Below are positions 1 to 64,000 of a DNA stretch of 64,000 nt, one piece after another (the first letter of the stretch is position 1; each line of letters begins with the position of its first letter). The notes below the pieces were generated by a model, which saw nothing but the letters and a program-made list of their open reading frames with translations, ran no database searches and was not told the origin of the DNA. Position numbers and translations under genes: made by a program. The stretch spans positions 1 through 64,000 of the forward strand of contig JACREZ010000024.1 of NCBI GenBank assembly GCA_016212665.1. The letters are read 5' to 3'. Origin of the DNA: Ignavibacteriota bacterium (GTDB taxonomy: Bacteria; Bacteroidota; Ignavibacteria; UBA10030; SZUA-254).

Positions 1-1
1 A

Positions 2-349
2 TCAAACAAAAAACAATTTAACAATGTAAGCTGTGATGCATTTAAAACAGTGGCAGAAAAACCTATTTTATCTGATGACGTTCCACATGTTACTCGCTTA
101 CAAGATTGCTATCCCAATCCTTTTAACCCGGTAACCGTTATTAGTTATCAGCTATCCGAGGATGCTCATGTGAAACTCACAGTGATAGACGCTCTCGGAA
201 GAGAAGTTGCAACTCTTGTTAACGAGATGGAATCTGCCGGATACAAGTCAATTGAGTTTGACGCTTCTTCACTTCCAAGCGGCGTCTATTTCTACCGACT
301 CACTGCCGGTACGTTCACCGATATGAAGAAGATGCTTCTCGCGAAGTAG
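2..349 (+). CDS. C-terminal end of a T9SS-sorted secreted protein (partial at left edge)
   Basis: The reading frame is open to the first base of the window, so this is the tail of a longer gene; the GTG at 50 is probably an internal codon. The last ~80 residues form a type IX secretion sorting domain: YPNPFNPVTVISYQL, then LGREVATLVNE, then SLPSGVYFYRLTAG and a basic end (KKMLLAK). Known role of the domain: it directs export through the T9SS outer-membrane pore and surface attachment or release. The body of the protein, and so its function, lies outside the window. Unlike two later copies, the loop between NPFNP and LGREV has its ordinary sequence (SYQLSEDAHVKL) with no repeat insertion. A hairpin at 431-463 may be its terminator. 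Confidence 0.8.
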   Translation, partial: SNKKQFNNVSCDAFKTVAEKPILSDDVPHVTRLQDCYPNPFNPVTVISYQLSEDAHVKLTVIDALGREVATLVNEMESAGYKSIEFDASSLPSGVYFYRLTAGTFTDMKKMLLAK

Positions 350-430
350 TTCATTGGTTGATTGGTTAATTCGTTAATTAGTCTATGACTCGTAGAGTGA
401 TTAGTGGATTGGTGAGGAGTTCAAATGTGG

Positions 431-467
431 GATATGCGATGTGGAAAAATCATATCGCATATCTTTT
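431..467 (+). terminator. Possible intrinsic terminator
   Basis: A 10-bp perfect stem (GATATGCGAT at 431-440 and its complement at 454-463) is followed by TTTT. It lies 80 bp after the sorting-domain gene. The loop is 13 nt and the T-run short, so this is moderate evidence. Confidence 0.4.
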
Positions 468-530
468 ACCCGCTCAAAGAGTCGTAAACCTGTGGCGGGC
501 AGACATCTCACAACAAAAAATATATAAACG

Positions 531-570
531 TAAATCCGAAATTGACAATCCGAAATCCGAAATCAAAAAA
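531..570. repeat. Solo copy of the 31-41 bp dispersed repeat
   Basis: AAATCCGAAATTGACAATCC and the following bases match the core of the terminal repeats found around the four-helix-bundle gene at 43938-44401. It lies directly upstream of the ribosome-binding site of the 590-1216 gene. Confidence 0.6.
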
Positions 571-589
571 AGAAAGGAGGTGAAAAAAT

Positions 590-1216
590 ATGGCAGCGAA
601 AAACTATTATCCAAACGTTGACCCGAGAGTGTTGCTCTGGTTGGAAAACTTCAATACGAAGTTACCCAACTACGCCGCAACACTGAATCTTTCGGGCGCG
701 CAACTTGCACAGGTGCAAACGCACTTCGAGACAATCAAACAACGATTGAGCGAAGTCGAGGCGGCAAAAAGCACGCTGAAGTCTCTTGTTGCAAGCAAAG
801 AACAAGCGATGGAAGATGCGGAAGCGTTCATTCGTAACCTTGTTGCAACGGTGAAGTTACATCAGAACTTCACACAGGCAATAGGGGAAGACCTGAACGT
901 CTTCGGCAGCGCAACTCAGGATGAAGCAACATTGATTGCAAACGCAAAGCCGGTGTTTCTGGCATTCGTGCGAGCAACGATGGTTCGTCTTGAATGGGTA
1001 AAGGGCGATTATCACGGGATTCGTTTCGAGTGCAAACGCGGGAACGAAACCACGTTCTCGCTCCTCGATAAGGATGACCGTTCGCCCTGCGACGACATGC
1101 GACCAAACCTTGTCGCAGGTGTTCCGGAAGTTCGTATCTACCGTGCAATCTATTTGTACAATGGAGTGCCGGTCGGCGACTGGTCGGAAAAAGTACGCGT
1201 AACGGCGATGATATAA
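590..1216 (+). CDS. Hypothetical protein, helical N-terminus with a possible Fn3-like C-terminus
   Basis: A 208-residue protein I do not recognise. A strong ribosome-binding site (AGGAGGTG, 575-582) fixes the ATG at 590. There is no signal peptide or membrane segment. Residues ~5-110 are predicted mostly helical (LPNYAATLNLS, AQVQTHFETIKQRLSEVEAAK), resembling a small helical bundle. The last ~70 residues look like a beta domain with an Fn3-like end (EVRIYRAIYLYNGVPVGDWSEKV). It is followed by a hairpin, two REP-like palindromes and a 21-bp minisatellite. Its opening (YYPNVDPRVL) recalls the opening of the 15543-16280 protein (YRQLPNTDAGRL), which also sits beside a tandem array; the likeness is short and homology is unproven. 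Confidence 0.7.
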   Translation: MAAKNYYPNVDPRVLLWLENFNTKLPNYAATLNLSGAQLAQVQTHFETIKQRLSEVEAAKSTLKSLVASKEQAMEDAEAFIRNLVATVKLHQNFTQAIGEDLNVFGSATQDEATLIANAKPVFLAFVRATMVRLEWVKGDYHGIRFECKRGNETTFSLLDKDDRSPCDDMRPNLVAGVPEVRIYRAIYLYNGVPVGDWSEKVRVTAMI

Positions 1217-1227
1217 TCCTCGTCCAC

Positions 1228-1253
1228 GATGTCGGGAAGAAATTCCCGACATC
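1228..1253. terminator. Perfect 11-bp hairpin after the hypothetical gene
   Basis: GATGTCGGGAA and its complement are separated by a 4-nt loop. There is no clear T-run, so it may be a REP-type palindrome as well as an RNA 3'-end structure. Confidence 0.4.
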
Positions 1254-1265
1254 ACATTTAAGTTT

Positions 1266-1338
1266 GGTAGGACAGGCATTCCTGCCTGTCAGATTTATGC
1301 AAGAAACGATTTCGACAGACAAGAATGTCTGTCCTACC
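1266..1338. repeat. REP-like imperfect palindrome
   Basis: Outer arms GGTAGGACAG and CTGTCCTACC enclose a further palindrome (GGCATTCCTGCC) and a second similar arm. This layout is typical of intergenic palindromic repeats. No second copy is seen in the window. Confidence 0.6.
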
Positions 1339-1380
1339 ATCGTTTCTACCTTCTGAGACATCCCTATTTGATTTTTATAA

Positions 1381-1493
1381 GACTTTGCAAAACCCTACGA
1401 TGCCGTCACCCTGAACTTGTTTCAGGGTCAATCAGCGCTTGTTTAGATGCCGAAACAAGTTCGGCATGACGTAATTGGAGGTAATGCAAAGCC
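1381..1493. repeat. Dispersed palindromic repeat, family A, copy 1
   Basis: A 113-bp element built from two hairpins (CCCTGAACTTGTTTCAGGG and GCCGAAACAAGTTCGGC) inside short terminal inverted repeats (CTTTGCA / TGCAAAG). Copy 2 is at 14524-14635 with the same order and high identity. No transposase is encoded, so it is MITE- or REP-like. Confidence 0.8.
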
Positions 1494-1599
1494 TTCATCT
1501 CATATATTTTATATGTAGCGACGAAGTGCAATTCTCCCCTCTATCGAACAAAGTAAGAAAATCCGTTTATTTTTAAACTGCTCAAATTCGACCGTTTTC

Positions 1600-1855
1600 C
1601 AATGTAATATTGAATATTACACGTGTAACACTCAATATTACACAAGTAACGGGGAATGTAACACAAGTAACGGGGAATGTAGCACGAGTTACAGGGGATG
1701 TAGCACAAGGTACGGGGGATGTAGCACAAGGTACGGGGAATGTAGCACGAGTTACAGGGAATGTAACACAAGGTACGGGGAATGTAGCACGAGTAACGGG
1801 GAATGTAGCACGAGTAACGGGGGATGTAGCACAAGTAACGTCTGAAGTAACACGA
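1600..1855. repeat. 21-bp minisatellite, about 12 units
   Basis: Units of 21 bp with consensus near GGGGAATGTAGCACGAGTAAC run from about 1600 to 1855. The outer units are degenerate (ACGTGTAACACTCAATATTAC). Because 21 is divisible by three, several frames stay open on both strands, for example a GNVARVT heptapeptide repeat on the plus strand. No ribosome-binding site precedes any of these frames, and the plus-strand frame runs on into the tRNA-Glu gene, so I treat it as non-coding. Confidence 0.9.
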
Positions 1856-1901
1856 GAAAATCCGACAATCGAAAATGAAAAAATCGTCAATGGAACGTGG
1901 G

Positions 1902-1974
1902 TAGCGCTAACGGGAATCGAACCCGTATTTCAGCCTTGAGAGGGCCGCGTCCTGAACCGTTAGACGATAGCGCC
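1902..1974 (-). tRNA. tRNA-Glu (anticodon CTC)
   Basis: The reverse complement folds as a 73-nt cloverleaf. The acceptor GGCGCTA pairs with TAGCGCT with one G-U pair. The anticodon loop is CTCTCAA, giving CTC, which reads GAG. The T arm has TTCGATT between ACGGG and CCCGT, and the discriminator is A. CCA is not encoded. Confidence 0.93.
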
Positions 1975-1978
1975 ATCA

Positions 1979-2046
1979 AATTGCGAAATGCGAATTGCCA
2001 ATCTCGAATGGAAAAATTCGCAATTGGCAATTCGAAATCCGAAATG
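1979..2046. repeat. Two head-to-head copies of the dispersed repeat forming a hairpin
   Basis: Between the two tRNA genes, a left copy (core GCGAATTGCCAATC) and a right inverted copy (AATTCGCAATTGGCAATTCG) lie about 5 bp apart. Together they look like the 43938-44401 cassette with no gene between its ends. Confidence 0.65.
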
Positions 2047-2053
2047 AAAGGGG

Positions 2054-2126
2054 CTGCCTCGCAAGGACTCGAACCTTGACTACCATGATCCAGAGTCATG
2101 TGTGTTACCAATTACACCACGAGGCA
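2054..2126 (-). tRNA. tRNA-Gln (anticodon CTG)
   Basis: The reverse complement begins TGCCTCG and ends CGAGGCA with a G discriminator, as expected for glutamine. The anticodon loop CTCTGGA gives CTG. The T-loop TTCGAGT is present. CCA is not encoded. It is probably co-transcribed with tRNA-Glu, which lies 79 bp downstream. Confidence 0.93.
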
Positions 2127-2188
2127 ATGTAAAAGCGGTACAAATATAGCCAAACTTGCTTTGACTTGCAAAGCCATATTTTCGCTTG

Positions 2189-4261
2189 CTATGGCTGATT
2201 TCGGAGTGATTGTATCCTTATCTTCAGTTTTTCGATTCTTGTCCTTGCTTGTTCACTGATGTTTTGCATTAATTCAACCTGCCCGAGTACGGAAAGTGAT
2301 TGTGCCTGTTCATCAAGTTTGAAATAACTCTCCGCGAGCGCAACAAGGATGGGAACATCGGTCAGAAAAGAATCGTTGATTTGCCGGAACAGCGTCAGGC
2401 ATCTCTGCCGGTTTTCCTTGTTGATAAGCATAGCAAGTCGTTCAATGCCCATTGTTGCAAACTCGGGAGATTTTCCTTTGATGTTTTGGTTGAGCATTGT
2501 TTCAAGCAGGTCAAATTCCCGAACTGTATTCCCCATACGACTTGCAAAGTAGGCAGAGTAATAGTAGGCTTGCGGCGAGTTTTCGAATTCAATTTCTTTT
2601 TGAATGGCTTCAACTGCTTGGGCTGTATCGCCGAGTTCGAACGAAGAAACTGCAAGTAGTAAATATGTTTTGGGAGCGTATGGATAGTCCTGAATCAGGC
2701 GCAATGCATGTGTTCGTGCTTCTTCGTATTGAAATTGTTTCAAACAACTTGCGGCGATAAAATATCTCGCGAGGTAATGAGTCGAATCAAATGATAATGC
2801 TGTTTTGAATTTTTCTTTTGCGTTTCGCTCATCTTTGTTCCATGTGAAAATATTTCCTTCGAGAATCGTTCGTTCTGTTTTATATTCTGAAATTGCTTTG
2901 GGGAGTAACCACCAAAACGAAAAGAAGAGAACGAGAACGGGAAGCCACCGGAATTTTGAAATCATAGCAGGGAATTGAATCGTACGATGAAACAGTGGTG
3001 ATGCAACATGTCCGTTGGAGAATCCAAGGATCATCCAAAATCCGACAGCGACTGGGATGGTGCGGAGATTCAAACTGAATACATTATCAAGGAGAATGGA
3101 AATGATTGCACAAAAGAATCCAATCATTAGCGTTCGTTTCGGATTCGAGATGTCGCTTGCCTGTTTCAATGTTTGCACGGCGAACACAATGATAACGAGC
3201 AAAAATGCACTCAATCCAACAATGCCGGTCTCGGAAAGAATTTCAAGAAATTCGTTGTGTGCGTGCGGAACAATATCTTCCGATTGATACATCCAATAAT
3301 CAGGGGCGCGAAATTTCGGAAGGAAGAGGACGAAGTTTCCTATACCATGTCCGAATATGGGTGAAGCAAGAAATGCTTTCCACGCTCCCTCATAAAAATA
3401 GAGTCGCCGCGCGGAGGAGGATTGCGGGGTAAGTTCAAACATACTTCCGATTCTGTTCTGAATCATCTCGGGAAACAGAACATATCCGACGATAACAGAG
3501 ACCAAAAGTACTCCCATTCCGAGCAACCGTTGTCTCCGTGATTTGAAGTTCAAGAAAACAAATACCGTAATTCCCGCAAGTCCTGCGAACCACGCGCTTC
3601 TTGATTCAGTTTTCATGAGTAAGAATAACGCAGTCAGAAACAAGAGTGATAATGTAATTTGGACAGCAGTCGGGTTTTTATGTTTCAGCATCAACCCGAA
3701 AAAAATAGGAATGAGAAAAACCAGAAAGCCCGCGAAGTAGGTTGCGTTCCCAAGCGTGGAAAGAACTTTCCTGCCGGAACTTAATACCATAATTCTTTCC
3801 GGGATAAGTTGAAACGCCTGAAGACAACCGATGGCGAATGTTATGAGTATAACGACAAACAGACCCTTGAAGATAAAACCAAGTTCGGTTTCAGACGTCG
3901 CGATAAACGATGAGGAGAGAAAGACAATAAACAAACAGAGTTGCACCAAGAATGCATCATAACCAAGTTTTGTATTATATACGTTCAGCAAAGAAACCGC
4001 CGACGTCACCACTAAGAAAAAACCGGCAAGGGTAAGCAGGTGAAGTTTGAACTCGATTCGTTCCTGCGACAAGAGCCAATGCAATAATATCGTCAGCAAA
4101 AGAACACTGAATCCGATGAGGATGTACGGCTTGAACAATGTACTGTTATTCACATCAGGGATAATGACGAGGGTTGTTCCGGCAAATAACAAAACGAGCA
4201 TCCATGAAATTGCTCGTGAGTGAATATTCTTCGCTTGGCTCTGTTCGTTTTTTCGTTTCAT
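2189..4261 (-). CDS. O-antigen ligase/polymerase-like membrane protein with C-terminal TPR region
   Basis: A polytopic inner-membrane protein of the Wzy/WaaL (O-antigen ligase) superfamily, which joins or polymerises lipid-linked sugar chains on the periplasmic side. There are about 10-12 hydrophobic segments over residues ~15-460. The family motif VPHAHNEFLEILSETGIVGL lies in the large loop. After the last membrane segment, ~200 residues of helical repeats look like TPRs (AKEKFKTALSFDSTHYLARY; APKTYLLLAVSSFELGDTAQAVEAI). I prefer the ATG at 4261 (690 aa); the upstream in-frame ATG at 4390 would add 43 polar residues with no family match. It is divergent from lon and lies far from the main polysaccharide cluster. 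The substrate cannot be deduced. Confidence 0.82.
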   Translation of the reverse strand: MKRKNEQSQAKNIHSRAISWMLVLLFAGTTLVIIPDVNNSTLFKPYILIGFSVLLLTILLHWLLSQERIEFKLHLLTLAGFFLVVTSAVSLLNVYNTKLGYDAFLVQLCLFIVFLSSSFIATSETELGFIFKGLFVVILITFAIGCLQAFQLIPERIMVLSSGRKVLSTLGNATYFAGFLVFLIPIFFGLMLKHKNPTAVQITLSLLFLTALFLLMKTESRSAWFAGLAGITVFVFLNFKSRRQRLLGMGVLLVSVIVGYVLFPEMIQNRIGSMFELTPQSSSARRLYFYEGAWKAFLASPIFGHGIGNFVLFLPKFRAPDYWMYQSEDIVPHAHNEFLEILSETGIVGLSAFLLVIIVFAVQTLKQASDISNPKRTLMIGFFCAIISILLDNVFSLNLRTIPVAVGFWMILGFSNGHVASPLFHRTIQFPAMISKFRWLPVLVLFFSFWWLLPKAISEYKTERTILEGNIFTWNKDERNAKEKFKTALSFDSTHYLARYFIAASCLKQFQYEEARTHALRLIQDYPYAPKTYLLLAVSSFELGDTAQAVEAIQKEIEFENSPQAYYYSAYFASRMGNTVREFDLLETMLNQNIKGKSPEFATMGIERLAMLINKENRQRCLTLFRQINDSFLTDVPILVALAESYFKLDEQAQSLSVLGQVELMQNISEQARTRIEKLKIRIQSLRNQP

Positions 4262-4481
4262 GATTAATAAATGATTGCTGAAAGTGAGAGTTTTTTTTGT
4301 AATAATCAAATCTCCCCTGCTTTGTTTCCCGCTTTCGTTCTTTGTATATTTTTCCCGCACCACGTTGTGCAACCTCAGAATGTACTTCATGAGGCAAGTC
4401 CGATACTTATTACATCAATACTTATTGATGATGATAGTGATTGGATTTTTTTACAACTATGCTTTTTGACTTTACTTATCA

Positions 4482-6848
4482 ATGAAACCTGAAACCTCAA
4501 TAACTGAACAAGAAACGAAACAATTCGAACTTCCTACGCGACTCCCCATCCTCACGTTACGGGATGTGGTGGTATTCCCTCATATGATTTTCCCCGTACT
4601 CGTCGGGCGGGAATCTTCTTTGCGCGCAACGTACGCGGCGATGGAACGTGACCGTCACATCTTCCTCGTAGCGCAAAAAAACCCGTCAATAGATGAACCG
4701 ACAGAGAACGACCTGTACAAAGAGGGAACGATTGCGAAGATTACTCAAACACTGAAACTACCCAACGGGTTAGTAAAGATCGTTGTTGATGGAATTTCAC
4801 TGGCAACCATTACCTCGTTTGTACCGAACACAAATTTTCTGGAAGTGGATGTGAACATCATCGAGGAGGATACTGAAATCACTGATGAAATTCTTGCTCT
4901 CATGCGCCGCGTTTCTGCATTGTTTGCCGAGTATATTCCCATCAGCAGAAATATCCCGCCGGAAATTTTTGCCGCTCTGGAAAACATCAAGGAACCGCGA
5001 CGACGTTTGTTTTATATTGCCGCGAATGTTCAACAAGCGGTTGAAGTCAAACAGCAGATTCTTCAGAAGCGGACGTTGCGCGACCAATACTTTGAACTGA
5101 TTCGTATCCTCACTTCCGAAAATGATTTGTTGAAAATCGAAAAAGAAATTGATGCGAAAGTTCATGAAGGGATTCAGAAATCTCAACGGAAGTTTTTAGT
5201 GCAGGAACAAATCCGTGTTCTTCAGGATGAACTGGAAGACGATGAAACATCATCTCCCGAACTCATAAAACTCAAACAGCAAATCGAAGAAGCGAAAATG
5301 CCGAAGGAAGTCCATGAGAAAGCGATGGAAGAACTTGTCAAACTTCGGAAGACTCCCTCCGCCTCACCGGAGTTCAGCGTCAACCGGAATTACATTGATT
5401 GGCTTCTCTCGATGCCATGGAATGTGAAGACCGAAGACAATCTCGACATTAATCACGTTCAATCAATTTTGGATGAAGACCATTTCGGATTGGAAAAACC
5501 GAAGGAACGCATTCTCGAACATATTGCTGTACTGAATCTTGTCAAAGAAATGAAAGGACAAATTCTTTGTCTCGTTGGTCCGCCCGGAGTTGGAAAAACT
5601 TCGCTCGGGAAATCTATCGCGCGGGCAATCGGGAGAAAATTTGTTCGCATCTCGCTTGGCGGCGTTCGGGATGAAGCGGAAGTGCGTGGCCATCGCCGGA
5701 CATACATCGGTGCGCTTCCGGGAAAAATCATTCAATCAATGAAGAAAGCAGGAACAATAAATCCCGTTATTCTCATGGACGAGATTGATAAAATGAGCAT
5801 GGATTTCCGCGGAGACCCATCATCGGCACTGCTGGAAGTTCTCGACCCGGAACAGAATGTTTCGTTCAATGACCATTATTTAGAAGTGGATTATGACCTT
5901 TCGCATGTCATGTTCATTACGACTGCAAATGTACGCTATCAGATTCCGCTTCCGTTGCAGGATAGAATGGAAATTATTGAACTTCCCGGCTACCTCGAAT
6001 ATGACAAAAAAGAGATTGCCAAACGGCACATTCTTCCCAAGCAGTTGCTTGAACATGGATTGAAAAAAGAGAATGTGAAATTTACCGATGGTTCATTGAT
6101 AAAAATTATTCGCGAATACACGCGGGAAGCAGGCGTGCGAAATCTTGAACGGGAAATTGCTTCTGTCTGCCGAAAGGTTGCAAAAGATATTGTCGTCAAT
6201 AAGATGCACAACGGAAGCGTTATTAAAGTTGATGAGAAAAAAGTTGAATCGTGTCTCGGTGTACCGAAGTTCCGCGAGAAGAAAAATGTGAAGGTACGAA
6301 AAATCGGTTCGGTGGTCGGTCTTGCATGGACGAGTGTCGGCGGAGATATTCTTAGCGTTGATGCAACGATTATGACCGGCACGGAAAAACTCACACTCAC
6401 CGGTCAACTTGGCGATGTGATGAAAGAGTCTGCTCAGGCAGCTCTCAGTTACATTCGCTCCAATGCTGAGGAGTTTAAGGTCGCACCGACATTTTTCGAG
6501 AAAAAAGAAATTCATATTCACTTACCCGAAGGTTCGATTCCGAAAGACGGACCTTCTGCCGGAATTACGATGGCGATGGCGATTCTTTCTGCCGCAGCAA
6601 ACAAACCTGCGCGGAACGATATTGCAATGACCGGAGAAATTACGCTACGCGGAAATGTTCTTGCCATCGGCGGTTTGAATGAAAAATTGATTGCCGCACA
6701 ACGAAACGGAATCAAAACTGTTCTTATTCCCAAAGACAACGAGAAGGATTTGACGGAGATTCAGGAAAAAGTAAAACACGGATTGAACATCATCGGTATC
6801 GAAAAAGTCGCCGATGCGATTCCGTATCTGTTTGGCTCGAAGAAATAG
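4482..6848 (+). CDS. lon: ATP-dependent protease Lon (LonA type)
   Basis: Soluble ATP-dependent serine protease that removes damaged and short-lived regulatory proteins. The domain order is canonical: N-terminal substrate-binding domain ([24 protein letters not shown]), helical region, and AAA+ module with Walker [10 protein letters not shown] near residue 367 and Walker [10 protein letters not shown]. The C-terminal protease domain carries catalytic Ser692 ([12 protein letters not shown]) and Lys735 ([10 protein letters not shown]), spaced by 43 residues as in E. coli Lon. The length of 788 aa is normal. The stop codon is immediately followed by the tadA ATG, so the two are probably co-transcribed. 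Confidence 0.98.
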
Positions 6849-7307
6849 ATGAGTCAACCGCACGAATATTGGATGCAACAAGCGTTGCGCGAAGCGGAGA
6901 ATGCGCTCTCACGCAACGAAGTTCCTGTAGGCGCTGTGGTGGTTCACGAAGGAATCATCATCGGCAAAGGTTCGAATCAAACGGAAATGTTGCAAGACCC
7001 GACTGCGCATGCCGAGATTATCGCCATTACTGCGGCGGCAAGTTACTTAGAAAATAAGTGGTTGGAGAATTGCACACTCTACGTTACGCTTGAACCTTGC
7101 ACGATGTGTGCCGGCGCGATTGTCCTTGCGAGAATTCCTTTCCTCATCTTCGGCGCATACGACCCGAAAGCCGGGGCGTGCTCATCTCTCTATACAATTA
7201 CCAACGACCCGCGTTTAAATCATCGCGTACCGACGAAGGGCGGCGTGCTCGAAGAAAAGTGTTCGGGGATTCTAAGGGAATTTTTTCTAAAGAAAAGAAC
7301 AGTGTAA
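6849..7307 (+). CDS. tadA: tRNA-specific adenosine deaminase TadA
   Basis: Converts wobble adenosine 34 to inosine in tRNA-Arg(ACG), which is needed to read CGN codons. The cytidine-deaminase fold shows the zinc and proton-relay residues: His54 and Glu56 in [10 protein letters not shown], and Cys84 and Cys87 in [10 protein letters not shown]. The length of 152 aa is typical. The ATG abuts the lon stop codon with no gap. A palindrome at 7309-7338 follows the stop. Confidence 0.96.
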
Positions 7308-7308
7308 A

Positions 7309-7338
7309 GGTGGACTCCACCTGCAGGTGGAGCCCACC
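7309..7338. terminator. Strong palindrome between converging tadA and prfA
   Basis: GGTGGACTCCACC and GGTGGAGCCCACC form a ~14-bp stem around the centre CTGCAG with one A/C mismatch. It lacks a T-run on either side, so it may be a REP element that serves both converging genes. Confidence 0.5.
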
Positions 7339-7347
7339 TCTCAATAT

Positions 7348-8415
7348 CTATTCCGCCGCCTGAAGTCTTTCCGCTCTGTCTGCAATCGTCAACTGTTCTA
7401 TGACTTCGTCTAATTTCCCGTCAATTATTTCAGAGAGATTGTAGAGCGTCAAACCAATTCGATGGTCGGTCATCCGGTTTTGCGGGAAGTTGTACGTCCG
7501 GATTTTATCGCTCCGGTCTCCGCTTTTGACCATTGAACGGCGTTGTGCTGAAATCTCCGCTGTCTGTTCATTCAACTTTTTCTCGTACAACTTTGAGCGA
7601 AGCATCTTCATTGCAAGTTCACGGTTTTTTAATTGCGAGCGTTCCTGCTGACACGCTACAACAATGCCGCTTGTTTTATGTGTGATGCGAACAGCCGTTT
7701 CAACTTTGTTTACGTTCTGTCCCCCCTTTCCCCCCGCCCGATATGTATCGAATTGTAAATCGGCAGGATTAATATCCACTTCCACATCTTCAACTTCCGG
7801 CAAAACTGCAACTGTTGCGGCAGAAGTGTGAACTCTTCCCTGTGCTTCCGTTTCCGGTACACGCTGAACACGATGCACGCCGCTTTCAAATTTTAATGTT
7901 CCGAACGCATGCTTCCCGCGAATCGCAAACACCACTTCTTTGAACCCGCCAAGTCCTGTATCGTTCCAATCAAGTAGTTCCGCTTTCCATCCGGAACGCT
8001 CGGCAAAGCGAGTGTACATGCGGTACAAATCGGCGGCGAATAACGCGGCTTCCTCTCCGCCGGTTCCGCCCCGAATTTCCATGATGCAATCCTTGTCATC
8101 GTTCGGGTCTTTAGGAATGAGAAGCGCTTTCAATTCCTCTTCCATTGCGAAGAGTTTTGCTTCCGCTTCTTTCATTTCCGATTGAGCAAGGTCCCGCATC
8201 TCCACATCGTCGGATGAATCAACAATCTCACGCAAACCGGCAACATCCCCTCTCATTTTTTTGAATCGTTCATACGATTGCACAATGGGAGTGAGTTCGC
8301 TATGCTCTTTGCTCAGTTCGCGATAGCGGTCTTGATTATTTATGACCGACGGTTCGGAAAGTAATTGAGTAACTTCAGCGTAGCGTGCGGCTACTTGTTC
8401 TAATCTGTCAAACAT
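7348..8415 (-). CDS. prfA: Peptide chain release factor 1
   Basis: Recognises UAA and UAG stop codons and triggers peptide release. It has 355 aa from the ATG at 8415. The catalytic GGQ is at residues 231-233 (GGKGGQNVNKVE). The codon-recognition tripeptide is PET at 187-189, a P-x-T form as in RF1 and unlike the SPF of RF2. The frame stays open 49 codons further upstream, but that extension lies inside the preceding gene and has no family match. The start overlaps the upstream stop by one base (TAATG), indicating translational coupling with the DUF1385 gene. Confidence 0.96.
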   Translation of the reverse strand: MFDRLEQVAARYAEVTQLLSEPSVINNQDRYRELSKEHSELTPIVQSYERFKKMRGDVAGLREIVDSSDDVEMRDLAQSEMKEAEAKLFAMEEELKALLIPKDPNDDKDCIMEIRGGTGGEEAALFAADLYRMYTRFAERSGWKAELLDWNDTGLGGFKEVVFAIRGKHAFGTLKFESGVHRVQRVPETEAQGRVHTSAATVAVLPEVEDVEVDINPADLQFDTYRAGGKGGQNVNKVETAVRITHKTSGIVVACQQERSQLKNRELAMKMLRSKLYEKKLNEQTAEISAQRRSMVKSGDRSDKIRTYNFPQNRMTDHRIGLTLYNLSEIIDGKLDEVIEQLTIADRAERLQAAE

Positions 8416-9461
8416 TATGAGTTCGCCGCCACAAGTTCGTTTGCATGTTGAACATATGTTACTTGCTGACCGACATCCATTCCCAGCGCACACTTGATTG
8501 CCACCGCCGCAACTTCCAATTGACTCGCATCCGGTTCGTTGGTCGTGATACGTTGCATCCACAATCCCGGTGCAACAAGAAATTTTCCAAATGTTGTTTC
8601 ACTTCGCTTTGCAGACCATCGAATAAATTCATACGAAACTCCACCGACTAAAGGAATGAGCGGAAGATGAGTCAAGATACGGACAAGAAGCGTCATCTTT
8701 CCAAGCCACATAATGAGCAATGTATCCAACACAGCGAACAGTAAAATGGCAACTAACATAACAATCAGAACGAAACTTGTTCCACACCGTGGATGAAACC
8801 GTGTGTATCGAACTGCGCTCTCTGATGTGAGCGGCGCTTTTTGTTCAAACGTAAAAACAAGTTTGTGTTCCGCTCCATGATATTGAAACAACCGCTTGAC
8901 ATCTTTCATCAACGCAATTGCCGACATGTATGCGATTAAAATTGTAATGCGGATTGCGCCCGCAGTAATGTTAAACCAAAACGCTTCCTGCTCGACATCA
9001 AATAATTTCGTTGTGATGAACAACGGACCGACGAAGAAAATCCCGATGCCGACTGCAAGTGAGAACAGCACCGTCAATGCAAGTTTCAGTTTTGATGCCG
9101 GTTCTTTCTTTTTTGCTTTCCCGTTTTTCTTTGATTGTTCTTCGGCGTCAGCATCCTGCATTGCAACTTCAGCCGAGAAGTTGAGTGTTTCAATTCCGAC
9201 AAATAACATTTCGATAAGTCCTACAGCGCCGCGTAGGATTGGGAGTTTGAAAACCGGATACCGTTCACCGAGTGATTTATGCTCTTGAGATTTCACCACA
9301 ATATCTCCGTTTGACCTGCGGACTGCGGTAGCGATTCGACCCGGCGCTCGCATCATCACTCCTTCAATAACTGCTTGCCCGCCCACGACAAGCGGGTTGT
9401 TCGGGTCATAATTGTACAAAGAACGGTCTGCTTCTGTTTTGATTTCTTCTTGATTTTGCAT
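8415..9461 (-). CDS. DUF1385 family membrane protein
   Basis: A 348-residue integral membrane protein of the DUF1385 family, whose members commonly lie beside prfA. The N-terminus has the family signature [25 protein letters not shown]. Hydrophobic segments occur around residues 128-150, 165-185 and 230-270, with the conserved YHGAEHK and [10 protein letters not shown] motifs between them. A Lys/Glu-rich insert ([11 protein letters not shown]) precedes the first membrane segment. The biochemical function of the family is not established. Its stop overlaps the prfA start. Confidence 0.88.
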
Positions 9462-9812
9462 TGGTTTGGAATGATTTCCTTAATTTCGAGGAACAATATA
9501 CTTAAAAATTCCGAATTGCTTCTTTCAGCATAGTATTGGCTGTTCAGGGAGATTGAGAACCATAAAAGTGTTCAGCGCGCCATAATAATTCTTCCTTATA
9601 ATTGACAGTTTCTTAATATTTTTCTATTTTCATGCGGTACGTAAATAATGTATCATTGAGAACACGGGAGACAGGGTAGCAACTATCAGAGCTACTGAGC
9701 GCATCATGAATTGAATTGATGTAGTACGTTCTTTTCTTCAAACAGAAATAAATCATTCATTTAATCATCTGTACCGAGATAATTAGTTCTGATTTCATCA
9801 AATCTTAACATT
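9462..9812. other. 351-bp divergent intergenic region
   Basis: It separates the leftward DUF1385 gene from the rightward sensor kinase, so it must hold both promoters. It is AT-rich, with no clear repeat, RNA gene or conserved small ORF. I could not assign specific promoter boxes. Confidence 0.5.
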
Positions 9813-12800
9813 GTGTTTGTATCATTCATCAGAAGAATGATAGGCATTCTGATATTTTTTATCTGCTCTGAAGAAGTGTGTCTTTCACAACGTTATGAGT
9901 TTGATGACCCGACCAGATGGATTCACTTCACAACCGAATCGGGATTGCCTTCGAATGATGTGGCTCAGATTTTTGAAGGTTCGAATGGAACGATGTGGAG
10001 TTCGACTCCTCATGGGATATCATGGTTCGACGGGTTTGAATGGCGCCCTATTCTGAGCGATAGTCCGGATAATCAATTACCTCCGGGGGGAATTCTCGGT
10101 GAAATAAAAGATAGCCTACTCGTTCACGGGTCAGATGGTTCCCTTTACATCGGCAATCGAGTATTCAGAAAACTACCTGTTGAGAATGTAGATGATGTTG
10201 CACTTCTCCATGACAGTCTAATTATTGTTCGTAAACAAGAACAACTATGGCAATTCAAAAACAATCACTTGAGTCTTTATCATCATCCGGATAAATCATT
10301 TCCGTCAAGAGTATTTCTTCTCATCCCTGTTAGAAAAGGGACTGCTTTTCTTGATGCAACATCGGGATTATGCCGATTCACGAAACATTCCATAACATTC
10401 ATGTTCAACAATTCACGTGATCGTGTAGGGTTGAATTTCATACAAGAAAACAAGAGTGGGAACGGCATCATTTCTATAAAACAGCCGTCAATTTCCAGAG
10501 GTGTCTGGTCGTGGGATTCGAGCGGTAACCTCAAACAAGAAAAAACTGAAGGGAAAGATGCTGTTGTTGCAGTTGGGATTGGAGAGAATAATGAACGATT
10601 TGTAGTTTATAAATCCGGTCTTGTTCGGCGCTCCGTTTCCGGAAACTGGGAGACTGTGTATGAAGACCCAAAGCTTCGTAAAACAAATTCCATGTTCATA
10701 GGGTCGGATGGTGATGTGTGGTTCGCGACGAGCGACGGAATCTATGTCTATCGCCAATATTTTTCAAGATGGAAATATTGGAAACGCCCTCCTCCTGATT
10801 TTAAAAATACGACCAATGAAATTCTCAGAACAAGAGACGGAAAAATCTGGGTTGCAACTGCAAACGGAATTGACATCCACGATGAACATGAAAATATTCA
10901 GACGATAGAAAAAATTAATGGTGAACCGTTATTTGTTGTTACGGGACTTGCACAAGATAGTAGCGGTAATGTCTGGATTTCAAGCGGCTCCTCATTTATG
11001 GGAACGTACCGTTGGGATGGTAGAAAATGGGAATATTTTAATCCTTGGGATTCATCAGAGCAAGTCTGGATTCATAAAATTGTGGTGGATGCCCGGAAAC
11101 GTATTTGGTTTCTTGGACTTGGAAAATATTCTCCAAGACATGGAACAAAACAGCCCGGTGCGTACATGTATGAACATGGACGGTTCACCCATTATGGAGA
11201 ACAAGACGGTTTGCTCAGCGGGAGAGTGTATTCATTTGCGTATGCCCCCGACAGTTCTGTTTGGTTCGGAACATATAAGGGAATTACTCATCTGAAAAAT
11301 GGAAATTGGAAACATTGGACAACAAAGGAGTTGAATGTTAGCAGAGTCTTCACCATTGCGCTTAGTAGAAGTGGTTGCCTGTGGTACGGCGATAATGATT
11401 TTATTGCAAACGGTCTTGGTTGTATCACGCCCGATGGAACAATGAAGCAATATACAATTGACGATGGATTGTTAAACAACAACATCTGGGATATTGAAAT
11501 AGATAGACACGAAAATATTTGGATTTCAACCCAAAGCGGAATTAGTTGTTTTAGTAATGAGTCGTTTATTAATTATGATGAACACTCCGGTCTGAAATCT
11601 TCCGGCGGAAATTGGCCCATCCTTCCGTTAGAGGATAATGTTTATGTAGGAACAACAGGCGAAGGAGTTGCTATCTTGAAAAGGAATGTGGAGATGACTC
11701 CTCCGCCAAGAATCATTTTCGATTCTCCAATCATTGAAGAGCATAGCGCGTTGGTACGATGGAAAGCGCTGGCATTTTTTGGTGAGTTATCTCCCGAAGA
11801 CATCCCGACAAGATACAGACTGAATCATGGAACATGGTCGGCGTGGTCGAAGACTCATGAAGTAACATTGAAAGGATTGGAACATGGAGAATATATCATT
11901 CAGGTACAATCAAAAGGATTGTTGGGGGCGGTAAATACCGAGGGAAACCTTGCAACATTTACCATTGCACCGCCGGTGTATCTTCGTCCGATATTTTATT
12001 ATCCTGCCGGAGCGACATTTATCCTTGTAAGCGTTTTACTCTTCATGCTTCAGTTTAGTAAAATTCGCAGGCGAAAAGAACTTGCAGTGAGTGAAGAAAA
12101 GTTTCGCGCTGTTGCAACAAACACTGCCTCTGCAATTCTCGTATTTGAAGAAAAACGATTTCTCTTTGCCAATCATTCAGCCGAAACAATGACAGAATTT
12201 ACCCACGGCGAGTTGATGAATAAATCATTTTGGGAGATTATCCATCCGGAAATGTTGGATGAAATCGAAGAGTTTATGAAGAAATGGCTTACAGAAACTT
12301 CCGTGCCGAGACGGTTCGAGTGCAAGATTCTTACGAAGAACTACAAGACGAAATGGCTTGATGTCACTGCGGCGAGAATACGATTTATGAATACGGTCGC
12401 GGTTATTGTTTCCGCATTTGATATTACAGAAAAGAAAAAAGCAGAAGAGTCATTAAGAGAAAGCGAAGAACGGTATCGCATTATCACCGAACTCGTCGCA
12501 GATTATGCCTACTTAGACCGCATTGAAGAAGACGGAACACTCACAGTTCTGTGGATTACTGAATCATTATACCGTTTGACCGGTTATACCGTGGAAGAGA
12601 TGAAAGCGCCAGGTTTCTTTCAACACTATGTTCACCCGGATGATATTGAAGAGGCTCTCATGTATATGCAAAAATTGTTGACTGGTGAATCGGTCAGTCA
12701 TGATGTCCGAGTCCGGAAGAAAGACGGAACCGTGATTTGGGTACATAACGAATCCCGACCGATTTGGAACGACACCCACACCCGCGTTGCATTTATTTAT

Positions 12801-13511
12801 GGAGCGGCACACGATATCACACAGCGGAAATTAGACGAAGAACAAAAGAGAGCGCTCACCTCCGAACTTATTCAAACGGAGGAACGTGAACGCCGGCGCA
12901 TGGCTGTGTATCTGCATGATATCATCGGTCATCATCTCGCCGAAGGGAAATTACGGCTTCGGGAAATAATGAAATCAGAGATTTCCGATGGATTTACAAA
13001 ACAGTTAGAGGAACTCAGGCACAATCTTGATAACGCTATCAAAGATTCCCGCGCACTGACATTCGAGTTAAGTCCTCCTGCGTTGCAGGATGTCAGTTTC
13101 GACCTTGCAGTAAAATTTCTTGCAGAACAATTGATGTCGAAGCACAACATCAATCTTCGAATCGAACACGACGAACAGAGCATTTCTCTTGAACCCCAAA
13201 TGAAAGTGCTCTTGTACTATGCAATCAGAGAGTTATTCTTCAATGTAATCAAACATGCACATGCTACTGAAGTAAAATTGTGTATGTCGCGAAACGAAAC
13301 AGAGTTTCGGATTACTATTGAAGATAACGGAACCGGGTTCGATGTACAGGAAGCGCTGACACGTACAAAAGGAGATTCCGGCTTTGGACTGAAAAACGTG
13401 TATGAACGGATGGAACACATCGGAGCGAAATTTGATATCATCTCCGCTCCGTTGAAAGGAACCAGGGTTATCATCGCCGTTCCGATGAAAAGAAAAAGAA
13501 GTGAAACATAA
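9813..13511 (+). CDS. Membrane sensor histidine kinase: Reg_prop propeller, Y_Y_Y, two PAS, HisKA_3 kinase
   Basis: A 1232-residue sensor resembling the input half of hybrid two-component systems. Residues ~10-25 form a signal sequence. Residues ~30-620 hold two-component-regulator propeller blades (WFATSDGIYVY, WVATANGIDIH, WFGTYKGITHL, WISTQSGISCF). A Y_Y_Y domain (~640-720) leads to one membrane helix (~728-748). Two PAS domains follow (~760-870 and ~890-1010). The HisKA_3 dimerisation helix carries phospho-acceptor His1035 (YLHDIIGHHLAEGKL), and the ATPase domain has N- and G-boxes (RELFFNVIKHAHA, EDNGTGFD, GFGLKNVYERM). The start is GTG 9813 or ATG 9837. The receiver and DNA-binding domains are in the separate gene at 13826. 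The ligand is unknown; glycans are typical for this propeller class, but that is inference. Confidence 0.93.
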   Translation: MFVSFIRRMIGILIFFICSEEVCLSQRYEFDDPTRWIHFTTESGLPSNDVAQIFEGSNGTMWSSTPHGISWFDGFEWRPILSDSPDNQLPPGGILGEIKDSLLVHGSDGSLYIGNRVFRKLPVENVDDVALLHDSLIIVRKQEQLWQFKNNHLSLYHHPDKSFPSRVFLLIPVRKGTAFLDATSGLCRFTKHSITFMFNNSRDRVGLNFIQENKSGNGIISIKQPSISRGVWSWDSSGNLKQEKTEGKDAVVAVGIGENNERFVVYKSGLVRRSVSGNWETVYEDPKLRKTNSMFIGSDGDVWFATSDGIYVYRQYFSRWKYWKRPPPDFKNTTNEILRTRDGKIWVATANGIDIHDEHENIQTIEKINGEPLFVVTGLAQDSSGNVWISSGSSFMGTYRWDGRKWEYFNPWDSSEQVWIHKIVVDARKRIWFLGLGKYSPRHGTKQPGAYMYEHGRFTHYGEQDGLLSGRVYSFAYAPDSSVWFGTYKGITHLKNGNWKHWTTKELNVSRVFTIALSRSGCLWYGDNDFIANGLGCITPDGTMKQYTIDDGLLNNNIWDIEIDRHENIWISTQSGISCFSNESFINYDEHSGLKSSGGNWPILPLEDNVYVGTTGEGVAILKRNVEMTPPPRIIFDSPIIEEHSALVRWKALAFFGELSPEDIPTRYRLNHGTWSAWSKTHEVTLKGLEHGEYIIQVQSKGLLGAVNTEGNLATFTIAPPVYLRPIFYYPAGATFILVSVLLFMLQFSKIRRRKELAVSEEKFRAVATNTASAILVFEEKRFLFANHSAETMTEFTHGELMNKSFWEIIHPEMLDEIEEFMKKWLTETSVPRRFECKILTKNYKTKWLDVTAARIRFMNTVAVIVSAFDITEKKKAEESLRESEERYRIITELVADYAYLDRIEEDGTLTVLWITESLYRLTGYTVEEMKAPGFFQHYVHPDDIEEALMYMQKLLTGESVSHDVRVRKKDGTVIWVHNESRPIWNDTHTRVAFIYGAAHDITQRKLDEEQKRALTSELIQTEERERRRMAVYLHDIIGHHLAEGKLRLREIMKSEISDGFTKQLEELRHNLDNAIKDSRALTFELSPPALQDVSFDLAVKFLAEQLMSKHNINLRIEHDEQSISLEPQMKVLLYYAIRELFFNVIKHAHATEVKLCMSRNETEFRITIEDNGTGFDVQEALTRTKGDSGFGLKNVYERMEHIGAKFDIISAPLKGTRVIIAVPMKRKRSET

Positions 13512-13550
13512 ACCAATGCGTGATTATGAGTGTGGTATTTCCAAGACAGT

Positions 13551-13700
13551 ACTAACCCCATGCTTCAGCATGGGGAGAAACAACGAAAAAGAAGTATGGC
13601 TTCAGCCATGAATATGCATAAATAATTGGATTGAAAATCATGGCTAAAGCCAATCACAAATAGGACAACCACCCCACGATAAATCGTGGGGTTACTAATG
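13551..13700. repeat. BIME-like pair of REP hairpins
   Basis: The left end is ACTAACCCCATGCTTCAGCA followed by TGGGG, forming a hairpin. The right end is an inverted equivalent, CCCCACGATAAATCGTGGGG followed by TTACTAA. Two weaker hairpins (ATGGCTTCAGCCAT; TGGCTAAAGCCA) lie between. The outward ACTAA / TTACTAA tags are inverted, as in REP doublets mobilised by RAYT-type Y1 transposases. No such transposase is in the window. It sits between the kinase and regulator genes. Confidence 0.75.
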
Positions 13701-13825
13701 TTTGTGTTGTGCTGAAATCTGTGAACTGACACTGTACCCGCCCAAGGCGGATAAGAAACATAAATTTAGAAACTTAAAACCGAAACCCTAACACCTTACA
13801 CCTATCACCTGAAAAAGAAACATCT

Positions 13826-14473
13826 ATGTCCACACGAATCATCCTCGCCGATGACCACAACATCCTCAGAGAAGGATTGAAAAAAATTATTGAACATGAG
13901 TTGAAGTTGGATGTTGTTGCTCAGGCATCCGAAGGAAGAACAACCATTGAACTTGTACGACTCCATCATCCTGATATTGTCATCATAGATATTGGTATGC
14001 CCGGGCTGAATGGAATCGAAGCGACGAGAACCATCAAACACGAATTCCCTGAAGTGAAGGTGATTGCTCTCTCTATGCACACCGAACGAAACATCGTTGC
14101 CGATATGTTGAGCGCAGGCGCATCCGCCTACCTTCTCAAAGACTCCGCTCCGGATGAACTCGGACAAGCAATTACCATCGTTCTGAAAAATAAAAAATAT
14201 ATCAGCCCGGATATTGCCGGTTTGGTCGTTGACGATTTTGTTCAACACCGGGATAAAAGCAAATCGAAACTTGCGGTTGACTTAACTCATAAGGAGCGGG
14301 AAGTACTTCAACTTCTTGCCGAAGGAAAATCCATAAAAGAAATTGCAGGCACGTTGTTCGTCAGTACGACGACGATTGAAACACACAAACAACATATCAT
14401 GGAGAAACTTAATCTATACAGCATCGCTGAACTTACGAAGTTTGCAATTCGCGAAGGAATTACTGATTTGTGA
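13826..14473 (+). CDS. NarL/FixJ-type response regulator
   Basis: A 215-residue transcription regulator, almost certainly the partner of the upstream kinase. The receiver domain (~1-120) has acidic residues Asp9/Asp10 and phospho-acceptor Asp55 (IIDIGMPG), with Ser80 (ALSMHTE) and Lys108 (LLKDSAP) completing the switch site. The LuxR-type helix-turn-helix lies at ~150-210 (LTHKEREVLQLLAEGKSIKEI, STTTIETHKQHIMEKL). HisKA_3 kinases usually pair with this class. The two genes are 314 bp apart with a REP doublet between them, so they may have separate transcripts. Confidence 0.95.
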   Translation: MSTRIILADDHNILREGLKKIIEHELKLDVVAQASEGRTTIELVRLHHPDIVIIDIGMPGLNGIEATRTIKHEFPEVKVIALSMHTERNIVADMLSAGASAYLLKDSAPDELGQAITIVLKNKKYISPDIAGLVVDDFVQHRDKSKSKLAVDLTHKEREVLQLLAEGKSIKEIAGTLFVSTTTIETHKQHIMEKLNLYSIAELTKFAIREGITDL

Positions 14474-14523
14474 TTCGTTAATTAGTTAATTGGTGAATGG
14501 TGATTGGTGAGTTGTTAGTAGAG

Positions 14524-14635
14524 GGCTTTACAAAACCCTACTACTCCGTCACCCTGAACTTGTTTCAGGGTCTATCGGCGCTTGATTAGATGCCGAAACA
14601 AGTTCGGCATGACGAATAGGAGGTAATGCAAAGCC
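14524..14635. repeat. Dispersed palindromic repeat, family A, copy 2
   Basis: It matches 1381-1493 along its length: CCGTCACCCTGAACTTGTTT, then the TAGATGCCGAAACAAGTTCG hairpin and the GGAGGTAATGCAAAGCC end. The terminal inverted repeats are GGCTTTACA and TGCAAAGCC. Confidence 0.8.
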
Positions 14636-14664
14636 TTCTAGTAGTGGATACCCAAGTATTGCAT

Positions 14665-14832
14665 TACTCCTCCCCTCCTCCCCTTCACTTCTCCACCACT
14701 CCATCACTCCATTTCTCCATTCACTTCACCCCAGCGCTCTCTACGAGCCGTTGGCCACGCCCTAGCGCTCTACACCTTAACACCTAAGACTTAACACCTA
14801 AAACCTAAAACCTTTCACCTACAACCTGACGA
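14665..14832. repeat. Low-complexity pyrimidine/AAC-rich tract
   Basis: A run of short variations on CACTCCATC, then on TAACACCTAA and AAACCTAAAACC with a loose 7-8 bp period. Similar tracts occur at 13764-13812, 30455-30560, 32722-32870, 42385-42521 and 48120-48200. It occupies the gap between the regulator gene and the stand-alone sorting-like domain. Confidence 0.6.
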
Positions 14833-14840
14833 GAGGAAAA

Positions 14841-14881
14841 AATCATGAATTTCCAACCCCAAAATCATGGAATTCATGATT
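14841..14881. promoter_or_regulatory. Hairpin enclosing a start codon after a Shine-Dalgarno-like GAGAGG
   Basis: AATCATGAATT (14841-14851) and its complement AATTCATGATT (14871-14881) form a perfect 11-bp stem. The ATG at 14845 follows GAGAGG at a good distance but opens only a 12-codon frame ending in this hairpin. The structure could control initiation of the next gene or mark a frameshifted start. Confidence 0.35.
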
Positions 14882-15218
14882 GATACCTGATGTGCTATCG
14901 GTTATCTTATTGCCGATGATAATACCACCGATTATGCAATCAGAATTAAAAGGCAAACTCATTTATCCAGACCCGATGAAACCGGCGGGACTTGAGTTTG
15001 AACTACCGGAAGATGCAACTGTAACAATCGAACTATTCAATGAATCAGGAGCATCGGTACAGACAGTGTTTAACCAAGCACCGATGAAAGCGGGAAAACA
15101 ATTGCTCCAATTCAACAAGTTCGGTTTGAAGGATGGCGAATACCTACTTCGTGTTATTGCCACCATCAATGGAAATGAAAACAGGATGACGAAGAAGATT
15201 TATATAAAAGAATCATGA
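14880..15218 (+). CDS. Stand-alone sorting-domain-like (FlgD-Ig-like) small protein
   Basis: A 112-residue frame whose residues ~28-110 follow the T9SS sorting-domain pattern: LIYPDPMKPAGLEFELPEDA, then TIELFNESGASVQTVF, then KDGEYLLRVIA, and a short basic/aromatic end (TKKIYIKES). No exported cargo domain precedes it. The start is uncertain: TTG at 14880, or ATG at 14916 or 14934. The hydrophobic first 20 residues (VLSVILLPMIIPPIM) could be a signal sequence. The best Shine-Dalgarno-like site belongs to a different frame at 14845, so the 5' end may be frameshifted. The stop overlaps the next ORF (ATGA). Confidence 0.55.
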   Translation: MIPDVLSVILLPMIIPPIMQSELKGKLIYPDPMKPAGLEFELPEDATVTIELFNESGASVQTVFNQAPMKAGKQLLQFNKFGLKDGEYLLRVIATINGNENRMTKKIYIKES

Positions 15219-15553
15219 ATGCATCGCACCTGAAAATATTCTTCTTCGTTAAGTGCAACTATGGTACGAAAGGCAATAATCCATGGGTCTTAGCGTGCGA
15301 AGAGGGCGGGTTTGCTTACAATCTATGGGTCTTAGCGTGCGAAGAGGGCGGGTTTGCTTACAATCCATGGGTCTTAGCATGCGAAGAGGGCGGGTTTACT
15401 TACAATCCATGGGTCTTAGCATGCGAAGAGGGCGAGTTTGCTTACAATCTATGGGTCTTCGCATACAAATACAGCCAGAAACAAACGAAATTAAGCATGT
15501 ATAATTCAAATAATTACAAATTCAATTATAACGAGGTCATTTATGCCATATAG
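15215..15553 (+). CDS. Possible repeat protein read through the 42-bp array
   Basis: A 112-codon frame built mainly of 14-residue repeats (NPWVLACEEGGFAYN). It begins in an ATGA overlap with the preceding gene and overlaps the next start by 11 bases, an arrangement typical of coupled genes. Against it, other frames are also open because the unit is a multiple of three, the repeat changes are not obviously synonymous, and no family is recognised. I hold coding at about one in four. Confidence 0.25.
   Translation: MNASHLKIFFFVKCNYGTKGNNPWVLACEEGGFAYNLWVLACEEGGFAYNPWVLACEEGGFTYNPWVLACEEGEFAYNLWVFAYKYSQKQTKLSMYNSNNYKFNYNEVIYAI
15276..15464. repeat. 42-bp minisatellite, about 4.5 units
   Basis: The unit begins AATCCATGGGTCTTAGCGTG and continues CGAAGAGGGCGGGTTTGCTTAC. 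Four copies are nearly identical, differing at a few positions (CC/CT, CGTG/CATG), and a partial fifth diverges. The period is exactly twice that of the arrays at 1600 and 38301. Confidence 0.9.
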
Positions 15554-16280
15554 ACAACTACCGAATACTGATGCCGGACGATTATCGGCATTTCAGAATG
15601 CGAAACAAAAGGTAGAGAATACTCCATCGAATTCGTTGGCTCTTGGAGCAGAATCGGTCAATAATTTAAATTCTACCTTACCGCAGTTTGAAGAAGCGAT
15701 GGAAAGCCGTGGCACGGCGCTTCAGGCGCAGGCAGATGCCACCGTCGAAGCAGAGAAAGCCGGAGCAATATTGAAAATGTATATCTCGCACTTTTTTCAG
15801 GTCTTCAACCTTGGGGTAGAGCGCGGTAAGTTTAGCCCGGGGGCGCGTGCCTTTTACACGCTTGATGTTTCACAAGCATCTCTCCCGGCACTCAACTCCG
15901 ATTCAGACTTGCTGATGTGGGGAAATAATATTGTTACCGGCGACGAGCGACGAAAGGATGCCAGCGGAGTGGAGATGACCAATCCGAGTCCGGCTGAAGT
16001 CGAAACCGCATACAACGAATTTATTGCAAAGACAAATACCCAGTCGCAATTGAAGGACAATTATGATAAGGCGCAGGAAACAGTTGCCGCCATGCGGGAA
16101 CAGGTTGATGCGATTATCAAAGATATTTGGGATGAAGTCGAATACAAATTCCGGAAAGACGAACCCTCCTCGCTCCGGCGCAAAGCGAGAGAGTATGGCG
16201 TCGTGTACATAACACGACCGGAAGAAGAGCCGGAAGATGGAGAACAACCTCCAACGCCGGAACCGCCGCCGAATCCATAA
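15543..16280 (+). CDS. Hypothetical protein with predicted coiled-coil helices and a Pro/Glu-rich tail
   Basis: A 245-residue protein I do not recognise. A plausible ribosome-binding site (ACGAGGT) precedes the ATG. There is no signal peptide. Residues ~15-85 and ~155-205 are long helices (LPQFEEAMESRGTALQAQAD; QLKDNYDKAQETVAAMREQV). The middle (~85-140) is less regular (MYISHFFQVFNLGVERGKF; DLLMWGNNIVTGDERR). The last 25 residues are acidic and proline-rich (EEEPEDGEQPPTPEPPPNP). Its neighbours are the 42-bp array upstream and secreted proteins downstream. Context and general form resemble the 590-1216 gene. Confidence 0.72.
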   Translation: MPYRQLPNTDAGRLSAFQNAKQKVENTPSNSLALGAESVNNLNSTLPQFEEAMESRGTALQAQADATVEAEKAGAILKMYISHFFQVFNLGVERGKFSPGARAFYTLDVSQASLPALNSDSDLLMWGNNIVTGDERRKDASGVEMTNPSPAEVETAYNEFIAKTNTQSQLKDNYDKAQETVAAMREQVDAIIKDIWDEVEYKFRKDEPSSLRRKAREYGVVYITRPEEEPEDGEQPPTPEPPPNP

Positions 16281-16313
16281 AAATAATGTAGAGGCTGTCC
16301 GAATAGTCCTTCA

Positions 16314-16371
16314 TCATTCGACATTCATTGTTCGACATTTGAGATGTGAGTAAATAATGAATATCGAATGA
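16314..16371. repeat. Imperfect inverted repeat in the 340-bp gap
   Basis: TCATTCGACATTCATT and AATGAATATCGAATGA pair at 15 of 16 positions around a 26-bp loop. The rest of the gap to 16620 is AT-rich; its open frame (16368-16601) lacks any coding support. Confidence 0.5.
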
Positions 16372-16620
16372 CGAATTCTAAACTCCGAATTACTTTTTGG
16401 ACAACCACTACAATAAAATTACCTCTCTCCTTTCATGAAATTTATGACACAAGGATTAGTATGGTTAGGGAAGAATACTGGTTTCTTCAAACTATGTGTT
16501 GTGAGTGGAATGGAGGAGAGAGAGTTAATCACGGCTGTTATGGAAATGACACACAAGTACAAATTACACTATTAACAAATAACAATAATCAACATCTCTA
16601 ATAAACTAAAGGAGAAAACA

Positions 16621-19281
16621 ATGAAACTATGTACTCTTATACTTTTGATTCTACTCGCGATGAACGTCGTGTATGCGGATAATTATGAATTCCGTGTGAA
16701 CATGAGTGTGCAGGCGACGAAGGGAAAATTTAACCCGGCGACGGATATTGTCACCGTTCGCGGGCTGTTTAATGGATGGGGTTCTTCTGATACCCTTTTG
16801 GACGGGAACAGCGACCTCATCTATACAAAAACATTTTCATTAACACCCGGAGATAGCACCTACTTCAAGTTCGTGTATCATGATGCAAGCGCAGACTCTG
16901 TGATATGGGAAAACATAAACAATAGAATTTATGTTTATCCTTCGGGTGGCGGCGTGTATGAAGATTATTTTGAGAGGGATAGTGTTCTTCCTCCCCCGAC
17001 CTATTGGCAACAGACAAGCCAATCCATTGATAGCCGCGTTTATGCTCTAATAAATGTAGAATCAGATTCAACAACCATAATACTTGCAGGTACCGAGGTC
17101 GGCATCTATCGTTCTACAAATTTGGGAGATTCGTGGGTTCCTTCAGGGTTAACATCAATTAGAATTGCTTCTTTGGAAAAAGATAGTAATGGTACAATTT
17201 ATGCGGGGACAGGAAATACCGGAATCTATAAAAGCACAGACAAAGGTGTGACGTGGACATTCACAGGATTAACTGGTTTAGGTGTCAACATTTTATTTAG
17301 TCCCTCCGGTGGGAATATTTTCGCCGGTACTGAAGGAAATGGTATCTATATATCTTCTGATTCTGGAAGTACTTGGTCACAATTGAACAATGGGTTAGGA
17401 TACTACCAGATATATGGTATTACAGCGGATGTATATGGACGACCATTATTCGGGACATATGGCGGTGGTATCTATTCATTTAACAATCCATTTAATGATA
17501 CCCTATATCAGCATAATACAGGTTTGACTAATCTCAACATCTTAGGATTAACCAAGAATGCCAACGGCTATATATTTGCAGCAACATACGGTGGAGGAAT
17601 TTACAGATCGAAGGATAATGGAAATACATGGGCACCCGTAGATTCCGGGATAACAGACACACAATTCAGAACGGTACATGCTGAAGGTGGATATATATAT
17701 GCCGGCTCCTTTAGCGGCAAAACATATCTTTCAACAAACGATGGCGATGCATGGACACAGCTTACTCCGGTTCTTCCTTCGGTCGTACGATCATTTACAT
17801 TTACAGCAACCGGGATAGGTTTTGTCTCTACACATAGTAATGGCGTCTGGTCTACAAATGACCCAAGTTGGGATTACTTTCAAATTTGTTCATCAGCGAA
17901 TGGATGGGGTGGAACTATCACACCGATGGGTGGTTTAGTACAACAAGGAAATAATCTAACATTTACAATTACCCCTTACGAAGGTTATCGTATAACAAAC
18001 TTTAAAGTAGGGAGAGGAACTGAACAGGATCCCTGCTCATTTATAGATTATGAGATTGTTTCATTATGTAATAGTATAACACCGATGTCATATACAGTTA
18101 CTGATGTCCAGAGTAATATACATATTACGGTAGATTTTGAACTAGATCCCACACCAATGTTTCAATGGCTTGGAGGCACTGGTAATATATTTAGTAATGC
18201 TTTTGATGTGAGCGACGATGGGCTTGTAGTTGGTACGATTCGGAAGGGCACAGATCCCGTTTGTCACGCCTTTTATTGGAACGCAGAACACGGTCTCATT
18301 GACATGAGTTCCAGTCCAAGTGAGTATAGTGTTGCACGGAAAGTTTATGTTGAACAAGTAGCAATTAATGAAAGCAATTATGGACAACACGTGATTATTG
18401 TTGGTTCAAAAAATTCGGGAAACACGCGTCATGCATTCTTGTTTAAGACTGGTTGTGGTACAATTACCCCACCTAATGGAACCATGGTTGACCTTGAACC
18501 CTTAGATGAATACAGTAATAGTGATGCGTTTAGTGTTGTTGGAGGGGGAAACCATTGCAGAGTTGTGGGAAGTTCGTCGAACGGAGACTTTTACAAGGCT
18601 ACAACTTGGGATTTCTCCTTTAACTCCATGTCTGTTTACGGAAAAAATGAAGCACATTCATCGCTCCAGAATAAAAGCATAACTTATGATGTTACGCAGC
18701 ATCCAGGAGGATATTGGTATCCTACTACGGGGAATCAATTATATCCTGTAGTTTATGCTGGTGTTCAGAAGAAACCACAACACAGTGCTTTTTCGTTTGG
18801 GAAAAAGAATAATCTCTCGATAATTGATTGGACTCAAAACCATTCAAGTGTAGCATTCGGAATATTTCCAAACACTATAGATGCTGAATCGGGTCCATTT
18901 GTGGGATGGACACGTGGGTTATATAGTACTCCTTTCACATTTCCTCATGCTTTTGTGGGCATCAACGGTATAACTTATGATTTGCAAACTTCAAAGGGTA
19001 GTAGTGCTTTTGATGGAACAGTGCCAGCGAACGGCGACCCAATAGTTGTTGGTTATGACAATAACGGCTTTGGGAAAAAAGCATATCTATGGAGTTGGCC
19101 TATTAATGATTATCCCGACAATAGTCAAACTTCTACAAATTTGAATACGCTTGTTTCCGCAAACGATTTGAATAATGGATATTTAATTTCAGCTAATGCA
19201 ATCTCACATAATGGGAAGTATATAGTTGGACAGGGTTATCATAACGGCAAGTATGAAGCTTTCATAATGAGAAGATGGTAA
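16621..19281 (+). CDS. Secreted BNR/Asp-box and HAF-repeat protein
   Basis: An 886-residue exported protein. The ribosome-binding site AAAGGAG precedes ATG 16621, and residues 1-20 are a clear signal peptide (LILLILLAMNVVYA). Residues ~22-125 resemble a starch-binding-like beta domain (VTVRGLFNGWG ... YFKFVYHD). About five Asp-box repeats follow (STNLGDSW, STDKGVTW, SSDSGSTW, SKDNGNTW, STNDGDAW), suggesting a sortilin-like propeller. Residues ~430-500 look like a divergent InlB B-repeat (GTITPMGGLVQQGNNLTFTI). The C-terminal ~380 residues are HAF-type repeats (AFDVSDDGLVVGTI; HAFYWNAEHGLIDM). No sorting domain is present, so it may remain periplasmic or be exported with its neighbour. Function unknown. 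Confidence 0.82.
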   Translation: MKLCTLILLILLAMNVVYADNYEFRVNMSVQATKGKFNPATDIVTVRGLFNGWGSSDTLLDGNSDLIYTKTFSLTPGDSTYFKFVYHDASADSVIWENINNRIYVYPSGGGVYEDYFERDSVLPPPTYWQQTSQSIDSRVYALINVESDSTTIILAGTEVGIYRSTNLGDSWVPSGLTSIRIASLEKDSNGTIYAGTGNTGIYKSTDKGVTWTFTGLTGLGVNILFSPSGGNIFAGTEGNGIYISSDSGSTWSQLNNGLGYYQIYGITADVYGRPLFGTYGGGIYSFNNPFNDTLYQHNTGLTNLNILGLTKNANGYIFAATYGGGIYRSKDNGNTWAPVDSGITDTQFRTVHAEGGYIYAGSFSGKTYLSTNDGDAWTQLTPVLPSVVRSFTFTATGIGFVSTHSNGVWSTNDPSWDYFQICSSANGWGGTITPMGGLVQQGNNLTFTITPYEGYRITNFKVGRGTEQDPCSFIDYEIVSLCNSITPMSYTVTDVQSNIHITVDFELDPTPMFQWLGGTGNIFSNAFDVSDDGLVVGTIRKGTDPVCHAFYWNAEHGLIDMSSSPSEYSVARKVYVEQVAINESNYGQHVIIVGSKNSGNTRHAFLFKTGCGTITPPNGTMVDLEPLDEYSNSDAFSVVGGGNHCRVVGSSSNGDFYKATTWDFSFNSMSVYGKNEAHSSLQNKSITYDVTQHPGGYWYPTTGNQLYPVVYAGVQKKPQHSAFSFGKKNNLSIIDWTQNHSSVAFGIFPNTIDAESGPFVGWTRGLYSTPFTFPHAFVGINGITYDLQTSKGSSAFDGTVPANGDPIVVGYDNNGFGKKAYLWSWPINDYPDNSQTSTNLNTLVSANDLNNGYLISANAISHNGKYIVGQGYHNGKYEAFIMRRW

Positions 19282-19341
19282 TAATTACAATCCAAATCTA
19301 TAGAACAATAATTAACATTAATTTTATAAAAGGTAATTACA

Positions 19342-21294
19342 ATGAAACAGAATTTTAAACCTGATTGTCTATCCTTGGCGGAGATTTCAATTTTTTTAAT
19401 TTTAATTCAACTTGCAATTTTTTTACCTGCGGAAGCTCAAATAACCTGGTTAGGGAATAGAATTGAAAACCCTGTAGGTATAACTGAGGATGGAAGTATC
19501 GTTGTCGGTTCGGGCATCTGTCTTATGCCTGAGATAATTCAAGACTCATCACTACCACCACCTATTCAGATATTTGAAACTATGGGTACAATAACACGTG
19601 CAAATGTCTGGAATAATGGTGTGGTTACATCACTTGGTTCGCTTGGAGGTTTAGAAAGTGAAGTAATGGGCATTTCTGAAGACGGTCAGATCGTCATTGG
19701 CTATTCAAGAAATAATGACGGATTAGAACGAGGATGCATCTGGTCAAATGGGACAATGGTTGAAATAGACTCAACTCGGGAAGGTTTATCGAAAGCTACA
19801 GGTATTTCATCGGATGGTTCAATCATTATTGGTTGGATGTTGGATGATAACGGCAAGACACTTGCATATCGCTACTCAAACGGATCATACTCTGAGCTTG
19901 GATCATCAGGAGGTGAACAGAGTATGGCAGTAAGCATCAGTATGGATGGTACAGTTATTATCGGGGACTATATAAAAATAGATGGAAAAACCAATGCATT
20001 CCGATGGACTTCAACCGGCGGGGCTGTTCTGCTCGATAGTTCAGTTAATGTTAATAGCCGCGCAGTAGGCATCAGTATGGATGGTACAGTTATTATCGGG
20101 GACTATCTAAAAATAGATGGAAAGACCCATGCATTCCGATGGACTTCAACTGGCGGGACTGTTCGGCTCGATAGTTCAGTTAATGATAATAGCCGCGCAG
20201 TAAGCATCAGTATGGATGGTACAGTTATTATCGGGGACTATCTAAAAATAGATGGAAAGACACATGCATTCCGTTGGACCCAAGCAGGCGGGATGGAAGA
20301 CCTTAATGACGTTTATAACTGTTACTTAACCGGATCATCAGAATTACTATCATGCAATGCAATTACATCAAATGGTCGTTATATTGTCGGTACCGGATAT
20401 AATGCTTCCTCCGGCCAATTAGAGGGATTTTTATTAGATACTGGTTTTCCTTCGTGTAAGAATCAACTCAGTTTTCAGGTAAGTAGTGGTTGGAACATCA
20501 TCTCTGTTCCCGGTATTCCAGCTGACTCAAATTACAGCAAGAACGCTTTATTTCCAACAGCGTCATCTCCTGCATTTACTTTTTCAAATAGTAGTGGTTA
20601 TATGGTTGAAAATACTTTACGCAACGGTGTCGGCTATTGGATGAAGTTCCCCTCTGCACAAACTATTTCGATAGAGGGTTGGAGGGGTCGAGATGAATCC
20701 CTTGCAGTAGCAACCGGATGGAACATGGTTGGTTCTATGAGTGAACGGTCGAGGGTGGAAAGTCTAACAACCGAGCCGCTCTCGATGACGACATCTTCAT
20801 TTTTTGGCTACGACCGTGGTTACTATGTAACTGAATACATTGAGCCGGGGAAAGGATACTGGGTGAAAGCGGATACTGCGGGAATAATAATTTTGAATTC
20901 CGATAGCAGTGGTTTGGCATCAAAAAATAAAATAAGGATTCAACATACATCGGAGTTACCGCCTCCACCGCCTGAAGGCGATGGCAACCTCTCCGAAACC
21001 CGGAATGCAAAACCCGAATCCTTCGCACTTGAACAGGCATATCCGAATCCGTTCAATCCTGTAACCGTTATCGGTTATCAGTTAAAAGTGAAAAGTTATG
21101 TTACGCTCAAAGTAATTGACTTGCTGGGAAGAGAAGTTGCTGCACTCGTGGAAGGAATAGAGGATGCGGGAGTATTCAGAACCGAATGGAATGCGAGTGA
21201 TGTTCCAAGTGGAATGTATTTCTACAGAATTTCCGCTCAAGGAGAAGATGGAACAACATGGAGCGATGTGAAGAAGTTTGTTCTTCTCAAATAA
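19342..21294 (+). CDS. Secreted HAF-repeat protein with T9SS sorting domain
   Basis: A 650-residue exported protein. The signal sequence spans residues ~1-33 (IFLILIQLAIFLPAEA). Residues ~35-375 are HAF repeats (ITEDGSIVVGSG; GISEDGQIVIGYS). Three consecutive repeats are almost identical at DNA level with a 135-bp period (from 19936, 20071 and 20206), showing recent internal duplication. Residues ~385-540 hold two GW-rich modules (SGWNIISVPG; TGWNMVGSMS). The sorting domain begins at AYPNPFNPVTVIGYQL and ends SDVKKFVLLK. Between NPFNP and LGREV the chain reads KVKSY, encoded by simple AAAAGTGAAAAG sequence. It follows the previous HAF gene by 60 bp, so the two form a likely operon or duplication pair. 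Confidence 0.85.
   Translation: MKQNFKPDCLSLAEISIFLILIQLAIFLPAEAQITWLGNRIENPVGITEDGSIVVGSGICLMPEIIQDSSLPPPIQIFETMGTITRANVWNNGVVTSLGSLGGLESEVMGISEDGQIVIGYSRNNDGLERGCIWSNGTMVEIDSTREGLSKATGISSDGSIIIGWMLDDNGKTLAYRYSNGSYSELGSSGGEQSMAVSISMDGTVIIGDYIKIDGKTNAFRWTSTGGAVLLDSSVNVNSRAVGISMDGTVIIGDYLKIDGKTHAFRWTSTGGTVRLDSSVNDNSRAVSISMDGTVIIGDYLKIDGKTHAFRWTQAGGMEDLNDVYNCYLTGSSELLSCNAITSNGRYIVGTGYNASSGQLEGFLLDTGFPSCKNQLSFQVSSGWNIISVPGIPADSNYSKNALFPTASSPAFTFSNSSGYMVENTLRNGVGYWMKFPSAQTISIEGWRGRDESLAVATGWNMVGSMSERSRVESLTTEPLSMTTSSFFGYDRGYYVTEYIEPGKGYWVKADTAGIIILNSDSSGLASKNKIRIQHTSELPPPPPEGDGNLSETRNAKPESFALEQAYPNPFNPVTVIGYQLKVKSYVTLKVIDLLGREVAALVEGIEDAGVFRTEWNASDVPSGMYFYRISAQGEDGTTWSDVKKFVLLK
19936..20337 (+). 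repeat. 135-bp in-frame tandem duplication, about 3 units
   Basis: Each unit begins ATCAGTATGGATGGTACAGT and encodes 45 residues starting ISMDGTVIIGDY. Units 1 and 2 differ at a few codons (Y-I/Y-L, N/H); the third ends early in FRWTQAGG. Confidence 0.9.
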
Positions 21295-21305
21295 TATCAT
21301 TCTAT

Positions 21306-21386
21306 ATGTGCGACTCACTTTTCAACTTGTTCAATGAATGAAATTTGAGTGTTCATCAAAGATTCAAGAGGAAGTGAGTCGCACAT
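21306..21386. repeat. Dispersed element, family C, copy 1 (15-bp perfect terminal inverted repeats)
   Basis: ATGTGCGACTCACTT at 21306-21320 is exactly complementary to 21372-21386. A related 79-bp element is at 38687-38765. MITE-like; no coding capacity. Confidence 0.8.
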
Positions 21387-21515
21387 GTATTTCTAGGAAG
21401 ATGGAAGTTCGCACGGACATTAACAAGATTTTAATTCTCTCGTTAAGGATTACAGCCGGATGGACTTCCTTTTTTATTGAAACAGATATAACCCATAAAT
21501 ATAAGGCAATAACCT

Positions 21516-22082
21516 ATGTACATATTTATACTTTTTCTCATCATCCCGTTTGCTCTTCTTTTCTGGGCGATCATGAAATACAATATCCTCGTCACCATGA
21601 AAAATCAGGTGGCGAATGCATGGAGTCAGATTGATATTCAGTTGAAACGCCGGCACGATTTAATTCCGAATCTTGTTAACACCGTGAAGGGATATATGGA
21701 GTTCGAACAAGATACATTGCGTCAAGTAATCCAAGCGCGCAATGCCGCCGCAAGTGCGAAAGGTGTTGCTGACTCTGCCGCGAAAGAGGGAGAACTGACG
21801 CAGTTACTCTCTCGTTTATTTGCTCTTGTTGAAAACTATCCCGACTTAAAAGCAAATGAAAATGTAAGAACGCTTATGGAGGAACTGACATCAACAGAAA
21901 ATACCGTCTCATTCTCGCGACAATTCTATAATGACATCACGACAAAATTCAATACGTCTCAGCAAACATTTCCCGGAAATATCATCGCTGGAATGTTTAA
22001 TTTCAGACTTGCTGAGTTGTTTGAACTGAAAGTCGCACAGGAACGGGAAGCGCCGATGGTGAATCTTTCGATGCGGAAATAA
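21516..22082 (+). CDS. lemA: LemA family protein
   Basis: A 188-residue LemA family protein: one N-terminal membrane helix (residues ~2-20) followed by a four-helix domain. Family signatures are visible: YNILVTMKNQVANAWSQIDIQLKRRHDLIPNLVNTVKGY, ENVRTLMEEL, ENTVSFSRQFYNDITTKFN and FPGNIIAGMFNF. The molecular role of LemA is unsettled. It is repeatedly found beside M48 (HtpX-like) membrane proteases, as here, which suggests a shared envelope function. A family D repeat separates it from the next gene. Confidence 0.93.
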   Translation: MYIFILFLIIPFALLFWAIMKYNILVTMKNQVANAWSQIDIQLKRRHDLIPNLVNTVKGYMEFEQDTLRQVIQARNAAASAKGVADSAAKEGELTQLLSRLFALVENYPDLKANENVRTLMEELTSTENTVSFSRQFYNDITTKFNTSQQTFPGNIIAGMFNFRLAELFELKVAQEREAPMVNLSMRK

Positions 22083-22111
22083 CCTACATCTATTCAAAGT
22101 ATTTCCATAAT

Positions 22112-22240
22112 GAGCGTGTTGCCGAATGGTCATTGCGAGCACAGCGAAGCAATCTCACTATTGAAAGTAGAACGAAATGCGGGATTGCTTCGTCGCTTCG
22201 CTCCTCGCAAAGACACTTTTCGGTATTCGGCAACACGCTC
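22112..22240. repeat. Dispersed palindromic element, family D, copy 1
   Basis: Perfect 16-bp terminal inverted repeats (GAGCGTGTTGCCGAAT). Inside is the palindrome built from GTCATTGCGAGC, GAAGCAATC, GATTGCTTCG and CTCGCAAAGAC, of a kind widespread in bacterial intergenic DNA. The related copy is at 40637-40766. Confidence 0.8.
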
Positions 22241-22277
22241 ATAATAGTGATTGAAATATCCTGGTGAAGATGGTAGA

Positions 22278-23015
22278 ATGGAACAAGAGCAATTAGAAAA
22301 CCGTGATGAAATTCGCGTAAACGAGCCATACGATTATGAAAAATTTACCGGGGAGTTACATGCCTCGTCACCGAATAATCGGTTCATAGTGCGGCGTCTG
22401 ATAGGTGCGTTGCTTTTAGTCCCGGTATTTCTTCTCATCTTGCTAAATGTTTCGAAGCGCTCGACGTACGACTTGTATTGTGGCAATCATTTGGAACGAG
22501 CACTCAAAACAAACTCTGTTGAGACTGCAAGAAAAGAATTAGAGATTGTTGTGAACTATCTTGAAAAAAATCAAATAACAGAAGGTTCAACCTCAGTGAT
22601 TTCATGGTTTCTGACTTTGTTTGGACTTCCTTCATTCGACCGGTCTGCTGATGTTGGATTTTGGTATCGGGAAGTTAAGGGATATTCGGATTCATTGAAT
22701 GCTATGAAAAGAAAGTTACTCTACGAAGAGCAATATCTTATCCTTGATAAGATGAAGCAAAGAATGTGGATACATACTCGCAGAACAAAAAGGAGTCTTC
22801 CTTTTTTTAAAAGTGGATGGCATGCACGTGAGCCGGGGGGAATTTGGTTGTTTCCGTACAATGGAGCTTTTGTGCTTTGCTTGTTGCTTTCAATTGTTTC
22901 ATTCCTGATAGGTCTGTATATCCTTTTCAAACATCTCGTGAAACCGCAAAGAGAACGGGAAAAGGAAATAGTAAAGAATATTCTCCAACGTTGGCGAGCA
23001 TTACCAAGAAGATGA
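22278..23015 (+). CDS. Hypothetical two-helix membrane protein in the lemA/M48 cluster
   Basis: A 245-residue protein that I do not recognise. The start is taken at ATG 22278; an in-frame TTG at 22251 would add 9 residues. Membrane helices lie near residues ~45-65 (LIGALLLVPVFLLILLNVS) and ~195-220 (GAFVLCLLLSIVSFLIGLYILF), with ~125 residues between them that should face one side of the membrane. The C-terminus is strongly basic (KPQREREKEIVKNILQRWRALPRR). The position between lemA and two M48 proteases, with an ATGA overlap to the following mini-ORF, suggests a partner of the proteases. Confidence 0.7.
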   Translation: MEQEQLENRDEIRVNEPYDYEKFTGELHASSPNNRFIVRRLIGALLLVPVFLLILLNVSKRSTYDLYCGNHLERALKTNSVETARKELEIVVNYLEKNQITEGSTSVISWFLTLFGLPSFDRSADVGFWYREVKGYSDSLNAMKRKLLYEEQYLILDKMKQRMWIHTRRTKRSLPFFKSGWHAREPGGIWLFPYNGAFVLCLLLSIVSFLIGLYILFKHLVKPQREREKEIVKNILQRWRALPRR

Positions 23016-23062
23016 TACGTCGTACAGGCAACATCTACGAACAGCAACAGAAGAAAGAATAA
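23012..23062 (+). CDS. 16-codon mini-ORF copying the N-terminus of the downstream M48 protease
   Basis: It encodes MIRRTGNIYEQQQKKE and stops. The M48 gene at 24369 begins MIKRTGNIYEQQQKNE, matching at 14 of 16 positions. The mini-ORF starts in an ATGA overlap with the upstream gene and ends in a TAATG overlap with the next, so a ribosome could pass through without a gap. It is either a relic of gene duplication kept as a coupling device, or a true micropeptide. Confidence 0.5.
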   Translation: MIRRTGNIYEQQQKKE

Positions 23063-24372
23063 TGACAAGTACGGATAACGGTGTAACAGAAATTCGTTAC
23101 TCAGGTAACGAGTGTAGCATGAAAGGAAACAAAGAGCTTGCGAGGAATATTCGGGCAATGTACTTTTTGTTTCTCCTCTACATCTTATTGTTCGCCTCAA
23201 TGGGTATCGCTGTTGATCTCACGATGAGCAGAAGTTACGGTAGCGGATTTCCACTTTCAGGTTATACAATCATCCTCATAATTGGATTGTTACTACTGCG
23301 CGGGATGATCGGGTTAGCTGTATCGGTATCGGGCGGTTGGAGAAAAATGTTTCGTAGGGATTCATTCGCTGCTGTGATTTTTGTTCTTCTCTCCGTTTGG
23401 GTAATCTGGGTGTTCTCGATAAGAAATCAAGCAATACGCGAGGAGTGGGCAGAATTAAACGTGCCTAAGAATATCCAATCAGTAGAGGAGCGGGAGCGAT
23501 ACATTGATGACCATATGTACTTTTATTATTCCTATCCGTACGCAACCATGGCAGGACTTCTCTTCGGCGCCATCGGCTCTCTCCTTGGATACCGGAAAGG
23601 AACGGGAGTATTGTTAGGGATTCCGAAATACGCCGAGCCGAATATGAACATTGACCGACATATCAGATTCGTGGAGGCAATACACGCATTGAGTGCGAGT
23701 GCAGGAATAGTCACACCTCGCCCATTAATTCTTTCAGACCCGGATCCGAATGCCTTCAGCATCGGTACTTCAGGAAAAAATAAATATATCGTCGTAACGT
23801 CAGGACTACTCAAATCTCTTGAACCGAACGAATTGCAAGCGGTTGTTGCCCATGAAGTGAGTCATATCAAAAATCGGGATACAGAGGTTATGACGCTTCT
23901 TTCAGTCCTCTTCGGTTCGGTTATGTTCCTTTCGCTCTGGGGCAACAAACTCAACTCCCTTGGCATGTCTATCAAACGACAAAAAATATCATGGGCTGGT
24001 TCGATTGGTGGATTCCTGCTGACGATTGTGTGGTCACTGGTATTGCTTTGTACGCCCTACATCTCACGATTGTTGGCGACAGCAATCTGTCGGAGACGAG
24101 AGTATCTGGCAGATTCAGGAGCAATTGAACTCACTGGTGACGCAGATGCATTTCGTCGCGCCTTAGAAACAATTGAAGGTCGCCAAACTCCAACCAAAAG
24201 TGTTAAGCAGGCGATCGAACATCTCTGCATTGTTGACCCGCTCGGCATTAAGATAAATGAGAAAAAAGGATTCTGGTCAGACGTTTTCTCGACTCATCCA
24301 CCAATAGCAAAACGATTAATGAATGTAGATGCTATGGCGTACCAACTAAAGAACAAAGCAATAACTGTATGA
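23062..24372 (+). CDS. M48 family (HtpX-like) membrane zinc protease, paralog 1
   Basis: A 436-residue inner-membrane metalloprotease of the M48 peptidase family, which degrades misfolded membrane proteins. Zinc ligands: HEVSH at 264-268 (VVAHEVSHIKNRD) and Glu347 (RREYLADSGA). Hydrophobic helices lie near residues 33-52, 68-90, 103-120, 160-178, 280-290 and 315-340. The N-terminal ~190 residues are longer than in paralog 2. The start at 23062 overlaps the mini-ORF stop; ATG 23119 is an alternative. The stop overlaps the next start (ATGA). Linked lemA supports an envelope quality-control role. Confidence 0.9.
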   Translation: MTSTDNGVTEIRYSGNECSMKGNKELARNIRAMYFLFLLYILLFASMGIAVDLTMSRSYGSGFPLSGYTIILIIGLLLLRGMIGLAVSVSGGWRKMFRRDSFAAVIFVLLSVWVIWVFSIRNQAIREEWAELNVPKNIQSVEERERYIDDHMYFYYSYPYATMAGLLFGAIGSLLGYRKGTGVLLGIPKYAEPNMNIDRHIRFVEAIHALSASAGIVTPRPLILSDPDPNAFSIGTSGKNKYIVVTSGLLKSLEPNELQAVVAHEVSHIKNRDTEVMTLLSVLFGSVMFLSLWGNKLNSLGMSIKRQKISWAGSIGGFLLTIVWSLVLLCTPYISRLLATAICRRREYLADSGAIELTGDADAFRRALETIEGRQTPTKSVKQAIEHLCIVDPLGIKINEKKGFWSDVFSTHPPIAKRLMNVDAMAYQLKNKAITV

Positions 24373-25433
24373 TCAAACGGACAGGAAATATCTATGAACA
24401 ACAACAGAAGAATGAGTGGCTGACTGTTTTTCTTGTTACAGGTTTCATCGTTTATTATTTGTTCATTGGATATGGAACAGATGTATTTTTGTTCAAGAAT
24501 GATTTGTTCGGTCTGGTCTATTCCGCAAGCGAGAAACCACCGTATGCAACAATTATCGCGTTTCTCCTTTCATGGGCGTATGTGGCGTACGTTTTTTATC
24601 GTGGCGATGATATTATTCTCAACTCGGTAAGCATGGACCGTGTCTGGAATTTGGATGAGATGACAAACGGAGAACTCATTGGCAGAATTTCTCTCGATGA
24701 CCCGGTCAACAAACCGATTGTCAATCTTGTACGGGAGATGTCGCTTGCATCCGGTTTGCCGATGCCCGCTATTCATATTGTGTATGATACTGACCCGAAC
24801 GCGTTCTCGACCGGTCGAGACCCATGGCACGCCTCGATTGCAATCACTACTGGACTCTTGAAGAAATTAAACCGGGCGGAACAGCAAGCGGTTATTGCAC
24901 ACGAAATGGCGCACATCAAAAATTATGACACACGATTGATGATGCTGATGGCAACATTAATTGGCGGCAGTTCACTTTTGTCACTCTATGCGGGCGGCGG
25001 TATGGCGCGCTCGACGGGAATGATTCAACGATTATTGTTCATCGGTCGGATTCCGGTCTTCTTTCCTCTGTGGGTGGGAATGATTGTTCTCGCACCGTTA
25101 GTTTCATGGTTCGTAACCATGATTGTTTCCCAAACTCGCGAATATCAGGCAGATGCTACTGCGGCTGAACTTACCCGAAATCCTAAAGCAATGTTAAGCG
25201 CTCTGGAAAAACTCGAATCGTTTGCCGGAGCCACTCGCTCCATCAAGCCATCTATCTGTCACATGTGTGTCATCAACCCAATGGGTAGGTACATGCAAAT
25301 TGAGGATGAACCTATCCTCCAAGGAGCGTTGTTTAACACTCACCCGCCAACAGAAAAACGACTTGCAGCGTTGAAAGAGATGGCGTTTGTGTATCAATCA
25401 ACGGGGAAGTTTTCGCTTGATGATGTTTCTTAG
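24369..25433 (+). CDS. M48 family (HtpX-like) membrane zinc protease, paralog 2
   Basis: A 354-residue M48 peptidase. Zinc ligands: HEMAH at 178-182 (VIAHEMAHIKNYD) and Glu258 (TREYQADATAAEL). Membrane helices lie near residues 17-36, 60-77, 190-208 and 222-252. The substrate-groove segment DTDPNAFSTG is matched in paralog 1 by DPDPNAFSIG, and both end in a conserved FSTHPP / FNTHPP motif. The paralogs are clearly related but well diverged, so this is an old duplication. The start is fixed by the ATGA overlap. A terminator-like hairpin lies ~300 bp downstream. Confidence 0.92.
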   Translation: MIKRTGNIYEQQQKNEWLTVFLVTGFIVYYLFIGYGTDVFLFKNDLFGLVYSASEKPPYATIIAFLLSWAYVAYVFYRGDDIILNSVSMDRVWNLDEMTNGELIGRISLDDPVNKPIVNLVREMSLASGLPMPAIHIVYDTDPNAFSTGRDPWHASIAITTGLLKKLNRAEQQAVIAHEMAHIKNYDTRLMMLMATLIGGSSLLSLYAGGGMARSTGMIQRLLFIGRIPVFFPLWVGMIVLAPLVSWFVTMIVSQTREYQADATAAELTRNPKAMLSALEKLESFAGATRSIKPSICHMCVINPMGRYMQIEDEPILQGALFNTHPPTEKRLAALKEMAFVYQSTGKFSLDDVS

Positions 25434-25540
25434 AGTCGTACTTTCGGAGTGAGCGCGAAGGTGCCTGTGTGCGGTCCGCGACCGCCGGTAGATTGAGTAT
25501 CCGATTGAAATTCCATATATTGGGCGCGAATTACCAAACG

Positions 25541-25711
25541 ATGGAGTTACGGAAAACCATATCTTCCCTACTGGCAGAACGCCCCTCACAACAGGCGCTT
25601 TCTGAGTTTATTTTCTTTTGCCGGAAAATTGCAACCGTTTATCTTCGTCGGAAATCTCATACAGGAAAATTAGACCCACCTCTTTGTGAATTGTGGTTAC
25701 GAAGAATGTGA
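25541..25711 (+). pseudogene. Possible truncated gene start
   Basis: A 56-codon frame (MELRKTISSLLAERPSQQ ... FIFFCRKIATVYLRRK) that reads like the first helices of a helical cytoplasmic protein and then ends abruptly. The composition is plausible for coding, but there is no good ribosome-binding site and no family I can name with confidence. It may be the remnant of a longer gene. The rest of the 25434-25847 gap holds a terminator and nothing else I recognise. Confidence 0.25.
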
Positions 25712-25730
25712 GTGCGCTTATTTCAAAGAA

Positions 25731-25767
25731 AAATCCCTCACTCGTGCTGGCGGGTGAGGGATTTTTT
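25731..25767. terminator. Intrinsic terminator, usable from both sides
   Basis: AAATCCCTCAC pairs with GTGAGGGATTT, followed by more T residues on the plus strand and preceded by AAAGAAA, which gives T/C on the minus strand. It separates the M48 operon from the converging SBBP-repeat gene. Confidence 0.8.
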
Positions 25768-25847
25768 ATTGTAGGGCGACACTTCGACTTCCTGCCCGAC
25801 GAACAAGTTCTTTGGCAGGCGGGCGCTCAGTGTGACGGAGTCGGAAA

Positions 25848-28358
25848 TTATTTTATCAGCATCATCCGTTTCATCTCGGTCAGCGTCGTTCCGTCTTCAA
25901 TGCTTGTTGAGGTTAACTTGTAGAAATACAATCCTGAAGCAAGTGAGGAACCATCAAAACTCAGTTGGTATTCACCTTCTTCCATTTCAGCGTTGTCAAG
26001 AAGAGTTGCTACTTCACGTCCCAGCATATCATAAATTTTCAACGTCACCAATCCGAAATCGGCAATCCGAAATCCGAAATTCGTTGTCGGGTTGAACGGA
26101 TTCGGATAGTTCTGCATCAGTTCAAACTGTCTCGGTGCAAAGAATGAATAATTCTCTTCAAACGACATATTCGTTTTGGCTGTCGGTTGCTGTAAAAACG
26201 CTACATCGCTGAGCGGCTTCACACTTGAAAGTCGAATCGGGCTTTGCGTGACAAATCCAAGCGCACCGCTGAACGAAGTGTTGATGGAATCCAACCAGTT
26301 GGCGGCAGAATCATAAAGAGCAGTCGGCGTGCTTGTGTAAAAGAGTTTGAAATAGGTCAACATCGTATCAACATATTTTCCGATTTCGTACATGGATTTT
26401 CCATTGAACACATGCGTCGGGTACGACGGATGATTGAACACAAGGTCACGGAATCCTTCCTGCGTTATGTGGTGCGAACTGAGCGCCATGTTCATTCTCA
26501 GCGCCGCCAGACCACCGGCAAGTTTGTTGTTGTACTTCGAGTCTTTCGGGTTCTTTAATTCCTTCACAAAGATTTTTGTTCCGAGAACATCAAAGCCGCG
26601 TGCAGTTCCGGTTTGTGTCATAAAATCCTGAACCGTTTTCCCTTTCAGCGTGAAACGAATCCAGCCGTATGCTTTCGGACTATCATTGCGTGCGATGCCA
26701 AGAAGTAATCCTCCCGGGTAGAACGGGTCTTTTTTGCTGCTGACATTCGGAAAACCACGGATGAATGCTGTATCCCTCGCGTTCCCAAACGTCGGAGTCG
26801 ACGTCTTTGTTTTCACCGATGCTACTTCCAAGTCGGATTGCGTCAGAGTTCGAAACATCGTTGAGGGTGTAATCGCTGCTTCATACATCTTCAAAAGAAA
26901 TCCATCGGTAACACCGAAACTCTGATTTGAATTGAGAATAGCAATATTATCAAAAATCATATTCATACTGGTGAAACTGCCGGTGAGGTAGAGCGTCCCG
27001 GTTCCGTTGATGGCAACTTCATATGAACGTTCGATCCCGGTTTGCGGTTTGTCAGACTTCGCCCATACAACATTTCCATCCGTGTCATACTTCACGAGAA
27101 AGAGTTTGCTCTCCGGAGTACTTACATTCGTAAACGTTGTCGCACCGAATGTCAGAGCATCGCTATCAAAATACCCGGTGACATAACTGTTCCCCGAACC
27201 ATCAACCCCGATACTTACTCCTTCTTCCGAATACAATCCGGCGGCAGTTTTTACCCAAGCAAAATTGCCGTTCATATCATACTTAGCGAGATAAAAATCT
27301 TTGTACCCCTGATTTGGGATTTTTGTTGTGCTGAACCGAACCGTATCGCTCTCAAATGAACCGGTGATGTAAGAATTTCCTGCATTATCAATCCCCATTC
27401 CCCACGGAACATCAGCCGCCATCCAGCCTGCGCTTTTTGCCCAGAAGGCATCCAGTGTCGGACTCAATTTTGCAAGAAAAATATCAGGATACGGATTTCC
27501 ATTCGGGTGATAACCGCCAGAGTGTGTAACATGTGCAGTATCAATCATAAAAGCGCTATTGCCAAACGTGCCGCAGATAAAAATATTTCCCGAAGCATCA
27601 ATGCGGATATCGCGTCCTTCCTCTGATGCTGAATCGCCGTACGATGTAGCCCAAAGTACATTTCCGCTTGAATCATATTTTGTTATAAAAATATCGGTGT
27701 TCTTATCACCGAATGCATCGTTCGTGCTTTGATTGGTAAGCGTTGTAGCGCCAAAGGTAATCGTGTTGCTTCCGAACGAACCGATGACATACGCGTTTCC
27801 GCTGTTGTCGGTAGCGACTGCATAAGCGCTATCGCCCTGCGCTCCGCCAGCGCCCCGCAACCACAAAGCATTTCCATTTGCATCGAACTTTGCAATGAAC
27901 ATGTCTATGGATCCGCCGTTCGTGATGGTAAACGAACCGTGTGTCAATGTTGAACTCCGGTAATTACCCGTGACAAATGTATTGCCGGATGCATCCACGG
28001 CAATGCCGCGGGAATATTCAGTTTGCGTTCCGGTGATACGTTTCGCCCACTGCGCCTGTCCATGTGTATTCAATTTTGCAACGAAAATATCTTCGTTGTT
28101 CAAATCGCCTTTCATGTTGGAAAGTTTGATTTTATCGAAGGCAATTTTTGTAATGAATTGTCCCGTGAGATAGGCATTACCGTTTGCATCGGTGGCAACA
28201 CTGTAGCCAAGTTCATTATACACCCGCTCGCCGGCGCTGCGGCCCCACTCATAATGTGGAACTTGTGCCTGTACGATAACCCCGTTCAAGAGCAACACAC
28301 AGGCAATCAGGAGAAAACTGTGAATGTGTTTTTGATAAATGGTGATAAACTCTTGCAT
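25848..28358 (-). CDS. Secreted SBBP-repeat propeller protein with T9SS sorting domain
   Basis: An 836-residue exported protein. The signal peptide spans residues ~1-32 (SFLLIACVLLLNGVIVQAQ). From ~40 to ~500 there are about nine SBBP-type beta-propeller repeats (SVATDANGNAYLTGQF; AVATDNSGNAYVIGSF; DIRIDASGNIFICGTF). Residues ~510-745 are a domain of unknown function. The sorting domain begins MQNYPNPFNPTTNFGFRIAD and ends TEMKRMMLIK. The segment NFGFRIADFG is encoded by a copy of the window's 31-bp dispersed repeat (26050-26080), replacing the usual sequence before the V-x-LK-x-YD strand. Function is unknown; it is likely surface-exposed. Confidence 0.87.
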   Translation of the reverse strand: MQEFITIYQKHIHSFLLIACVLLLNGVIVQAQVPHYEWGRSAGERVYNELGYSVATDANGNAYLTGQFITKIAFDKIKLSNMKGDLNNEDIFVAKLNTHGQAQWAKRITGTQTEYSRGIAVDASGNTFVTGNYRSSTLTHGSFTITNGGSIDMFIAKFDANGNALWLRGAGGAQGDSAYAVATDNSGNAYVIGSFGSNTITFGATTLTNQSTNDAFGDKNTDIFITKYDSSGNVLWATSYGDSASEEGRDIRIDASGNIFICGTFGNSAFMIDTAHVTHSGGYHPNGNPYPDIFLAKLSPTLDAFWAKSAGWMAADVPWGMGIDNAGNSYITGSFESDTVRFSTTKIPNQGYKDFYLAKYDMNGNFAWVKTAAGLYSEEGVSIGVDGSGNSYVTGYFDSDALTFGATTFTNVSTPESKLFLVKYDTDGNVVWAKSDKPQTGIERSYEVAINGTGTLYLTGSFTSMNMIFDNIAILNSNQSFGVTDGFLLKMYEAAITPSTMFRTLTQSDLEVASVKTKTSTPTFGNARDTAFIRGFPNVSSKKDPFYPGGLLLGIARNDSPKAYGWIRFTLKGKTVQDFMTQTGTARGFDVLGTKIFVKELKNPKDSKYNNKLAGGLAALRMNMALSSHHITQEGFRDLVFNHPSYPTHVFNGKSMYEIGKYVDTMLTYFKLFYTSTPTALYDSAANWLDSINTSFSGALGFVTQSPIRLSSVKPLSDVAFLQQPTAKTNMSFEENYSFFAPRQFELMQNYPNPFNPTTNFGFRIADFGLVTLKIYDMLGREVATLLDNAEMEEGEYQLSFDGSSLASGLYFYKLTSTSIEDGTTLTEMKRMMLIK
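26050..26080 (-). repeat. Dispersed repeat copy inside a sorting-domain coding sequence
   Basis: Read on the minus strand it begins ATTTCGGATTTCGGATTGCC and matches the terminal repeat of the 43938-44401 cassette at 26 of 31 positions. It is in frame and encodes NFGFRIADFG. Confidence 0.75.
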
Positions 28359-28542
28359 AATAATTCCTTTCAGAAAAAATGTAAATTAAAATAAATAGAT
28401 GATTTCCGGTTTGAATCATCTTCTGATTGATGATTCGCAGTCGTGTACAGGAAAAAGAAGAAGAGATGATACTTGTCATTGATGCTCACGACTGACACAA
28501 TTTACAGAAAAAAAAATCAGAAGCAAGAAAGAAAATACCTTC

Positions 28543-29223
28543 TTACTTGATTTCTCCGACGTACGAAAGCCTGAGACTGTCTTTTTCAGGATGATTTGTC
28601 GTAATCAGCAATTGTCCGAGAATTTTCCCTTTTTTCTTAGCAGAAAGAGAAACAATCAGTTGCGTTGAACTTTTAGGCTGTATTGTTTTTGTTTTCGGTT
28701 TTGCAATTATTTGTGAATCCGGGCTTGTAACCGATGTTATCGAAATCGGTTTTTCCGAGGTATTCCTGATGGTGATAGACTGTTTTGCTGGCTTTCCGAA
28801 ATTCACTGTCCGAAAATTCACAAATGATGGTTCAAACTCAATAACATTTCTGATGGTGACAAGAAGTTCGACTTCAAGGTCGGCTTGCTTCGGGTCGTTT
28901 GTCGTAATGAAAATTTCTTTCTTGACCGGACCCTTGAATCCTTTTGTGTTGACAGAAATAGTCAATGCAGTCGTATCATTTGTACCGAGTCGCTTCTTAT
29001 GGGTTTTCGTGGTTGTACAACCACATGTAGCGCGAATATCTTCAATGATAAGTGTATCTTTCCCGACATTCTGTAATGTAAGTTTCTGTTCGAGAATTGC
29101 GCCCTCCTTCGCTTCGCCAAGCTGGAATTTCGTTCCCTCCTTAACTGAAAGTTTCGGTTGTGCAAACACAAATGCAAAACCCAAAACCCAAAACCCAAAA
29201 CCTAAAAAATATTTTACCTTCAT
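28543..29223 (-). CDS. DUF1573 family exported protein
   Basis: A 226-residue protein with a signal peptide (cleavage after FAFVFAQ) and two Ig-like domains of the DUF1573/ASPM-SPD-2-Hydin kind. The first is residues ~25-120 (FQLGEAKEGAILEQKLTLQN, then the signature RATCGCTTT). The second is residues ~125-225 (VNFRTVNFGKPAKQSITIRN). The role of the family is not established. Notable: the signal-peptide core GFGFWVLGF is encoded by three repeats of GGTTTTG, like the intergenic simple-sequence tracts nearby. The gene lies 4 bp downstream of the DUF971 gene, so the two probably share a transcript. Confidence 0.88.
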   Translation of the reverse strand: MKVKYFLGFGFWVLGFAFVFAQPKLSVKEGTKFQLGEAKEGAILEQKLTLQNVGKDTLIIEDIRATCGCTTTKTHKKRLGTNDTTALTISVNTKGFKGPVKKEIFITTNDPKQADLEVELLVTIRNVIEFEPSFVNFRTVNFGKPAKQSITIRNTSEKPISITSVTSPDSQIIAKPKTKTIQPKSSTQLIVSLSAKKKGKILGQLLITTNHPEKDSLRLSYVGEIK

Positions 29224-29226
29224 AGA

Positions 29227-29550
29227 TTAATTCTTCTTTGAATGTACTTCGCACGGGCAGAGATTCAACAAGTGTTCCCACGTATAAATTCCCGATTCAT
29301 GTCCATCGCCCCACACTATTTGCACGGCATAGGAACCGACGGGAACAATATTTCTCAATTCATATCGTCCGGGAATTAATTTATCGGGCGGCGGCGGAAT
29401 ATATTGTTGAAACAGAACAGTCTCCCCCGCGCATCCTGCGCACGGACACATATCCCTCAAGTATTCTATCTGGAAAACACTTTCGTGACCATCATACCAT
29501 ACGACTTTAAGTTCGGATGGAGAAATTCGTTTGAAGTTTGTTGGTATCAA
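29227..29550 (-). CDS. DUF971 domain protein
   Basis: A 107-residue single-domain protein of the DUF971 family (the N-terminal domain of gamma-butyrobetaine hydroxylase). Family motifs: LKVVWYDGHESVFQIEYLRD, then the CPCAGC cysteine cluster, and YAVQIVWGDGHESGIYTWEHL near the end. In the hydroxylase this fold binds zinc. Stand-alone copies often occur beside Mrp/ApbC-type iron-sulfur carriers, though not here. The last cysteines (LCPCE) add a further potential metal site. It is cytoplasmic and transcribed ahead of the DUF1573 gene. Confidence 0.9.
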   Translation of the reverse strand: MIPTNFKRISPSELKVVWYDGHESVFQIEYLRDMCPCAGCAGETVLFQQYIPPPPDKLIPGRYELRNIVPVGSYAVQIVWGDGHESGIYTWEHLLNLCPCEVHSKKN

Positions 29551-29673
29551 AATCAGTTCAAAATTAAAAGTAGTTGAGTAGATGAGTAGTTAAGTAGTTG
29601 AGAAAACAGAAGAACAACAAATGACAAATGACCATTGACGAATGACAACGCACTGATTCCCGGTGACTGATTC

Positions 29674-30411
29674 CTATTTTTCAAACTGTTGATGAAGTTT
29701 CACCGGTTTTGATTTCTTCATTAATTTCAAGTTCAGCATTTCAACAAAAATGGAGAATGCCATGGCGAAATAAATATATCCCTTTGGAATATGTTGGTCC
29801 AGTCCTTCTGCAATGAGCGAAACACCGATGAGTAAGAGAAAACTGAGCGCAAGCATTTTCACCGTTGGGTGTTTGTCAATATACGTACTCACCGCTTTTG
29901 CTGACAACATCATGAAGCCAACAGCGATAACAATAGCCGTAATCATGATTCCGACCTGATTTGCCATTCCGACAGCCGTAATAACCGAATCAAGGGAAAA
30001 CACAATGTCAAGCAATATGATTTGGAAGAGAACACCTGAGAAAGAAATTTTCTTCGGGATTGCATGTTCGCCTTCTGCCCCTTCGAGTTTGTTATGAATC
30101 TCATGTGTACTTTTCCCAAGCAGAAACAATCCGCCAAGGATGAGAATAATATCACGCCCGGAAATTTCATAGGAAAATATTGTGAATAACGGTTCTGTTA
30201 ATCTCATTATCCAACTCAATGAGAGGAGAAGTAAGATGCGTGTAAACATCGCGAGAAACAATCCGATGCTTCTTCCTTTTGCTTGTTGAGCGGGCGGAAG
30301 TTTACCGGAAAGTATCGAGATGAAAACAATATTATCCACGCCCAACACGATTTCTAAAATCGTAAGGGTGACGAGCGCTATCCACGCCTGAGGGTCAAAG
30401 AGCCATTCCAT
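29674..30411 (-). CDS. TerC family integral membrane protein
   Basis: A 245-residue TerC-family protein with about seven membrane helices. Signatures: the acidic intramembrane motif EIVLGVDNIVFISIL near residue 20 and the second LLDIVFSLDSVITAVGM near residue 135. The family is linked to metal-ion export or metal loading of exported proteins (manganese for close homologues) and to tellurite resistance. The length is normal. No other tellurite gene is near, so a metal-homeostasis role is more likely. An upstream 190-bp gap holds simple AAC-rich sequence. Confidence 0.93.
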   Translation of the reverse strand: MEWLFDPQAWIALVTLTILEIVLGVDNIVFISILSGKLPPAQQAKGRSIGLFLAMFTRILLLLSLSWIMRLTEPLFTIFSYEISGRDIILILGGLFLLGKSTHEIHNKLEGAEGEHAIPKKISFSGVLFQIILLDIVFSLDSVITAVGMANQVGIMITAIVIAVGFMMLSAKAVSTYIDKHPTVKMLALSFLLLIGVSLIAEGLDQHIPKGYIYFAMAFSIFVEMLNLKLMKKSKPVKLHQQFEK

Positions 30412-30454
30412 ATTTTATTGCTGATTTCTGATTTCTGATTATTTTTGAGGGTTA

Positions 30455-30560
30455 CAGGTTACGGGTTTGGGGTTTTGGGCTATTTCTTTATTTGTTTTTT
30501 CTGTGATGACAAACTATCAACCAAAAACTACAACCAAAAACTACAAACTAACAACTTTGT
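30455..30560. repeat. Low-complexity GGTTTTGGG / AACTACAACC tract
   Basis: Short variations on GGGTTTGGGGTTTTGGG and then on ACCAAAAACTAC with a period of ~7 or 14 bp. Its first half is the same kind of sequence that encodes the signal-peptide core of the 28543-29223 gene. Confidence 0.55.
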
Positions 30561-30603
30561 GTTAAATCAAACAAACGAGTAACCAATAACGGATAACGGA
30601 TAA

Positions 30604-32715
30604 CTACCTCAGTCGCAATGCGTGTGATTCTACCGCCGCATCGAGCATCTTCACAACATCACCAAGCGTCACGGTTCCGTAATACCACGAACCGGCGGCG
30701 AGTTGTTCTGAGCGGACTGCTTTGTAAATATCGAAGTAACTTCGTTTGCCGTCTACAAAATTATACACTTCGTCTTGCATCAAACCATGAAGACTCACTG
30801 AGAAATTTGCTTTGTTCCTGTTTTCAAAATATGATTTCAGCGTGTCGTTGTTAACAGGAATTTTCTTACTTGCCGCACGTTCCTCGTTGGTTAGTTTATT
30901 TTTCGGTGATATGCCGTGTAATTGTTGATATAAAACCGATATATCTTTATTCAAGTCAGATTCTTTTTGCTTCATCCGCTTCACAAATTGTGCGATTGTT
31001 TCCTTTGCATTATTGTCTGATGCTGTGAAGACATCGGCTGATTGCAATGCACGAATTTCCCTGAGAATTCCCTGTTCGATAAGAAGCGAAGCATCACTCC
31101 AGCCATCATTCGATGACATAGAAGAATCCCGAAGAATATTCATCGCTACCTGAATATCGTTGCCAAGCCGTTTCACTCCCTGAGCGAATATTTCGCCTGC
31201 GAGAGTTGCAACATTGTTCTCCGTCGCGTAGGCAAGTGTGAAAACAGTCGAGCCCATCAGGAATGCGTTGCGTTGTAATTGTGTCTGGTCAATCTGCCAA
31301 AGGTCATCATCGGATGAATGAATGTAATCATCATCCCAATTGATTGTTGCAACGGCAGGAACACCAATCGCTCCTTCAATAAAACACATGTGGTCAGACG
31401 AATTGAAATACGGAACGAAGCGAGCGTTGTATCCCTGTCGTGTTCCTCTTGTTGAAAAAATCGGGCGACTGAACGGTCGGGGTAAACCGCCGCTTCGGTT
31501 TGCCGCGAGAAATGCGTTGTTTGAAAGAATCACATAATTGCCAATGCTTTCAAAAATAGCATCAAGATACGAAGTGCGCGAGTGTGGCGCGAAAATCAAA
31601 TGCTGAACGCGGCTTCCGAACGCCTGATTCGCACCGACCATATCCTGATGGACATTTGCTAAGAATTTCTTCGGTTCGTCAGGGAAATCCTGAAAGTATC
31701 GGTACTCGGAATAAATTTCATCCGTCCACCAAAAGCGAATATCGCGTAACGGTCGTTCGATTTTTCCGTCTTTGATAAGTTTGTTCAAGGTGCGTGCAAT
31801 TTCCATGATACTTGAACAACCGCTTCCGTCATCGTTCGCCGAACCCTTCTCTTCCTGCAAATGCGCTGTTACGATTATTTGTTGGTCGTGATACTTCGAG
31901 CCGCGAATCCATCCTTCAACAAATCCGGTCTTCCCCGTGTCGCTGATTTCCGTATCAACTTTCGCTTTAACAACTATTCGACCGCCCTTTGTCTTTTTTC
32001 CGGTTGCGAGATAATCCTGCATGTTTGTCGTCTGCAAAATCTTTCTCAGGGCATCTCCTTTGCGCGGCGAAATGACGAAGGCGAATGTCGGTTTCTTTCC
32101 TTCCGGTGGTGTGTTCGGAATTCCTTTCCAACCGATCTGGTCGGGAAAATCCATCGGGTTTCTCCCTTCAGAAGTTTGATAACAGACAACTCCGAGCGCG
32201 CCTTTCTCCCACACAGCGTTTTGCACTGCCGCCCAGGTCGAGCTGTTCGTCAAAACAATTTTTCCGGCAACGTCAATATTTTTCAAGGTGTCTTTACTTG
32301 CATCAAAGATATACACAAGTTCAGCGGTAACATTTGCGTCACTGCTTCCATCCGCAAGGATAACTGCATGGTCGGCGGCATCAGCAAGTTTTATCTCCAC
32401 CGGTTCAACCATCCACAACTCAGCCGAACGTGGATTATATTTCTTCCCCTGTAATGGCTGCTCAATAAATTTCACATCTTCCAGGCCTGCATCCTTTGCC
32501 GCCTTCATGATGTACTCAACCGACTTGAAATAATCATCGGAACCGGAAATGCGATGCCACTGTGAAAGCGTTCGAATGTGTTCGTATGCCCGGTCTCCCG
32601 AAATCTCAGACGACAACATTCTGATTTCATCATCAGAGAGAAAGGGAGTTGTCTGGGAGAACAGCGACTGTGTATAAAATATGATTAGTAAGAAGAATGA
32701 AATTGATAGTTTCAT
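30604..32715 (-). CDS. Secreted M28 family metallopeptidase with PA domain
   Basis: A 703-residue exported zinc aminopeptidase/carboxypeptidase-type enzyme. The signal peptide is residues ~1-20 (FFLLIIFYTQSLFSQ). A protease-associated domain (~130-250) contains VYIFDASKDTLKNIDVAGKIV. The catalytic M28 domain (~265-510) has metal ligands in VTAHLQ near residue 285 and NDDGSG near residue 297, the acidic WWTDEIYSEY motif, and a downstream NSSDHMCF histidine. The long C-terminal helical part (~520-700) has no obvious family. No T9SS sorting domain is seen, so a periplasmic location is likely. Substrate unknown. Confidence 0.88.
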   Translation of the reverse strand: MKLSISFFLLIIFYTQSLFSQTTPFLSDDEIRMLSSEISGDRAYEHIRTLSQWHRISGSDDYFKSVEYIMKAAKDAGLEDVKFIEQPLQGKKYNPRSAELWMVEPVEIKLADAADHAVILADGSSDANVTAELVYIFDASKDTLKNIDVAGKIVLTNSSTWAAVQNAVWEKGALGVVCYQTSEGRNPMDFPDQIGWKGIPNTPPEGKKPTFAFVISPRKGDALRKILQTTNMQDYLATGKKTKGGRIVVKAKVDTEISDTGKTGFVEGWIRGSKYHDQQIIVTAHLQEEKGSANDDGSGCSSIMEIARTLNKLIKDGKIERPLRDIRFWWTDEIYSEYRYFQDFPDEPKKFLANVHQDMVGANQAFGSRVQHLIFAPHSRTSYLDAIFESIGNYVILSNNAFLAANRSGGLPRPFSRPIFSTRGTRQGYNARFVPYFNSSDHMCFIEGAIGVPAVATINWDDDYIHSSDDDLWQIDQTQLQRNAFLMGSTVFTLAYATENNVATLAGEIFAQGVKRLGNDIQVAMNILRDSSMSSNDGWSDASLLIEQGILREIRALQSADVFTASDNNAKETIAQFVKRMKQKESDLNKDISVLYQQLHGISPKNKLTNEERAASKKIPVNNDTLKSYFENRNKANFSVSLHGLMQDEVYNFVDGKRSYFDIYKAVRSEQLAAGSWYYGTVTLGDVVKMLDAAVESHALRLR

Positions 32716-32721
32716 AAAATC

Positions 32722-32870
32722 AATGGAGTTGTGGAGTGATGGAGTTTACGGTTTACAGTTTCTGGTTTCCGGTTTCCTGTTGATGAATATAAGAATAGTT
32801 TCGTCGAACGATTCAATGACGAATAACTATTGACTAATGACCAATGACAGAGTACAAAGTACTAATTCGA
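32722..32870. repeat. Low-complexity tract upstream of the M28 gene
   Basis: Simple variations such as GTGGAGTGATGGAGTTTACG, GTTTCTGGTTTCCGG and CTAATGACCAATGACAGAG, then AGTACAAAGTACTAA. Its last 14 bases are inside the apaG stop region. Confidence 0.5.
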
Positions 32871-33245
32871 CAAAGCTCGAAGTACAAACCGCGGAATCCT
32901 GACATCAAACAGACTTCCATTCGCTCGTTGCATGAGATACGTTCCTTCCATATATCCTTCAAATGTTTCAAGGACACAGAAACTGTTGTACTCGTGTGCT
33001 TCCCCCGGGTTGATATGCGGCGTTTTTCCGATAACACCTTCCCCTTCAACTTCCTTCACGTCGCTCGATGAATCGTGAATGAACCAATGACGACGAAGAA
33101 GTTTCACAGGTTCGTTACCATGATTTTCGATTCGAATGAAATAGGCAAAAACAAATTTTCGGGCGAGAATATCGGATTGTCCATCGAGGTAAATCGCACG
33201 GACATTAACTTTTATATCTTCGGTAGTGGCTGTGTAAAGTGTCAT
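32862..33245 (-). CDS. apaG: ApaG protein
   Basis: A 127-residue single-domain ApaG protein (Fn3-like beta fold, formerly linked to Co/Mg tolerance and Ap4A metabolism). Family sequence runs end to end: YFIRIENHGNEPVKLLRRHW, then GVIGKTPHINPGEAHEYNSF and GYMEGTYLM. The exact biochemical role is unsettled. It is transcribed alone and divergent from the amidohydrolase gene. Confidence 0.95.
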   Translation of the reverse strand: MTLYTATTEDIKVNVRAIYLDGQSDILARKFVFAYFIRIENHGNEPVKLLRRHWFIHDSSSDVKEVEGEGVIGKTPHINPGEAHEYNSFCVLETFEGYMEGTYLMQRANGSLFDVRIPRFVLRALSN

Positions 33246-33458
33246 TATTTGATAGATTCGATTACTGAATGTTTGATGGGTATAAAGGTACGGAAACTGC
33301 GTGGAAGGTGCAAAGGTACTTGCTTTTCCCTCTTTATTCCTGTATCTTTTTCGCCATTGAATCTTACATTAAATCCTGACGTAAGACTTTGTGGCTCTGT
33401 GATGAATTACCCTCAATAGTCACGACAATCATACTCTCTTAACTTCAAAGGAAATTTT

Positions 33459-36400
33459 ATGAAGCGTTTACCAATGCAATCATTGCATCAGATGATTGCA
33501 ATTTTTGTTCTTGTTCTGTTGATGCAGGCACAACTCCTTGCACAAACAGAACCGCCCATCGGTATCAGGCAAAACACGCCGACTGTTCATGCATTTACCA
33601 ATGCAAAGATTATCACCGCTCCCGGAAAGGTCATTGATAAGGGAACGCTCGTCATTCGTGATGGAATGATTATCGCCGTTGGTGACAACGTTACAATTCC
33701 TGCTGACGCGCGTGTTTGGGATGCGTCGAGAATGACATTATATCCCGGACTTATCGAAAGTTATTCTGATATCGGAGTTCCGAAAAAACCCGAACGCGGT
33801 CAGGGACAAGACCAACCGCAAGGACAACAGCAACAACAGCCGGAAGTTCGAGGCTCGAAATACTGGAACGGAAATGTGCTCGCTGCGCAAAACGCCGATG
33901 AACTTTTCAACCCCGACCCGAAAGCAATGGAAAAACTTCGAGGCATGGGATTCACAACTGCTCTGGTTGTTCCTCAAAAAGGAATTTTCCGAGGGACAAG
34001 TTCTCTTGTCAATTTGGGTGATGGAAAGACGAATGAACTTATAGTCAAATCACGCATTGCTCAACATCTTTCGTTTGAATCTTCGCAGGGAGAAGAATAC
34101 CCGAACTCACTCATGGGAGCAATTGCTTTAATGCGACAAACATTTTTTGATGCTCAATGGCATCGTGATGCATGGGCAGCGGCAGCAAAATATCCGAACG
34201 AACCACGACCGGAATTTACAAACGACCTTGCCGCGTTGGAAGATGTTATTTCTGCAAAGCAACCGGTTATGTTTGAAGCAGGAGATGAACTTGCAACACT
34301 TCGCGCACAAAACATCGCGAAGGAATTTTCTTTACAATTGATGGTACGAGGGAACGGATATGAATACCGTCGGCTTGATGCAGTGAAGCAAACCGGCGCG
34401 CCGATTATTCTCCCGCTTAACTTTCCGGAAACGCCATCCGTTCAAACACCCGAAGAAGCATTGAATGTCTCTCTTCAGGAACTTCGACATTGGGATGAAG
34501 CGGCGGAAAATCCAAAGCGACTTCAGGAAGCAGGAGTGCAAATTGCACTGACTACATCCACATTAAAAGATATCGGAAACTTTCCGACAAATCTCAGAAA
34601 AGCAATCGAACGGGGACTTTCTGCCGATGCCGCGCTTGCCGCTCTCACAACAACTCCGGCAAAATTATTCGGTGTTGAAAAGAAAGTAGGAACACTCGAA
34701 GTCGGCAAGATGGCAAACTTTGTCATCACAGACGGAGAGTTATTCAACGAGAAAACAAAAATCCGTGAGACTTGGATTGACGGCAAACGATTCGAAATCA
34801 AACCAAAAACAGAGTACGATGTTCGCGGCACGTGGGAAGTAACATCAAAAGAATTAAAGATTGATTCGCTCACGTTTGTTCTGAAAGGTGAAGTTGATAA
34901 ACCATCCGGAAGCGCGAAGGCAAAAGGAAAAGATGCAAAGTTCTCCAACATTTCTTTTTCCGATATGAAACTTGCCGTTTCGTTCGCAAGCGATTCACTT
35001 GGTGCGAAGGGAATAGTTCGTATGACAGGTGTTGCGTCGGGTGAGTGGCTAATGGGGACTGGTGAGTTGGCAGATGGTCAGCCGTTCAAATGGACTGCAA
35101 ATAGGAAAGAGCAATTCAAACAGGAACCTGATACTTCAAAACCAAAGCCACCGCAAATGTCTTCCTTCTCCCCCGTGTATCCGTATGGAGAATTCGGGAG
35201 AGCAACGCTTCCTCAACAAGTAGATAAACTTCTCGTTCGCGGCGCAACGATTTGGACGAGCGGTCCTCAGGGCAATCTCGAAAATGCAGACTTGTATATT
35301 GAGAAAGGAAAAATCAAACAGGTCGGACAAAACCTCACCGCGCCTGCAGATGCAACAGTCATTAACGCGCAGGGAAAACATGTTACTGCCGGTTTGATTG
35401 ATGCTCACTCACATTCTGCCGCAGCGGGAAGCGTGAACGAAACCGGACAAGCAATCACCGCCGAAGTTCGTATCGGCGATATTATTGATTCGGATGATAT
35501 TGGAATTTACCGCGAACTTGCCGGAGGATTAACTGCGGCAAACGTTCTTCATGGTTCGGCAAATCCGATTGGCGGACAAAATCAAGTTATCAAACTTCGC
35601 TGGGGCGCGTTGCCTGAAGAGATGAAGTTTGAAGGTGCAATTCCCGGAATCAAGTTTGCACTCGGCGAAAATGTCAAACAAAGTAATTGGGGCGAGCGAT
35701 ATACAACACGGTATCCACAAACTCGTCAAGGTGTAGAGCAGATTATCCGAGATGAATTTCAGGCGGCAAGAGATTACAAGAAAATCAGGGATGAATTCAA
35801 GAGCGGCGCAAGAAAGATTCCACCACGCCGAGACATTCAAACAGAAACGTTATTGGAAATTCTTGAAGGGAAACGACTCGTTCACTCGCACTCGTATCGT
35901 CAGGATGAAATTCTGATGTTGGTTCGTGTTGCGGAAGATTTCGGTTTTCAAATCGGAACATTTCAGCATGTGCTGGAAGGATACAAAGTAGCCGAAGCGT
36001 TAGCGAAACACGGAGCGGGCGCTTCGATGTTCAGCGATTGGTGGGCGTACAAAATGGAAGTGATTGACGCAATTCCATATTGCGGCGCGTTGATGCATGA
36101 TGCAGGCGTTGTTGTCTCGTTCAACTCGGATAGCGATGAGCAGGCACGACGCATGAACACCGAAGCCGCAAAGGCGGTAAAGTACGGTGGCGTTCCTCCG
36201 CAGGATGCGCTCAAGTTTGTTACTCTCAATCCCGCAAAGCAATTGCGGATTGATAACCGGGTTGGTTCGCTTGAAGTTGGAAAAGATGCCGACTTCGTCA
36301 TCTGGAGCGGCGACCCGCTTTCGACATATTCAATGTGCGAACAGACATGGATTGATGGTCGGAAATATTTCGACCGGGACGAAGACAACATGATGCGTGT

Positions 36401-36554
36401 AGAAAATCAGAAACAACGTGCAACACTCGTTCAAAAAATTCTCTCTGCAAAATCAGATGGCGGCGGTAGCGGCGGCGGACCATCCGGACCACCACGCTGG
36501 TATAAAGAACGCTATTCATGTCAGGATGAAATTGAAGGAAAGGAAAGTAAGTAA
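33459..36554 (+). CDS. Secreted double amidohydrolase-domain protein
   Basis: A 1031-residue exported protein with two imidazolonepropionase-like amidohydrolase modules in one chain. The signal peptide spans ~1-28. Module 1 (~40-450) starts AKIITAPGKVIDKGTLVIRD but reads GLIESYSDIG where the metal-binding HxH should be, so it is probably inactive. A beta linker (~450-560; TWEVTSKELKIDSLTF) follows. Module 2 (~585-1005) keeps HxH near residue 648 (GLIDAHSHSAA), later histidines (LVHSHSYRQDE, TFQHVLEGY) and the active-site Asp (VSFNSDSDE), so it should be catalytic. The end is Gly-rich (DGGGSGGGPSG). It is followed 1 bp later by a paralogous gene. Substrate unknown; peptide-like or cyclic amides are possible. 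Confidence 0.88.
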   Translation: MKRLPMQSLHQMIAIFVLVLLMQAQLLAQTEPPIGIRQNTPTVHAFTNAKIITAPGKVIDKGTLVIRDGMIIAVGDNVTIPADARVWDASRMTLYPGLIESYSDIGVPKKPERGQGQDQPQGQQQQQPEVRGSKYWNGNVLAAQNADELFNPDPKAMEKLRGMGFTTALVVPQKGIFRGTSSLVNLGDGKTNELIVKSRIAQHLSFESSQGEEYPNSLMGAIALMRQTFFDAQWHRDAWAAAAKYPNEPRPEFTNDLAALEDVISAKQPVMFEAGDELATLRAQNIAKEFSLQLMVRGNGYEYRRLDAVKQTGAPIILPLNFPETPSVQTPEEALNVSLQELRHWDEAAENPKRLQEAGVQIALTTSTLKDIGNFPTNLRKAIERGLSADAALAALTTTPAKLFGVEKKVGTLEVGKMANFVITDGELFNEKTKIRETWIDGKRFEIKPKTEYDVRGTWEVTSKELKIDSLTFVLKGEVDKPSGSAKAKGKDAKFSNISFSDMKLAVSFASDSLGAKGIVRMTGVASGEWLMGTGELADGQPFKWTANRKEQFKQEPDTSKPKPPQMSSFSPVYPYGEFGRATLPQQVDKLLVRGATIWTSGPQGNLENADLYIEKGKIKQVGQNLTAPADATVINAQGKHVTAGLIDAHSHSAAAGSVNETGQAITAEVRIGDIIDSDDIGIYRELAGGLTAANVLHGSANPIGGQNQVIKLRWGALPEEMKFEGAIPGIKFALGENVKQSNWGERYTTRYPQTRQGVEQIIRDEFQAARDYKKIRDEFKSGARKIPPRRDIQTETLLEILEGKRLVHSHSYRQDEILMLVRVAEDFGFQIGTFQHVLEGYKVAEALAKHGAGASMFSDWWAYKMEVIDAIPYCGALMHDAGVVVSFNSDSDEQARRMNTEAAKAVKYGGVPPQDALKFVTLNPAKQLRIDNRVGSLEVGKDADFVIWSGDPLSTYSMCEQTWIDGRKYFDRDEDNMMRVENQKQRATLVQKILSAKSDGGGSGGGPSGPPRWYKERYSCQDEIEGKESK

Positions 36555-36555
36555 T

Positions 36556-37932
36556 ATGAAACGACTCCAAAACTCTATCACTCCATTACTCCATTCTCGG
36601 TACTCAGTACTTTGTACTTTGTACTTTGTACTTTTTTCACTGCTCTCTGCTTACCGCTCACCCGCGAGTGAGATTCCGGCGAAGAAACAGGAGAAACCGA
36701 TTGCGCTTGTCGGCGGAACAATTCACACCGTTAGCGGCAATGTTATTTCAAACGGAACAATTGTGTTTGATAATGGAAAAATTACCGCGCTCGGTTCGAA
36801 CGTTGCGGTTCCGCAAAACGCAGACCGGGTTGATGTAAAGGGAAAGCACGTTTATCCCGGAATGATAAATGCACGAACGAATCTCGGCTTGTCAGAAATC
36901 GGTGCGGTGCGCGCAACCAACGATGTTTCAGAAAGCGGTCCGGTCAATCCGAATATTCGTGCTGAGGTTGCTGTCAACCCGGAAAGCGAAGGAATTCCTA
37001 TCACCCGTTCGAATGGCGTAACAATGGCGGTAACAATGCCTGAAGGCGGCGCAATCAGCGGGACTGCCGCATTGATTGAACTTGATGGCTGGACGTGGGA
37101 AGACATGACTTACAAAGCTCCCGTCGGTTTGATTATCAATTGGCCCTCGATGACGATCAACAAAGCATGGTGGGAACGTCGCAGTGAAGAAGAGCAGAAG
37201 AAAGACCGGGACAAAGCGCTGAACCAAATCCGCAATGCATTCAACGATGCACGTGCTTACTGGAAAGCGAAGAAAGCGGAAACGGAAAAAGGAATTCCCT
37301 TCCATGAAACCGACTTGCGATGGGAAGCGATGATTCCCGTGCTTGAAGGAAACGTGCCGGTGATGGTGAATGCTGAAGAAGTTCAGCAGATACAAGCGGC
37401 AGTGGCATGGGCAGAACAAGAAGGCGTGAAGATGATTCTTCTCGGCGGATATGACTCGTGGCGCGTGGCTGATTTGCTGAAGGCGAAAAATATTTCCGTC
37501 ATCGTCAACCCGATGTTGAGAACACCGTGGCGACGCTTCGAAGCGTACGATGACCCGATGACACTCCCGAAAAAATTATTTGATGCAGGAGTGAAATATT
37601 GTATCGGTGGCGAAGGAGGAATGTCGAACGAGCGAAACATTCCGTACCATGCGGCGATGGCGGCATCGTATGGATTGTCGAAAGATGAAGCATTAAAATC
37701 GGTGACGCTCTACCCCGCGCAACTCCTTGGCGTTGCAGACCGTGTTGGTTCGCTCGAAGTCGGGAAAGATGCAACGCTCATTGTCACCACCGGCGACCCG
37801 CTCGAAATTACAACGCAAGTCGAACAGGAATACATTCAAGGCAAGAAGATTGAATTGAATGACAAACAGAAGCGGCTGTACGAAAAGTATAAAGAGAAGT
37901 ATGAGCGGCTGGGGATTGGGAATTACAAATAA
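36556..37932 (+). CDS. Secreted amidohydrolase-like protein lacking the HxH motif
   Basis: A 458-residue paralog of module 1 in the preceding gene. The ATG at 36556 lies 1 bp after the upstream stop (frame differs), and the N-terminus from there is a signal peptide (LYFVLFSLLSAYRSPASE). The frame extends further upstream but only as overlap. The amidohydrolase core is clear (IALVGGTIHTVSGNVISNGT; VGSLEVGKDATLIVTTGDPL), but the site expected to be HxH reads GMINARTNLG, and the later metal ligands are also altered. It is therefore probably non-catalytic, perhaps a partner of the double-domain protein. The signal-peptide core is encoded by repeated TACTTTG sequence. Confidence 0.85.
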   Translation: MKRLQNSITPLLHSRYSVLCTLYFVLFSLLSAYRSPASEIPAKKQEKPIALVGGTIHTVSGNVISNGTIVFDNGKITALGSNVAVPQNADRVDVKGKHVYPGMINARTNLGLSEIGAVRATNDVSESGPVNPNIRAEVAVNPESEGIPITRSNGVTMAVTMPEGGAISGTAALIELDGWTWEDMTYKAPVGLIINWPSMTINKAWWERRSEEEQKKDRDKALNQIRNAFNDARAYWKAKKAETEKGIPFHETDLRWEAMIPVLEGNVPVMVNAEEVQQIQAAVAWAEQEGVKMILLGGYDSWRVADLLKAKNISVIVNPMLRTPWRRFEAYDDPMTLPKKLFDAGVKYCIGGEGGMSNERNIPYHAAMAASYGLSKDEALKSVTLYPAQLLGVADRVGSLEVGKDATLIVTTGDPLEITTQVEQEYIQGKKIELNDKQKRLYEKYKEKYERLGIGNYK

Positions 37933-37934
37933 CC

Positions 37935-38078
37935 GCATGACCGTGAACGGTCACGCTATAAAATTCCAAGCCCGATAAATCGGACTTAACAACATTTGAC
38001 CAATACACCCGATTGTAGATGACGGTTAGTCGGATTCATCCGACTTGATTACAGTAGCGTCACCGTTTACGGTGATGC
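37935..38078. repeat. BIME-like inverted repeat pair
   Basis: The outer arms GCATGACCGTGAACGGTCAC and GTCACCGTTTACGGTGATGC are near-complementary, and the inner arms CCCGATAAATCGGACTT and GTCGGATTCATCCGACTT form further hairpins. It lies directly after the amidohydrolase operon. Confidence 0.65.
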
Positions 38079-38114
38079 AAAAATGGTCATTGCATATCGT
38101 CCGTAGTTTACAAC

Positions 38115-38147
38115 AAAGCCCATCTCATGTGAGGTGGGCTTTCTTAT
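38115..38147 (+). terminator. Intrinsic terminator
   Basis: AAAGCCCATCTCA pairs with TGAGGTGGGCTTT (one G-U type mismatch), followed by CTTATTTT. Likely the terminator of the amidohydrolase genes. Confidence 0.75.
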
Positions 38148-38170
38148 TTTGTCATTCCATTTCTATGCTG

Positions 38171-38274
38171 GGAAGGAGTTCCACCGATGGCGGACAAATG
38201 AACTCCCGACCAACAGTGGTGGGTGTAACTCACCCCCAATCAACCTGTAAGGGCGAATTGCAATTCGCCCCTAC
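38171..38274. repeat. Short dispersed repeat plus GGGGCGAATTGC palindrome
   Basis: The stretch GAAGGAGTT ... CCCGACCAACAGTGGT ... GTAACTCAC recurs in shortened form at 39139-39187. The adjoining AAGGGCGAATTGCAATTCGC palindrome (38247-38274) is a separate hairpin. Confidence 0.6.
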
Positions 38275-38300
38275 CTTTTGATACCTTTTTAATCATCACC

Positions 38301-38616
38301 GCCCAAGGACAAACCGTTCCCGTCCGACTACAAACCCGTTCTGCCCGATGGCAAACCCCTTCCGCCCGATGGCAAACCCCTTCCGCCCGACGGCAAACTC
38401 TTCCCGCCCGATGGCAAACTCTTCCCGCCCGATGGCAAACCCCTTCCGCCCGATGGCAAACCCTTCCTGCCCGATGGCAAACCCTTTCTGCCCGATGGCA
38501 AACCCTTCCTGCCCGATGGCAAACCCTTTCTGCCCGATGGCAAACCCTTCCCGCCCGACGGCAAACTCTTCCCGCCCGATGGCAAACTCTTCCGTAACTT
38601 GGTACAAACCTTCCGT
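38301..38616. repeat. 21-bp minisatellite, about 15 units
   Basis: Units of 21 bp with consensus CCCGATGGCAAACCCTTCCG plus one base, degenerate at both ends (GCCCAAGGACAAACCGTTCC; AACTTGGTACAAACCTTCCG). Two unit types, CTCTTCCCG and CCCTTCCTG, alternate in blocks. Frames stay open on both strands (FAIGQKG on the minus strand, MANPFRP on the plus strand), with no ribosome-binding site for either. Treated as non-coding. Confidence 0.92.
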
Positions 38617-38686
38617 ACAGCGTAAAAAGGGCATTTTCAAAAATGACTTTCTAAACTTACCTATTTTTGCAGGTTGTTAAGTACCA

Positions 38687-38765
38687 AATGTGCGACTCAC
38701 TTTTCCTTCGATGGAAACCGGTCAGAAGAATTTGAGATTTCATCGGGATTGAAGTGAGCCGCATA
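38687..38765. repeat. Dispersed element, family C, copy 2
   Basis: ATGTGCGACTCACTT and AAGTGAGCCGCATAT form terminal inverted repeats with two mismatches, enclosing about 49 bp partly similar to copy 1 at 21306-21386. Confidence 0.7.
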
Positions 38766-38833
38766 TGCGTGGCCACTAAACCAAATGTGCCAATTTCATG
38801 TGAGGTGAGCTTTTGTATTTTACAACTTCCTAG

Positions 38834-39094
38834 TTATAATTTTTTTTTCTCATTATCTAAATTAAATTTTTCTATATACTCTTTGTAGGACATCGTTAAT
38901 CCCGGCATATCTGGAACAAGAAATATCTCAGCTATTATAAGAAAAAATTTAGGAATGATTGTAATCGACCAAATATAAACAGCATAAATACTAACAAACC
39001 ATAGTATTGCATATATCCACAAAAGAATCCCCCTTCTTTTAAATTCTTTTTCAGTTAATTGTTTGGGGGTAAACAGCTTTGAGAAAATCAACAT
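38834..39094 (-). CDS. Small two-helix membrane protein
   Basis: An 86-residue protein of unknown family. It has a basic N-terminus (TPKQLTEKEFKRRG), two hydrophobic helices (residues ~23-43 and ~48-65; WIYAILWFVSIYAVYIWS) and a polar tail (YKEYIEKFNLDNEKKK). It is AT-rich with codon use compatible with coding. It shares general form and position with the next small gene, 109 bp away on the same strand. Confidence 0.55.
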   Translation of the reverse strand: MLIFSKLFTPKQLTEKEFKRRGILLWIYAILWFVSIYAVYIWSITIIPKFFLIIAEIFLVPDMPGLTMSYKEYIEKFNLDNEKKKL

Positions 39095-39138
39095 ATTCAG
39101 TTAAAATTTAGTTATAATCTTTCACTTATCTCCGACTG

Positions 39139-39187
39139 AGAAGGAGTTGTAATCCCGACCAACAGTGGTCGTGAGTGCAACTCACTC
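39139..39187. repeat. Second copy of the CCCGACCAACAGTGG repeat
   Basis: Similar to 38171-38232 but with the middle ~15 bp missing. It separates the two small membrane-protein genes. Confidence 0.55.
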
Positions 39188-39202
39188 CAAGTTACAGGGC
39201 TT

Positions 39203-39418
39203 TCAATCCTTGACAATGGAGACTATTCCAAAAATGATGAGCATTAATGAAAATAGTATCGCTGATATCATTCGTATTGTGTATAGTGATTCACCCATTG
39301 GTGAATCTTTGGTCCACGGGAAGGGTTCATTTTTATTTCGCTTAATCCAGAAATTCCATGATAACAACAAGCCTGTACCTACAATTATCATTAATATTCC
39401 TAAGGTTGAATCTTTCAT
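39203..39418 (-). CDS. Small two-helix membrane protein
   Basis: A 71-residue protein of unknown family with helices at residues ~5-24 (TLGILMIIVGTGLLLSWNFW) and ~48-68 (MISAILFSLMLIIFGIVSI), joined by a polar, Pro/Trp-containing loop. Small immunity or accessory proteins often look like this, but nothing nearby supports a role. Confidence 0.55.
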   Translation of the reverse strand: MKDSTLGILMIIVGTGLLLSWNFWIKRNKNEPFPWTKDSPMGESLYTIRMISAILFSLMLIIFGIVSIVKD

Positions 39419-39568
39419 TTAACCCGACTCCATTTTAACATATTATCATTCTTACTGGAAGGGAATTTTACTACTTACCTTTAATGGTCGTGAGTGCACT
39501 TGTACGCATTTGGCGAAACTCAATCCCCAAAATGAAACATCTAATTTTCATAGAATCATCTTGGAAAG

Positions 39569-40600
39569 TTATTTGACAATTTGTAACATTTTTGTTTGCA
39601 AATAACTTCCTACAGTCAATCTGTAGTAGTACACCCCACTCGGCAATCCGCTTGCATCCCATGTAACAAAATGTTCACCCGGGCTTTTCATTTCATTCAC
39701 GAGTGTTGCTACTTCCTGACCAAGTACATTAAAAACTTTCAGAGAAACAAATTCGAAATTGGCAATCCGAAATTCGAAATTCGTCGCGGGATTAAAAGGA
39801 TTCGGATAATTCTGATACAACGCAAATCCGGATGGCACGTCTTCTTCTCCATTGACAGCGTTCGGATTGAAGGCGACCAGTTCTCGTCGCACCCCGGGAA
39901 TCGTGAAGGAAATCGTGTCAGTCGTTGCGGGGATTTCCACAGAAACCGCTGACCGCGCGTGTTTGACAATCCATGTGTTTTGTGCTATCCAGAATGTATC
40001 AACCATGGTAAAGAATGGGATAAAGGGACCGAAGATTGTTGTACCGACCTGTTCGATGATATTAAAACGAGCGGCTGTAAATGTACCTGCCGGAACGATG
40101 ACTTCATCGTTCAGAGTTTCACGGTCGCCTGAAATTCTTATCGCAACAGGAATCGTGAGGGTATCAAAAGTAATTGTCGTGTCCCATTCAATAATAGTCC
40201 AATCCGGTGTAAAGCCGGAGTTAAACTTAAATGACAACAGCCATTGCGGAGGCGGCACGTCAATCATCGTATCGAGCGGTGGTGGAAGTGTCGGGAGATA
40301 GACAAACGCGTTCGCCCCCTCGAATGCAAAGGAGGATGTACCGCTCGGAACTCCGCTTTCGAGTCGAGATTGTATTGTGTACGCGTTCTTTCCATTAATG
40401 GTCGAGTAAGCGGCAACGCTATCAATTTCCCGATATTCTGAGCCGGTCATAACCGTATCGCCAGCGCCGAGCATTACTCCGTCGAATGTCCATGTTGTGC
40501 CGATGGAATTTGGAAAATAATTTGATGCCTGGGAGAACAGGAGTGTTGATGAAATCAAAACCAAGAAAAGAATGGCTGAGATTGTAGCAAGATGTTTCAT
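39569..40600 (-). CDS. Secreted protein with T9SS sorting domain
   Basis: A 343-residue exported protein. The signal peptide is residues ~1-23 (AILFLVLISSTLLFSQ). The body (~25-255) is beta-rich with no family I can name (YFPNSIGTTWTFDGVMLGAG; VIVPAGTFTAARFNIIEQ), resembling lipoprotein-like domains that open with a TTWTYE/Y-type motif. The sorting domain starts LYQNYPNPFNPATNFEFRIA and ends QTKMLQIVK. The NFEFRIANFEF segment is encoded by a copy of the dispersed repeat (39750-39780) that matches the 43938-44401 terminal repeat at 29 of 31 positions. Confidence 0.83.
   Translation of the reverse strand: MKHLATISAILFLVLISSTLLFSQASNYFPNSIGTTWTFDGVMLGAGDTVMTGSEYREIDSVAAYSTINGKNAYTIQSRLESGVPSGTSSFAFEGANAFVYLPTLPPPLDTMIDVPPPQWLLSFKFNSGFTPDWTIIEWDTTITFDTLTIPVAIRISGDRETLNDEVIVPAGTFTAARFNIIEQVGTTIFGPFIPFFTMVDTFWIAQNTWIVKHARSAVSVEIPATTDTISFTIPGVRRELVAFNPNAVNGEEDVPSGFALYQNYPNPFNPATNFEFRIANFEFVSLKVFNVLGQEVATLVNEMKSPGEHFVTWDASGLPSGVYYYRLTVGSYLQTKMLQIVK
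39750..39780 (-). repeat. Dispersed repeat copy inside a sorting-domain coding sequence
   Basis: On the minus strand it begins ATTTCGAATTTCGGATTGCC. Differences from the cassette terminal repeat at 43938 are only at positions 11 and 25 of 31. In frame, encoding NFEFRIANFE. Confidence 0.85.
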
Positions 40601-40636
40601 GGTAATACTTACTGACTTGTGTGCAAATTATTTTGT

Positions 40637-40766
40637 GAGCGGTTTCCGAATCCACAATTGAGTCATTGCGATCCCGCTTTAGCGGGAGAAGCAATCCCAT
40701 TTCCTTTCGATATTCGATTGTGAGATTGCTTCGCTACGCTCGCAAAGACAATTCGGCAACGCGTTC
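40637..40766. repeat. Dispersed palindromic element, family D, copy 2
   Basis: Related to 22112-22240: AGTCATTGCGA, GAAGCAATCCC, GAGATTGCTTCGC and CGCAAAGACAATTCGG in the same order. The ends GAGCGGTTTCCGAAT and ATTCGGCAACGCGTTC are imperfect inverted repeats. Confidence 0.75.
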
Positions 40767-40836
40767 TTAGTTGCAATTTAACAGAATTACGGAAAGATGC
40801 AAGAGAGTTTTTATTGACGATTTATGATTTTATCAA

Positions 40837-40880
40837 TGAGTCATTGATTACTTTCAAATGAATCAAACGTCAATGACTCA
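40837..40880 (-). terminator. Hairpin just after the flippase stop codon
   Basis: TGAGTCATTGA at 40837-40847 and its complement at 40870-40880 form a perfect 11-bp stem with a 22-nt loop. No strong T-run follows, so termination is possible but not certain. Confidence 0.4.
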
Positions 40881-40884
40881 ATCG

Positions 40885-42360
40885 TCAATTTTTTGAAGTT
40901 GAGCGCTTCACTTTGCTCAACTGCTGTTTGATAACAGCCATCTCTCCCTTCTCGAAAAACTTTAGTATCCCCAACAAAAGAAAAAAGACAACTACCAAAA
41001 GTACCTTCAACAGTATTTCGATACTCGGAGCGAGAATGATTGCTTCTGCAAGAATGACGACGGTAGTGACAAGAGCAATCTTCCCAAGTCTCCCCCACTC
41101 GTAGTGAATCGGATAGATGCGTTGGCACATAATGTATGTCATCACCGCCATAACGAAATATGCGACGAGCGTTGCCCACGCCGCTCCAGACATTCCGATG
41201 ATAGGAATGAGGAGAAAGTTTGCCGCGATGTTTACAGCGGCGGCTGTCATGGTAATCGGAGGATTGTATTTCGTGTTCTTTTCGATGTAGATTCCCGCTG
41301 ACATTGTCGTCGCCATTCCGAGAAACACATAACCGAGCAACACAAGCGGAACAATATCGAGTCCGCTCCAATACCGTTCATTGATGAGATGATGCCCGAA
41401 GAAATTGAGCCGCGCAATATCATCAATAAAAAATGTAAGAACGATAAACACAGTTGCCATTGCAAGCGTGAAGTACGTTAATACACGTGCAAAGAGTTCT
41501 TTGGCGTTTTCTTCTTTCGCAACGGAAAACATAAATGGTTTCCACGCGTAATCGAACATGGAAACAAGCAACATCATAAAAATGCCGAGACGGTAATTTG
41601 CCTGATAAATTCCGACAGTCGCATCGTCTGTCAGGGCTTTCAGAATCGGACGGTCAACGACCTGCAACACCATTCCCGCCAAACCTGCCGGAATTGAAGG
41701 CAACCCGAACTTGAGTAATGACTTCCATAAAGTCTTATCGAACTCGAACAGAAAATGTTGTTTGATAGTCGGAAGCAACATCACGACAGTCAGGGCAGAA
41801 GAAACAAATCCACTGATGAATATTCCTTCAACTCCAAAATTGAACTTCACTAACAACACAACATTCATTGCAACATTGATGATGATGTTGAGAAGTTTGA
41901 TGAGCGCGAAGCGTTTTGCTTTTCTTTCCAAACGCAACGACGCAAAGGGAATTGCGGAGAGTGTATCGCAAAGGAGAATGCCGGCAGTGTAGTAAAGAAT
42001 TGTTGTGAGGTCTGAAGGCAATGAAAGTATGCTTGGAAGCGAGGGTGTAAGTGCGAAGAGGAGAAGGGTGAATGTTATTGATGTTCCCGCGAGTGAAAAT
42101 AATGGTGTACAGAAGTTTTGCCTTTGATTTCCAATCTCAAGCGATGTTGCATATTTCATGTACGAAATTTCCATGCCGTACGTATAGACAACATTCGCAA
42201 ACGCAATCAGCGAGTACATGTAACTGACAACTCCGTACTCACCCGGTGCAAGGACGTTCGTGTAAAATGGAACAAGGAGAAAATTCAGAAACCTACCGAC
42301 GATTGTGCTGATGCCGTAGATTGCGGTGTCGGTGCCGAGTTGTTTCAGTTTATCAAACAT
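40885..42360 (-). CDS. Polysaccharide flippase (Wzx/MATE-like)
   Basis: A 491-residue protein with about 14 membrane helices of the polysaccharide-biosynthesis (Wzx, MOP superfamily) type, which moves lipid-linked oligosaccharides across the inner membrane. It starts MFDKLKQLGTDTAIYGISTIVGRFLNFLLVP, a typical family opening, and the YGVVSYMYSLIAF and GLPSIPAGLAGMVLQ segments fit. It ends in a short basic tail. This is the second flippase of the window; the other is inside the polysaccharide cluster at 55773. The 150-bp gap before nadC is simple AAC-rich sequence. Confidence 0.88.
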   Translation of the reverse strand: MFDKLKQLGTDTAIYGISTIVGRFLNFLLVPFYTNVLAPGEYGVVSYMYSLIAFANVVYTYGMEISYMKYATSLEIGNQRQNFCTPLFSLAGTSITFTLLLFALTPSLPSILSLPSDLTTILYYTAGILLCDTLSAIPFASLRLERKAKRFALIKLLNIIINVAMNVVLLVKFNFGVEGIFISGFVSSALTVVMLLPTIKQHFLFEFDKTLWKSLLKFGLPSIPAGLAGMVLQVVDRPILKALTDDATVGIYQANYRLGIFMMLLVSMFDYAWKPFMFSVAKEENAKELFARVLTYFTLAMATVFIVLTFFIDDIARLNFFGHHLINERYWSGLDIVPLVLLGYVFLGMATTMSAGIYIEKNTKYNPPITMTAAAVNIAANFLLIPIIGMSGAAWATLVAYFVMAVMTYIMCQRIYPIHYEWGRLGKIALVTTVVILAEAIILAPSIEILLKVLLVVVFFLLLGILKFFEKGEMAVIKQQLSKVKRSTSKN

Positions 42361-42384
42361 GTCGTGGATGTTATAGATAATGAT

Positions 42385-42521
42385 TTAAGATTCAGGATTT
42401 CAGATTTTTGATTATTGCAACGAACGAATAACTAACAACCAAAAACTAAAAAACAATAAACTGAAAACAGGAAACAGGAAACAGAAAACTGTAAACCGGA
42501 AACTGACAACCGTCAACTAAT
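42385..42521. repeat. Low-complexity AACTGAAAACAGG tract
   Basis: Variations on AGGATTTCAGATTTTTGATT, then ACCAAAAACTAAAAAAC and ACAGGAAACAGGAAACAG, with a rough 7-bp period, fill the gap between nadC and the flippase gene. Confidence 0.55.
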
Positions 42522-43361
42522 TTCAAGTGAAATGTCAAGCGCTTTCGGTGAATGGGTCAACATCCCGATTGAAATAAAATCTACTCCGGTCACTGCAACA
42601 GCGCGGACGGTTTCGAGATTGACTTTGCCCGACGCTTCCACTTCAACTACGTGGTTGATAATGTGAACTGCTTTCTTCATTTCATCGAGTGAAAAGTTAT
42701 CGAGCATGATTCTGTGAATGCCTTGAAATTGCATCGCTGTTTTCACTTCCTCCACATTTCTTGTCTCGACTTCAACCTTGATGTTGAGTTTATGCTCTTT
42801 GATAAACAACAGGCATCGTTCAATCGCATTTGCAATTCCGCCTGCGGCTTCGATATGATTATCTTTAATCAAGACCATGTCGTCAAGTCCAAAACGATGA
42901 TTGACACCGCCACCAAGTTGCACTGCCATCTTATCGAGCAGGCGTAACCCCGGAGCGGTTTTACGTGTGTCAGTTATTTTCGCCGATGTTCCTTCAACTG
43001 CTTTTACAAATTTCTTTGTAAGCGTTGCAATCCCGCTCATCCGTTGCAGAATATTGAGCGCTGTCCGTTCCGCTTTCAACATGCTTGCAAGTGAACCTTT
43101 GAGTGTGGCAATGCTCGTTCCCGATTTCACTTCATCTCCCTCGTTCTTCGAAAACGACATTTCCCAATTCGTATCAACACAATAAAAAACGTAGGCGGCA
43201 ATTTCCAACCCGGCAATCACTCCCTCTTCTTTCACAAGAATCGTTCCCTGTCCTTGCTGTTCAGGCGGAACGATTGAATCGGTCGTAACATCTCCCAATC
43301 CCAAATCTTCACGCAACGCCTCTTCAACTATTCGATTGATAACACTATCATTCATGTTCAT
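42513..43361 (-). CDS. nadC: Quinolinate phosphoribosyltransferase (nicotinate-nucleotide pyrophosphorylase)
   Basis: Converts quinolinate and PRPP to nicotinate mononucleotide in de novo NAD synthesis. From the ATG at 43361 it has 282 aa, the normal length; AAAAAGGAAA upstream supports this start over the one at 43376. Family motifs: EDLGLGDVTTDSIVP, ERTALNILQRMSGIAT, the phosphoribosyl-binding TRKTAPGLRLLDK, HRFGLDDMVLIKDNH, EVETRNVEEV and IMLDNF. The start overlaps the end of the Trm112-like gene by 14 bases, so the genes are coupled. No nadA or nadB is seen here. Confidence 0.96.
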   Translation of the reverse strand: MNMNDSVINRIVEEALREDLGLGDVTTDSIVPPEQQGQGTILVKEEGVIAGLEIAAYVFYCVDTNWEMSFSKNEGDEVKSGTSIATLKGSLASMLKAERTALNILQRMSGIATLTKKFVKAVEGTSAKITDTRKTAPGLRLLDKMAVQLGGGVNHRFGLDDMVLIKDNHIEAAGGIANAIERCLLFIKEHKLNIKVEVETRNVEEVKTAMQFQGIHRIMLDNFSLDEMKKAVHIINHVVEVEASGKVNLETVRAVAVTGVDFISIGMLTHSPKALDISLEIS

Positions 43362-43518
43362 TTTCCTTTTTATCAACTATCATTATCGGGATATTATCTT
43401 TGATTTGATATTCCTGTCCGCAGGAAGTGCAACAGAGCAAGTTCTTCTCTGAACGATAGTTCAAATCAGATTTGCAGACAGTGCAACATAAAACAGAAAG
43501 TAATTCGGGTGTAAGCAT
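43348..43518 (-). CDS. Trm112-like small zinc-ribbon protein
   Basis: A 56-residue protein: MLTPELLSVLCC, two cysteine pairs (CTVCKSDL and CTSCGQEY) and the family end YQIKDNIPIMI, the pattern of Trm112/YcaR proteins (ICPxC ... CxxCxxxYxIxDGIPxML). In eukaryotes and archaea Trm112 activates methyltransferases; the role of bacterial copies is less clear. It starts in a TAATG overlap with the thioesterase stop and overlaps the nadC start, so it is an integral part of this operon. Its small size makes it easy to miss. Confidence 0.82.
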   Translation of the reverse strand: MLTPELLSVLCCTVCKSDLNYRSEKNLLCCTSCGQEYQIKDNIPIMIVDKKENEHE

Positions 43519-43931
43519 TATTGTTGTAGATAGTTATTGATTGCCTGCAGAAAGAATTCAGGCGTACGTGTCGGTTTGTTTGTTGAAGCATTAAGAAAAC
43601 TATGAACGGTATGTCCTGTTGCAAACAATTCTTTTGTTTCGTTGTTAAGGACTTCGTACTCAATGCGTAGCCGCGCTTGCGGCAGTTCCTTAAAAATAGT
43701 TTTCACAACAAGTTCATCATCGTATCGAGCCGACTTGAGATAATTCGCATGCGCTTCAATCACCGGAAGAAAGAATCCGCGCTTCTCGATTTCAGGATAC
43801 GGCAATCCAATCATTCGAAGTAGATCCGAACGCCCCTGCTCGAAGTACTCGAAGTATCTTCCATAATACGCGAATTTCATCTGGTCCGTATCAGCGTAGC
43901 GAACGCGGATTGTTGTTTCAGATACTACCAT
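43518..43931 (-). CDS. Acyl-CoA thioesterase, 4HBT (YbgC/FadM-like) family
   Basis: A 137-residue hot-dog-fold thioesterase. Family features: TTIRVRYADTDQMKFAYYGRY with the catalytic Asp of the YADTDQM motif, then FEYFEQGRSDLLRMIG, and the late strand RIEYEVLNNETKELFATGHTVHSF. Substrates of such enzymes range from short to long acyl-CoA or acyl-ACP; the Tol-Pal-linked YbgC type is possible, but no tol genes are near. The ATG lies only 6 bp from the left end of the four-helix-bundle cassette. Confidence 0.9.
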   Translation of the reverse strand: MVVSETTIRVRYADTDQMKFAYYGRYFEYFEQGRSDLLRMIGLPYPEIEKRGFFLPVIEAHANYLKSARYDDELVVKTIFKELPQARLRIEYEVLNNETKELFATGHTVHSFLNASTNKPTRTPEFFLQAINNYLQQ

Positions 43932-43937
43932 TGCGGG

Positions 43938-43978
43938 ATTTCGAATTGCGGATTGCCAATTGCGAATTCGTTATTGAA
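43938..43978 (+). repeat. Left terminal inverted repeat of the four-helix-bundle cassette
   Basis: 41 bp beginning ATTTCGAATTGCGGATTGCC. It is complementary to 44361-44401 at 39 of 41 positions, the two differences being adjacent (CG against TA at positions 32-33). Confidence 0.9.
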
Positions 43979-43986
43979 GAATTGAA

Positions 43987-44340
43987 TTACTTCCCCCATT
44001 TTGCAGTTTTGCCGGACGCAGTGAAGATTGCAGTTAATTCCTTCGCCTCATTTAACAACGGAAGTACAACACTTTCTTTTAGTAGATTTGAACCAATGAT
44101 TAGTTCATGCCAAAATTGAGATTCATCTGCCTCTTCCTTAACTACAGTAATCTTAGAAATAAAATCTGCCTTTGACCGCGCTTTACAGGCAGACCTGTAA
44201 TATGCGCCGACGGATGTCGCACAACGTATCAATTGTCTTCCTAGAACATCTCCCGTTCTTCCATTTGGTAATGTTTCGACAAGTTTGATTACGTTCAATG
44301 CAAACTTTTTTGTTCTCGTCTTCATTTCATCGGGTGTCAT
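43987..44340 (-). CDS. Four-helix-bundle protein (23S rRNA intervening-sequence protein family)
   Basis: A 117-residue protein of the four-helix-bundle / S23 family first found inside 23S rRNA intervening sequences. Family pattern: FALNVIKLVETLPNG, then GRQLIRCATSVGAYYRSACK, then SKADFISKITVVKEEADES and FWHELI. Homologues are basic, pentameric and presumed to bind nucleic acid; the Avd accessory protein of diversity-generating retroelements has the same fold. No reverse transcriptase or rRNA gene is near. Its cellular role is unknown. The 41-bp inverted repeats on both sides suggest the gene and repeats travel together. Confidence 0.9.
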   Translation of the reverse strand: MTPDEMKTRTKKFALNVIKLVETLPNGRTGDVLGRQLIRCATSVGAYYRSACKARSKADFISKITVVKEEADESQFWHELIIGSNLLKESVVLPLLNEAKELTAIFTASGKTAKWGK

Positions 44341-44360
44341 ACAAACCTCATACTAAATCA

Positions 44361-44401
44361 TTCAATAATAAATTCGCAATTGGCAATCCGCAATTCGAAA
44401 T
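44361..44401 (-). repeat. Right terminal inverted repeat of the four-helix-bundle cassette
   Basis: It begins TTCAATAATAAATTCGCAAT on the plus strand and ends with GAAAT; the last base is also the first base of the accA stop codon complement (TTA at 44401-44403). Confidence 0.9.
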
Positions 44402-45351
44402 TATTCCTCAAACTCTCCCATCTTCGAATACTTCTCAATCCGTTTCTCAATCAACTTGTCCGGTTTGATTTTCATTAACTTTTCGATTTCTTCTGTGAGA
44501 ACTTTTTTGAGGGTTTCTGCCGCCATCGGTGGATTACGATGAGCGCCACCAATCGGTTCGGGAATGATCCGGTCAATGATTCCCTGCGCGAGTAAATCGG
44601 GCGCGGTGAGTTTGAGCGCCTCCGCCGCTTGTTCCTTGTATTCCCAACTTCTCCAGAGAATGCTTGAACATGATTCCGGAGCGATAACGGAGTACCAACA
44701 ATTTTCCATCATCAACACACGGTCGCCGAGACCGATACCAAGCGCGCCGCCCGATGCACCTTCACCAATAATGGTGATGATAATCGGAACGGGAAGATGC
44801 GACATCGTAAACAAGTTTCGGGCAATCGCTTCCGCTTGTCCTCGCTCTTCTGCTTCAAGTCCCGGATATGCCCCGGGTGTATCAATCATCGTAATAATCG
44901 GGCGATGAAACTTTGCCGCGAGTTTCATGAGGCGAAGCGCTTTTCGATATCCTTCGGGATTCGGCATTCCGAAATTCCGGTACAGATTTGATTTGGTATC
45001 ACGCCCTTTCTGCATTCCGATGACCATGACAGGTTGTTCATTGAGTCGGGCGAACCCTCCAACGATTGCTTTATCATCGCGGAAACCACGGTCTCCATGT
45101 AACTCAATGAAATCCGTTGTTATCATGTTGATATAATCGAGCGTATATGGTCTGTCCGGGTGCCGCGCAAGTTGAACTTTCTGCCAGCGTGTTAACCGCG
45201 AGTAGATATTCTTCCGGAGGTCCTCGACTTTCGCTTCGAGTTTGTGAATCTCGTTTCCGATGTCGAGCCGGTCACTGTATTTCCGCATCTCCTCGATTTT
45301 TTGTTCGAGTTCGATAATCGGTTTTTCAAAATCTAAAACTGCTTTTGCCAT
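44401..45351 (-). CDS. accA: Acetyl-CoA carboxylase carboxyltransferase subunit alpha
   Basis: The alpha subunit of the carboxyltransferase that transfers CO2 from biotin to acetyl-CoA, the first step of fatty-acid synthesis. It has 316 aa, the normal size. Signatures: N-terminal [92 protein letters not shown] and [19 protein letters not shown]. The beta subunit (accD) is not in the window. The 3' end touches the right repeat of the four-helix-bundle cassette. The thioesterase downstream fits a lipid-related operon. Confidence 0.97.
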
Positions 45352-45385
45352 ACATCAATGCAAAATTAAAAATTCAAAATGAAAA

Positions 45386-47338
45386 TTAGTTTTTGTTTCT
45401 CATCCATACAACACACGATTTTAGAATGATTTCTATATCAAGAAAAAATGATTGGTTTTTTGCATACGAGAGATTGTACTGTGCAATTTCTTCCGCTGAC
45501 AATTTATCAAAGTTATTCACCTGTGCAAGTCCCGTTAAACCCGGTTTGCCGATGTTCCTGAATCGCTTTTCTTTTCGATTATTTTCGGTCACTACGATAC
45601 CGACGAGACTCATTTCTCCTGAAAATACTTTTGGCAGATTCTCCTTTGCGGTAGAATGACGTCGGGCGAACGGATACCATAAAAGCAAAAATAAAAAACT
45701 GAAAACTATATCAACCGTCCGCTTCACTACTCTATTCGGTAAGCGATTGATGTTGTATTCAATATCCACAAGCGGTAAATCGTTCAACTCATCAATATGA
45801 GTTTTGCCGATGATTACCTCCATGCTATTCGGAACCAAACGATAGTTAACTGCCCGGTCAGATGAATTACTGATGACAGAAAGCATTTCGGAATACGAAA
45901 GTGAGTTGTTGGAAAAAATCACCTCAGAAATATTGTGTTGTTGAATAACCCGACCAATTGTTTCGATACTTCCGAGAATTTCAATTCCGTCCACCTCTTC
46001 ACCAATTCTCTTCCTGTCCGAATCAATGAAGCCGATAATTTCATAACCGTGCTGATTTTTTGTTTTGAGTTTTGAAAGCAATTCCAAACTCGAGGCACCC
46101 GTTCCAACAACTAACGTTCGTTTGGAAAACATTTCTCCTGTTTGACGTGAACGAAGAACTACTCGCCAACCCGTTAACAGGATTGAACTGATTACACCGG
46201 CAATCAGTAATACAAAACGACTGAACGCATATTCGTTAAAGAAAAAAGTCAACGCAGAAAGGAGAATGTATGAAATAACAATTGCATTGACCGTTCGTCC
46301 GAAAGAATGTTTCCGGGCGGTGTAAACATCAGACAAAAACAATGTGCCGATTGTCAGTAACGGCGGAACCGTGAGAAGTGCGGGATAGGCGTACGGCGGA
46401 AAGTGGAACACTTCATCAAACCTCAGCCACTCACCTGCAAACCATGATGCAATGACAAGAACATAATCGAACAGCATTGCCGAAAACATGAGCGCGTGTT
46501 TTTCAAACAATGCAAACCATTCTCTCACGGCAATACCGAAACCGAGAAACAGTTTTGCAATAAAGCCATAGCGAAAATGTTTTTGCACAAACAACCGCAT
46601 CGCCTGATAAAATATTCGGACTTCATTGATGTCGCTCCGGCGAACACTTTCTCCCTTGTAGTGAATGATTTGTGTGGCGTGAACGTAAAAGACTTTCTTG
46701 CCTGCTTGCTGAACACGGTAACAAATGTCGAGGTCTTCGCCGTACATAAAAAATTGCTCATCAAATCCACCGACAGAATCATACATTGATTTTGGAATCA
46801 TCATGCACGAACCGCTGACTGCATCAACTTCGTACGTTTCGTCCGGGCTGAGATAGGTAAGATTATATTTTGAAACGAAAGCAGAATTTGGCGCGAGTGA
46901 ACTTAATCCAATAATTTTTGTGAAGGCAATCCACGGTGTCGGAAAACTTCTCCGACAAGCGAGTTGTAACGTCCCATCCGAGTTGAGAACTTTGCAACCG
47001 GCGAGTCCCTCTTCAGGATGTTGCCGGAAAAAATCAAACATGACTCGAAAAGTATTTTCCTGAACAATTGTGTCCGGATTCAAGAGAAAAAGAAATTCTC
47101 CTTTCGCTTCTTTTGCCGCCTGATTATTCGCCGCTCCGAATCCGACATTCTCAGCATTTGCAATCAATTGGACGTGTGGAAACTTCTGTCGAATCATCTC
47201 AACACTGCCATCGTCGGAAGCGTTGTCAACAACAACTACTTCGCTTTCAATAGACTCAAGCGATTTGAAAACCGAGACGAGACAGTTTTCCAAAAACGCC
47301 CGCACATTGTAATTCACAATGATGACAGAAATCTGCAT
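45386..47338 (-). CDS. Fusion: GT2 glycosyltransferase plus degenerate polyprenyl glycosylphosphotransferase
   Basis: A 650-residue fusion. Residues ~1-230 are a GT2 (rhamnosyltransferase-like) enzyme: SVIIVNYNVRAFLENCLVSV, VVVDNASDDGS, LLNPDTIV and EDLDICYRV. Residues ~265-400 hold about four or five membrane helices, and ~405-520 a CoA-binding-like fold (LVVGTGASSLELL, GFIDSDR). The end resembles the bacterial sugar-transferase domain (KRTVDIVFSFLFLLLWYPF; GEMSLVG; GKPGLTGLAQVNNF). However, about 60 residues carrying KFRSM and the catalytic Asp-Glu pair are absent, and GPRPE is replaced. The C-terminal part should be inactive as a phosphotransferase and may only anchor the GT2 domain to the membrane. 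Confidence 0.85.
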   Translation of the reverse strand: MQISVIIVNYNVRAFLENCLVSVFKSLESIESEVVVVDNASDDGSVEMIRQKFPHVQLIANAENVGFGAANNQAAKEAKGEFLFLLNPDTIVQENTFRVMFDFFRQHPEEGLAGCKVLNSDGTLQLACRRSFPTPWIAFTKIIGLSSLAPNSAFVSKYNLTYLSPDETYEVDAVSGSCMMIPKSMYDSVGGFDEQFFMYGEDLDICYRVQQAGKKVFYVHATQIIHYKGESVRRSDINEVRIFYQAMRLFVQKHFRYGFIAKLFLGFGIAVREWFALFEKHALMFSAMLFDYVLVIASWFAGEWLRFDEVFHFPPYAYPALLTVPPLLTIGTLFLSDVYTARKHSFGRTVNAIVISYILLSALTFFFNEYAFSRFVLLIAGVISSILLTGWRVVLRSRQTGEMFSKRTLVVGTGASSLELLSKLKTKNQHGYEIIGFIDSDRKRIGEEVDGIEILGSIETIGRVIQQHNISEVIFSNNSLSYSEMLSVISNSSDRAVNYRLVPNSMEVIIGKTHIDELNDLPLVDIEYNINRLPNRVVKRTVDIVFSFLFLLLWYPFARRHSTAKENLPKVFSGEMSLVGIVVTENNRKEKRFRNIGKPGLTGLAQVNNFDKLSAEEIAQYNLSYAKNQSFFLDIEIILKSCVVWMRNKN

Positions 47339-47341
47339 CGC

Positions 47342-48061
47342 TTAGAACGAAACGCCGAACAAACTTTGAAACTTGAGTTTCCACACCATGAAGACCGCCT
47401 CATAGACAATCTTCTTCGACATCTTCGATGTTCCCATCTGCCTGTCCATAAATACAATCGGATGCTCGCAGAGTTGGAAACCTTTCTTCCACGCTTTGAA
47501 ACTCATTTCAATTTGAAATGCGTAGCCGTTCGAGTGAACTTTGTCGAGGTTGATTGCTTCGAGTACGGCACGACGGAAACATTTGAATCCGGCAGTCGTG
47601 TCTTTGACTTTTAAACCGGTGACGATGCGAGTGTAAACACTTGCGCCGTAACTCAACATCAATCGCCGGATGGGCCAGTTGAGAACACGAACGCCGCCAA
47701 TGTACCGCGAACCAATCACAAGATCGCATGATTGGATGCGTTCAAGCATTGCAGGAATTTCTTTCGGGTCGTGGGAGAAATCCGCATCCATTTCAAACAC
47801 AGCATCGTAACCGTTTTTCAACGCGTACTTGAATCCTTCAACGTACGCAGTTCCAAGTCCCATTTTCCCCGGACGCTCCATCAGTTGAATCCTTGGTTCA
47901 CTGCTCTGAAGTTTCTTAATGATTAATGCAGTTCCGTCAGGGGAATTGTCATCAACTATAAGCATTTCAACGCGTGTATCTTTGGAGAGAACTTCGCGTA
48001 TGAATTGTTCTATGTTTTCTGCTTCGTTGTATGTAGGAGTAACGACAAGAATCTTTTTCAT
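47342..48061 (-). CDS. Polyprenol-phosphate mannose/glucose synthase (GT2, DPM1-like)
   Basis: A 239-residue GT2 enzyme from ATG 48061; the frame extends 12 codons further, but the family begins at MKKILVVTPTYNEAENIEQF. Motifs: VDDNSPDGTA, EMDADFSHDPKEIP, VIGSRYIGG and the DTTAGFKCFRR segment. Such enzymes load mannose or a related sugar onto undecaprenyl or dolichyl phosphate as donor for periplasmic glycosylation. It lacks the C-terminal membrane helices of some relatives. The stop lies 3 bp before the fusion glycosyltransferase start, so they are co-transcribed. Confidence 0.92.
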   Translation of the reverse strand: MKKILVVTPTYNEAENIEQFIREVLSKDTRVEMLIVDDNSPDGTALIIKKLQSSEPRIQLMERPGKMGLGTAYVEGFKYALKNGYDAVFEMDADFSHDPKEIPAMLERIQSCDLVIGSRYIGGVRVLNWPIRRLMLSYGASVYTRIVTGLKVKDTTAGFKCFRRAVLEAINLDKVHSNGYAFQIEMSFKAWKKGFQLCEHPIVFMDRQMGTSKMSKKIVYEAVFMVWKLKFQSLFGVSF

Positions 48062-48119
48062 GGTCAAATCTTTATAAGTCATTTGCAATTCTGACAATGT
48101 ACATTTTTATCAACACTGT

Positions 48120-48200
48120 GTTTTTTGTTTATGGCTTTTTGTTATGGTCGATAGTTTGTAGTCGTAGTTTGTTATTTTATATTTGGGTAAAAGGAAACAA
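48120..48200. repeat. Low-complexity TTTGTAGTCGTAGTTTG tract
   Basis: Short variations on GGTCGATAGTTTGTAG fill the gap upstream of the polyprenol-phosphate sugar synthase, the complement of the AACTACAACC type seen at 30455-30560. Confidence 0.45.
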
Positions 48201-48219
48201 AAAACTGAAACTAAAAACT

Positions 48220-50706
48220 TCAATGCGTTCCTTTTCCGCTCAACGCTACTAAAATTGTTCTGAGAAATATTTTGAAGTCGAGCGTCAACGACATATTTTC
48301 CAGATAATACAAATCGTATTTGATTTTTTCTTTCACATCGTCAAAAGAGATATCGTAACGGTGATTTACCTGCGCCCAGCCGGTAATCCCGGGGCGAACG
48401 AGCAGACGTCGTCCGTAAAAACGGATTTCTTTTTTCAGTTGCTCGACGAAGAACGGTCGTTCGGGGCGAGGACCCACGAGACTCATCTCTCCTTTTAACA
48501 CATTGATGAACTGCGGAATTTCATCAAGACGGAGTTTGCGAAGAACTCTTCCGAGCCGGGTTCTGCGTTTATCTTCCGGCGATGCCCAAACAGGTCCGGT
48601 CTCTTTTTCTGCATCATGAATCATCGAACGAAATTTAATGAGATTGAACTTCTTCCCATTTTTCCCGACTCGTTCCTGTACAAAAAATACAGGTCCGCTC
48701 GAATCAATCCTGATGATGATGGCTATAAACAACCAGACAGGCAAAAGAGGAATCAAGATAATCAATGAAACGAGAATATCAATAAGTCGTTTCGCCGTCC
48801 ACTGCCAGCGCTTCATATTCATCATGTATAAACGGATGAGCGGGTGTCCGACAATTTCTTCCGTCTTGAAGCCGCTCAGAATATCAACCTGTTCTGCCAT
48901 GACTTTCACTGTAGGCACCATTCCGTTACAACGGGAGACGACATCAAGAATTTCTTCTCGGGTATCATGCGTTGCGGTAATAAGAATTTCTTCAACATTC
49001 CGCTTCTTCACCAATTCGGGAATCAAATCATACGAACCGAGAACTGGATGCTCGGCAAATTGTTCTACGCTTGGATTTCTGTCAACAAACCCGATGATTT
49101 CATATTTCAATCCCGGACGTTCCTGAATTTCTTCAACGAGTTCTTTGGCTAAGTTCGATGTTCCGACAATAAGCGTATTCCTCCTTCGGAACCCGAGTAT
49201 CTCATGCTTTCGTTCAATCGTGACAATCGCCAACCGGACTACTACGACACAAAGTGCAACCGTTACTCCGTAGAGCAATGTTGTCACACGACCTTCGAGT
49301 GTTCCGTTTTCAAAATCAAGTGTTGCAAGAAAAATCAGGATCGTTCCCCAGCCAATTGTTTTGATGATGGAGATGATGTAATCAATCCGCGAACAATCCC
49401 AGGGAATATCATACAATCCCGCCAGTGCGAACATGATGAACCACATTAACGTAAAAATTAAAACGGTCGGACTTGAGAAATACATTTCAAGCGGAGCGTA
49501 GCTTTCCACAGCGAATATACCAGAGTGAAAACGAAGCCAATACGTAATCAGAAAAGAAAGAAGAATTGCAAATAAATCACCACTCGCGAGCAATGCACGG
49601 TCAATAATTCTCGCAATGCTCAGTGGTTGAATCGGCGGACGTTCATCAGGATGTCTCGCTTTCATTTCTTCAAGATAACCAAGCCGCCCGATGCTGAGAT
49701 AGACTGCAACGACAACTGCACCCAATAACAATGTAGCATAGAGTCCATCTACTCGCATGAGAACAAATGCAATCACTCCCAAACTTATCGCAATTGCATA
49801 ATGAACAACTACCGTTTGTCTGTGTGTCAACCCCAAATCCATGAGACGATGGTGAATGTGTTCTTTATCCGCTTTGAGGGGATGCATTCGCTTTCTCACA
49901 CGTCGGAAAAATGCAACAGACGTATCCACAATAGGAACTGCGAGGGCGACAATGATGACAAGAAATGAAACCGGTGCTTGTGCAACTGTAAAATGTTGCA
50001 GGACACGTAATCCCAAACATGCAAGAAGAAATCCGAGAAACAAACTTCCCGTATCTCCCATGAAAATCGAAGCCGGATGAAAATTGTATCGAAGAAAACC
50101 GAGACAGGAAAAAAATAATACAAGCGTAGTTGTCATCAGGAACAGGTCGTGGTAATATGCACCCATGAAGAAGAAAGCAAGTGCACCGATTGCCGCGACG
50201 CCGCACGCAAGTCCGTCCAATCCATCGAGCAGATTAAACGCGTTCGTTACTCCGACCAACCACAGCAATGTGAGTGCATACGAAATCCATCCCAACTGAA
50301 TCGGTTCAAGAAATGGCAATGAAAGCGATTCAATTCTAAGTCCCGATGACATGACAATAACGGAGGCAAGAATCTGAACAATTAATTTTCCTGTCGAGCC
50401 GATTCCTTTAATATCATCATACACACCGACGGCGGCGATGAGTACAAGCCCTCCGATTAATCCTGTAAATTGAAATGGCAATGATTGAAATGCTTCACGC
50501 TCAATCAAGAACGTAGCGAATATCCCAATTGCAAATCCTGCAATCACTCCGACTCCACCAAGTCGTGGAATAAACTTCGAGTGGATTTTCCGTTCACCCG
50601 GATAATCACCGATTTGTTTTTTGATGGCAAGAGCGCGGATGCGCGGGGTTACAAACCACGTGATGAGAAATGCTGCAAGCGATGTTAAAAATAAAAGTCC
50701 GAACAT
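48220..50706 (-). CDS. Fusion of two initiating phosphoglycosyl transferases (WecA/MraY-type plus WbaP-type)
   Basis: An 828-residue membrane enzyme joining two unrelated enzymes that load the first sugar phosphate onto undecaprenyl phosphate. Residues ~1-345 are a polytopic WecA/TagO-type transferase: HSKFIPRLGGVGV, VYDDIKGIG, NAFNLLDGLDGLACG, FMGDTGSLFLGF and HIHHRL. Residues ~365-828 are a WbaP/WcaJ-type monotopic transferase with its own four-helix part, a CoA-binding-like domain (LIVGTSNLAKEL) and an intact catalytic domain: PVFFVQERVGKNGKKFNLIK, KFRSM, LRLDEIPQ (Asp-Glu dyad) and GPRPE. Both halves look active. The start overlaps the upstream stop by one base (TGATG). Confidence 0.9.
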   Translation of the reverse strand: MFGLLFLTSLAAFLITWFVTPRIRALAIKKQIGDYPGERKIHSKFIPRLGGVGVIAGFAIGIFATFLIEREAFQSLPFQFTGLIGGLVLIAAVGVYDDIKGIGSTGKLIVQILASVIVMSSGLRIESLSLPFLEPIQLGWISYALTLLWLVGVTNAFNLLDGLDGLACGVAAIGALAFFFMGAYYHDLFLMTTTLVLFFSCLGFLRYNFHPASIFMGDTGSLFLGFLLACLGLRVLQHFTVAQAPVSFLVIIVALAVPIVDTSVAFFRRVRKRMHPLKADKEHIHHRLMDLGLTHRQTVVVHYAIAISLGVIAFVLMRVDGLYATLLLGAVVVAVYLSIGRLGYLEEMKARHPDERPPIQPLSIARIIDRALLASGDLFAILLSFLITYWLRFHSGIFAVESYAPLEMYFSSPTVLIFTLMWFIMFALAGLYDIPWDCSRIDYIISIIKTIGWGTILIFLATLDFENGTLEGRVTTLLYGVTVALCVVVVRLAIVTIERKHEILGFRRRNTLIVGTSNLAKELVEEIQERPGLKYEIIGFVDRNPSVEQFAEHPVLGSYDLIPELVKKRNVEEILITATHDTREEILDVVSRCNGMVPTVKVMAEQVDILSGFKTEEIVGHPLIRLYMMNMKRWQWTAKRLIDILVSLIILIPLLPVWLFIAIIIRIDSSGPVFFVQERVGKNGKKFNLIKFRSMIHDAEKETGPVWASPEDKRRTRLGRVLRKLRLDEIPQFINVLKGEMSLVGPRPERPFFVEQLKKEIRFYGRRLLVRPGITGWAQVNHRYDISFDDVKEKIKYDLYYLENMSLTLDFKIFLRTILVALSGKGTH

Positions 50707-51890
50707 CAGGATTTCAAAGTCTGTTCAACTATCCGAAGCAAAGAATCGCCAACAGTATCCCATGAGTATTTTGACAAAACTAATTCTCTTCCAGCTTCGC
50801 CAAGTTGCCTTCTTCGTTGTTCATCTTTGAATAAGGTGCACACCGCATCGGCAAAATCATTCGGAGAATCAGCAACGAGAAAATGCTCATTCTTTTTCCC
50901 TTCGATTCCCTCCACTGCCAGACTTGTCGCTACGACAGGTTTTCGAAGTGCAAACGCTTCAAGAATTTTATTTTGCATTCCCGCGCCGAATCGCATCGGG
51001 TCAACTGCGACTTTGGCTTTGAGAACATATTCAAGATGGTCTGCAACCTGACCGGTAACATGGACGCCGGGAATTTGAGAGAGTCTGGTCACTTTTGTAG
51101 TAGGGTCTGCGCCAACGATATAGAATTCAGCATCGGATTGTTGTTTACGAATCAAGGGAAAAATTTCTGTGGCAAAATACACAGCCGCGTCAGAATTTGC
51201 AACTGTGTTCATCTTTCCTACAAAGACTGCCCAATTTTTCTCGTCAGATATTTTTCTTGTGTGAAATAATTTATCATCCACTGCAACCGGAAGTACGGTA
51301 ATCTTCTTTTCATCCGCTCCGTGTTTACCTAAATGAAGTTTATCAATTGGAGAAACAATCAATGAAGCATCGAACGAATTCACCGCGTCAATCTCATACG
51401 GCAACACTCTGTTATTCTCAACTGAGTAAATCCATTTCCAAATTCCTTTTGCGTGCTCGCTTGCACGGGAATAATTCAACGAGATAGCGTCATGTAAGTC
51501 AAGAATCTTTTTTATCTTTTTTGATTTCAAATACTCCGCGCTTCGGATATGATTGCAAAGAACAACATCAAATTCTTTGACATGCTCATCGAGCCACGAC
51601 TGAACTTTTTTGAAATAATAATATCGAACTTGAAGCGGAAGTGATGAAAAGACTCCCCCGGCAACATTGACCTTGCATCTCCATGAAGGCATTTCAAAGA
51701 GTGTTACTTTCACGCCAAGTTTTTTTATTTCATCAACATATTCCTGTTGTACTTTCCCCTCGTTAATTACCAGCAGCTCTGCTTCGTACTGTTGAGCCAG
51801 CACCCGACAACAATGATAGATGCGAATGCGGTCTCCGCCCATAAGCGGGAATGGAAAACGAGAGGAAAGGATTAGAAGGCGAGGTAACAC
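50706..51890 (-). CDS. Glycosyltransferase, GT4 family
   Basis: A 394-residue GT-B fold glycosyltransferase related to the PEP-CTERM/exopolysaccharide sugar transferases. The N-terminus LLILSSRFPFPLMGGDRIRI is typical. The donor-binding half has AVFVGKMNTVANSDAAVYF, the loop VDPMRFGAGMQNKILEAFAL and GREL near the end. Cytoplasmic, adding a sugar to the lipid-linked unit. It overlaps the fusion transferase start by one base and follows the next GT gene after ~30 bp. Confidence 0.88.
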   Translation of the reverse strand: MLPRLLILSSRFPFPLMGGDRIRIYHCCRVLAQQYEAELLVINEGKVQQEYVDEIKKLGVKVTLFEMPSWRCKVNVAGGVFSSLPLQVRYYYFKKVQSWLDEHVKEFDVVLCNHIRSAEYLKSKKIKKILDLHDAISLNYSRASEHAKGIWKWIYSVENNRVLPYEIDAVNSFDASLIVSPIDKLHLGKHGADEKKITVLPVAVDDKLFHTRKISDEKNWAVFVGKMNTVANSDAAVYFATEIFPLIRKQQSDAEFYIVGADPTTKVTRLSQIPGVHVTGQVADHLEYVLKAKVAVDPMRFGAGMQNKILEAFALRKPVVATSLAVEGIEGKKNEHFLVADSPNDFADAVCTLFKDEQRRRQLGEAGRELVLSKYSWDTVGDSLLRIVEQTLKS

Positions 51891-51920
51891 GTTTAGGACT
51901 GTGATGATTAATAGAAATAA

Positions 51921-53087
51921 TTACTTCGCGCGAGAAATATGTTTTTCTTTTTCGATACGAAGAACTACGTCTGAGAAATCAGATACAATTTTCTGCCATG
52001 AAAATTTTTTTGCTTCATCTCTTCGTATGAGATTTCTCTGCGATGTATTGTCCTGCAATGCAGTTCCTATTAAATTCACAAAATCTTCATTGTTTTGAGC
52101 AACAGAAACCAACGAATCGAACCTTGCAACCTCCGGAAGGTTTGTGGATACAACAGGAATCCCCATAGACATGTACTCCAACAACTTTAAAGGATTAGCC
52201 GCAATAGTCAATGTATTTACTTTGAATGGAATTAGACCCACTTCAAATGCCGAAGCATAACGCGGTAGTTCTGTGAATGGTATCTCCCCGAAGTAATGAA
52301 TATTCGGTTCTCTAAAAAGTTCATCAAGATTTATTTTTGTTTTACCGAGAAGAACCACTGATCCATTCGGATATTTTCTTGCAGTTTGAATAAACAAATC
52401 CACATCAACATACGAAGCAAACAAACCAAAGTACCCGATAATAGGACGCGGAAGAAGCTGAAGACACTCCGGAGTTCGTCCTTTCAACACTTGAAAATGT
52501 TCTGTATCAACTCCCTGCGGAAGGTAATGGTCTTCTCCGGATATTGTTTTTCGCGTTTCTAATAACATCTTCGAGACGGAAAAGCAAGCATCTACTTTTT
52601 CCAGTAAGTCCTTTTCTAAATCTAATAAGTTTTCAAATGCATCATCGAATTCTGACCAATCATCGAGACAAATGTAATGACTCGATGTTTCTCCAATTGC
52701 ACCAATAAGATTTGAGATGAGCGGAGATGATGTTAGTAATATCGGATTTGAAAAGTCATGTTCTTTCATTTTTCTGACAATGGTGTCACGAATCGTTTTT
52801 GCATTTATCCTGCGAGCGAATCCTGAATTATGAAAAGGAATAACAAGAGGATTTACTTCCATAACATTGTTTTCTGACTTGACGCTATTCGTATTTGAAA
52901 AAAGCTTCTTTCCTTTTTCCCAAATCCTGAATGCATCGTACAGACTAAATTTCGGTTTACGCAATCCCAGAGAACCAATCCACATCAGGCGATTCTCTCT
53001 TGCAAGAATTCTACCCATGTGTTGCATCGTTGAAGGATATTTTCCCCAGTCGTCTCCGAAGACGATGATGTTTCTATTACTAAGCAT
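51921..53087 (-). CDS. Glycosyltransferase, GT4/TuaH-like
   Basis: A 388-residue GT-B glycosyltransferase. The N-terminal half has IIVFGDDWGKYPSTMQHMGR and SSHYICLDDWSEF; the C-terminal half has ARKYPNGSVVLLGKT, GLIPFKVNTLTIAANPLKLLEYMSMGIPVVSTNL, with the usual Glu of the E-x7-E motif region. The acceptor is unknown. It overlaps the downstream end of the preceding GT2 gene by 8 bases. The AT content is higher than in the flanking housekeeping genes. Confidence 0.85.
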   Translation of the reverse strand: MLSNRNIIVFGDDWGKYPSTMQHMGRILARENRLMWIGSLGLRKPKFSLYDAFRIWEKGKKLFSNTNSVKSENNVMEVNPLVIPFHNSGFARRINAKTIRDTIVRKMKEHDFSNPILLTSSPLISNLIGAIGETSSHYICLDDWSEFDDAFENLLDLEKDLLEKVDACFSVSKMLLETRKTISGEDHYLPQGVDTEHFQVLKGRTPECLQLLPRPIIGYFGLFASYVDVDLFIQTARKYPNGSVVLLGKTKINLDELFREPNIHYFGEIPFTELPRYASAFEVGLIPFKVNTLTIAANPLKLLEYMSMGIPVVSTNLPEVARFDSLVSVAQNNEDFVNLIGTALQDNTSQRNLIRRDEAKKFSWQKIVSDFSDVVLRIEKEKHISRAK

Positions 53088-54117
53088 TATTTTTATTGCG
53101 TATTCGTTTAAATGTCCCTACAACATACCCTAGTACATAAGATACATCTGCAATAATTTTTAGAAACGCGACGACTGGTAGTGTTGTTAGATTTGCAGCT
53201 ACAAATAATTCTCTCATTTTCCTGATAAAGGGTAATAACAACCAATAGAGTAACAAAAGAAACAAGAAAGAAGGATGATAAATAATTGCCAGCAAAAATA
53301 AGAGAATTGGGACACTTAATTTAATAACATTCTTGACAACGTTACTAACCATAATAGCATTCACTCCATCACCAATGCCATAACGATAGAGTTGTCTTAT
53401 CATAACATTCAATGTAGCTCGCATCCGCCAGAACACTATTGCCTCCTTCATAAAGACATATTTACAGTTTACCTTCTTCAGATTCACAAAAAACATTGTA
53501 TCTTCACCGGTGTACGAAGACTCGGGGAAGCCACCTACTTTTAACCACGCTTTTTTTGTGAATGCTAATGATCTGGCAGATGGTGTAAATCGTGTCGGCT
53601 CAATTGATTCCAATGGCATAATGGTAACTTGCTCAACACATTTTTCAAACCAAGTTTCAGTTTCTGCAAGATACCCACCCCCAACGACATCTACTGTGTT
53701 ATCCTTATAAAATGGAGTAACAATATTTTTAAGCCAGTTTATATCCAATGTACATCCTGCATCAGTACAAACAATGATACTTTGTGTTGAATGATGTATG
53801 GCGACATTCCTTCCTTTGGCGATTGGACCGCTACTATATTTTAGATTACATGTCGCATCTTGAATTAATCGCACGTTTAATAATGGATGATACCTATTAA
53901 TAAATTCTTGAATAATTGCAGCCGTCCGATCTGAAGAGCCACCATCAACAATGATAAATTCAGTCGGAAACACCGACAACATTAAGATGGAATTAAGAAA
54001 TCGAGAAATTGATTCTTCCTCATTAAATACAGTACAAATCAAGGAAACGTCATCTAATATTCTTGCCGTAGGTGTTTGAAACAATTCGTTTGCAGTATTT
54101 TCGTTCTTAGTATTCAC
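53080..54117 (-). CDS. Membrane-associated GT2 glycosyltransferase
   Basis: A 345-residue GT2 enzyme: VSLICTVFNEEESISRFLNS, IVDGGSSDRTAAII, VCTDAGCTLDINWLKNI and FPESSYTGEDTMFF. The C-terminal ~100 residues contain two or three membrane segments (VPILLFLLAIIYHPSFLFLL). The coding sequence overlaps its upstream neighbour by ATGA and its downstream one by 8 bases. Confidence 0.87.
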   Translation of the reverse strand: MNTKNENTANELFQTPTARILDDVSLICTVFNEEESISRFLNSILMLSVFPTEFIIVDGGSSDRTAAIIQEFINRYHPLLNVRLIQDATCNLKYSSGPIAKGRNVAIHHSTQSIIVCTDAGCTLDINWLKNIVTPFYKDNTVDVVGGGYLAETETWFEKCVEQVTIMPLESIEPTRFTPSARSLAFTKKAWLKVGGFPESSYTGEDTMFFVNLKKVNCKYVFMKEAIVFWRMRATLNVMIRQLYRYGIGDGVNAIMVSNVVKNVIKLSVPILLFLLAIIYHPSFLFLLLLYWLLLPFIRKMRELFVAANLTTLPVVAFLKIIADVSYVLGYVVGTFKRIRNKNNA

Positions 54118-55007
54118 CAGATGCCATCATCCCTTAAAATATTTACAACCGAACTTAGGAAATATGCTTTTTCCTTATTGAATAATTTGTAAATGAAAAT
54201 TCTTGTAAGTAATCCGGATTTGAGAATGAATGAAAGTAATTTCGCTCTACTATATGAATAATTATCAAAGAGAAATATTAATTTGCTTCGAAGATAATGA
54301 AATGTTACAAATTCTTTTTGTTGTTTTTTCATACTTTTTTGTTCATGATGATAAACAACAGACGATGGTAAAAATACATTTTCAAATCCTACTTGTTTAG
54401 TCTTGTAGCATAGGTCGGTTTCTTCAGAGTACATAAACAGGTGTTCATTCATTCCACCGAGCAATGTTAATAATTCTTTCCTCGCCATCAAACAGGCACC
54501 GCGAATAACATCCACTTTTTTTGGATTGGTGATCATGGCAATTTGTTTTTCAAAATATGTTGCTAAACGACTTGAAAGGAAGAATTCAATGAAGATGGAA
54601 AATGTATTAGGAAAATGAAAATAAGAAGTTTGGACTGTTCCGTCTGAATAAAGTAACTGTGGACCAACTATACCAACATTATGATTTGTATTTAAATATT
54701 CTACCATCAATGAAATTGATTGATTCTGAATTTCAGTATCCGGATTTAAGAATAATACATATCTTCCGTTTGCAAGCACTAGCCCTTGATTATTGGCTTT
54801 CACGAACCCAATATTTATTGAATTTTTGATATAACGAGCGCTAGGAAATTCCTGAAGAATGGATTGTATTTTCTCACCTTCCGAACCATTATCAATTACT
54901 ATGACTTCATATGTAACTCGTTGTTCCATTTTGAAAATCGAATTCAAACACCCGCGTAAATATTCTTCTGCATGGTAATGAACGATAATGATGGTTAAAT
55001 CAATCAT
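54114..55007 (-). CDS. GT2 glycosyltransferase, rhamnosyltransferase-like
   Basis: A 297-residue GT2 enzyme with the classic pattern: TIIIVHYHAEEYLRGCLNSI, VIDNGSEGEKI, NIGFVKANNQGLVLANGRYV, LFLNPDTEI, RGACLMARKELL and MYSEETDLCYKT. This arrangement is typical of rhamnosyl or related transferases for surface glycans, and a dTDP-sugar gene (rfbB) is in the same cluster. It is AT-rich. Confidence 0.88.
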   Translation of the reverse strand: MIDLTIIIVHYHAEEYLRGCLNSIFKMEQRVTYEVIVIDNGSEGEKIQSILQEFPSARYIKNSINIGFVKANNQGLVLANGRYVLFLNPDTEIQNQSISLMVEYLNTNHNVGIVGPQLLYSDGTVQTSYFHFPNTFSIFIEFFLSSRLATYFEKQIAMITNPKKVDVIRGACLMARKELLTLLGGMNEHLFMYSEETDLCYKTKQVGFENVFLPSSVVYHHEQKSMKKQQKEFVTFHYLRSKLIFLFDNYSYSRAKLLSFILKSGLLTRIFIYKLFNKEKAYFLSSVVNILRDDGIW

Positions 55008-55035
55008 AACATAGTATGTATTAAATGTAATCTCT

Positions 55036-55749
55036 TTAGATTCTATGTTGATTGTGGCAAATGGCTATAATGTAAGCAGATTCAATTTCAATATTACCAA
55101 GGTTAGGTGGGGAAGAAAGCACTTCATAATTTTTCATTTGCACTGCTCCGCGTGAAAAAAAATATTTTGCTTGTTGTTTTGAAATCGTTCTACTACCTGG
55201 ATACCATTTTTTTTTATACATGTATTGATAGAAAATTTCTAATTGTCTAAAATGACCATAAAGCATTTGTGTAAATTCACTATCATTCCATTCTCGAACA
55301 TGAAATGGATTAGAAGGAACATCTTCTAATGAACCATTTTTTCTCAGAGGAGTTGAAATAATTAACATTCCTTTTTCGTTCAATACACTACAACATGTTT
55401 TAAGAAATCCATTATAATCTTTTATGTGTTCAATAGTTTCAAAAGAGACTATTAAATTAACATCCCTTACCTCTGCGAGAACATCGATGCTTCCAACAAT
55501 AAATTCCACTAATGAATTCGAGCAAGAACGTCTTGCATACTCAATTGCATCGGGAGATATATCTATCCCAGTGATTTTCTTCGGTGAACCATCAGCTAAA
55601 ATGGAGCAACCGTAACCGCTTCCGCACGCTATATCCACAACATTTTTTTCAAACACATAGGATTTTGCAAAATTATATCTCGCAATATGCTGTGCAAGTA
55701 GTTCTTGGTCTTCCTTTTGTTCATTATATACACGTTCAGGCATAGTCAA
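55036..55749 (-). CDS. Class I SAM-dependent methyltransferase
   Basis: A 237-residue methyltransferase. The SAM-binding motif I is VVDIACGSGYGCSIL, followed by ITGIDISPDAIEYAR and the LIVSFETIEHIKDYNGFLK segment. In this context it probably methylates a sugar or a glycan terminus, but no substrate can be read from sequence. AT-rich; about 28 bp separate it from the downstream GT2 gene. Confidence 0.88.
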   Translation of the reverse strand: MTMPERVYNEQKEDQELLAQHIARYNFAKSYVFEKNVVDIACGSGYGCSILADGSPKKITGIDISPDAIEYARRSCSNSLVEFIVGSIDVLAEVRDVNLIVSFETIEHIKDYNGFLKTCCSVLNEKGMLIISTPLRKNGSLEDVPSNPFHVREWNDSEFTQMLYGHFRQLEIFYQYMYKKKWYPGSRTISKQQAKYFFSRGAVQMKNYEVLSSPPNLGNIEIESAYIIAICHNQHRI

Positions 55750-55772
55750 TAATATAATTCAACATTATATGC

Positions 55773-57302
55773 TTAGAGTACAATAATTGATTTCAATTGT
55801 TTAACAAATATTTTTTCTTGTTCTTCAAATACAAAAAACCATATACACAACAAATACAATATAAAAAAGAGCATTATAGCAGTAGATTCCAAGAACAGAC
55901 CTGAAATGTACAACTTACTCAGAGTTAACACAGAACCTCCTATTGAAACGAACAAAATGCTTTTCCACAAATATGAAAAATTAAAACGAGATAAATACTT
56001 CTTTAATAAACTATTCGTAGAAATGAAGAGTACAATAGTTTCGACAAGAACTCGAAGAAGCCAACTCAATGATGTACCAACGATACCGTATTCTTTAGTA
56101 AAGAGATAGCAAACTATCGCATAGAGTGGTAATTCTATAAGAAGAAGTTTCGCTGTTATATCGGGTTTACCAACAGCCTGAAGCATTGCATTCGGTAGTT
56201 GGGCAAGTGAATGGAAAAAAATCCCAATTGAAAACAAGAGTAGCACATATCCGCTTCTCTCCACAAAATCACTTCCTAACCAGAAAAAAAGAATTTCTTT
56301 ATGAAATATCACCAAAATAACTGAAATCGGAAGAAATAAAATAAACGTAGTTTTTACTGCACTTTGAAAAATGATACTACCGCGATCTCTTCCTTCATCT
56401 GAAATCCAATATCCGCTTATAGTGGGAATAATAGTGCTTGCAATACTCATCGGAAATATCACCAATTTCAATATCGCATCGCTTGGAATAATAAAGTATG
56501 CTACAGAGGATAATGAATCCAATTTACCAATAAACATTCTTTCAAGAAATAATATTAGCGGACCGATAATTTGTGCAACCATTACCCACCCTCCGAATCT
56601 CAATAATTGTGCAGAATGGTTTGAGCCTGAATACCTTCTTAGAATCTTCATTTCAGGGAACTCTTTGAACGCAAACCAAAAGTAATATAGTAATGTACCG
56701 TAACGCGTGATTACAGTTAATAATATCACAGAAATCAATCCTCCACCAAAATATAATATGATAGATGAGCCGCCCCATTGTAACAGTACGTTTACTATTT
56801 GGATCATATTTACAACATCGAACCTATTTTTAGCTATTGGAATAGCACGTAATGTACCCTGTATAATTACTGCAGGAATTCCAATGGCTAACAATTGTAG
56901 AGATATCTTGGCTCCACCGTGCATAGAACTATCAATATTTATTATTTCTTCAAGTCCGATATAAGAAAAAACAAACATGACAACAAAACCAAGTAACCCA
57001 AAAAGGGAACTCAATTGCAGTGAAGAAAAAAATAATTCTAGAGCACCTTGTCTCTCGCCTTTGGCGAAATGTTCAGAAAGATATTTTGTGGTTGCCTGCC
57101 CTAATCCAATATCAAATAATCCAAAGTAACCAATAATTAACCATAGTATAGAAAGTAATCCAATGGTATTAGTTCCAAGTTTGGCAATCAAATAAGGAAC
57201 ACAAACAAAACTTATGATGATGCTGAATAAATGCGTAAAGAAATTCAAAAATGAATTTTGTGCAAATGTTCGTTTACCCGAATTAAACATTACTTCCGAC
57301 AA
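55773..57302 (-). CDS. Polysaccharide flippase (Wzx-like)
   Basis: A 509-residue protein with about 14 membrane helices of the MOP/Wzx superfamily. It starts with a typical opening (NSFLNFFTHLFSIIISFVCVPYLIAKLG) and has GLFDIGLGQATTKYLSEHFAKG at the first helical hairpin. It should flip the lipid-linked repeat unit made by the surrounding transferases. Visibly AT-rich (about two-thirds A+T), unlike accA or nadC, which fits transfer of this part of the cluster. Confidence 0.9.
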   Translation of the reverse strand: MSEVMFNSGKRTFAQNSFLNFFTHLFSIIISFVCVPYLIAKLGTNTIGLLSILWLIIGYFGLFDIGLGQATTKYLSEHFAKGERQGALELFFSSLQLSSLFGLLGFVVMFVFSYIGLEEIINIDSSMHGGAKISLQLLAIGIPAVIIQGTLRAIPIAKNRFDVVNMIQIVNVLLQWGGSSIILYFGGGLISVILLTVITRYGTLLYYFWFAFKEFPEMKILRRYSGSNHSAQLLRFGGWVMVAQIIGPLILFLERMFIGKLDSLSSVAYFIIPSDAILKLVIFPMSIASTIIPTISGYWISDEGRDRGSIIFQSAVKTTFILFLPISVILVIFHKEILFFWLGSDFVERSGYVLLLFSIGIFFHSLAQLPNAMLQAVGKPDITAKLLLIELPLYAIVCYLFTKEYGIVGTSLSWLLRVLVETIVLFISTNSLLKKYLSRFNFSYLWKSILFVSIGGSVLTLSKLYISGLFLESTAIMLFFILYLLCIWFFVFEEQEKIFVKQLKSIIVL

Positions 57303-57323
57303 TGTTAATAGTGTTGCTCACAG

Positions 57324-58694
57324 TCAAGCTAATTTTGTCATTGGTTTATTTTGAAGAATGAAAAAACAAAGCCGTGCAATCATCCCTGATACGACCCCAA
57401 CAACTAAAAACACTTTCACAAAATCGGTACTTGCGAAAAACAAACCTATGAAACCGGCATTAAGTGCCAGCAATAACATTCGATTTATTTCGTTGCCGTT
57501 TATTGATTTCATTATTGTCCGGGCTTTCAGGAACATCTTACTTATTGTCCACCAATAAACTACAATCCCAATTAATCCGATTTTTAACCACTGTTGTACA
57601 ATCCATAAATGGGCTGTATGAAACCGTGTTTTCCCCATAAAACCCGAAGCGGCATCAGGCAATAGTTGAAAAAATCTATCGTCCCACCACGCTCCCAACC
57701 CCATACCATGAAAAACTGCAAATTGGTCAAAAAGTCTAAAACCAATGTTTAATATTTCCAATAATCGAGTCGCGTTTGATCTATCTCCTTGAACACTCCA
57801 ATCGAAAATAGAGGAAAACTTCCAAAAGAAAAGATCAAAATATCTTGGAAAAAAAAACAATGCCATACCAATAGATAAGGTTAAGAAAAGTATTGATGAG
57901 AGAACAAGTTTTCTCTTCTGCTGTTTGTCAATTTCAAAAAAAATATAGAGAGCGAGGACAGGAAGAACTACCCAAATCGTTCTCCCAAAACCAATCAGTA
58001 AATTGAAAAGGTAAATGACGAGAACAGAAATCAATGTGAGTTTAATCCAAAAATTTGTTCGTTGATGGAGAATGAGAACCAAACCCAGAATGAAGAAAAG
58101 TGGGAATATTGCGGCGTCAGCGCTTTGAGTTGTGCGCATTCCAAATTCTCCAAGCATTCTACCTGTACCCTCGAACAATCTTTGGAAAATAATAATGTTT
58201 TTTAACCCGAGAAAACCCACAAATAGCCCCAGAAACCAATACCATCTTCTTTGCGATGACAAAACATAAAATGTAACGAAGAAATATCCGACAAAATATA
58301 AAGTCTGTTGAAAATCCTGATACCAACGTTCCCAATGATAATCGTAAAATAAACCGTAGATGAATCCTATCACTCCTGCTGTTGCATAGACTCCAAAGAC
58401 TATCAACATATTTTTATGAAAACTTGTTGTAACTAATTCCGCTCGAAGAATAAAAGAGAGTCCTAAAATAAAAGTAATGCAAATACTTAACCAATCAAGA
58501 AGTTTTAATCCGAGAATCCTTGTATTGTAAATTGTCGGCGTCTCCTGAAACTGAATTACTGATGTAATCTGAATATCGTCTTGGTAAATAACGAGCCACA
58601 ACGTTACGATGAAAAGTATGTAAGCAAAAAAGTCAAGGATTAACGGAAATGATTTTCGTACTCCCGAGTTCCCGATGTATGAACTCATTTCCAC
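57324..58694 (-). CDS. O-antigen polymerase/ligase-like membrane protein (Wzy-type)
   Basis: A 456-residue protein with about 11-12 membrane helices of the Wzy/O-antigen ligase superfamily. The large periplasmic loop before the last helices includes GLGAWWDDRFFQLLPDAASG and FHTAHLWIVQQWLKIGLIGI, in which a His near the WL/GLIG segment corresponds to the family motif. GTG 58694 or ATG 58688 is the start. Its place between wzz and wzx makes it the probable polymerase of the cluster. Confidence 0.82.
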   Translation of the reverse strand: MEMSSYIGNSGVRKSFPLILDFFAYILFIVTLWLVIYQDDIQITSVIQFQETPTIYNTRILGLKLLDWLSICITFILGLSFILRAELVTTSFHKNMLIVFGVYATAGVIGFIYGLFYDYHWERWYQDFQQTLYFVGYFFVTFYVLSSQRRWYWFLGLFVGFLGLKNIIIFQRLFEGTGRMLGEFGMRTTQSADAAIFPLFFILGLVLILHQRTNFWIKLTLISVLVIYLFNLLIGFGRTIWVVLPVLALYIFFEIDKQQKRKLVLSSILFLTLSIGMALFFFPRYFDLFFWKFSSIFDWSVQGDRSNATRLLEILNIGFRLFDQFAVFHGMGLGAWWDDRFFQLLPDAASGFMGKTRFHTAHLWIVQQWLKIGLIGIVVYWWTISKMFLKARTIMKSINGNEINRMLLLALNAGFIGLFFASTDFVKVFLVVGVVSGMIARLCFFILQNKPMTKLA

Positions 58695-58696
58695 GG

Positions 58697-59872
58697 TTAC
58701 TTTTTGTTAAAAACTCTTGTTGCCATTTGAAGCTTTTGCCATGTCTCGGGGGAAGTTTCCTTTACCGATGTAAAATGCTCTCTAAAAAGAATTATCAGGA
58801 AAGGAAGTAACAAACTAATTACTACTCCAATAAGAACAACAATTCTCTTACTGGGTTTTATTGGTTTTTCTGCTGGAATGGCTTCATCTAACACGATAAG
58901 TACGGGGACATTCTTTTGCTCATCAATTTTTGCTTGTTCAAAAATCGGTACAAGATATTCATATATTTTTTGCTGTATAACAGCATCACGATAAAGCCGA
59001 ATTGATTCAAATCCTATTTGCGGAATCCCCGCTAACCTTTTATTCAATTCATGCAATTCTGTTTTCGCTTGTTGTAGGTGAAGATTATCCTTTGAAAATG
59101 TTTGTTCTAAAATTCCTACCGCGATTTCTTTTTGTACCTTCATTCCATATAGTTCAGCAACTACGGCAACGCTATTCGATGTCTGCTCAGGTACGAATAA
59201 TGTTCCGGTGCGTTCCTGATACGTTCGCAACGATTCCTCCGCGTTAAAAAGTTCAGTCTTATTCTTTTCCAATCGTCGTTCGATAAATTCTCTACTACTC
59301 TTTGCTTCCTGAGTTGTCATTTGAATACTCATCGAATTTAGAACAGTAATAAAATAATTGGTTATATCTGCCGCACGCTTTGCATCTTGGTCGAATACTT
59401 CCAATGAAATATATCCTTCATCTTGTATTTCGAACATCGTATTATCCCGGAGTTCTTTTACTGCCTTTTCTAATGAACCATCAGATATTTCATAGACGTG
59501 AACTAGATCAAATTTCTTCACAACCTGTTCCATTGACGATCTGCTTCGAAGAATTGCAATGTAGTTGTAAAGATTTGAATTTTGGCTCGAACCACCCAAT
59601 CGTTGCAAACCGGGAATAGATTTCAAAACAGAACTTGCAATCCCCATTCCATTAAGTACACCTTGTTCTTTTGGTGGCATGATAGAGGCGACAGATTTAT
59701 ACCAACGCGGTAATAAAAAACTAATACCGATTGAAAATCCTGTAATAATGACAAAATTCCAGAGAATCAATTTCTTCCATTTTAAGAGAAGAAGAAAATA
59801 ATCTAAGACATTTACCTTATTGATAAAATCGGAGTTCGGATTATTGTTGTTGTAGTTGGTACCCTCACTCAT
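58697..59872 (-). CDS. Polysaccharide chain-length regulator (Wzz/GNVR family)
   Basis: A 391-residue inner-membrane co-polymerase. The Wzz domain begins VNVLDYFLLLLKWKKLILWN with the first membrane helix (~34-55). The periplasmic part has long helices (~150-300) and the GNVR region (ESIRLYRDAVIQQKIYEYLV, then LDEAIPAEKPIKPSK). The second helix is ~345-365 (IVVLIGVVISLLLPFLIIL). No cytoplasmic tyrosine kinase domain follows. The start overlaps the wza stop (ATGA). Confidence 0.92.
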   Translation of the reverse strand: MSEGTNYNNNNPNSDFINKVNVLDYFLLLLKWKKLILWNFVIITGFSIGISFLLPRWYKSVASIMPPKEQGVLNGMGIASSVLKSIPGLQRLGGSSQNSNLYNYIAILRSRSSMEQVVKKFDLVHVYEISDGSLEKAVKELRDNTMFEIQDEGYISLEVFDQDAKRAADITNYFITVLNSMSIQMTTQEAKSSREFIERRLEKNKTELFNAEESLRTYQERTGTLFVPEQTSNSVAVVAELYGMKVQKEIAVGILEQTFSKDNLHLQQAKTELHELNKRLAGIPQIGFESIRLYRDAVIQQKIYEYLVPIFEQAKIDEQKNVPVLIVLDEAIPAEKPIKPSKRIVVLIGVVISLLLPFLIILFREHFTSVKETSPETWQKLQMATRVFNKK

Positions 59873-61539
59873 TTGGTCACCTGCACAATCAACACTGCTA
59901 CTCCAACGATCACACTCAATACGCTCGCGGCCTGACTTGTTACTTGGGCGTAGTACGCGAACGAACGTTCAGGTTCTTTTGGAATCCAAATGTAATCGCC
60001 TTCTTCGATTTCCGTTTCGTCGGGAGCAAGCCATTGCTTTGTTCTTGCCTTGATGATTTTCAAATCACCTTCACGGGCACGCTCCGTAAATCCGCCCGCT
60101 TTGGAGATGTAATATTTGAAATCATTTCCTTTCACGTAAGGAATATGCCCGGGTGAAACAACCTGTCCGAATATATAAATTGTTTGCTTCTTCGATGGAA
60201 TTATGATTTTATCTTCTGTTTGAAGAAGTACATCTTGTGAATTATCTCCGTGTAGAAATAGTTTTTCAAAATCCACATTGACAATTTCTTTTTTCAACCG
60301 CAGTTCTGTTTCCAAAAAATAATCCGTACTGTCATCCACCGAAGCGCCGCCACGCAAACTGAGTAGCCGTTCGGTCTCAAGTTCCCGTTGTTCCACAGAT
60401 TGGTGAATCAACTCGGCTGATTTGAGCGATGCAAATTCCGTAAACCCTCCTGCTTGTTTGATGACATCCGACAGCCGTGTTTGATTTTTAGTAATCGGAT
60501 AAAACCCCGGGTACAACACTTCGCCTTGAATTTCCACTCGGTAGTCTTCACGTAAATCTATTCTTGCTTTTACATTGATGCGGTCACCCGGCTCCAGATT
60601 CATGTTCGGTTGTCTACCGCTCGCTACATCATCAAATCGGACAACATTCGTGGTAAGCGAAGAGCCGTCGGAGTTTAATCGCGAAAACTCAATCGAATCA
60701 GTTCGCGCTAACCGTGTAAATCCGTATGCAATCTTGATTGCATCAAGGAATGTATCGTCTTCTACAACTTCATATCGTCCCGGAACATTGACCTCACCGT
60801 AAATTCCAAATACATTTTTTGTTTTATTTTTTCGTGGGACAATAATAACATCTCCCTCACGCAAATACGGATTGAACCTGTCTTCCTTCGTTGCAAAAAA
60901 TTTCGTCAGGTCAACCCTATTTTCAGACCCGTCTTTATGTTTCAATACGACATTACGGGTTGACATCTCTTCTTTTATCCTGTCAAGTTCCAATTGTGCC
61001 TGAGTTCTTGATAATTTATTTGCTTCATCAATCGCTTTGTTTGCCCGGTCAATCGAACTGAGTGTGAACAAACCCGGGTTCAACACATTCCCGGTAACAC
61101 TGACAATAATTTGTCGCGGCTTCACTAACGTTACCGAAATATCCTGTGCTTTATATTTCTCTTTGATTGCTTTCAATACTTTCGTCTTAGCTTCTGCAAG
61201 CGTAATGTCAGCAACTTTCACTTCACCAACTGTTGGAATAATGAGAGTACCTTCAGGTGTTACTGTCAAAACAAAATTCACCGGCGGGCTCATCCAGATA
61301 TTAATCGAAATTCCGTCCGAAGGACCAACAAAATATTTTGTTGCATCAACTGTTGACTCCAACGCAACTCCGGTAGGTTGAGTAACATTCAATGATTTCA
61401 TTTCAGAAGAGCGGTTCTCTAACTCGTCTAACGCATCTTGCCTGATTTGAGAGTACAAAAGTATATCAGTACTCAGTAACCAGAACAAACCACAAACTAA
61501 TAACCGCAAACCCGAGACCAAAAACTTATCTTTCATCAT
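59869..61539 (-). CDS. Polysaccharide export outer-membrane protein (Wza-like, SLBB repeats)
   Basis: A 556-residue exported protein. After a signal peptide (to about residue 32) comes the Poly_export domain (~65-165; YFVGPSDGISINIWMSPPVN, GTLIIPTVGEVKVADITLAE). At least three SLBB domains follow (IYGEVNVPGRYEVVEDD, IQGEVLYPGFYPITKNQ, IFGQVVSPGHIPYVKGN), and a terminal hydrophobic helix (SQAASVLSVIVGVAVLIVQV) probably spans the outer membrane. There is no lipobox cysteine. The signal-peptide core is encoded by simple GGTTTG-rich sequence like that in the intergenic tracts. The start overlaps rfbB by 14 bases. Confidence 0.92.
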   Translation of the reverse strand: MMKDKFLVSGLRLLVCGLFWLLSTDILLYSQIRQDALDELENRSSEMKSLNVTQPTGVALESTVDATKYFVGPSDGISINIWMSPPVNFVLTVTPEGTLIIPTVGEVKVADITLAEAKTKVLKAIKEKYKAQDISVTLVKPRQIIVSVTGNVLNPGLFTLSSIDRANKAIDEANKLSRTQAQLELDRIKEEMSTRNVVLKHKDGSENRVDLTKFFATKEDRFNPYLREGDVIIVPRKNKTKNVFGIYGEVNVPGRYEVVEDDTFLDAIKIAYGFTRLARTDSIEFSRLNSDGSSLTTNVVRFDDVASGRQPNMNLEPGDRINVKARIDLREDYRVEIQGEVLYPGFYPITKNQTRLSDVIKQAGGFTEFASLKSAELIHQSVEQRELETERLLSLRGGASVDDSTDYFLETELRLKKEIVNVDFEKLFLHGDNSQDVLLQTEDKIIIPSKKQTIYIFGQVVSPGHIPYVKGNDFKYYISKAGGFTERAREGDLKIIKARTKQWLAPDETEIEEGDYIWIPKEPERSFAYYAQVTSQAASVLSVIVGVAVLIVQVTK

Positions 61540-62536
61540 ACATCTTCCGATAATACTCTTTATACTCTCCGCTCATCACTCGTCTCCACCACGATTCATT
61601 CTTCAAATACCAATCAATCGTCATTGTAATTCCTTGCTCGAACGTTACCGATGGTGTCCAACCTAATTCTGTTTGAATCTTCGTCGCATCAATAGCGTAA
61701 CGTAAATCGTGTCCCGGTCTGTCCTTTACATACGTGATGAGACTTTCCGGCTTGCCAAGTTCCTTCAACAATATCTTCACGATGTCAATATTTTTCCATT
61801 CATTATTCCCGCCGATGTTATACACTTCACCGATTTTCCCCCGATGAAGTACTACATCAATTGCCGCGCAATGGTCAATTACATACAACCAATCACGTAC
61901 ATTCAAGCCTTTGCCATACACAGGTAACGGTTTATTCTCCAGAATATTTGCAATCATCAACGGAAGTAATTTTTCAGGAAATTGATACGGACCATAATTG
62001 TTAGAACATCGGGTAATCACAACCGGCAAACCAAATGTGTGTTCATACGCGAGCGCAAGTAAATCTGCTGAAGTTTTTGATGCGGCATACGGACTGTTCG
62101 GATGAAGTGGAGTCGTTTCGGTAAATTTTCCTTCGGCACCAAGTGAACCATAGACTTCATCTGTAGAAACTTGTAAAAACTTCTTGATTCCATTCTCGCG
62201 CGCAACATCGAGAAGAATTCCGGTCCCGGCAACATTCGTCTGAACAAACACAGCCGGTCCCAAGATGCTTCTATCAACATGAGATTCGGCGGCAAAGTTC
62301 ACGATTGTGTCAACGCCGAATTTTTGCATCGCAGATTGAACATCATCTTTCCGGCAAATATCTCCTTTTACAAAATGATAACGAGGGTTGTCTTCAATTC
62401 CGGTCAAATTTTCAAGATTTCCGGCATAGGTAAGCGCATCAAAATTGATGATGGAATAGTCGGGATGTCGTTCGAGCATGTATCGAACAAAGTTACTGCC
62501 GATAAATCCACAGCCCCCGGTGACTAAGATTGTCAT
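61526..62536 (-). CDS. rfbB: dTDP-glucose 4,6-dehydratase
   Basis: Converts dTDP-glucose to dTDP-4-keto-6-deoxyglucose, the branch point to dTDP-rhamnose and other deoxysugars. It has 336 aa, the normal length. Motifs: NAD-binding TGGCGFIGSNFVRYML, VNFAAESHVDRSI, QVSTDEVYGSLG with the catalytic Asp-Glu pair, YAASK (Tyr and Lys), TRCSNNYGPYQFPEKLLPL and NVRDWLYVIDHC. First gene of the leftward polysaccharide cluster. No rfbA, rfbC or rfbD is in the window, so they must lie elsewhere. Confidence 0.97.
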   Translation of the reverse strand: MTILVTGGCGFIGSNFVRYMLERHPDYSIINFDALTYAGNLENLTGIEDNPRYHFVKGDICRKDDVQSAMQKFGVDTIVNFAAESHVDRSILGPAVFVQTNVAGTGILLDVARENGIKKFLQVSTDEVYGSLGAEGKFTETTPLHPNSPYAASKTSADLLALAYEHTFGLPVVITRCSNNYGPYQFPEKLLPLMIANILENKPLPVYGKGLNVRDWLYVIDHCAAIDVVLHRGKIGEVYNIGGNNEWKNIDIVKILLKELGKPESLITYVKDRPGHDLRYAIDATKIQTELGWTPSVTFEQGITMTIDWYLKNESWWRRVMSGEYKEYYRKMYDER

Positions 62537-62790
62537 TCGTTCCTGAATTGTTTCTGAAATGATTTGAATTTAACCAAGTTGATTTTTAACGGAGACAAAT
62601 CTACAAAAAGAGTAGGGCAAAACCAACTCACTCACTGTTGATTGGATGAGCGGAGTTTTGGAGTGATGTAGTTCGTTTACAGATAATTTATATTTGAAAC
62701 GTGGGGAGTAGAGTGTAGAGCGCGTGGGTGAGATAATTCCCCCATGCCCTCCACTCCCGCGCCCCATTGCATTTCCATATTATAACCTCA
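62537..62790. other. Intergenic region upstream of the polysaccharide cluster
   Basis: 254 bp that should hold the promoter of the rfbB-first operon. It contains simple GGAGTGATG-type sequence around 62650-62670 and a GC-richer stretch near 62740-62770. I found no repeat partner, RNA or clear promoter boxes. Confidence 0.4.
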
Positions 62791-63531
62791 TTAATGTACC
62801 ATCAATCTCTTCAGTAGAATCTCCTTGTTCTTCCTTGAGACTTCAACCTCAGTTCCATCCACAAGAATTACCGAGCCGCCATCACCTTTTACATATTCTT
62901 TGATGTGACTGAGATTGACTAAGTGCGATTGATGTACGCGAACAAAATTACATTCGGTGAGAAGTCCTTCAAATTCTTTTAATGTTTTTGATGCAAGATG
63001 TTTTTCTCCATTGATAGTAAAGATGCGGGTGTAATTGCTGTCCGATTCGCAACGGAGAATGTTACTGATTTCCACGAAGAGTAATCCGTTTCTCGTCGGC
63101 ACACCGATTTTCCCATACACATTTTTCAGACTGTGAAAGAAAACATCAAACTGCTCGTTTGGATTTTTCGGGTGAATCGAGTGTTCCGCCTTTTCAACCG
63201 CCGCTTTTAATTCTTTGATGTCAATCGGCTTCATCAAGTAATCGAGCGCGCTGAATCGGATTGCTTTGATGGCGTAATGATTATGCCCCGTACAGAAAAT
63301 GACTTTGAAATCAATTTTTTCTAAACTTTGTAACATTTCAAATCCATCCTGAAATGGCATCTCAACATCAAGGAAAACCAACTTAGGTCTGTGCTTGTAA
63401 ATCGCCTTCTTCCCTGCTTCAGCAGAATCAGCAGTCTCTACAACTTCGACAGAAGGACAGAATTTTTGCAACATCTGTTGTAAAGCGCTTCTCCCTTTTG
63501 GTTCGTCGTCAATGATTATTGTTCTTACCAT
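62791..63531 (-). CDS. LytTR-type response regulator
   Basis: A 246-residue regulator. The receiver (~1-120) has the phospho-acceptor Asp in FLDVEMPFQDGFEML (about residue 55) and YLMKPIDI with the conserved Lys. The LytTR DNA-binding domain (~140-245) has FVRVHQSHLVNLSHIKEYVKGDG and ends EVSRKNKEILLKRLM. It is likely the partner of the kinase fragment at 63661. Nearness to the polysaccharide cluster makes surface-glycan genes a possible target, but that is inference. Confidence 0.95.
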   Translation of the reverse strand: MVRTIIIDDEPKGRSALQQMLQKFCPSVEVVETADSAEAGKKAIYKHRPKLVFLDVEMPFQDGFEMLQSLEKIDFKVIFCTGHNHYAIKAIRFSALDYLMKPIDIKELKAAVEKAEHSIHPKNPNEQFDVFFHSLKNVYGKIGVPTRNGLLFVEISNILRCESDSNYTRIFTINGEKHLASKTLKEFEGLLTECNFVRVHQSHLVNLSHIKEYVKGDGGSVILVDGTEVEVSRKNKEILLKRLMVH

Positions 63532-63660
63532 GGGCGTAAGTTACAAGTTAAAAATGAAAAATGAAAAGTTGTCATCCCTCTGTGACATTTGCGTTCTTTG
63601 CTGTTCAATCGAAATCCCTCCAAACGCAAAGCACGCAGAGAAACCGCGAAGAGCACAAAG

Positions 63661-63999
63661 TTAACTTTGTATCGGAATCAAGAGGACAACTCTTGTCCCT
63701 AACGGATTCCCGTCATGCTCAATTAAATCCTCGATGTTCACGCTTGCCTTTTTGTTTGTTGATTTGCTCATCATCTCCAACCGTTCGCGTGTCACCGTCA
63801 TACCTTTCGATTCATGCTCTTTGTTTCTTAATTTCCTGATTTCAGACGCACGCTTCCTCCCGATACCATTATCTTCGATGATGCATTGCAACATCTCATC
63901 ACTCATTTGAAGCGAAACAAGAAGTTTTCGTTCGCCTTCTTTATGAAGCAGCCCATGCCAGATTGCATTTTCAACAAACGGTTGAATCAACATGGCAGG
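63661..63999 (-). CDS. LytS/YehU-type histidine kinase, C-terminal part (cut by right edge)
   Basis: The frame is open to the window end; the residues before the apparent ATG at 63993 (P-A-M) continue the family motif, so the gene extends beyond 64000. Visible is the HATPase_c domain: MLIQPFVENAIWHGL (N-box), IIEDNGIGRKRASEI (D/G-box) and GTRVVLLIPI at the end. In the His_kinase (LytS) class this domain follows a His-containing helix. It precedes the LytTR regulator by 130 bp on the same strand, and the two should form a system. Confidence 0.92.
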   Translation of the reverse strand, partial: PAMLIQPFVENAIWHGLLHKEGERKLLVSLQMSDEMLQCIIEDNGIGRKRASEIRKLRNKEHESKGMTVTRERLEMMSKSTNKKASVNIEDLIEHDGNPLGTRVVLLIPIQS

Positions 64000-64000
64000 A

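Follow-up and report, generated by a model that had tools for sequence, protein, structure and literature searches.

How short tandem repeats spread in bacteria is little understood, and copies within coding sequence are as a rule uncommon. Heptamer direct repeats with the unit TAACTGA have been described in Beggiatoaceae, Cyanobacteria and some Bacteroidetes (MacGregor 2015, PMC4679880). Like the repeats described here, they are 7-base direct repeats scattered in genomes, with some sets lying within ORFs, and their reverse complement, TCAGTTA, is a rotation of the unit of our family B; it is read there as LSVISYQ, with predicted beta sheets (PMC4679880). In contrast to our repeats, they lie for the most part between genes, close to start codons, and those within ORFs tend to occupy protein ends; sorting domains go unmentioned in the available extract of that paper, whereas here several families, with family A (ATTTCGG) leading, occupy one slot of one domain family (PMC4679880). 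Rickettsia palindromic elements are likewise short repeats of several families found in frame inside unrelated genes, but they are palindromic and about 150 bp long, while the present elements are 31 nt, singly non-palindromic, and leave the slot length of the C-terminal sorting domain (CTD) unchanged (PMC10969869). PARCELs offer a further likeness, being repeat DNA that yields amphipathic protein structure, is shuffled within genomes and is tied to surface proteins; however, their units are 25-residue tandem units with dyad symmetry, and ours is a heptamer in a sorting-domain hairpin (Roske 2010, PMC2996958).

The host domain here, the T9SS type A sorting domain, is an Ig-like beta sandwich required for export, whose functional motifs lie at the C-terminus and in the L-beta3-beta4 loop; 16 cited point mutations of RgpB found no side chain indispensable, and the available extract of that source says nothing about repeats filling the first hairpin (PMC11285876). 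In the literature searched, whose scope leaves out most subscription journals, heptamers within sorting domains were not reported. Repeats of both kinds, heptameric and coding, are thus familiar from bacteria, and the present elements vary on them in that several families fill a single CTD hairpin slot.

The window, meaning the whole 64,000-nt stretch of DNA analysed, contains the features collected in Table 1. The element at 26050-26080 reads AATCCGAAATCGGCAATCCGAAATCCGAAAT on the plus strand and ATTTCGGATTTCGGATTGCCGATTTCGGATT in gene sense, comprising two ATTTCGG units, ATTGCCG, another ATTTCGG and a closing ATT. As a first-pass annotation of this DNA had read it, the element encodes NFGFRIADFG within gene 25848-28358, in the protein context ...NPFNPTTNFGFRIADFGLVTLKIYD. 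It scored 27 against a 32-nt consensus, compared with best scores of 20-23 in eight order-1 shuffles of the window. The 26-of-31 match given in the same annotation was recovered with the copy at 44371-44401, and agreement was higher with the copies at 2015-2045 (27/31), 39750-39780 (28/31) and 533-563 (29/31). The copy at 39750-39780 lies in a second sorting domain, as had been claimed, and genes 25848-28358 and 39569-40600 carry their copies in a common loop, orientation and frame. Both host domains exceeded the Por_Secre_tail cut-offs as C-terminal profile matches (TIGR04183, 37.5 and 38.5 bits against a cut-off of 23; PF18962, 36.3 and 31.7 against 27), and the repeat-bearing proteins are predicted T9SS-dependent export substrates. 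The earlier suggestion of an internal 10-14 bp substructure did not hold up; the unit is 7 bp. A third window CTD (21040-21246) carries, in the same slot, a heptamer family unrelated to A.

Table 1. Heptamer elements and their host genes in the 64,000-nt window.
Feature	Position	Strand	Remarks
Weaker family B loop	137..166	+	sorting domain at 110-334
Dispersed family A copy	533..563	-	outside ORFs >=100 aa
Two head-to-head family A arrays	1980..2045	.	hairpin fold (z -3.64); between tRNA-Glu and tRNA-Gln
Family B (GTTATCA) heptamer	21066..21096	+	same slot of sorting domain, gene 19342-21294
836-aa SBBP beta-propeller protein	25848..28358	-	C-terminal T9SS type A sorting domain (CTD 25902-26108)
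Family A (ATTTCGG) heptamer element	26050..26080	-	encodes strand 1/turn of sorting domain, gene 25848-28358
343-aa protein with sorting domain	39569..40600	-	CTD 39590-39808; first row of structure model
Family A element	39750..39780	-	sorting domain of gene 39569-40600
Family A array, left inverted arm	43938..43983	+	46 nt, 91% complementary; around gene 43987-44340
Family A array, right inverted arm	44356..44401	-	around gene 43987-44340

Several other features of the window were recorded. The head-to-head hairpin region between the two tRNA genes spans 1898-2127, and tRNA genes adjoin further arrays at L041, L157 and L160. Gene 43987-44340 (minus strand) encodes a 23S rRNA intervening-sequence protein (PF05635) whose inverted family A arms give it the look of a small mobile element ending in heptamers; among the loci examined by single-sequence BLAST, a weak search, only the window copy of this gene had heptamer arms. 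Longer tandem arrays with units of 21 nt (two places) and 42 nt, multiples of both 7 and 3, lie at 38299-38593, 1641-1840 and 15278-15464, and gene 19342-21294 contains three 135-nt tandem repeats (19927-20331).

Genome-wide (3.9 Mb), we found 150 PF18962 matches and a PorU-type sortase (NF033707, 937.8 bits against a cut-off of 420), on which the call of T9SS machinery rests. Loops could be placed in register in 148 of the 150 matches, the other two lacking the register motif. The slot, 30 nt flanked by NPFNPxT and VTLKV, is common to all loop classes. When loops were scored over 30 positions for their match to a pure ATTTCGG array, 33 of the 148 reached at least 23 (class A), with the next loop at 18, and all 33 copies, to which the two in window CTDs belong, occupy the identical place, strand and frame in the CTD. 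The family A consensus is 31 nt: two ATTTCGG units, ATTGCCR, ATTTCGG and ATT. By threshold, class B (GTTATCA) numbers 33, although family B is a gradient with no clean class boundary, and class C (ATTATCA) numbers 6; 76 loops remain outside classes A-C, two of which (C16:255087 and C9:43) carry a further unit, ATTTGTC. An exact RTTAYCR pattern, which is too strict for family B, gave only three matches, all within CTDs. Loop length is constant except in four loops with extra turn inserts, two of them strong hairpins (z -5.5 and -3.9). In-frame palindromic or GC-rich inserts in the sorting-domain hairpin turn were noted at L081:738-800, L128:738-805, L135:860-912, L132:745-800 and L170; those at L081 and L128 each comprise two tandem hairpins.

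An AlphaFold2 model built from 89 CTDs has six strands (mean pLDDT 92.6), with strands at 15-22 and 26-33 joined by a turn at 23-25; the repeat codes residues 17-27 and so accounts, in this model, for strand 1, the turn and the first residues of strand 2. Foldseek matches of this Ig-like beta-sandwich include 8glk_D (T9SS NucA substrate complex), 8qb1 (mirolase CTD) and 5m11 (PorZ). Loop positions 2, 4 and 6 are hydrophobic in all classes (96-100%). Since 7 and 3 share no factor, all three frames of an array encode one and the same heptapeptide; the antisense strands of B and C contain stop codons, and antisense A reads the polar PKSEIRN. Thus, with one strand free of stops and with alternating hydrophobic residues, an array makes an acceptable beta strand.

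How did one element come to occupy the same slot in so many domains? One explanation, which we consider possible though not probable, is that each heptamer family arose once and then spread by duplication, shuffling of domains and gene conversion confined to the roughly 150 paralogous CTDs. The first-pass annotation had observed that, if the two window domains were sisters over their full length, a single origin and duplication would explain both. They are not: identity outside the loop is 54.8% over 210 nt, and their mutual 0-based ranks are 84 and 102 of 147. The phylogeny without the repeat that it had proposed had little resolving power. In the flank tree, the domain holding 26050 grouped with three further A domains in a starred clade from which the other window CTD is absent, and a single clade of all 33 A-bearing CTDs was not rejected (p-AU 0.16), since the flanks are short and saturated and the 246 short columns give little power. 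Family A is clustered on this tree, in keeping with a single origin, needing 17 changes against 30.2 when shuffled, of which the starred branches force only 2.

Identity profiles speak more directly to the edges of what is shared. Pairs of A domains are 0.603 identical in their flanks and 0.867 in their loops, and A-B pairs are 0.577 and 0.374, so that A-A flanks are barely more alike than A-B flanks, contrary to a single origin. The nucleotide profile was computed from 132 CTDs, four of the 148 having been excluded for their spacing and 12 as near-duplicates. Here the excess of A-A over A-other identity amounted to 0.507 within the loop, against 0.058 in the preceding 15 nt, 0.095 at +32..46 and 0.021 at +47..61. 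The excess therefore runs from about -1 to +32, which is the element itself, and this coincidence of edges argues against common descent of whole domains, although a slight excess that continues for some 10 nt past the 3' edge is what a single origin would leave. Similar flanks may carry different loops: in a set of four CTDs whose flanks are 71-79% alike in five of six pairs, the units are ATTTGTC (C16:255087), ATTTCGG (C24:87935), GTTATTC (C24:73513) and no clear heptamer (C14:49250). The neighbouring CTDs C14:27962 and C14:30604, with flanks 92% alike, are compatible with duplication.

Orthologues in two congeners, G001 and G002, bear on the same choice. The comparison covered 70 loci of G001 (147 CTD matches) and 52 of G002 (at least 150 CTD matches), and pairs were accepted when their bodies shared 55% or more of residues across a stretch of 150 aa or longer. 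Loop class differed in 19 of 51 orthologue pairs (15 of 29 with G001, 4 of 22 with G002); some of these differences come from the thresholds, as when B meets decayed B, or from paralogy. Reciprocal best matches were obtained for 20 of the 21 pairs tested; C24:73513 was not reciprocal, and C16:50488 and C16:80367 point to a single G001 locus. Four loci have A in our genome and B in G001 (C16:106638, C16:86537, C16:92829 and C29:4421), and C2:109327 has B in our genome and A in G001 (body 71.5%). Against G002, C2:109327 shows a third sequence, its loop DNA only 40% identical while the body is 81% and the 3' part of the CTD 79%; in C16:86537, C37:85037 and C29:4421 against G001 the loop likewise changed while the 3' part stayed near body level. 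Such loop-only changes are difficult to reconcile with a single origin. Loop and 3' part did change together, as that origin allows, in C16:92829 and C2:109327 against G001 (34% and 39%), and in some orthologues the remainder of the CTD is 34-40% identical against 57-72% for the body, indicating that whole-domain exchange occurs too. All nine A pairs between G000, the genome studied here, and G002 retained A.

Together, loop switches with flanks kept and identity edges at the element indicate that the slot is refilled repeatedly, with some whole-domain exchange in addition. The earlier annotation had offered repeated targeting or domain exchange as alternatives; both have a part, and element-sized edges and loop-only replacement between orthologues favour repeated hits. 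Not every copy need be recent: the G001 orthologue of gene 25848-28358 (body 64%) has a decayed A-like loop, so the array at 26050-26080 may predate the split from G001.

The element is not confined to CTDs, which is a further difficulty for spread among sorting domains only. The exact family A pattern gave 95 overlapping matches in the genome, amounting to 56 arrays of tandem 7-nt units dispersed through it, with none for a reversed control. Of these arrays 23 lie inside CTD matches, all in gene sense and at HMM offset 28 (22 arrays) or 35 (one); the 150 CTD slots make up 0.12% of the genome. We examined 25 of the 33 outside CTDs. Family A is not mainly intergenic near start codons, with 23 of 56 arrays in CTDs and several of the 25 others in genes, where they reside in frame in unrelated proteins: leuS, class II aldolase, an AcrB-family pump, a sodium:solute symporter (SSF), a family 9 glycosyltransferase (GT9) and LptD. 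Intergenic copies often match CTD copies in extent, with four units plus ATT and ATTGCCA third. The leuS array codes a strand-like stretch, GATI-NFGFRISDFG, at a site of 44 residues that has 29-31 residues in 14 relatives and another insert in G002 (16 rows of 20 genomes matched). This editing-domain loop holds different repeat-like inserts in our genome (L352) and in G002 (L353), and none in the 14 relatives.

We consider it probable that dispersed 31-nt heptamer elements have repeatedly replaced the DNA for the first strand, the turn and the opening of the second strand in CTDs, by short-patch copying under a protein-level filter. Fixed slot, length, frame and strand, element-sized edges, copies outside CTDs and family switching between orthologues are observed. 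The copying step itself we infer, having observed no such event and having no enzyme to which the data point. Short-patch double illegitimate recombination is the background behind the mechanism proposed. Dispersed arrays would act as donors for short-patch, microhomology-primed replacement, or for template switching during replication or repair, and exchange among sorting domains would spread them further. The protein-level filter would then decide which landed arrays survive, and copies of other length or orientation would be lost. A bolder extension, which we think unlikely as it stands, is a cassette system in which a dispersed pool of 31-nt arrays keeps rewriting, by short patches, the first hairpin of about half of the sorting domains in these bacteria. 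Because the heptapeptide is frame-independent, nearly any landing on the right strand would be translatable, so that the CTDs would serve as a coding reservoir, with repeats diversifying the surface-export signal genome-wide.

Alternatively, each loop might have expanded its own 7-nt unit in situ, by microsatellite-like slippage, with units drifting and homogenizing. The window does hold 13 period-7 runs, against 0-1 in each of ten order-1 shuffles and none at periods 4-6 or 9-12, and since these runs use many different units, the genome has a general heptamer habit. Six CTDs carry a uniform fourfold ATTTCGG, as slippage might produce, and the class II aldolase loop before PSTE has arrays of differing heptamer units in 5 of 11 genomes and none in 6 (18 genomes matched; array loci L373, L374, L375, L377 and L378), those of G000 and G001 being alignable and looking like one drifted array. 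However, the third unit is ATTGCCA in 12 of the 33 class A CTDs (ATTTCGG in 9) and recurs in intergenic copies, so that unlinked family A copies share an identical order of variants. With A and B loops only 37% alike and the slot length constant apart from the four loops with inserts, we find independent slippage at the CTD slot quite improbable.

Repeated replacement from dispersed copies could also be the work of a dedicated enzyme, either an IS200-like or REP-associated Y1 transposase or an element around the intervening-sequence-protein gene at 43987-44340. The genome has seven Y1_Tnp matches, the PF05635 gene lies between 46-nt inverted family A arms, and paired arrays form a hairpin. Yet no heptamer array adjoined the four Y1 loci examined of these seven, on which ground REP/RAYT was rejected; CTD copies add no length, and the copy in our gene is singly not palindromic and folds no better than shuffles (site 26046-26085, z -1.16). 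Transposition of this kind thus seems very unlikely. A diversity-generating retroelement was likewise rejected: a search of G000 (99.65% complete) for the reverse transcriptase profile PF00078 gave nothing at E<=0.001, with a positive control in three genomes.

Period-7 identity in the slot was 50.4%, against 36.5% after synonymous codon redrawing, and at six equal-length downstream positions the excess was small or absent. Protein-level convergence, in which similar beta-strand residues and biased codons mimic a DNA repeat, would account for the hydrophobic positions 2, 4 and 6 kept in all loop classes but is ruled out by this synonymous control, which 50 of the 148 loops beat at p<0.01 for period 7, and by the occurrence of identical DNA outside coding sequence.

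Beyond this genome, family A joined to NPxT was found in 43 stretches of named genomes from 15 assemblies, and the label is almost always Ignavibacteria or a relative, Chlorobi or Bacteroidetes. The context was a CTD in 43 of 44 matches, the exception being a contig labelled Phycisphaerales (L191:3116-3145), whose array lies outside a sorting domain and may reflect transfer or mis-binning. A search of 60 genomes found family A arrays in 19, our own counted, and none in G001, of the same genus. Across the phylum, 6 of 296 genomes had family B in the CTD slot.

These results indicate how repeats dispersed in a genome can be put to new use as parts of proteins. With about 150 paralogous domains, a single genome offers parallel traps for repeats at one structurally defined slot, and relatives carry different heptamer families at the identical place in the CTD. 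Together, these features make questions of donor, edge and tract length countable, and they make mutation separable from protein-level selection. Sequence similarity among the CTDs of these bacteria is partly a product of repeat invasion, and not of descent alone.

Follow-up and report, generated by a model that had tools for sequence, protein, structure and literature searches.

A 31-nt DNA element that is dispersed through the genome of an Ignavibacteriota bacterium lies in frame within the sorting domain of a T9SS cargo gene. The reading favoured here, with a probability of about 0.7, is that the element belongs to the class of heptanucleotide tracts, that it replaces the hairpin sequence of the sorting domain, that several families of such tracts use the same codons, and that the copies stay uniform in DNA sequence, most likely through gene conversion. 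The analysis covered the window (the whole stretch of 64,000 nt), the genome from which it was taken (3.9 Mb, 45 contigs), a sister genome of the same genus as the comparison, and draft genomes as relatives.

The element in the window and in the genome

The C-terminus encoded by the gene 39569-40600 was matched by PF18962 (31.7 bits, cut-off 27) and TIGR04183 (41.6 bits, cut-off 23). The minus strand from 39780 to 39750 is ATTTCGAATTTCGGATTGCCAATTTCGAATT, and its frame, (A)AT TTC GAA TTT CGG ATT GCC AAT TTC GAA TTT, gives NFEFRIANFEF. The respective features of the window were as follows.

39569..40600, minus strand: T9SS cargo gene with a C-terminal Por_Secre_tail sorting domain (profile match)
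39750..39780, minus strand: 31-nt heptamer element, NFEFRIANFEF, in frame in the sorting domain, units ATTTCGA-ATTTCGG-ATTGCCA-ATTTCGA-ATT
26050..26080, minus strand: element copy, NFGFRIADFG, in the T9SS gene 25848-28358, at the same codon position as in 39569-40600
21067..21099, plus strand: tract of a second heptamer family, GTTATCGGTTATCAGTTAAAAGTGAAAAGTTAT, in the T9SS gene 19342-21294, on the same codons as the element
137..169, plus strand: decayed second-family tract, VISYQLSEDAH, in the sorting domain 110-337, on the element's codons, weak when taken alone (p=0.087)
43938..43968, plus strand: element, left terminal copy of an IVP cassette
43987..44340, minus strand: 23S_rRNA_IVP (PF05635) gene within the cassette
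44371..44401, minus strand: element, right terminal copy of the IVP cassette, inverted
533..563, minus strand: intergenic element copy
1980..2010, plus strand: intergenic element copy that forms the left arm of a hairpin pair without a gene, the arms being about 6 nt apart
2015..2045, minus strand: intergenic element copy, right arm of the hairpin pair 1980-2045

The cassette end 43938-43968, ATTTCGAATTGCGGATTGCCAATTGCGAATT, was identical to 39750-39780 at 29 of 31 positions, and five element matches with at most 3 mismatches were found in the window against 0.00 expected from dinucleotide shuffles. The preliminary description had stated that a near-identical match links an intergenic repeat with a coding segment and is very unlikely by chance, and both statements were borne out. 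An exact search with the sense sequence AACTTTGAG... gave no match, because its codons had been guessed. That description had also taken the domain 110-337 as an ordinary one for comparison, which needs correction: the DNA of its SYQLSEDAHVKL segment, GTTATTAGTTATCAGCTATCC, is a tract of 7-nt period (15 of 21 lag-7 matches), while the synonymous-codon test on it was not significant.

The element, ATTTCGGATTTCGGATTGCCAATTTCGGATT, consists of four 7-nt units similar to ATTTCGG, followed by ATT. In the genome its pattern was matched 64 times and the reversed pattern 0 times, and about 45 copies lay outside sorting domains in the DNA fetched from this genome. When the noncoding copies, which occur in both orientations, were aligned, only 31 nt were common to them (ATTTCGGATTKCGRATTGCCAATTKCGRATT); just beyond these, the information is down to about 0.2-0.3 bit. 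The coding copies cover exactly these 31 nt. Exactly four units were counted in 28/28 coding and 33/45 other tracts, four being also the detection minimum for loci picked by a four-unit pattern. Inverted pairs of the element were formed by the IVP cassette and by 1980-2045. Tracts of 7-nt period with many unit sequences are abundant in the genome; in the window, lag-7 runs numbered 13, with 3 at lag 8 and 0 at lags 4-6 and 9-12. A genome-wide scan with the exact pattern returned two named genomes only.

Several other arrays were recorded. Long uniform ATTTCTG heptamer arrays occur in an order-level relative (G023:C24:222913-223034 and C33:1-122). In the window, 38257-38629 and 1570-1877 are long arrays with a 21-nt step, in 12 and 10 copies, possibly of three heptamers each; 19927-20331 in the T9SS gene 19342-21294 is a 135-nt repeat (45 codons) present three times in tandem; and 15236-15487, within the ORF 15215-15553, contains five tandem copies with a 42-nt step.

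Replacement of the first hairpin of the sorting domain

Among 191 candidate sorting domains of this genome, part of which were fetched, 150 were scored and 105 distinct ones were read. The latter were divided into class 1 with the element (28), class 2 (36, an upper figure, as this class was defined by the looser VI(R/S)YQL pattern of the GTTATCA heptamer family) and neither (41). With the carriers counted, as the preliminary description had proposed, codon, phase and orientation of the element were identical in all 28 of them, and the first codon of the segment was likewise identical in all classes. The segments of class 1 had a lag-7 identity of 0.77, those of class 2 one of 0.59 and the remaining segments one of 0.31; downstream, the value was about 0.28. 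In the synonymous-recoding test, 38 of the 105 segments reached significance on their own (p of about 0.01 or less), against none of the 105 control segments.

The loop comprised 11 residues in 27 of the 28 carriers and in every ordinary domain of this genome; 11 residues was the length in all classes, the two exceptions, one per heptamer class, being the longer insertions of L112 and L111. Since the length is constant with or without the element, the element replaces the sequence of the first hairpin and is not inserted into it. The AlphaFold2 model of the sorting domain (pLDDT 83, six strands), which has the form of a beta-sandwich, placed residues 24-34 as a strand, a turn and the start of the next strand, i.e. 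the first beta-hairpin; among the weak matches obtained with this model by Foldseek were the mirolase CTD 8qb1 and PorZ 5m11 (E about 0.01-0.02). The suggestion of the preliminary description that one repeat inserts into, or is spread with, coding DNA at a tolerant loop is thus retained as to the dispersed-repeat DNA in the coding segment, and is to be revised as to the rest: a strand-turn-strand is replaced at constant length, at least two heptamer families occupy the same codons, and the element is also present in housekeeping genes. The insertions of L111 and L112 are extra, G+C-rich and partly palindromic, lie in the turn of the first hairpin and, on comparison with the window, matched no window repeat.

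The unit of class 2, GTTATCA, is equivalent to the known TAACTGA repeat in reverse reading, and the reverse reading of TAACTGA is given the peptide LSVISYQ in the accessible text of MacGregor (2015, PMC4679880). One form of class 2 had 10 near-exact copies, all within sorting domains, and another form had 16 matches, with five loci outside sorting domains. Because noncoding copies are so few (five near the sorting-domain form), a dispersed origin is less well supported for class 2.

Codon constancy, inheritance and the rival explanations

Residue-matched codon identity among 27 carriers was 0.914 in the segment (0.42 expected on codon usage) and 0.52 and 0.45 in the flanks, with a slight excess in the closest flanking codons and with the synonymous sites approaching background one or two codons away from the element; ordinary domains had no excess (0.41, expected 0.36). 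In the seven pairs of orthologues whose two members both carry the element, synonymous change was 7% in the segment against 41% in the flanks (p=9e-8), whereas the ordinary pairs had 40% and 34%, respectively (not significant). By these data the coding segment was shown to be DNA of a dispersed repeat, not a protein motif of ancestral origin. A motif conserved with varied codons had been named beforehand as the observation that would speak against a repeat, and as the codons are near-constant inside the segment, both within the genome and between orthologues, and saturated outside it, this objection fails. Filtering of the coding copies by selection at the protein level was likewise shown, as G at position 4 or 25, by which Phe becomes Cys, was absent from all 30 coding copies but present in 18 of 27 noncoding ones (p=1.5e-8).

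For the comparison of orthologues, 28 pairs were formed between this genome and the sister genome. L080/L239 and L083/L222 have ATTTCGG units in one species and GTTATCA units in the other, with constant length and conserved flanks, and L081/L263 has GTTATCA units against an ordinary hairpin, with constant length and recognisable flanks on both sides. The comparison of orthologues with and without the repeat, also proposed at the outset, revealed that in L080/L239 and L081/L263 the segment alone was exchanged. In other pairs, e.g. L154/L243 and L168/L206, the whole tail differs. Pairs of at least 60% identity with the element in this genome shared it with the sister genome in seven of nine cases, the sister-genome set being 48 domains partly chosen from contigs with element hits, by which class 1 is over-represented. 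On a domain tree built without the segment, class 1 needed 19 changes against 29-37 for shuffled labels, a count that is raised by tree error from the shortness of the domains. The clustering on the tree and the seven orthologue pairs sharing the element indicate that much of the spread was inherited and did not consist of new arrivals; the carrier state is partly inherited and partly turned over.

Two simple accounts were rejected on the orthologue data. A separate recent arrival in each gene does not suffice as the sole account, since seven of the nine pairs share the element, and a swap of the whole domain does not apply to all 28 pairs, since L080/L239 and L081/L263 changed in the segment only.

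The sequence of events proposed is the following. As 7 and 3 have no common factor, each of the three frames of a perfect heptamer tract yields an identical peptide of 7 residues (NFGFRIS when read in one direction), so that such a tract seldom breaks a reading frame. The peptide of the NFGFRIS direction alternates like a beta strand, and copies replacing the first strand-turn-strand would have been retained because this peptide can form the hairpin. Selection on the protein removes bad variants of the element, and several heptamer families have taken the same codons. As to how a tract is first written into a gene, the preferred guess is that it was copied by template switching and that selection for hairpin length followed; mobilisation is the alternative. 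Gene conversion among the repeat copies (concerted evolution) would hold them alike, and we infer that it is the homogeniser.

The rival that presses most directly on this last step regards the coding copies as functional sites at the DNA or RNA level, for example for protein binding, whose own selection, and not gene conversion, fixes the sequence. Selection on the sequence itself would give an equally low synonymous divergence between orthologues, the orientation is fixed in the sorting domains, and heptamer tracts have been proposed elsewhere as sites of a translational regulator (in the accessible part of PMC4679880). However, about 40% of the sorting domains have neither heptamer family, the orthologues swap families and the noncoding copies lie in both orientations; the family swaps and the domains with neither family render conversion more likely than selection at the nucleotide level, and the rival is considered rather doubtful. 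That the whole sorting domain was the unit of spread, being duplicated or converted with the segment carried along, is in agreement with the clustering of carriers on the tree, with the phase and length common to all copies and with the slight codon excess in the nearest flanks, but it is unlikely in view of the return of synonymous sites to near background so close to the element and of the segment swaps between two retained flanks. By far the least probable is an ancestral or convergent protein motif, in which NFGFRI(A/S)(N/D)F would be a favoured beta-hairpin and the intergenic copies coincidental or derived. The fit of the segment to a structural hairpin, its constant length and the lack of Phe to Cys variants in coding copies are what such a motif predicts, but the near-fixed codons inside a segment with saturated surroundings, the recurrence of these 31 nt in noncoding copies that have no flanks in common, and the presence of the element in unrelated enzymes are against it.

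IVP cassettes, other genes and known repeat systems

In rRNA intervening sequences, a PF05635 gene lies between inverted repeats with the potential to pair as a stem. The window cassette 43938-44401, which lies in the accA/thioesterase locus (43518-45351), is alike in that the element forms 91% inverted ends around its 23S_rRNA_IVP gene. It differs in being free-standing and not part of an rRNA, and in having heptamer tracts as its inverted repeats, the unit of which varies by locus. Inverted flanks that beat every shuffle were found for 10 of 11 IVP genes in this genome and, in a sample from the order, for 14 of 29, and period 7 was the best in 17 of the 21 inverted arms long enough to test. 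Of the own pairs of flanks, 16 of 34 reached an inverted-flank score of 34, as did only 0.4% of the crossed-flank pairs; the 23 control genes in the window scored at most 24. The heptamer unit differed at most of the IVP loci (window 43938-44401; L061-L071; L294-L322).

The ends of the window cassette and the inverted, usually heptameric flanks of the other IVP genes would fit an origin of the element as the end repeat of IVP cassettes, whose movement brought it to the sorting domains. This origin is improbable, because the heptamer changes from one IVP locus to the next, no cassette was seen within a sorting domain, and neither movement nor an empty site was shown. Slightly less probable again is a dedicated process of copying which would write heptamer tracts, without change of length, into the fixed hairpin of the sorting domain and into further loops at protein surfaces. 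IVP cassettes between their inverted heptamer tracts would act as its carriers or helpers, so that tags and core enzymes would be periodically rewritten with changing units.

Twenty further places outside sorting domains were fetched, and in six of them a copy of the element was recorded within a long ORF. The respective genes are listed below.

Leucyl-tRNA synthetase, LeuRS (L345): element in frame
TsaB (L349): element in frame, in opposite orientation
MutS (L353): element in frame
M24 peptidase (L358): element in frame
Sodium symporter ORF (L343): element copy within the ORF
LptD-like protein (L342): element copy just upstream of the likely start

Relatives of LeuRS, TsaB, MutS and the M24 peptidase without the element have short loops at those sites. 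The TsaB loop of the sister genome contains ACTCACC-type heptamer units and the MutS loop of G001 contains AATCAGA-type units; loops of the LeuRS, TsaB and MutS type accept several repeat families.

The nearest known system is that of the Rickettsia palindromic elements (Ogata et al. 2000, 2002), which, as far as they are covered by the review PMC10969869, are also dispersed repeats in several families, in frame in unrelated and often essential genes at sites tolerated by the fold. According to the same source, they are about 150 bp long and palindromic and they insert, whereas the element described here is 31 nt of heptameric direct units, replaces sorting-domain sequence at constant length and has taken over a single structural element across dozens of paralogous domains. 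The TAACTGA direct repeats, with a 7-nt period, are mostly intergenic and occur in several lineages (MacGregor 2015, PMC4679880), and a heptanucleotide class of long simple sequence repeats was described by Mrazek (2007, as cited in PMC4679880). The seven-nucleotide period and the many dispersed tracts are shared with the repeats described here, and the peptide of the second family is that of TAACTGA in reverse. They differ in that the coding cases of TAACTGA in the accessible text of PMC4679880 are mostly short hypothetical ORFs or protein ends, and that use in sorting domains, a conserved loop position, family swaps and invasion of core enzymes are not described there. In the literature on T9SS with intergenic repeats, IVP with inverted repeats and Ignavibacteria with heptamers, no account of this combination was found.

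On the favoured reading, the replacement of the sorting-domain hairpin by heptamer tracts, noncoding repeat DNA has, within a single genome, repeatedly been turned into a structural component of protein domains, and the fact that a perfect tract encodes an identical peptide whichever frame is read would explain why heptamer repeats can enter genes. More than 100 paralogous sorting domains, together with their orthologues, provide a natural replicate in which the arrival and homogenisation of tracts can be measured. If the same is true in other lineages, hairpin 1 of the T9SS tag would be a test site for repeat mobility, for gene conversion over about 30 bp and for the tolerance of a fold.

In the sister genome, the LeuRS loop (G002, L385) contains, in place of the element, a different dispersed repeat, palindromic and with the core CCCGCTTTAGCGGG. 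It is likewise in frame and also occurs in the intergenic DNA near 40662-40697 of the window, with 32 of 35 nt matching.
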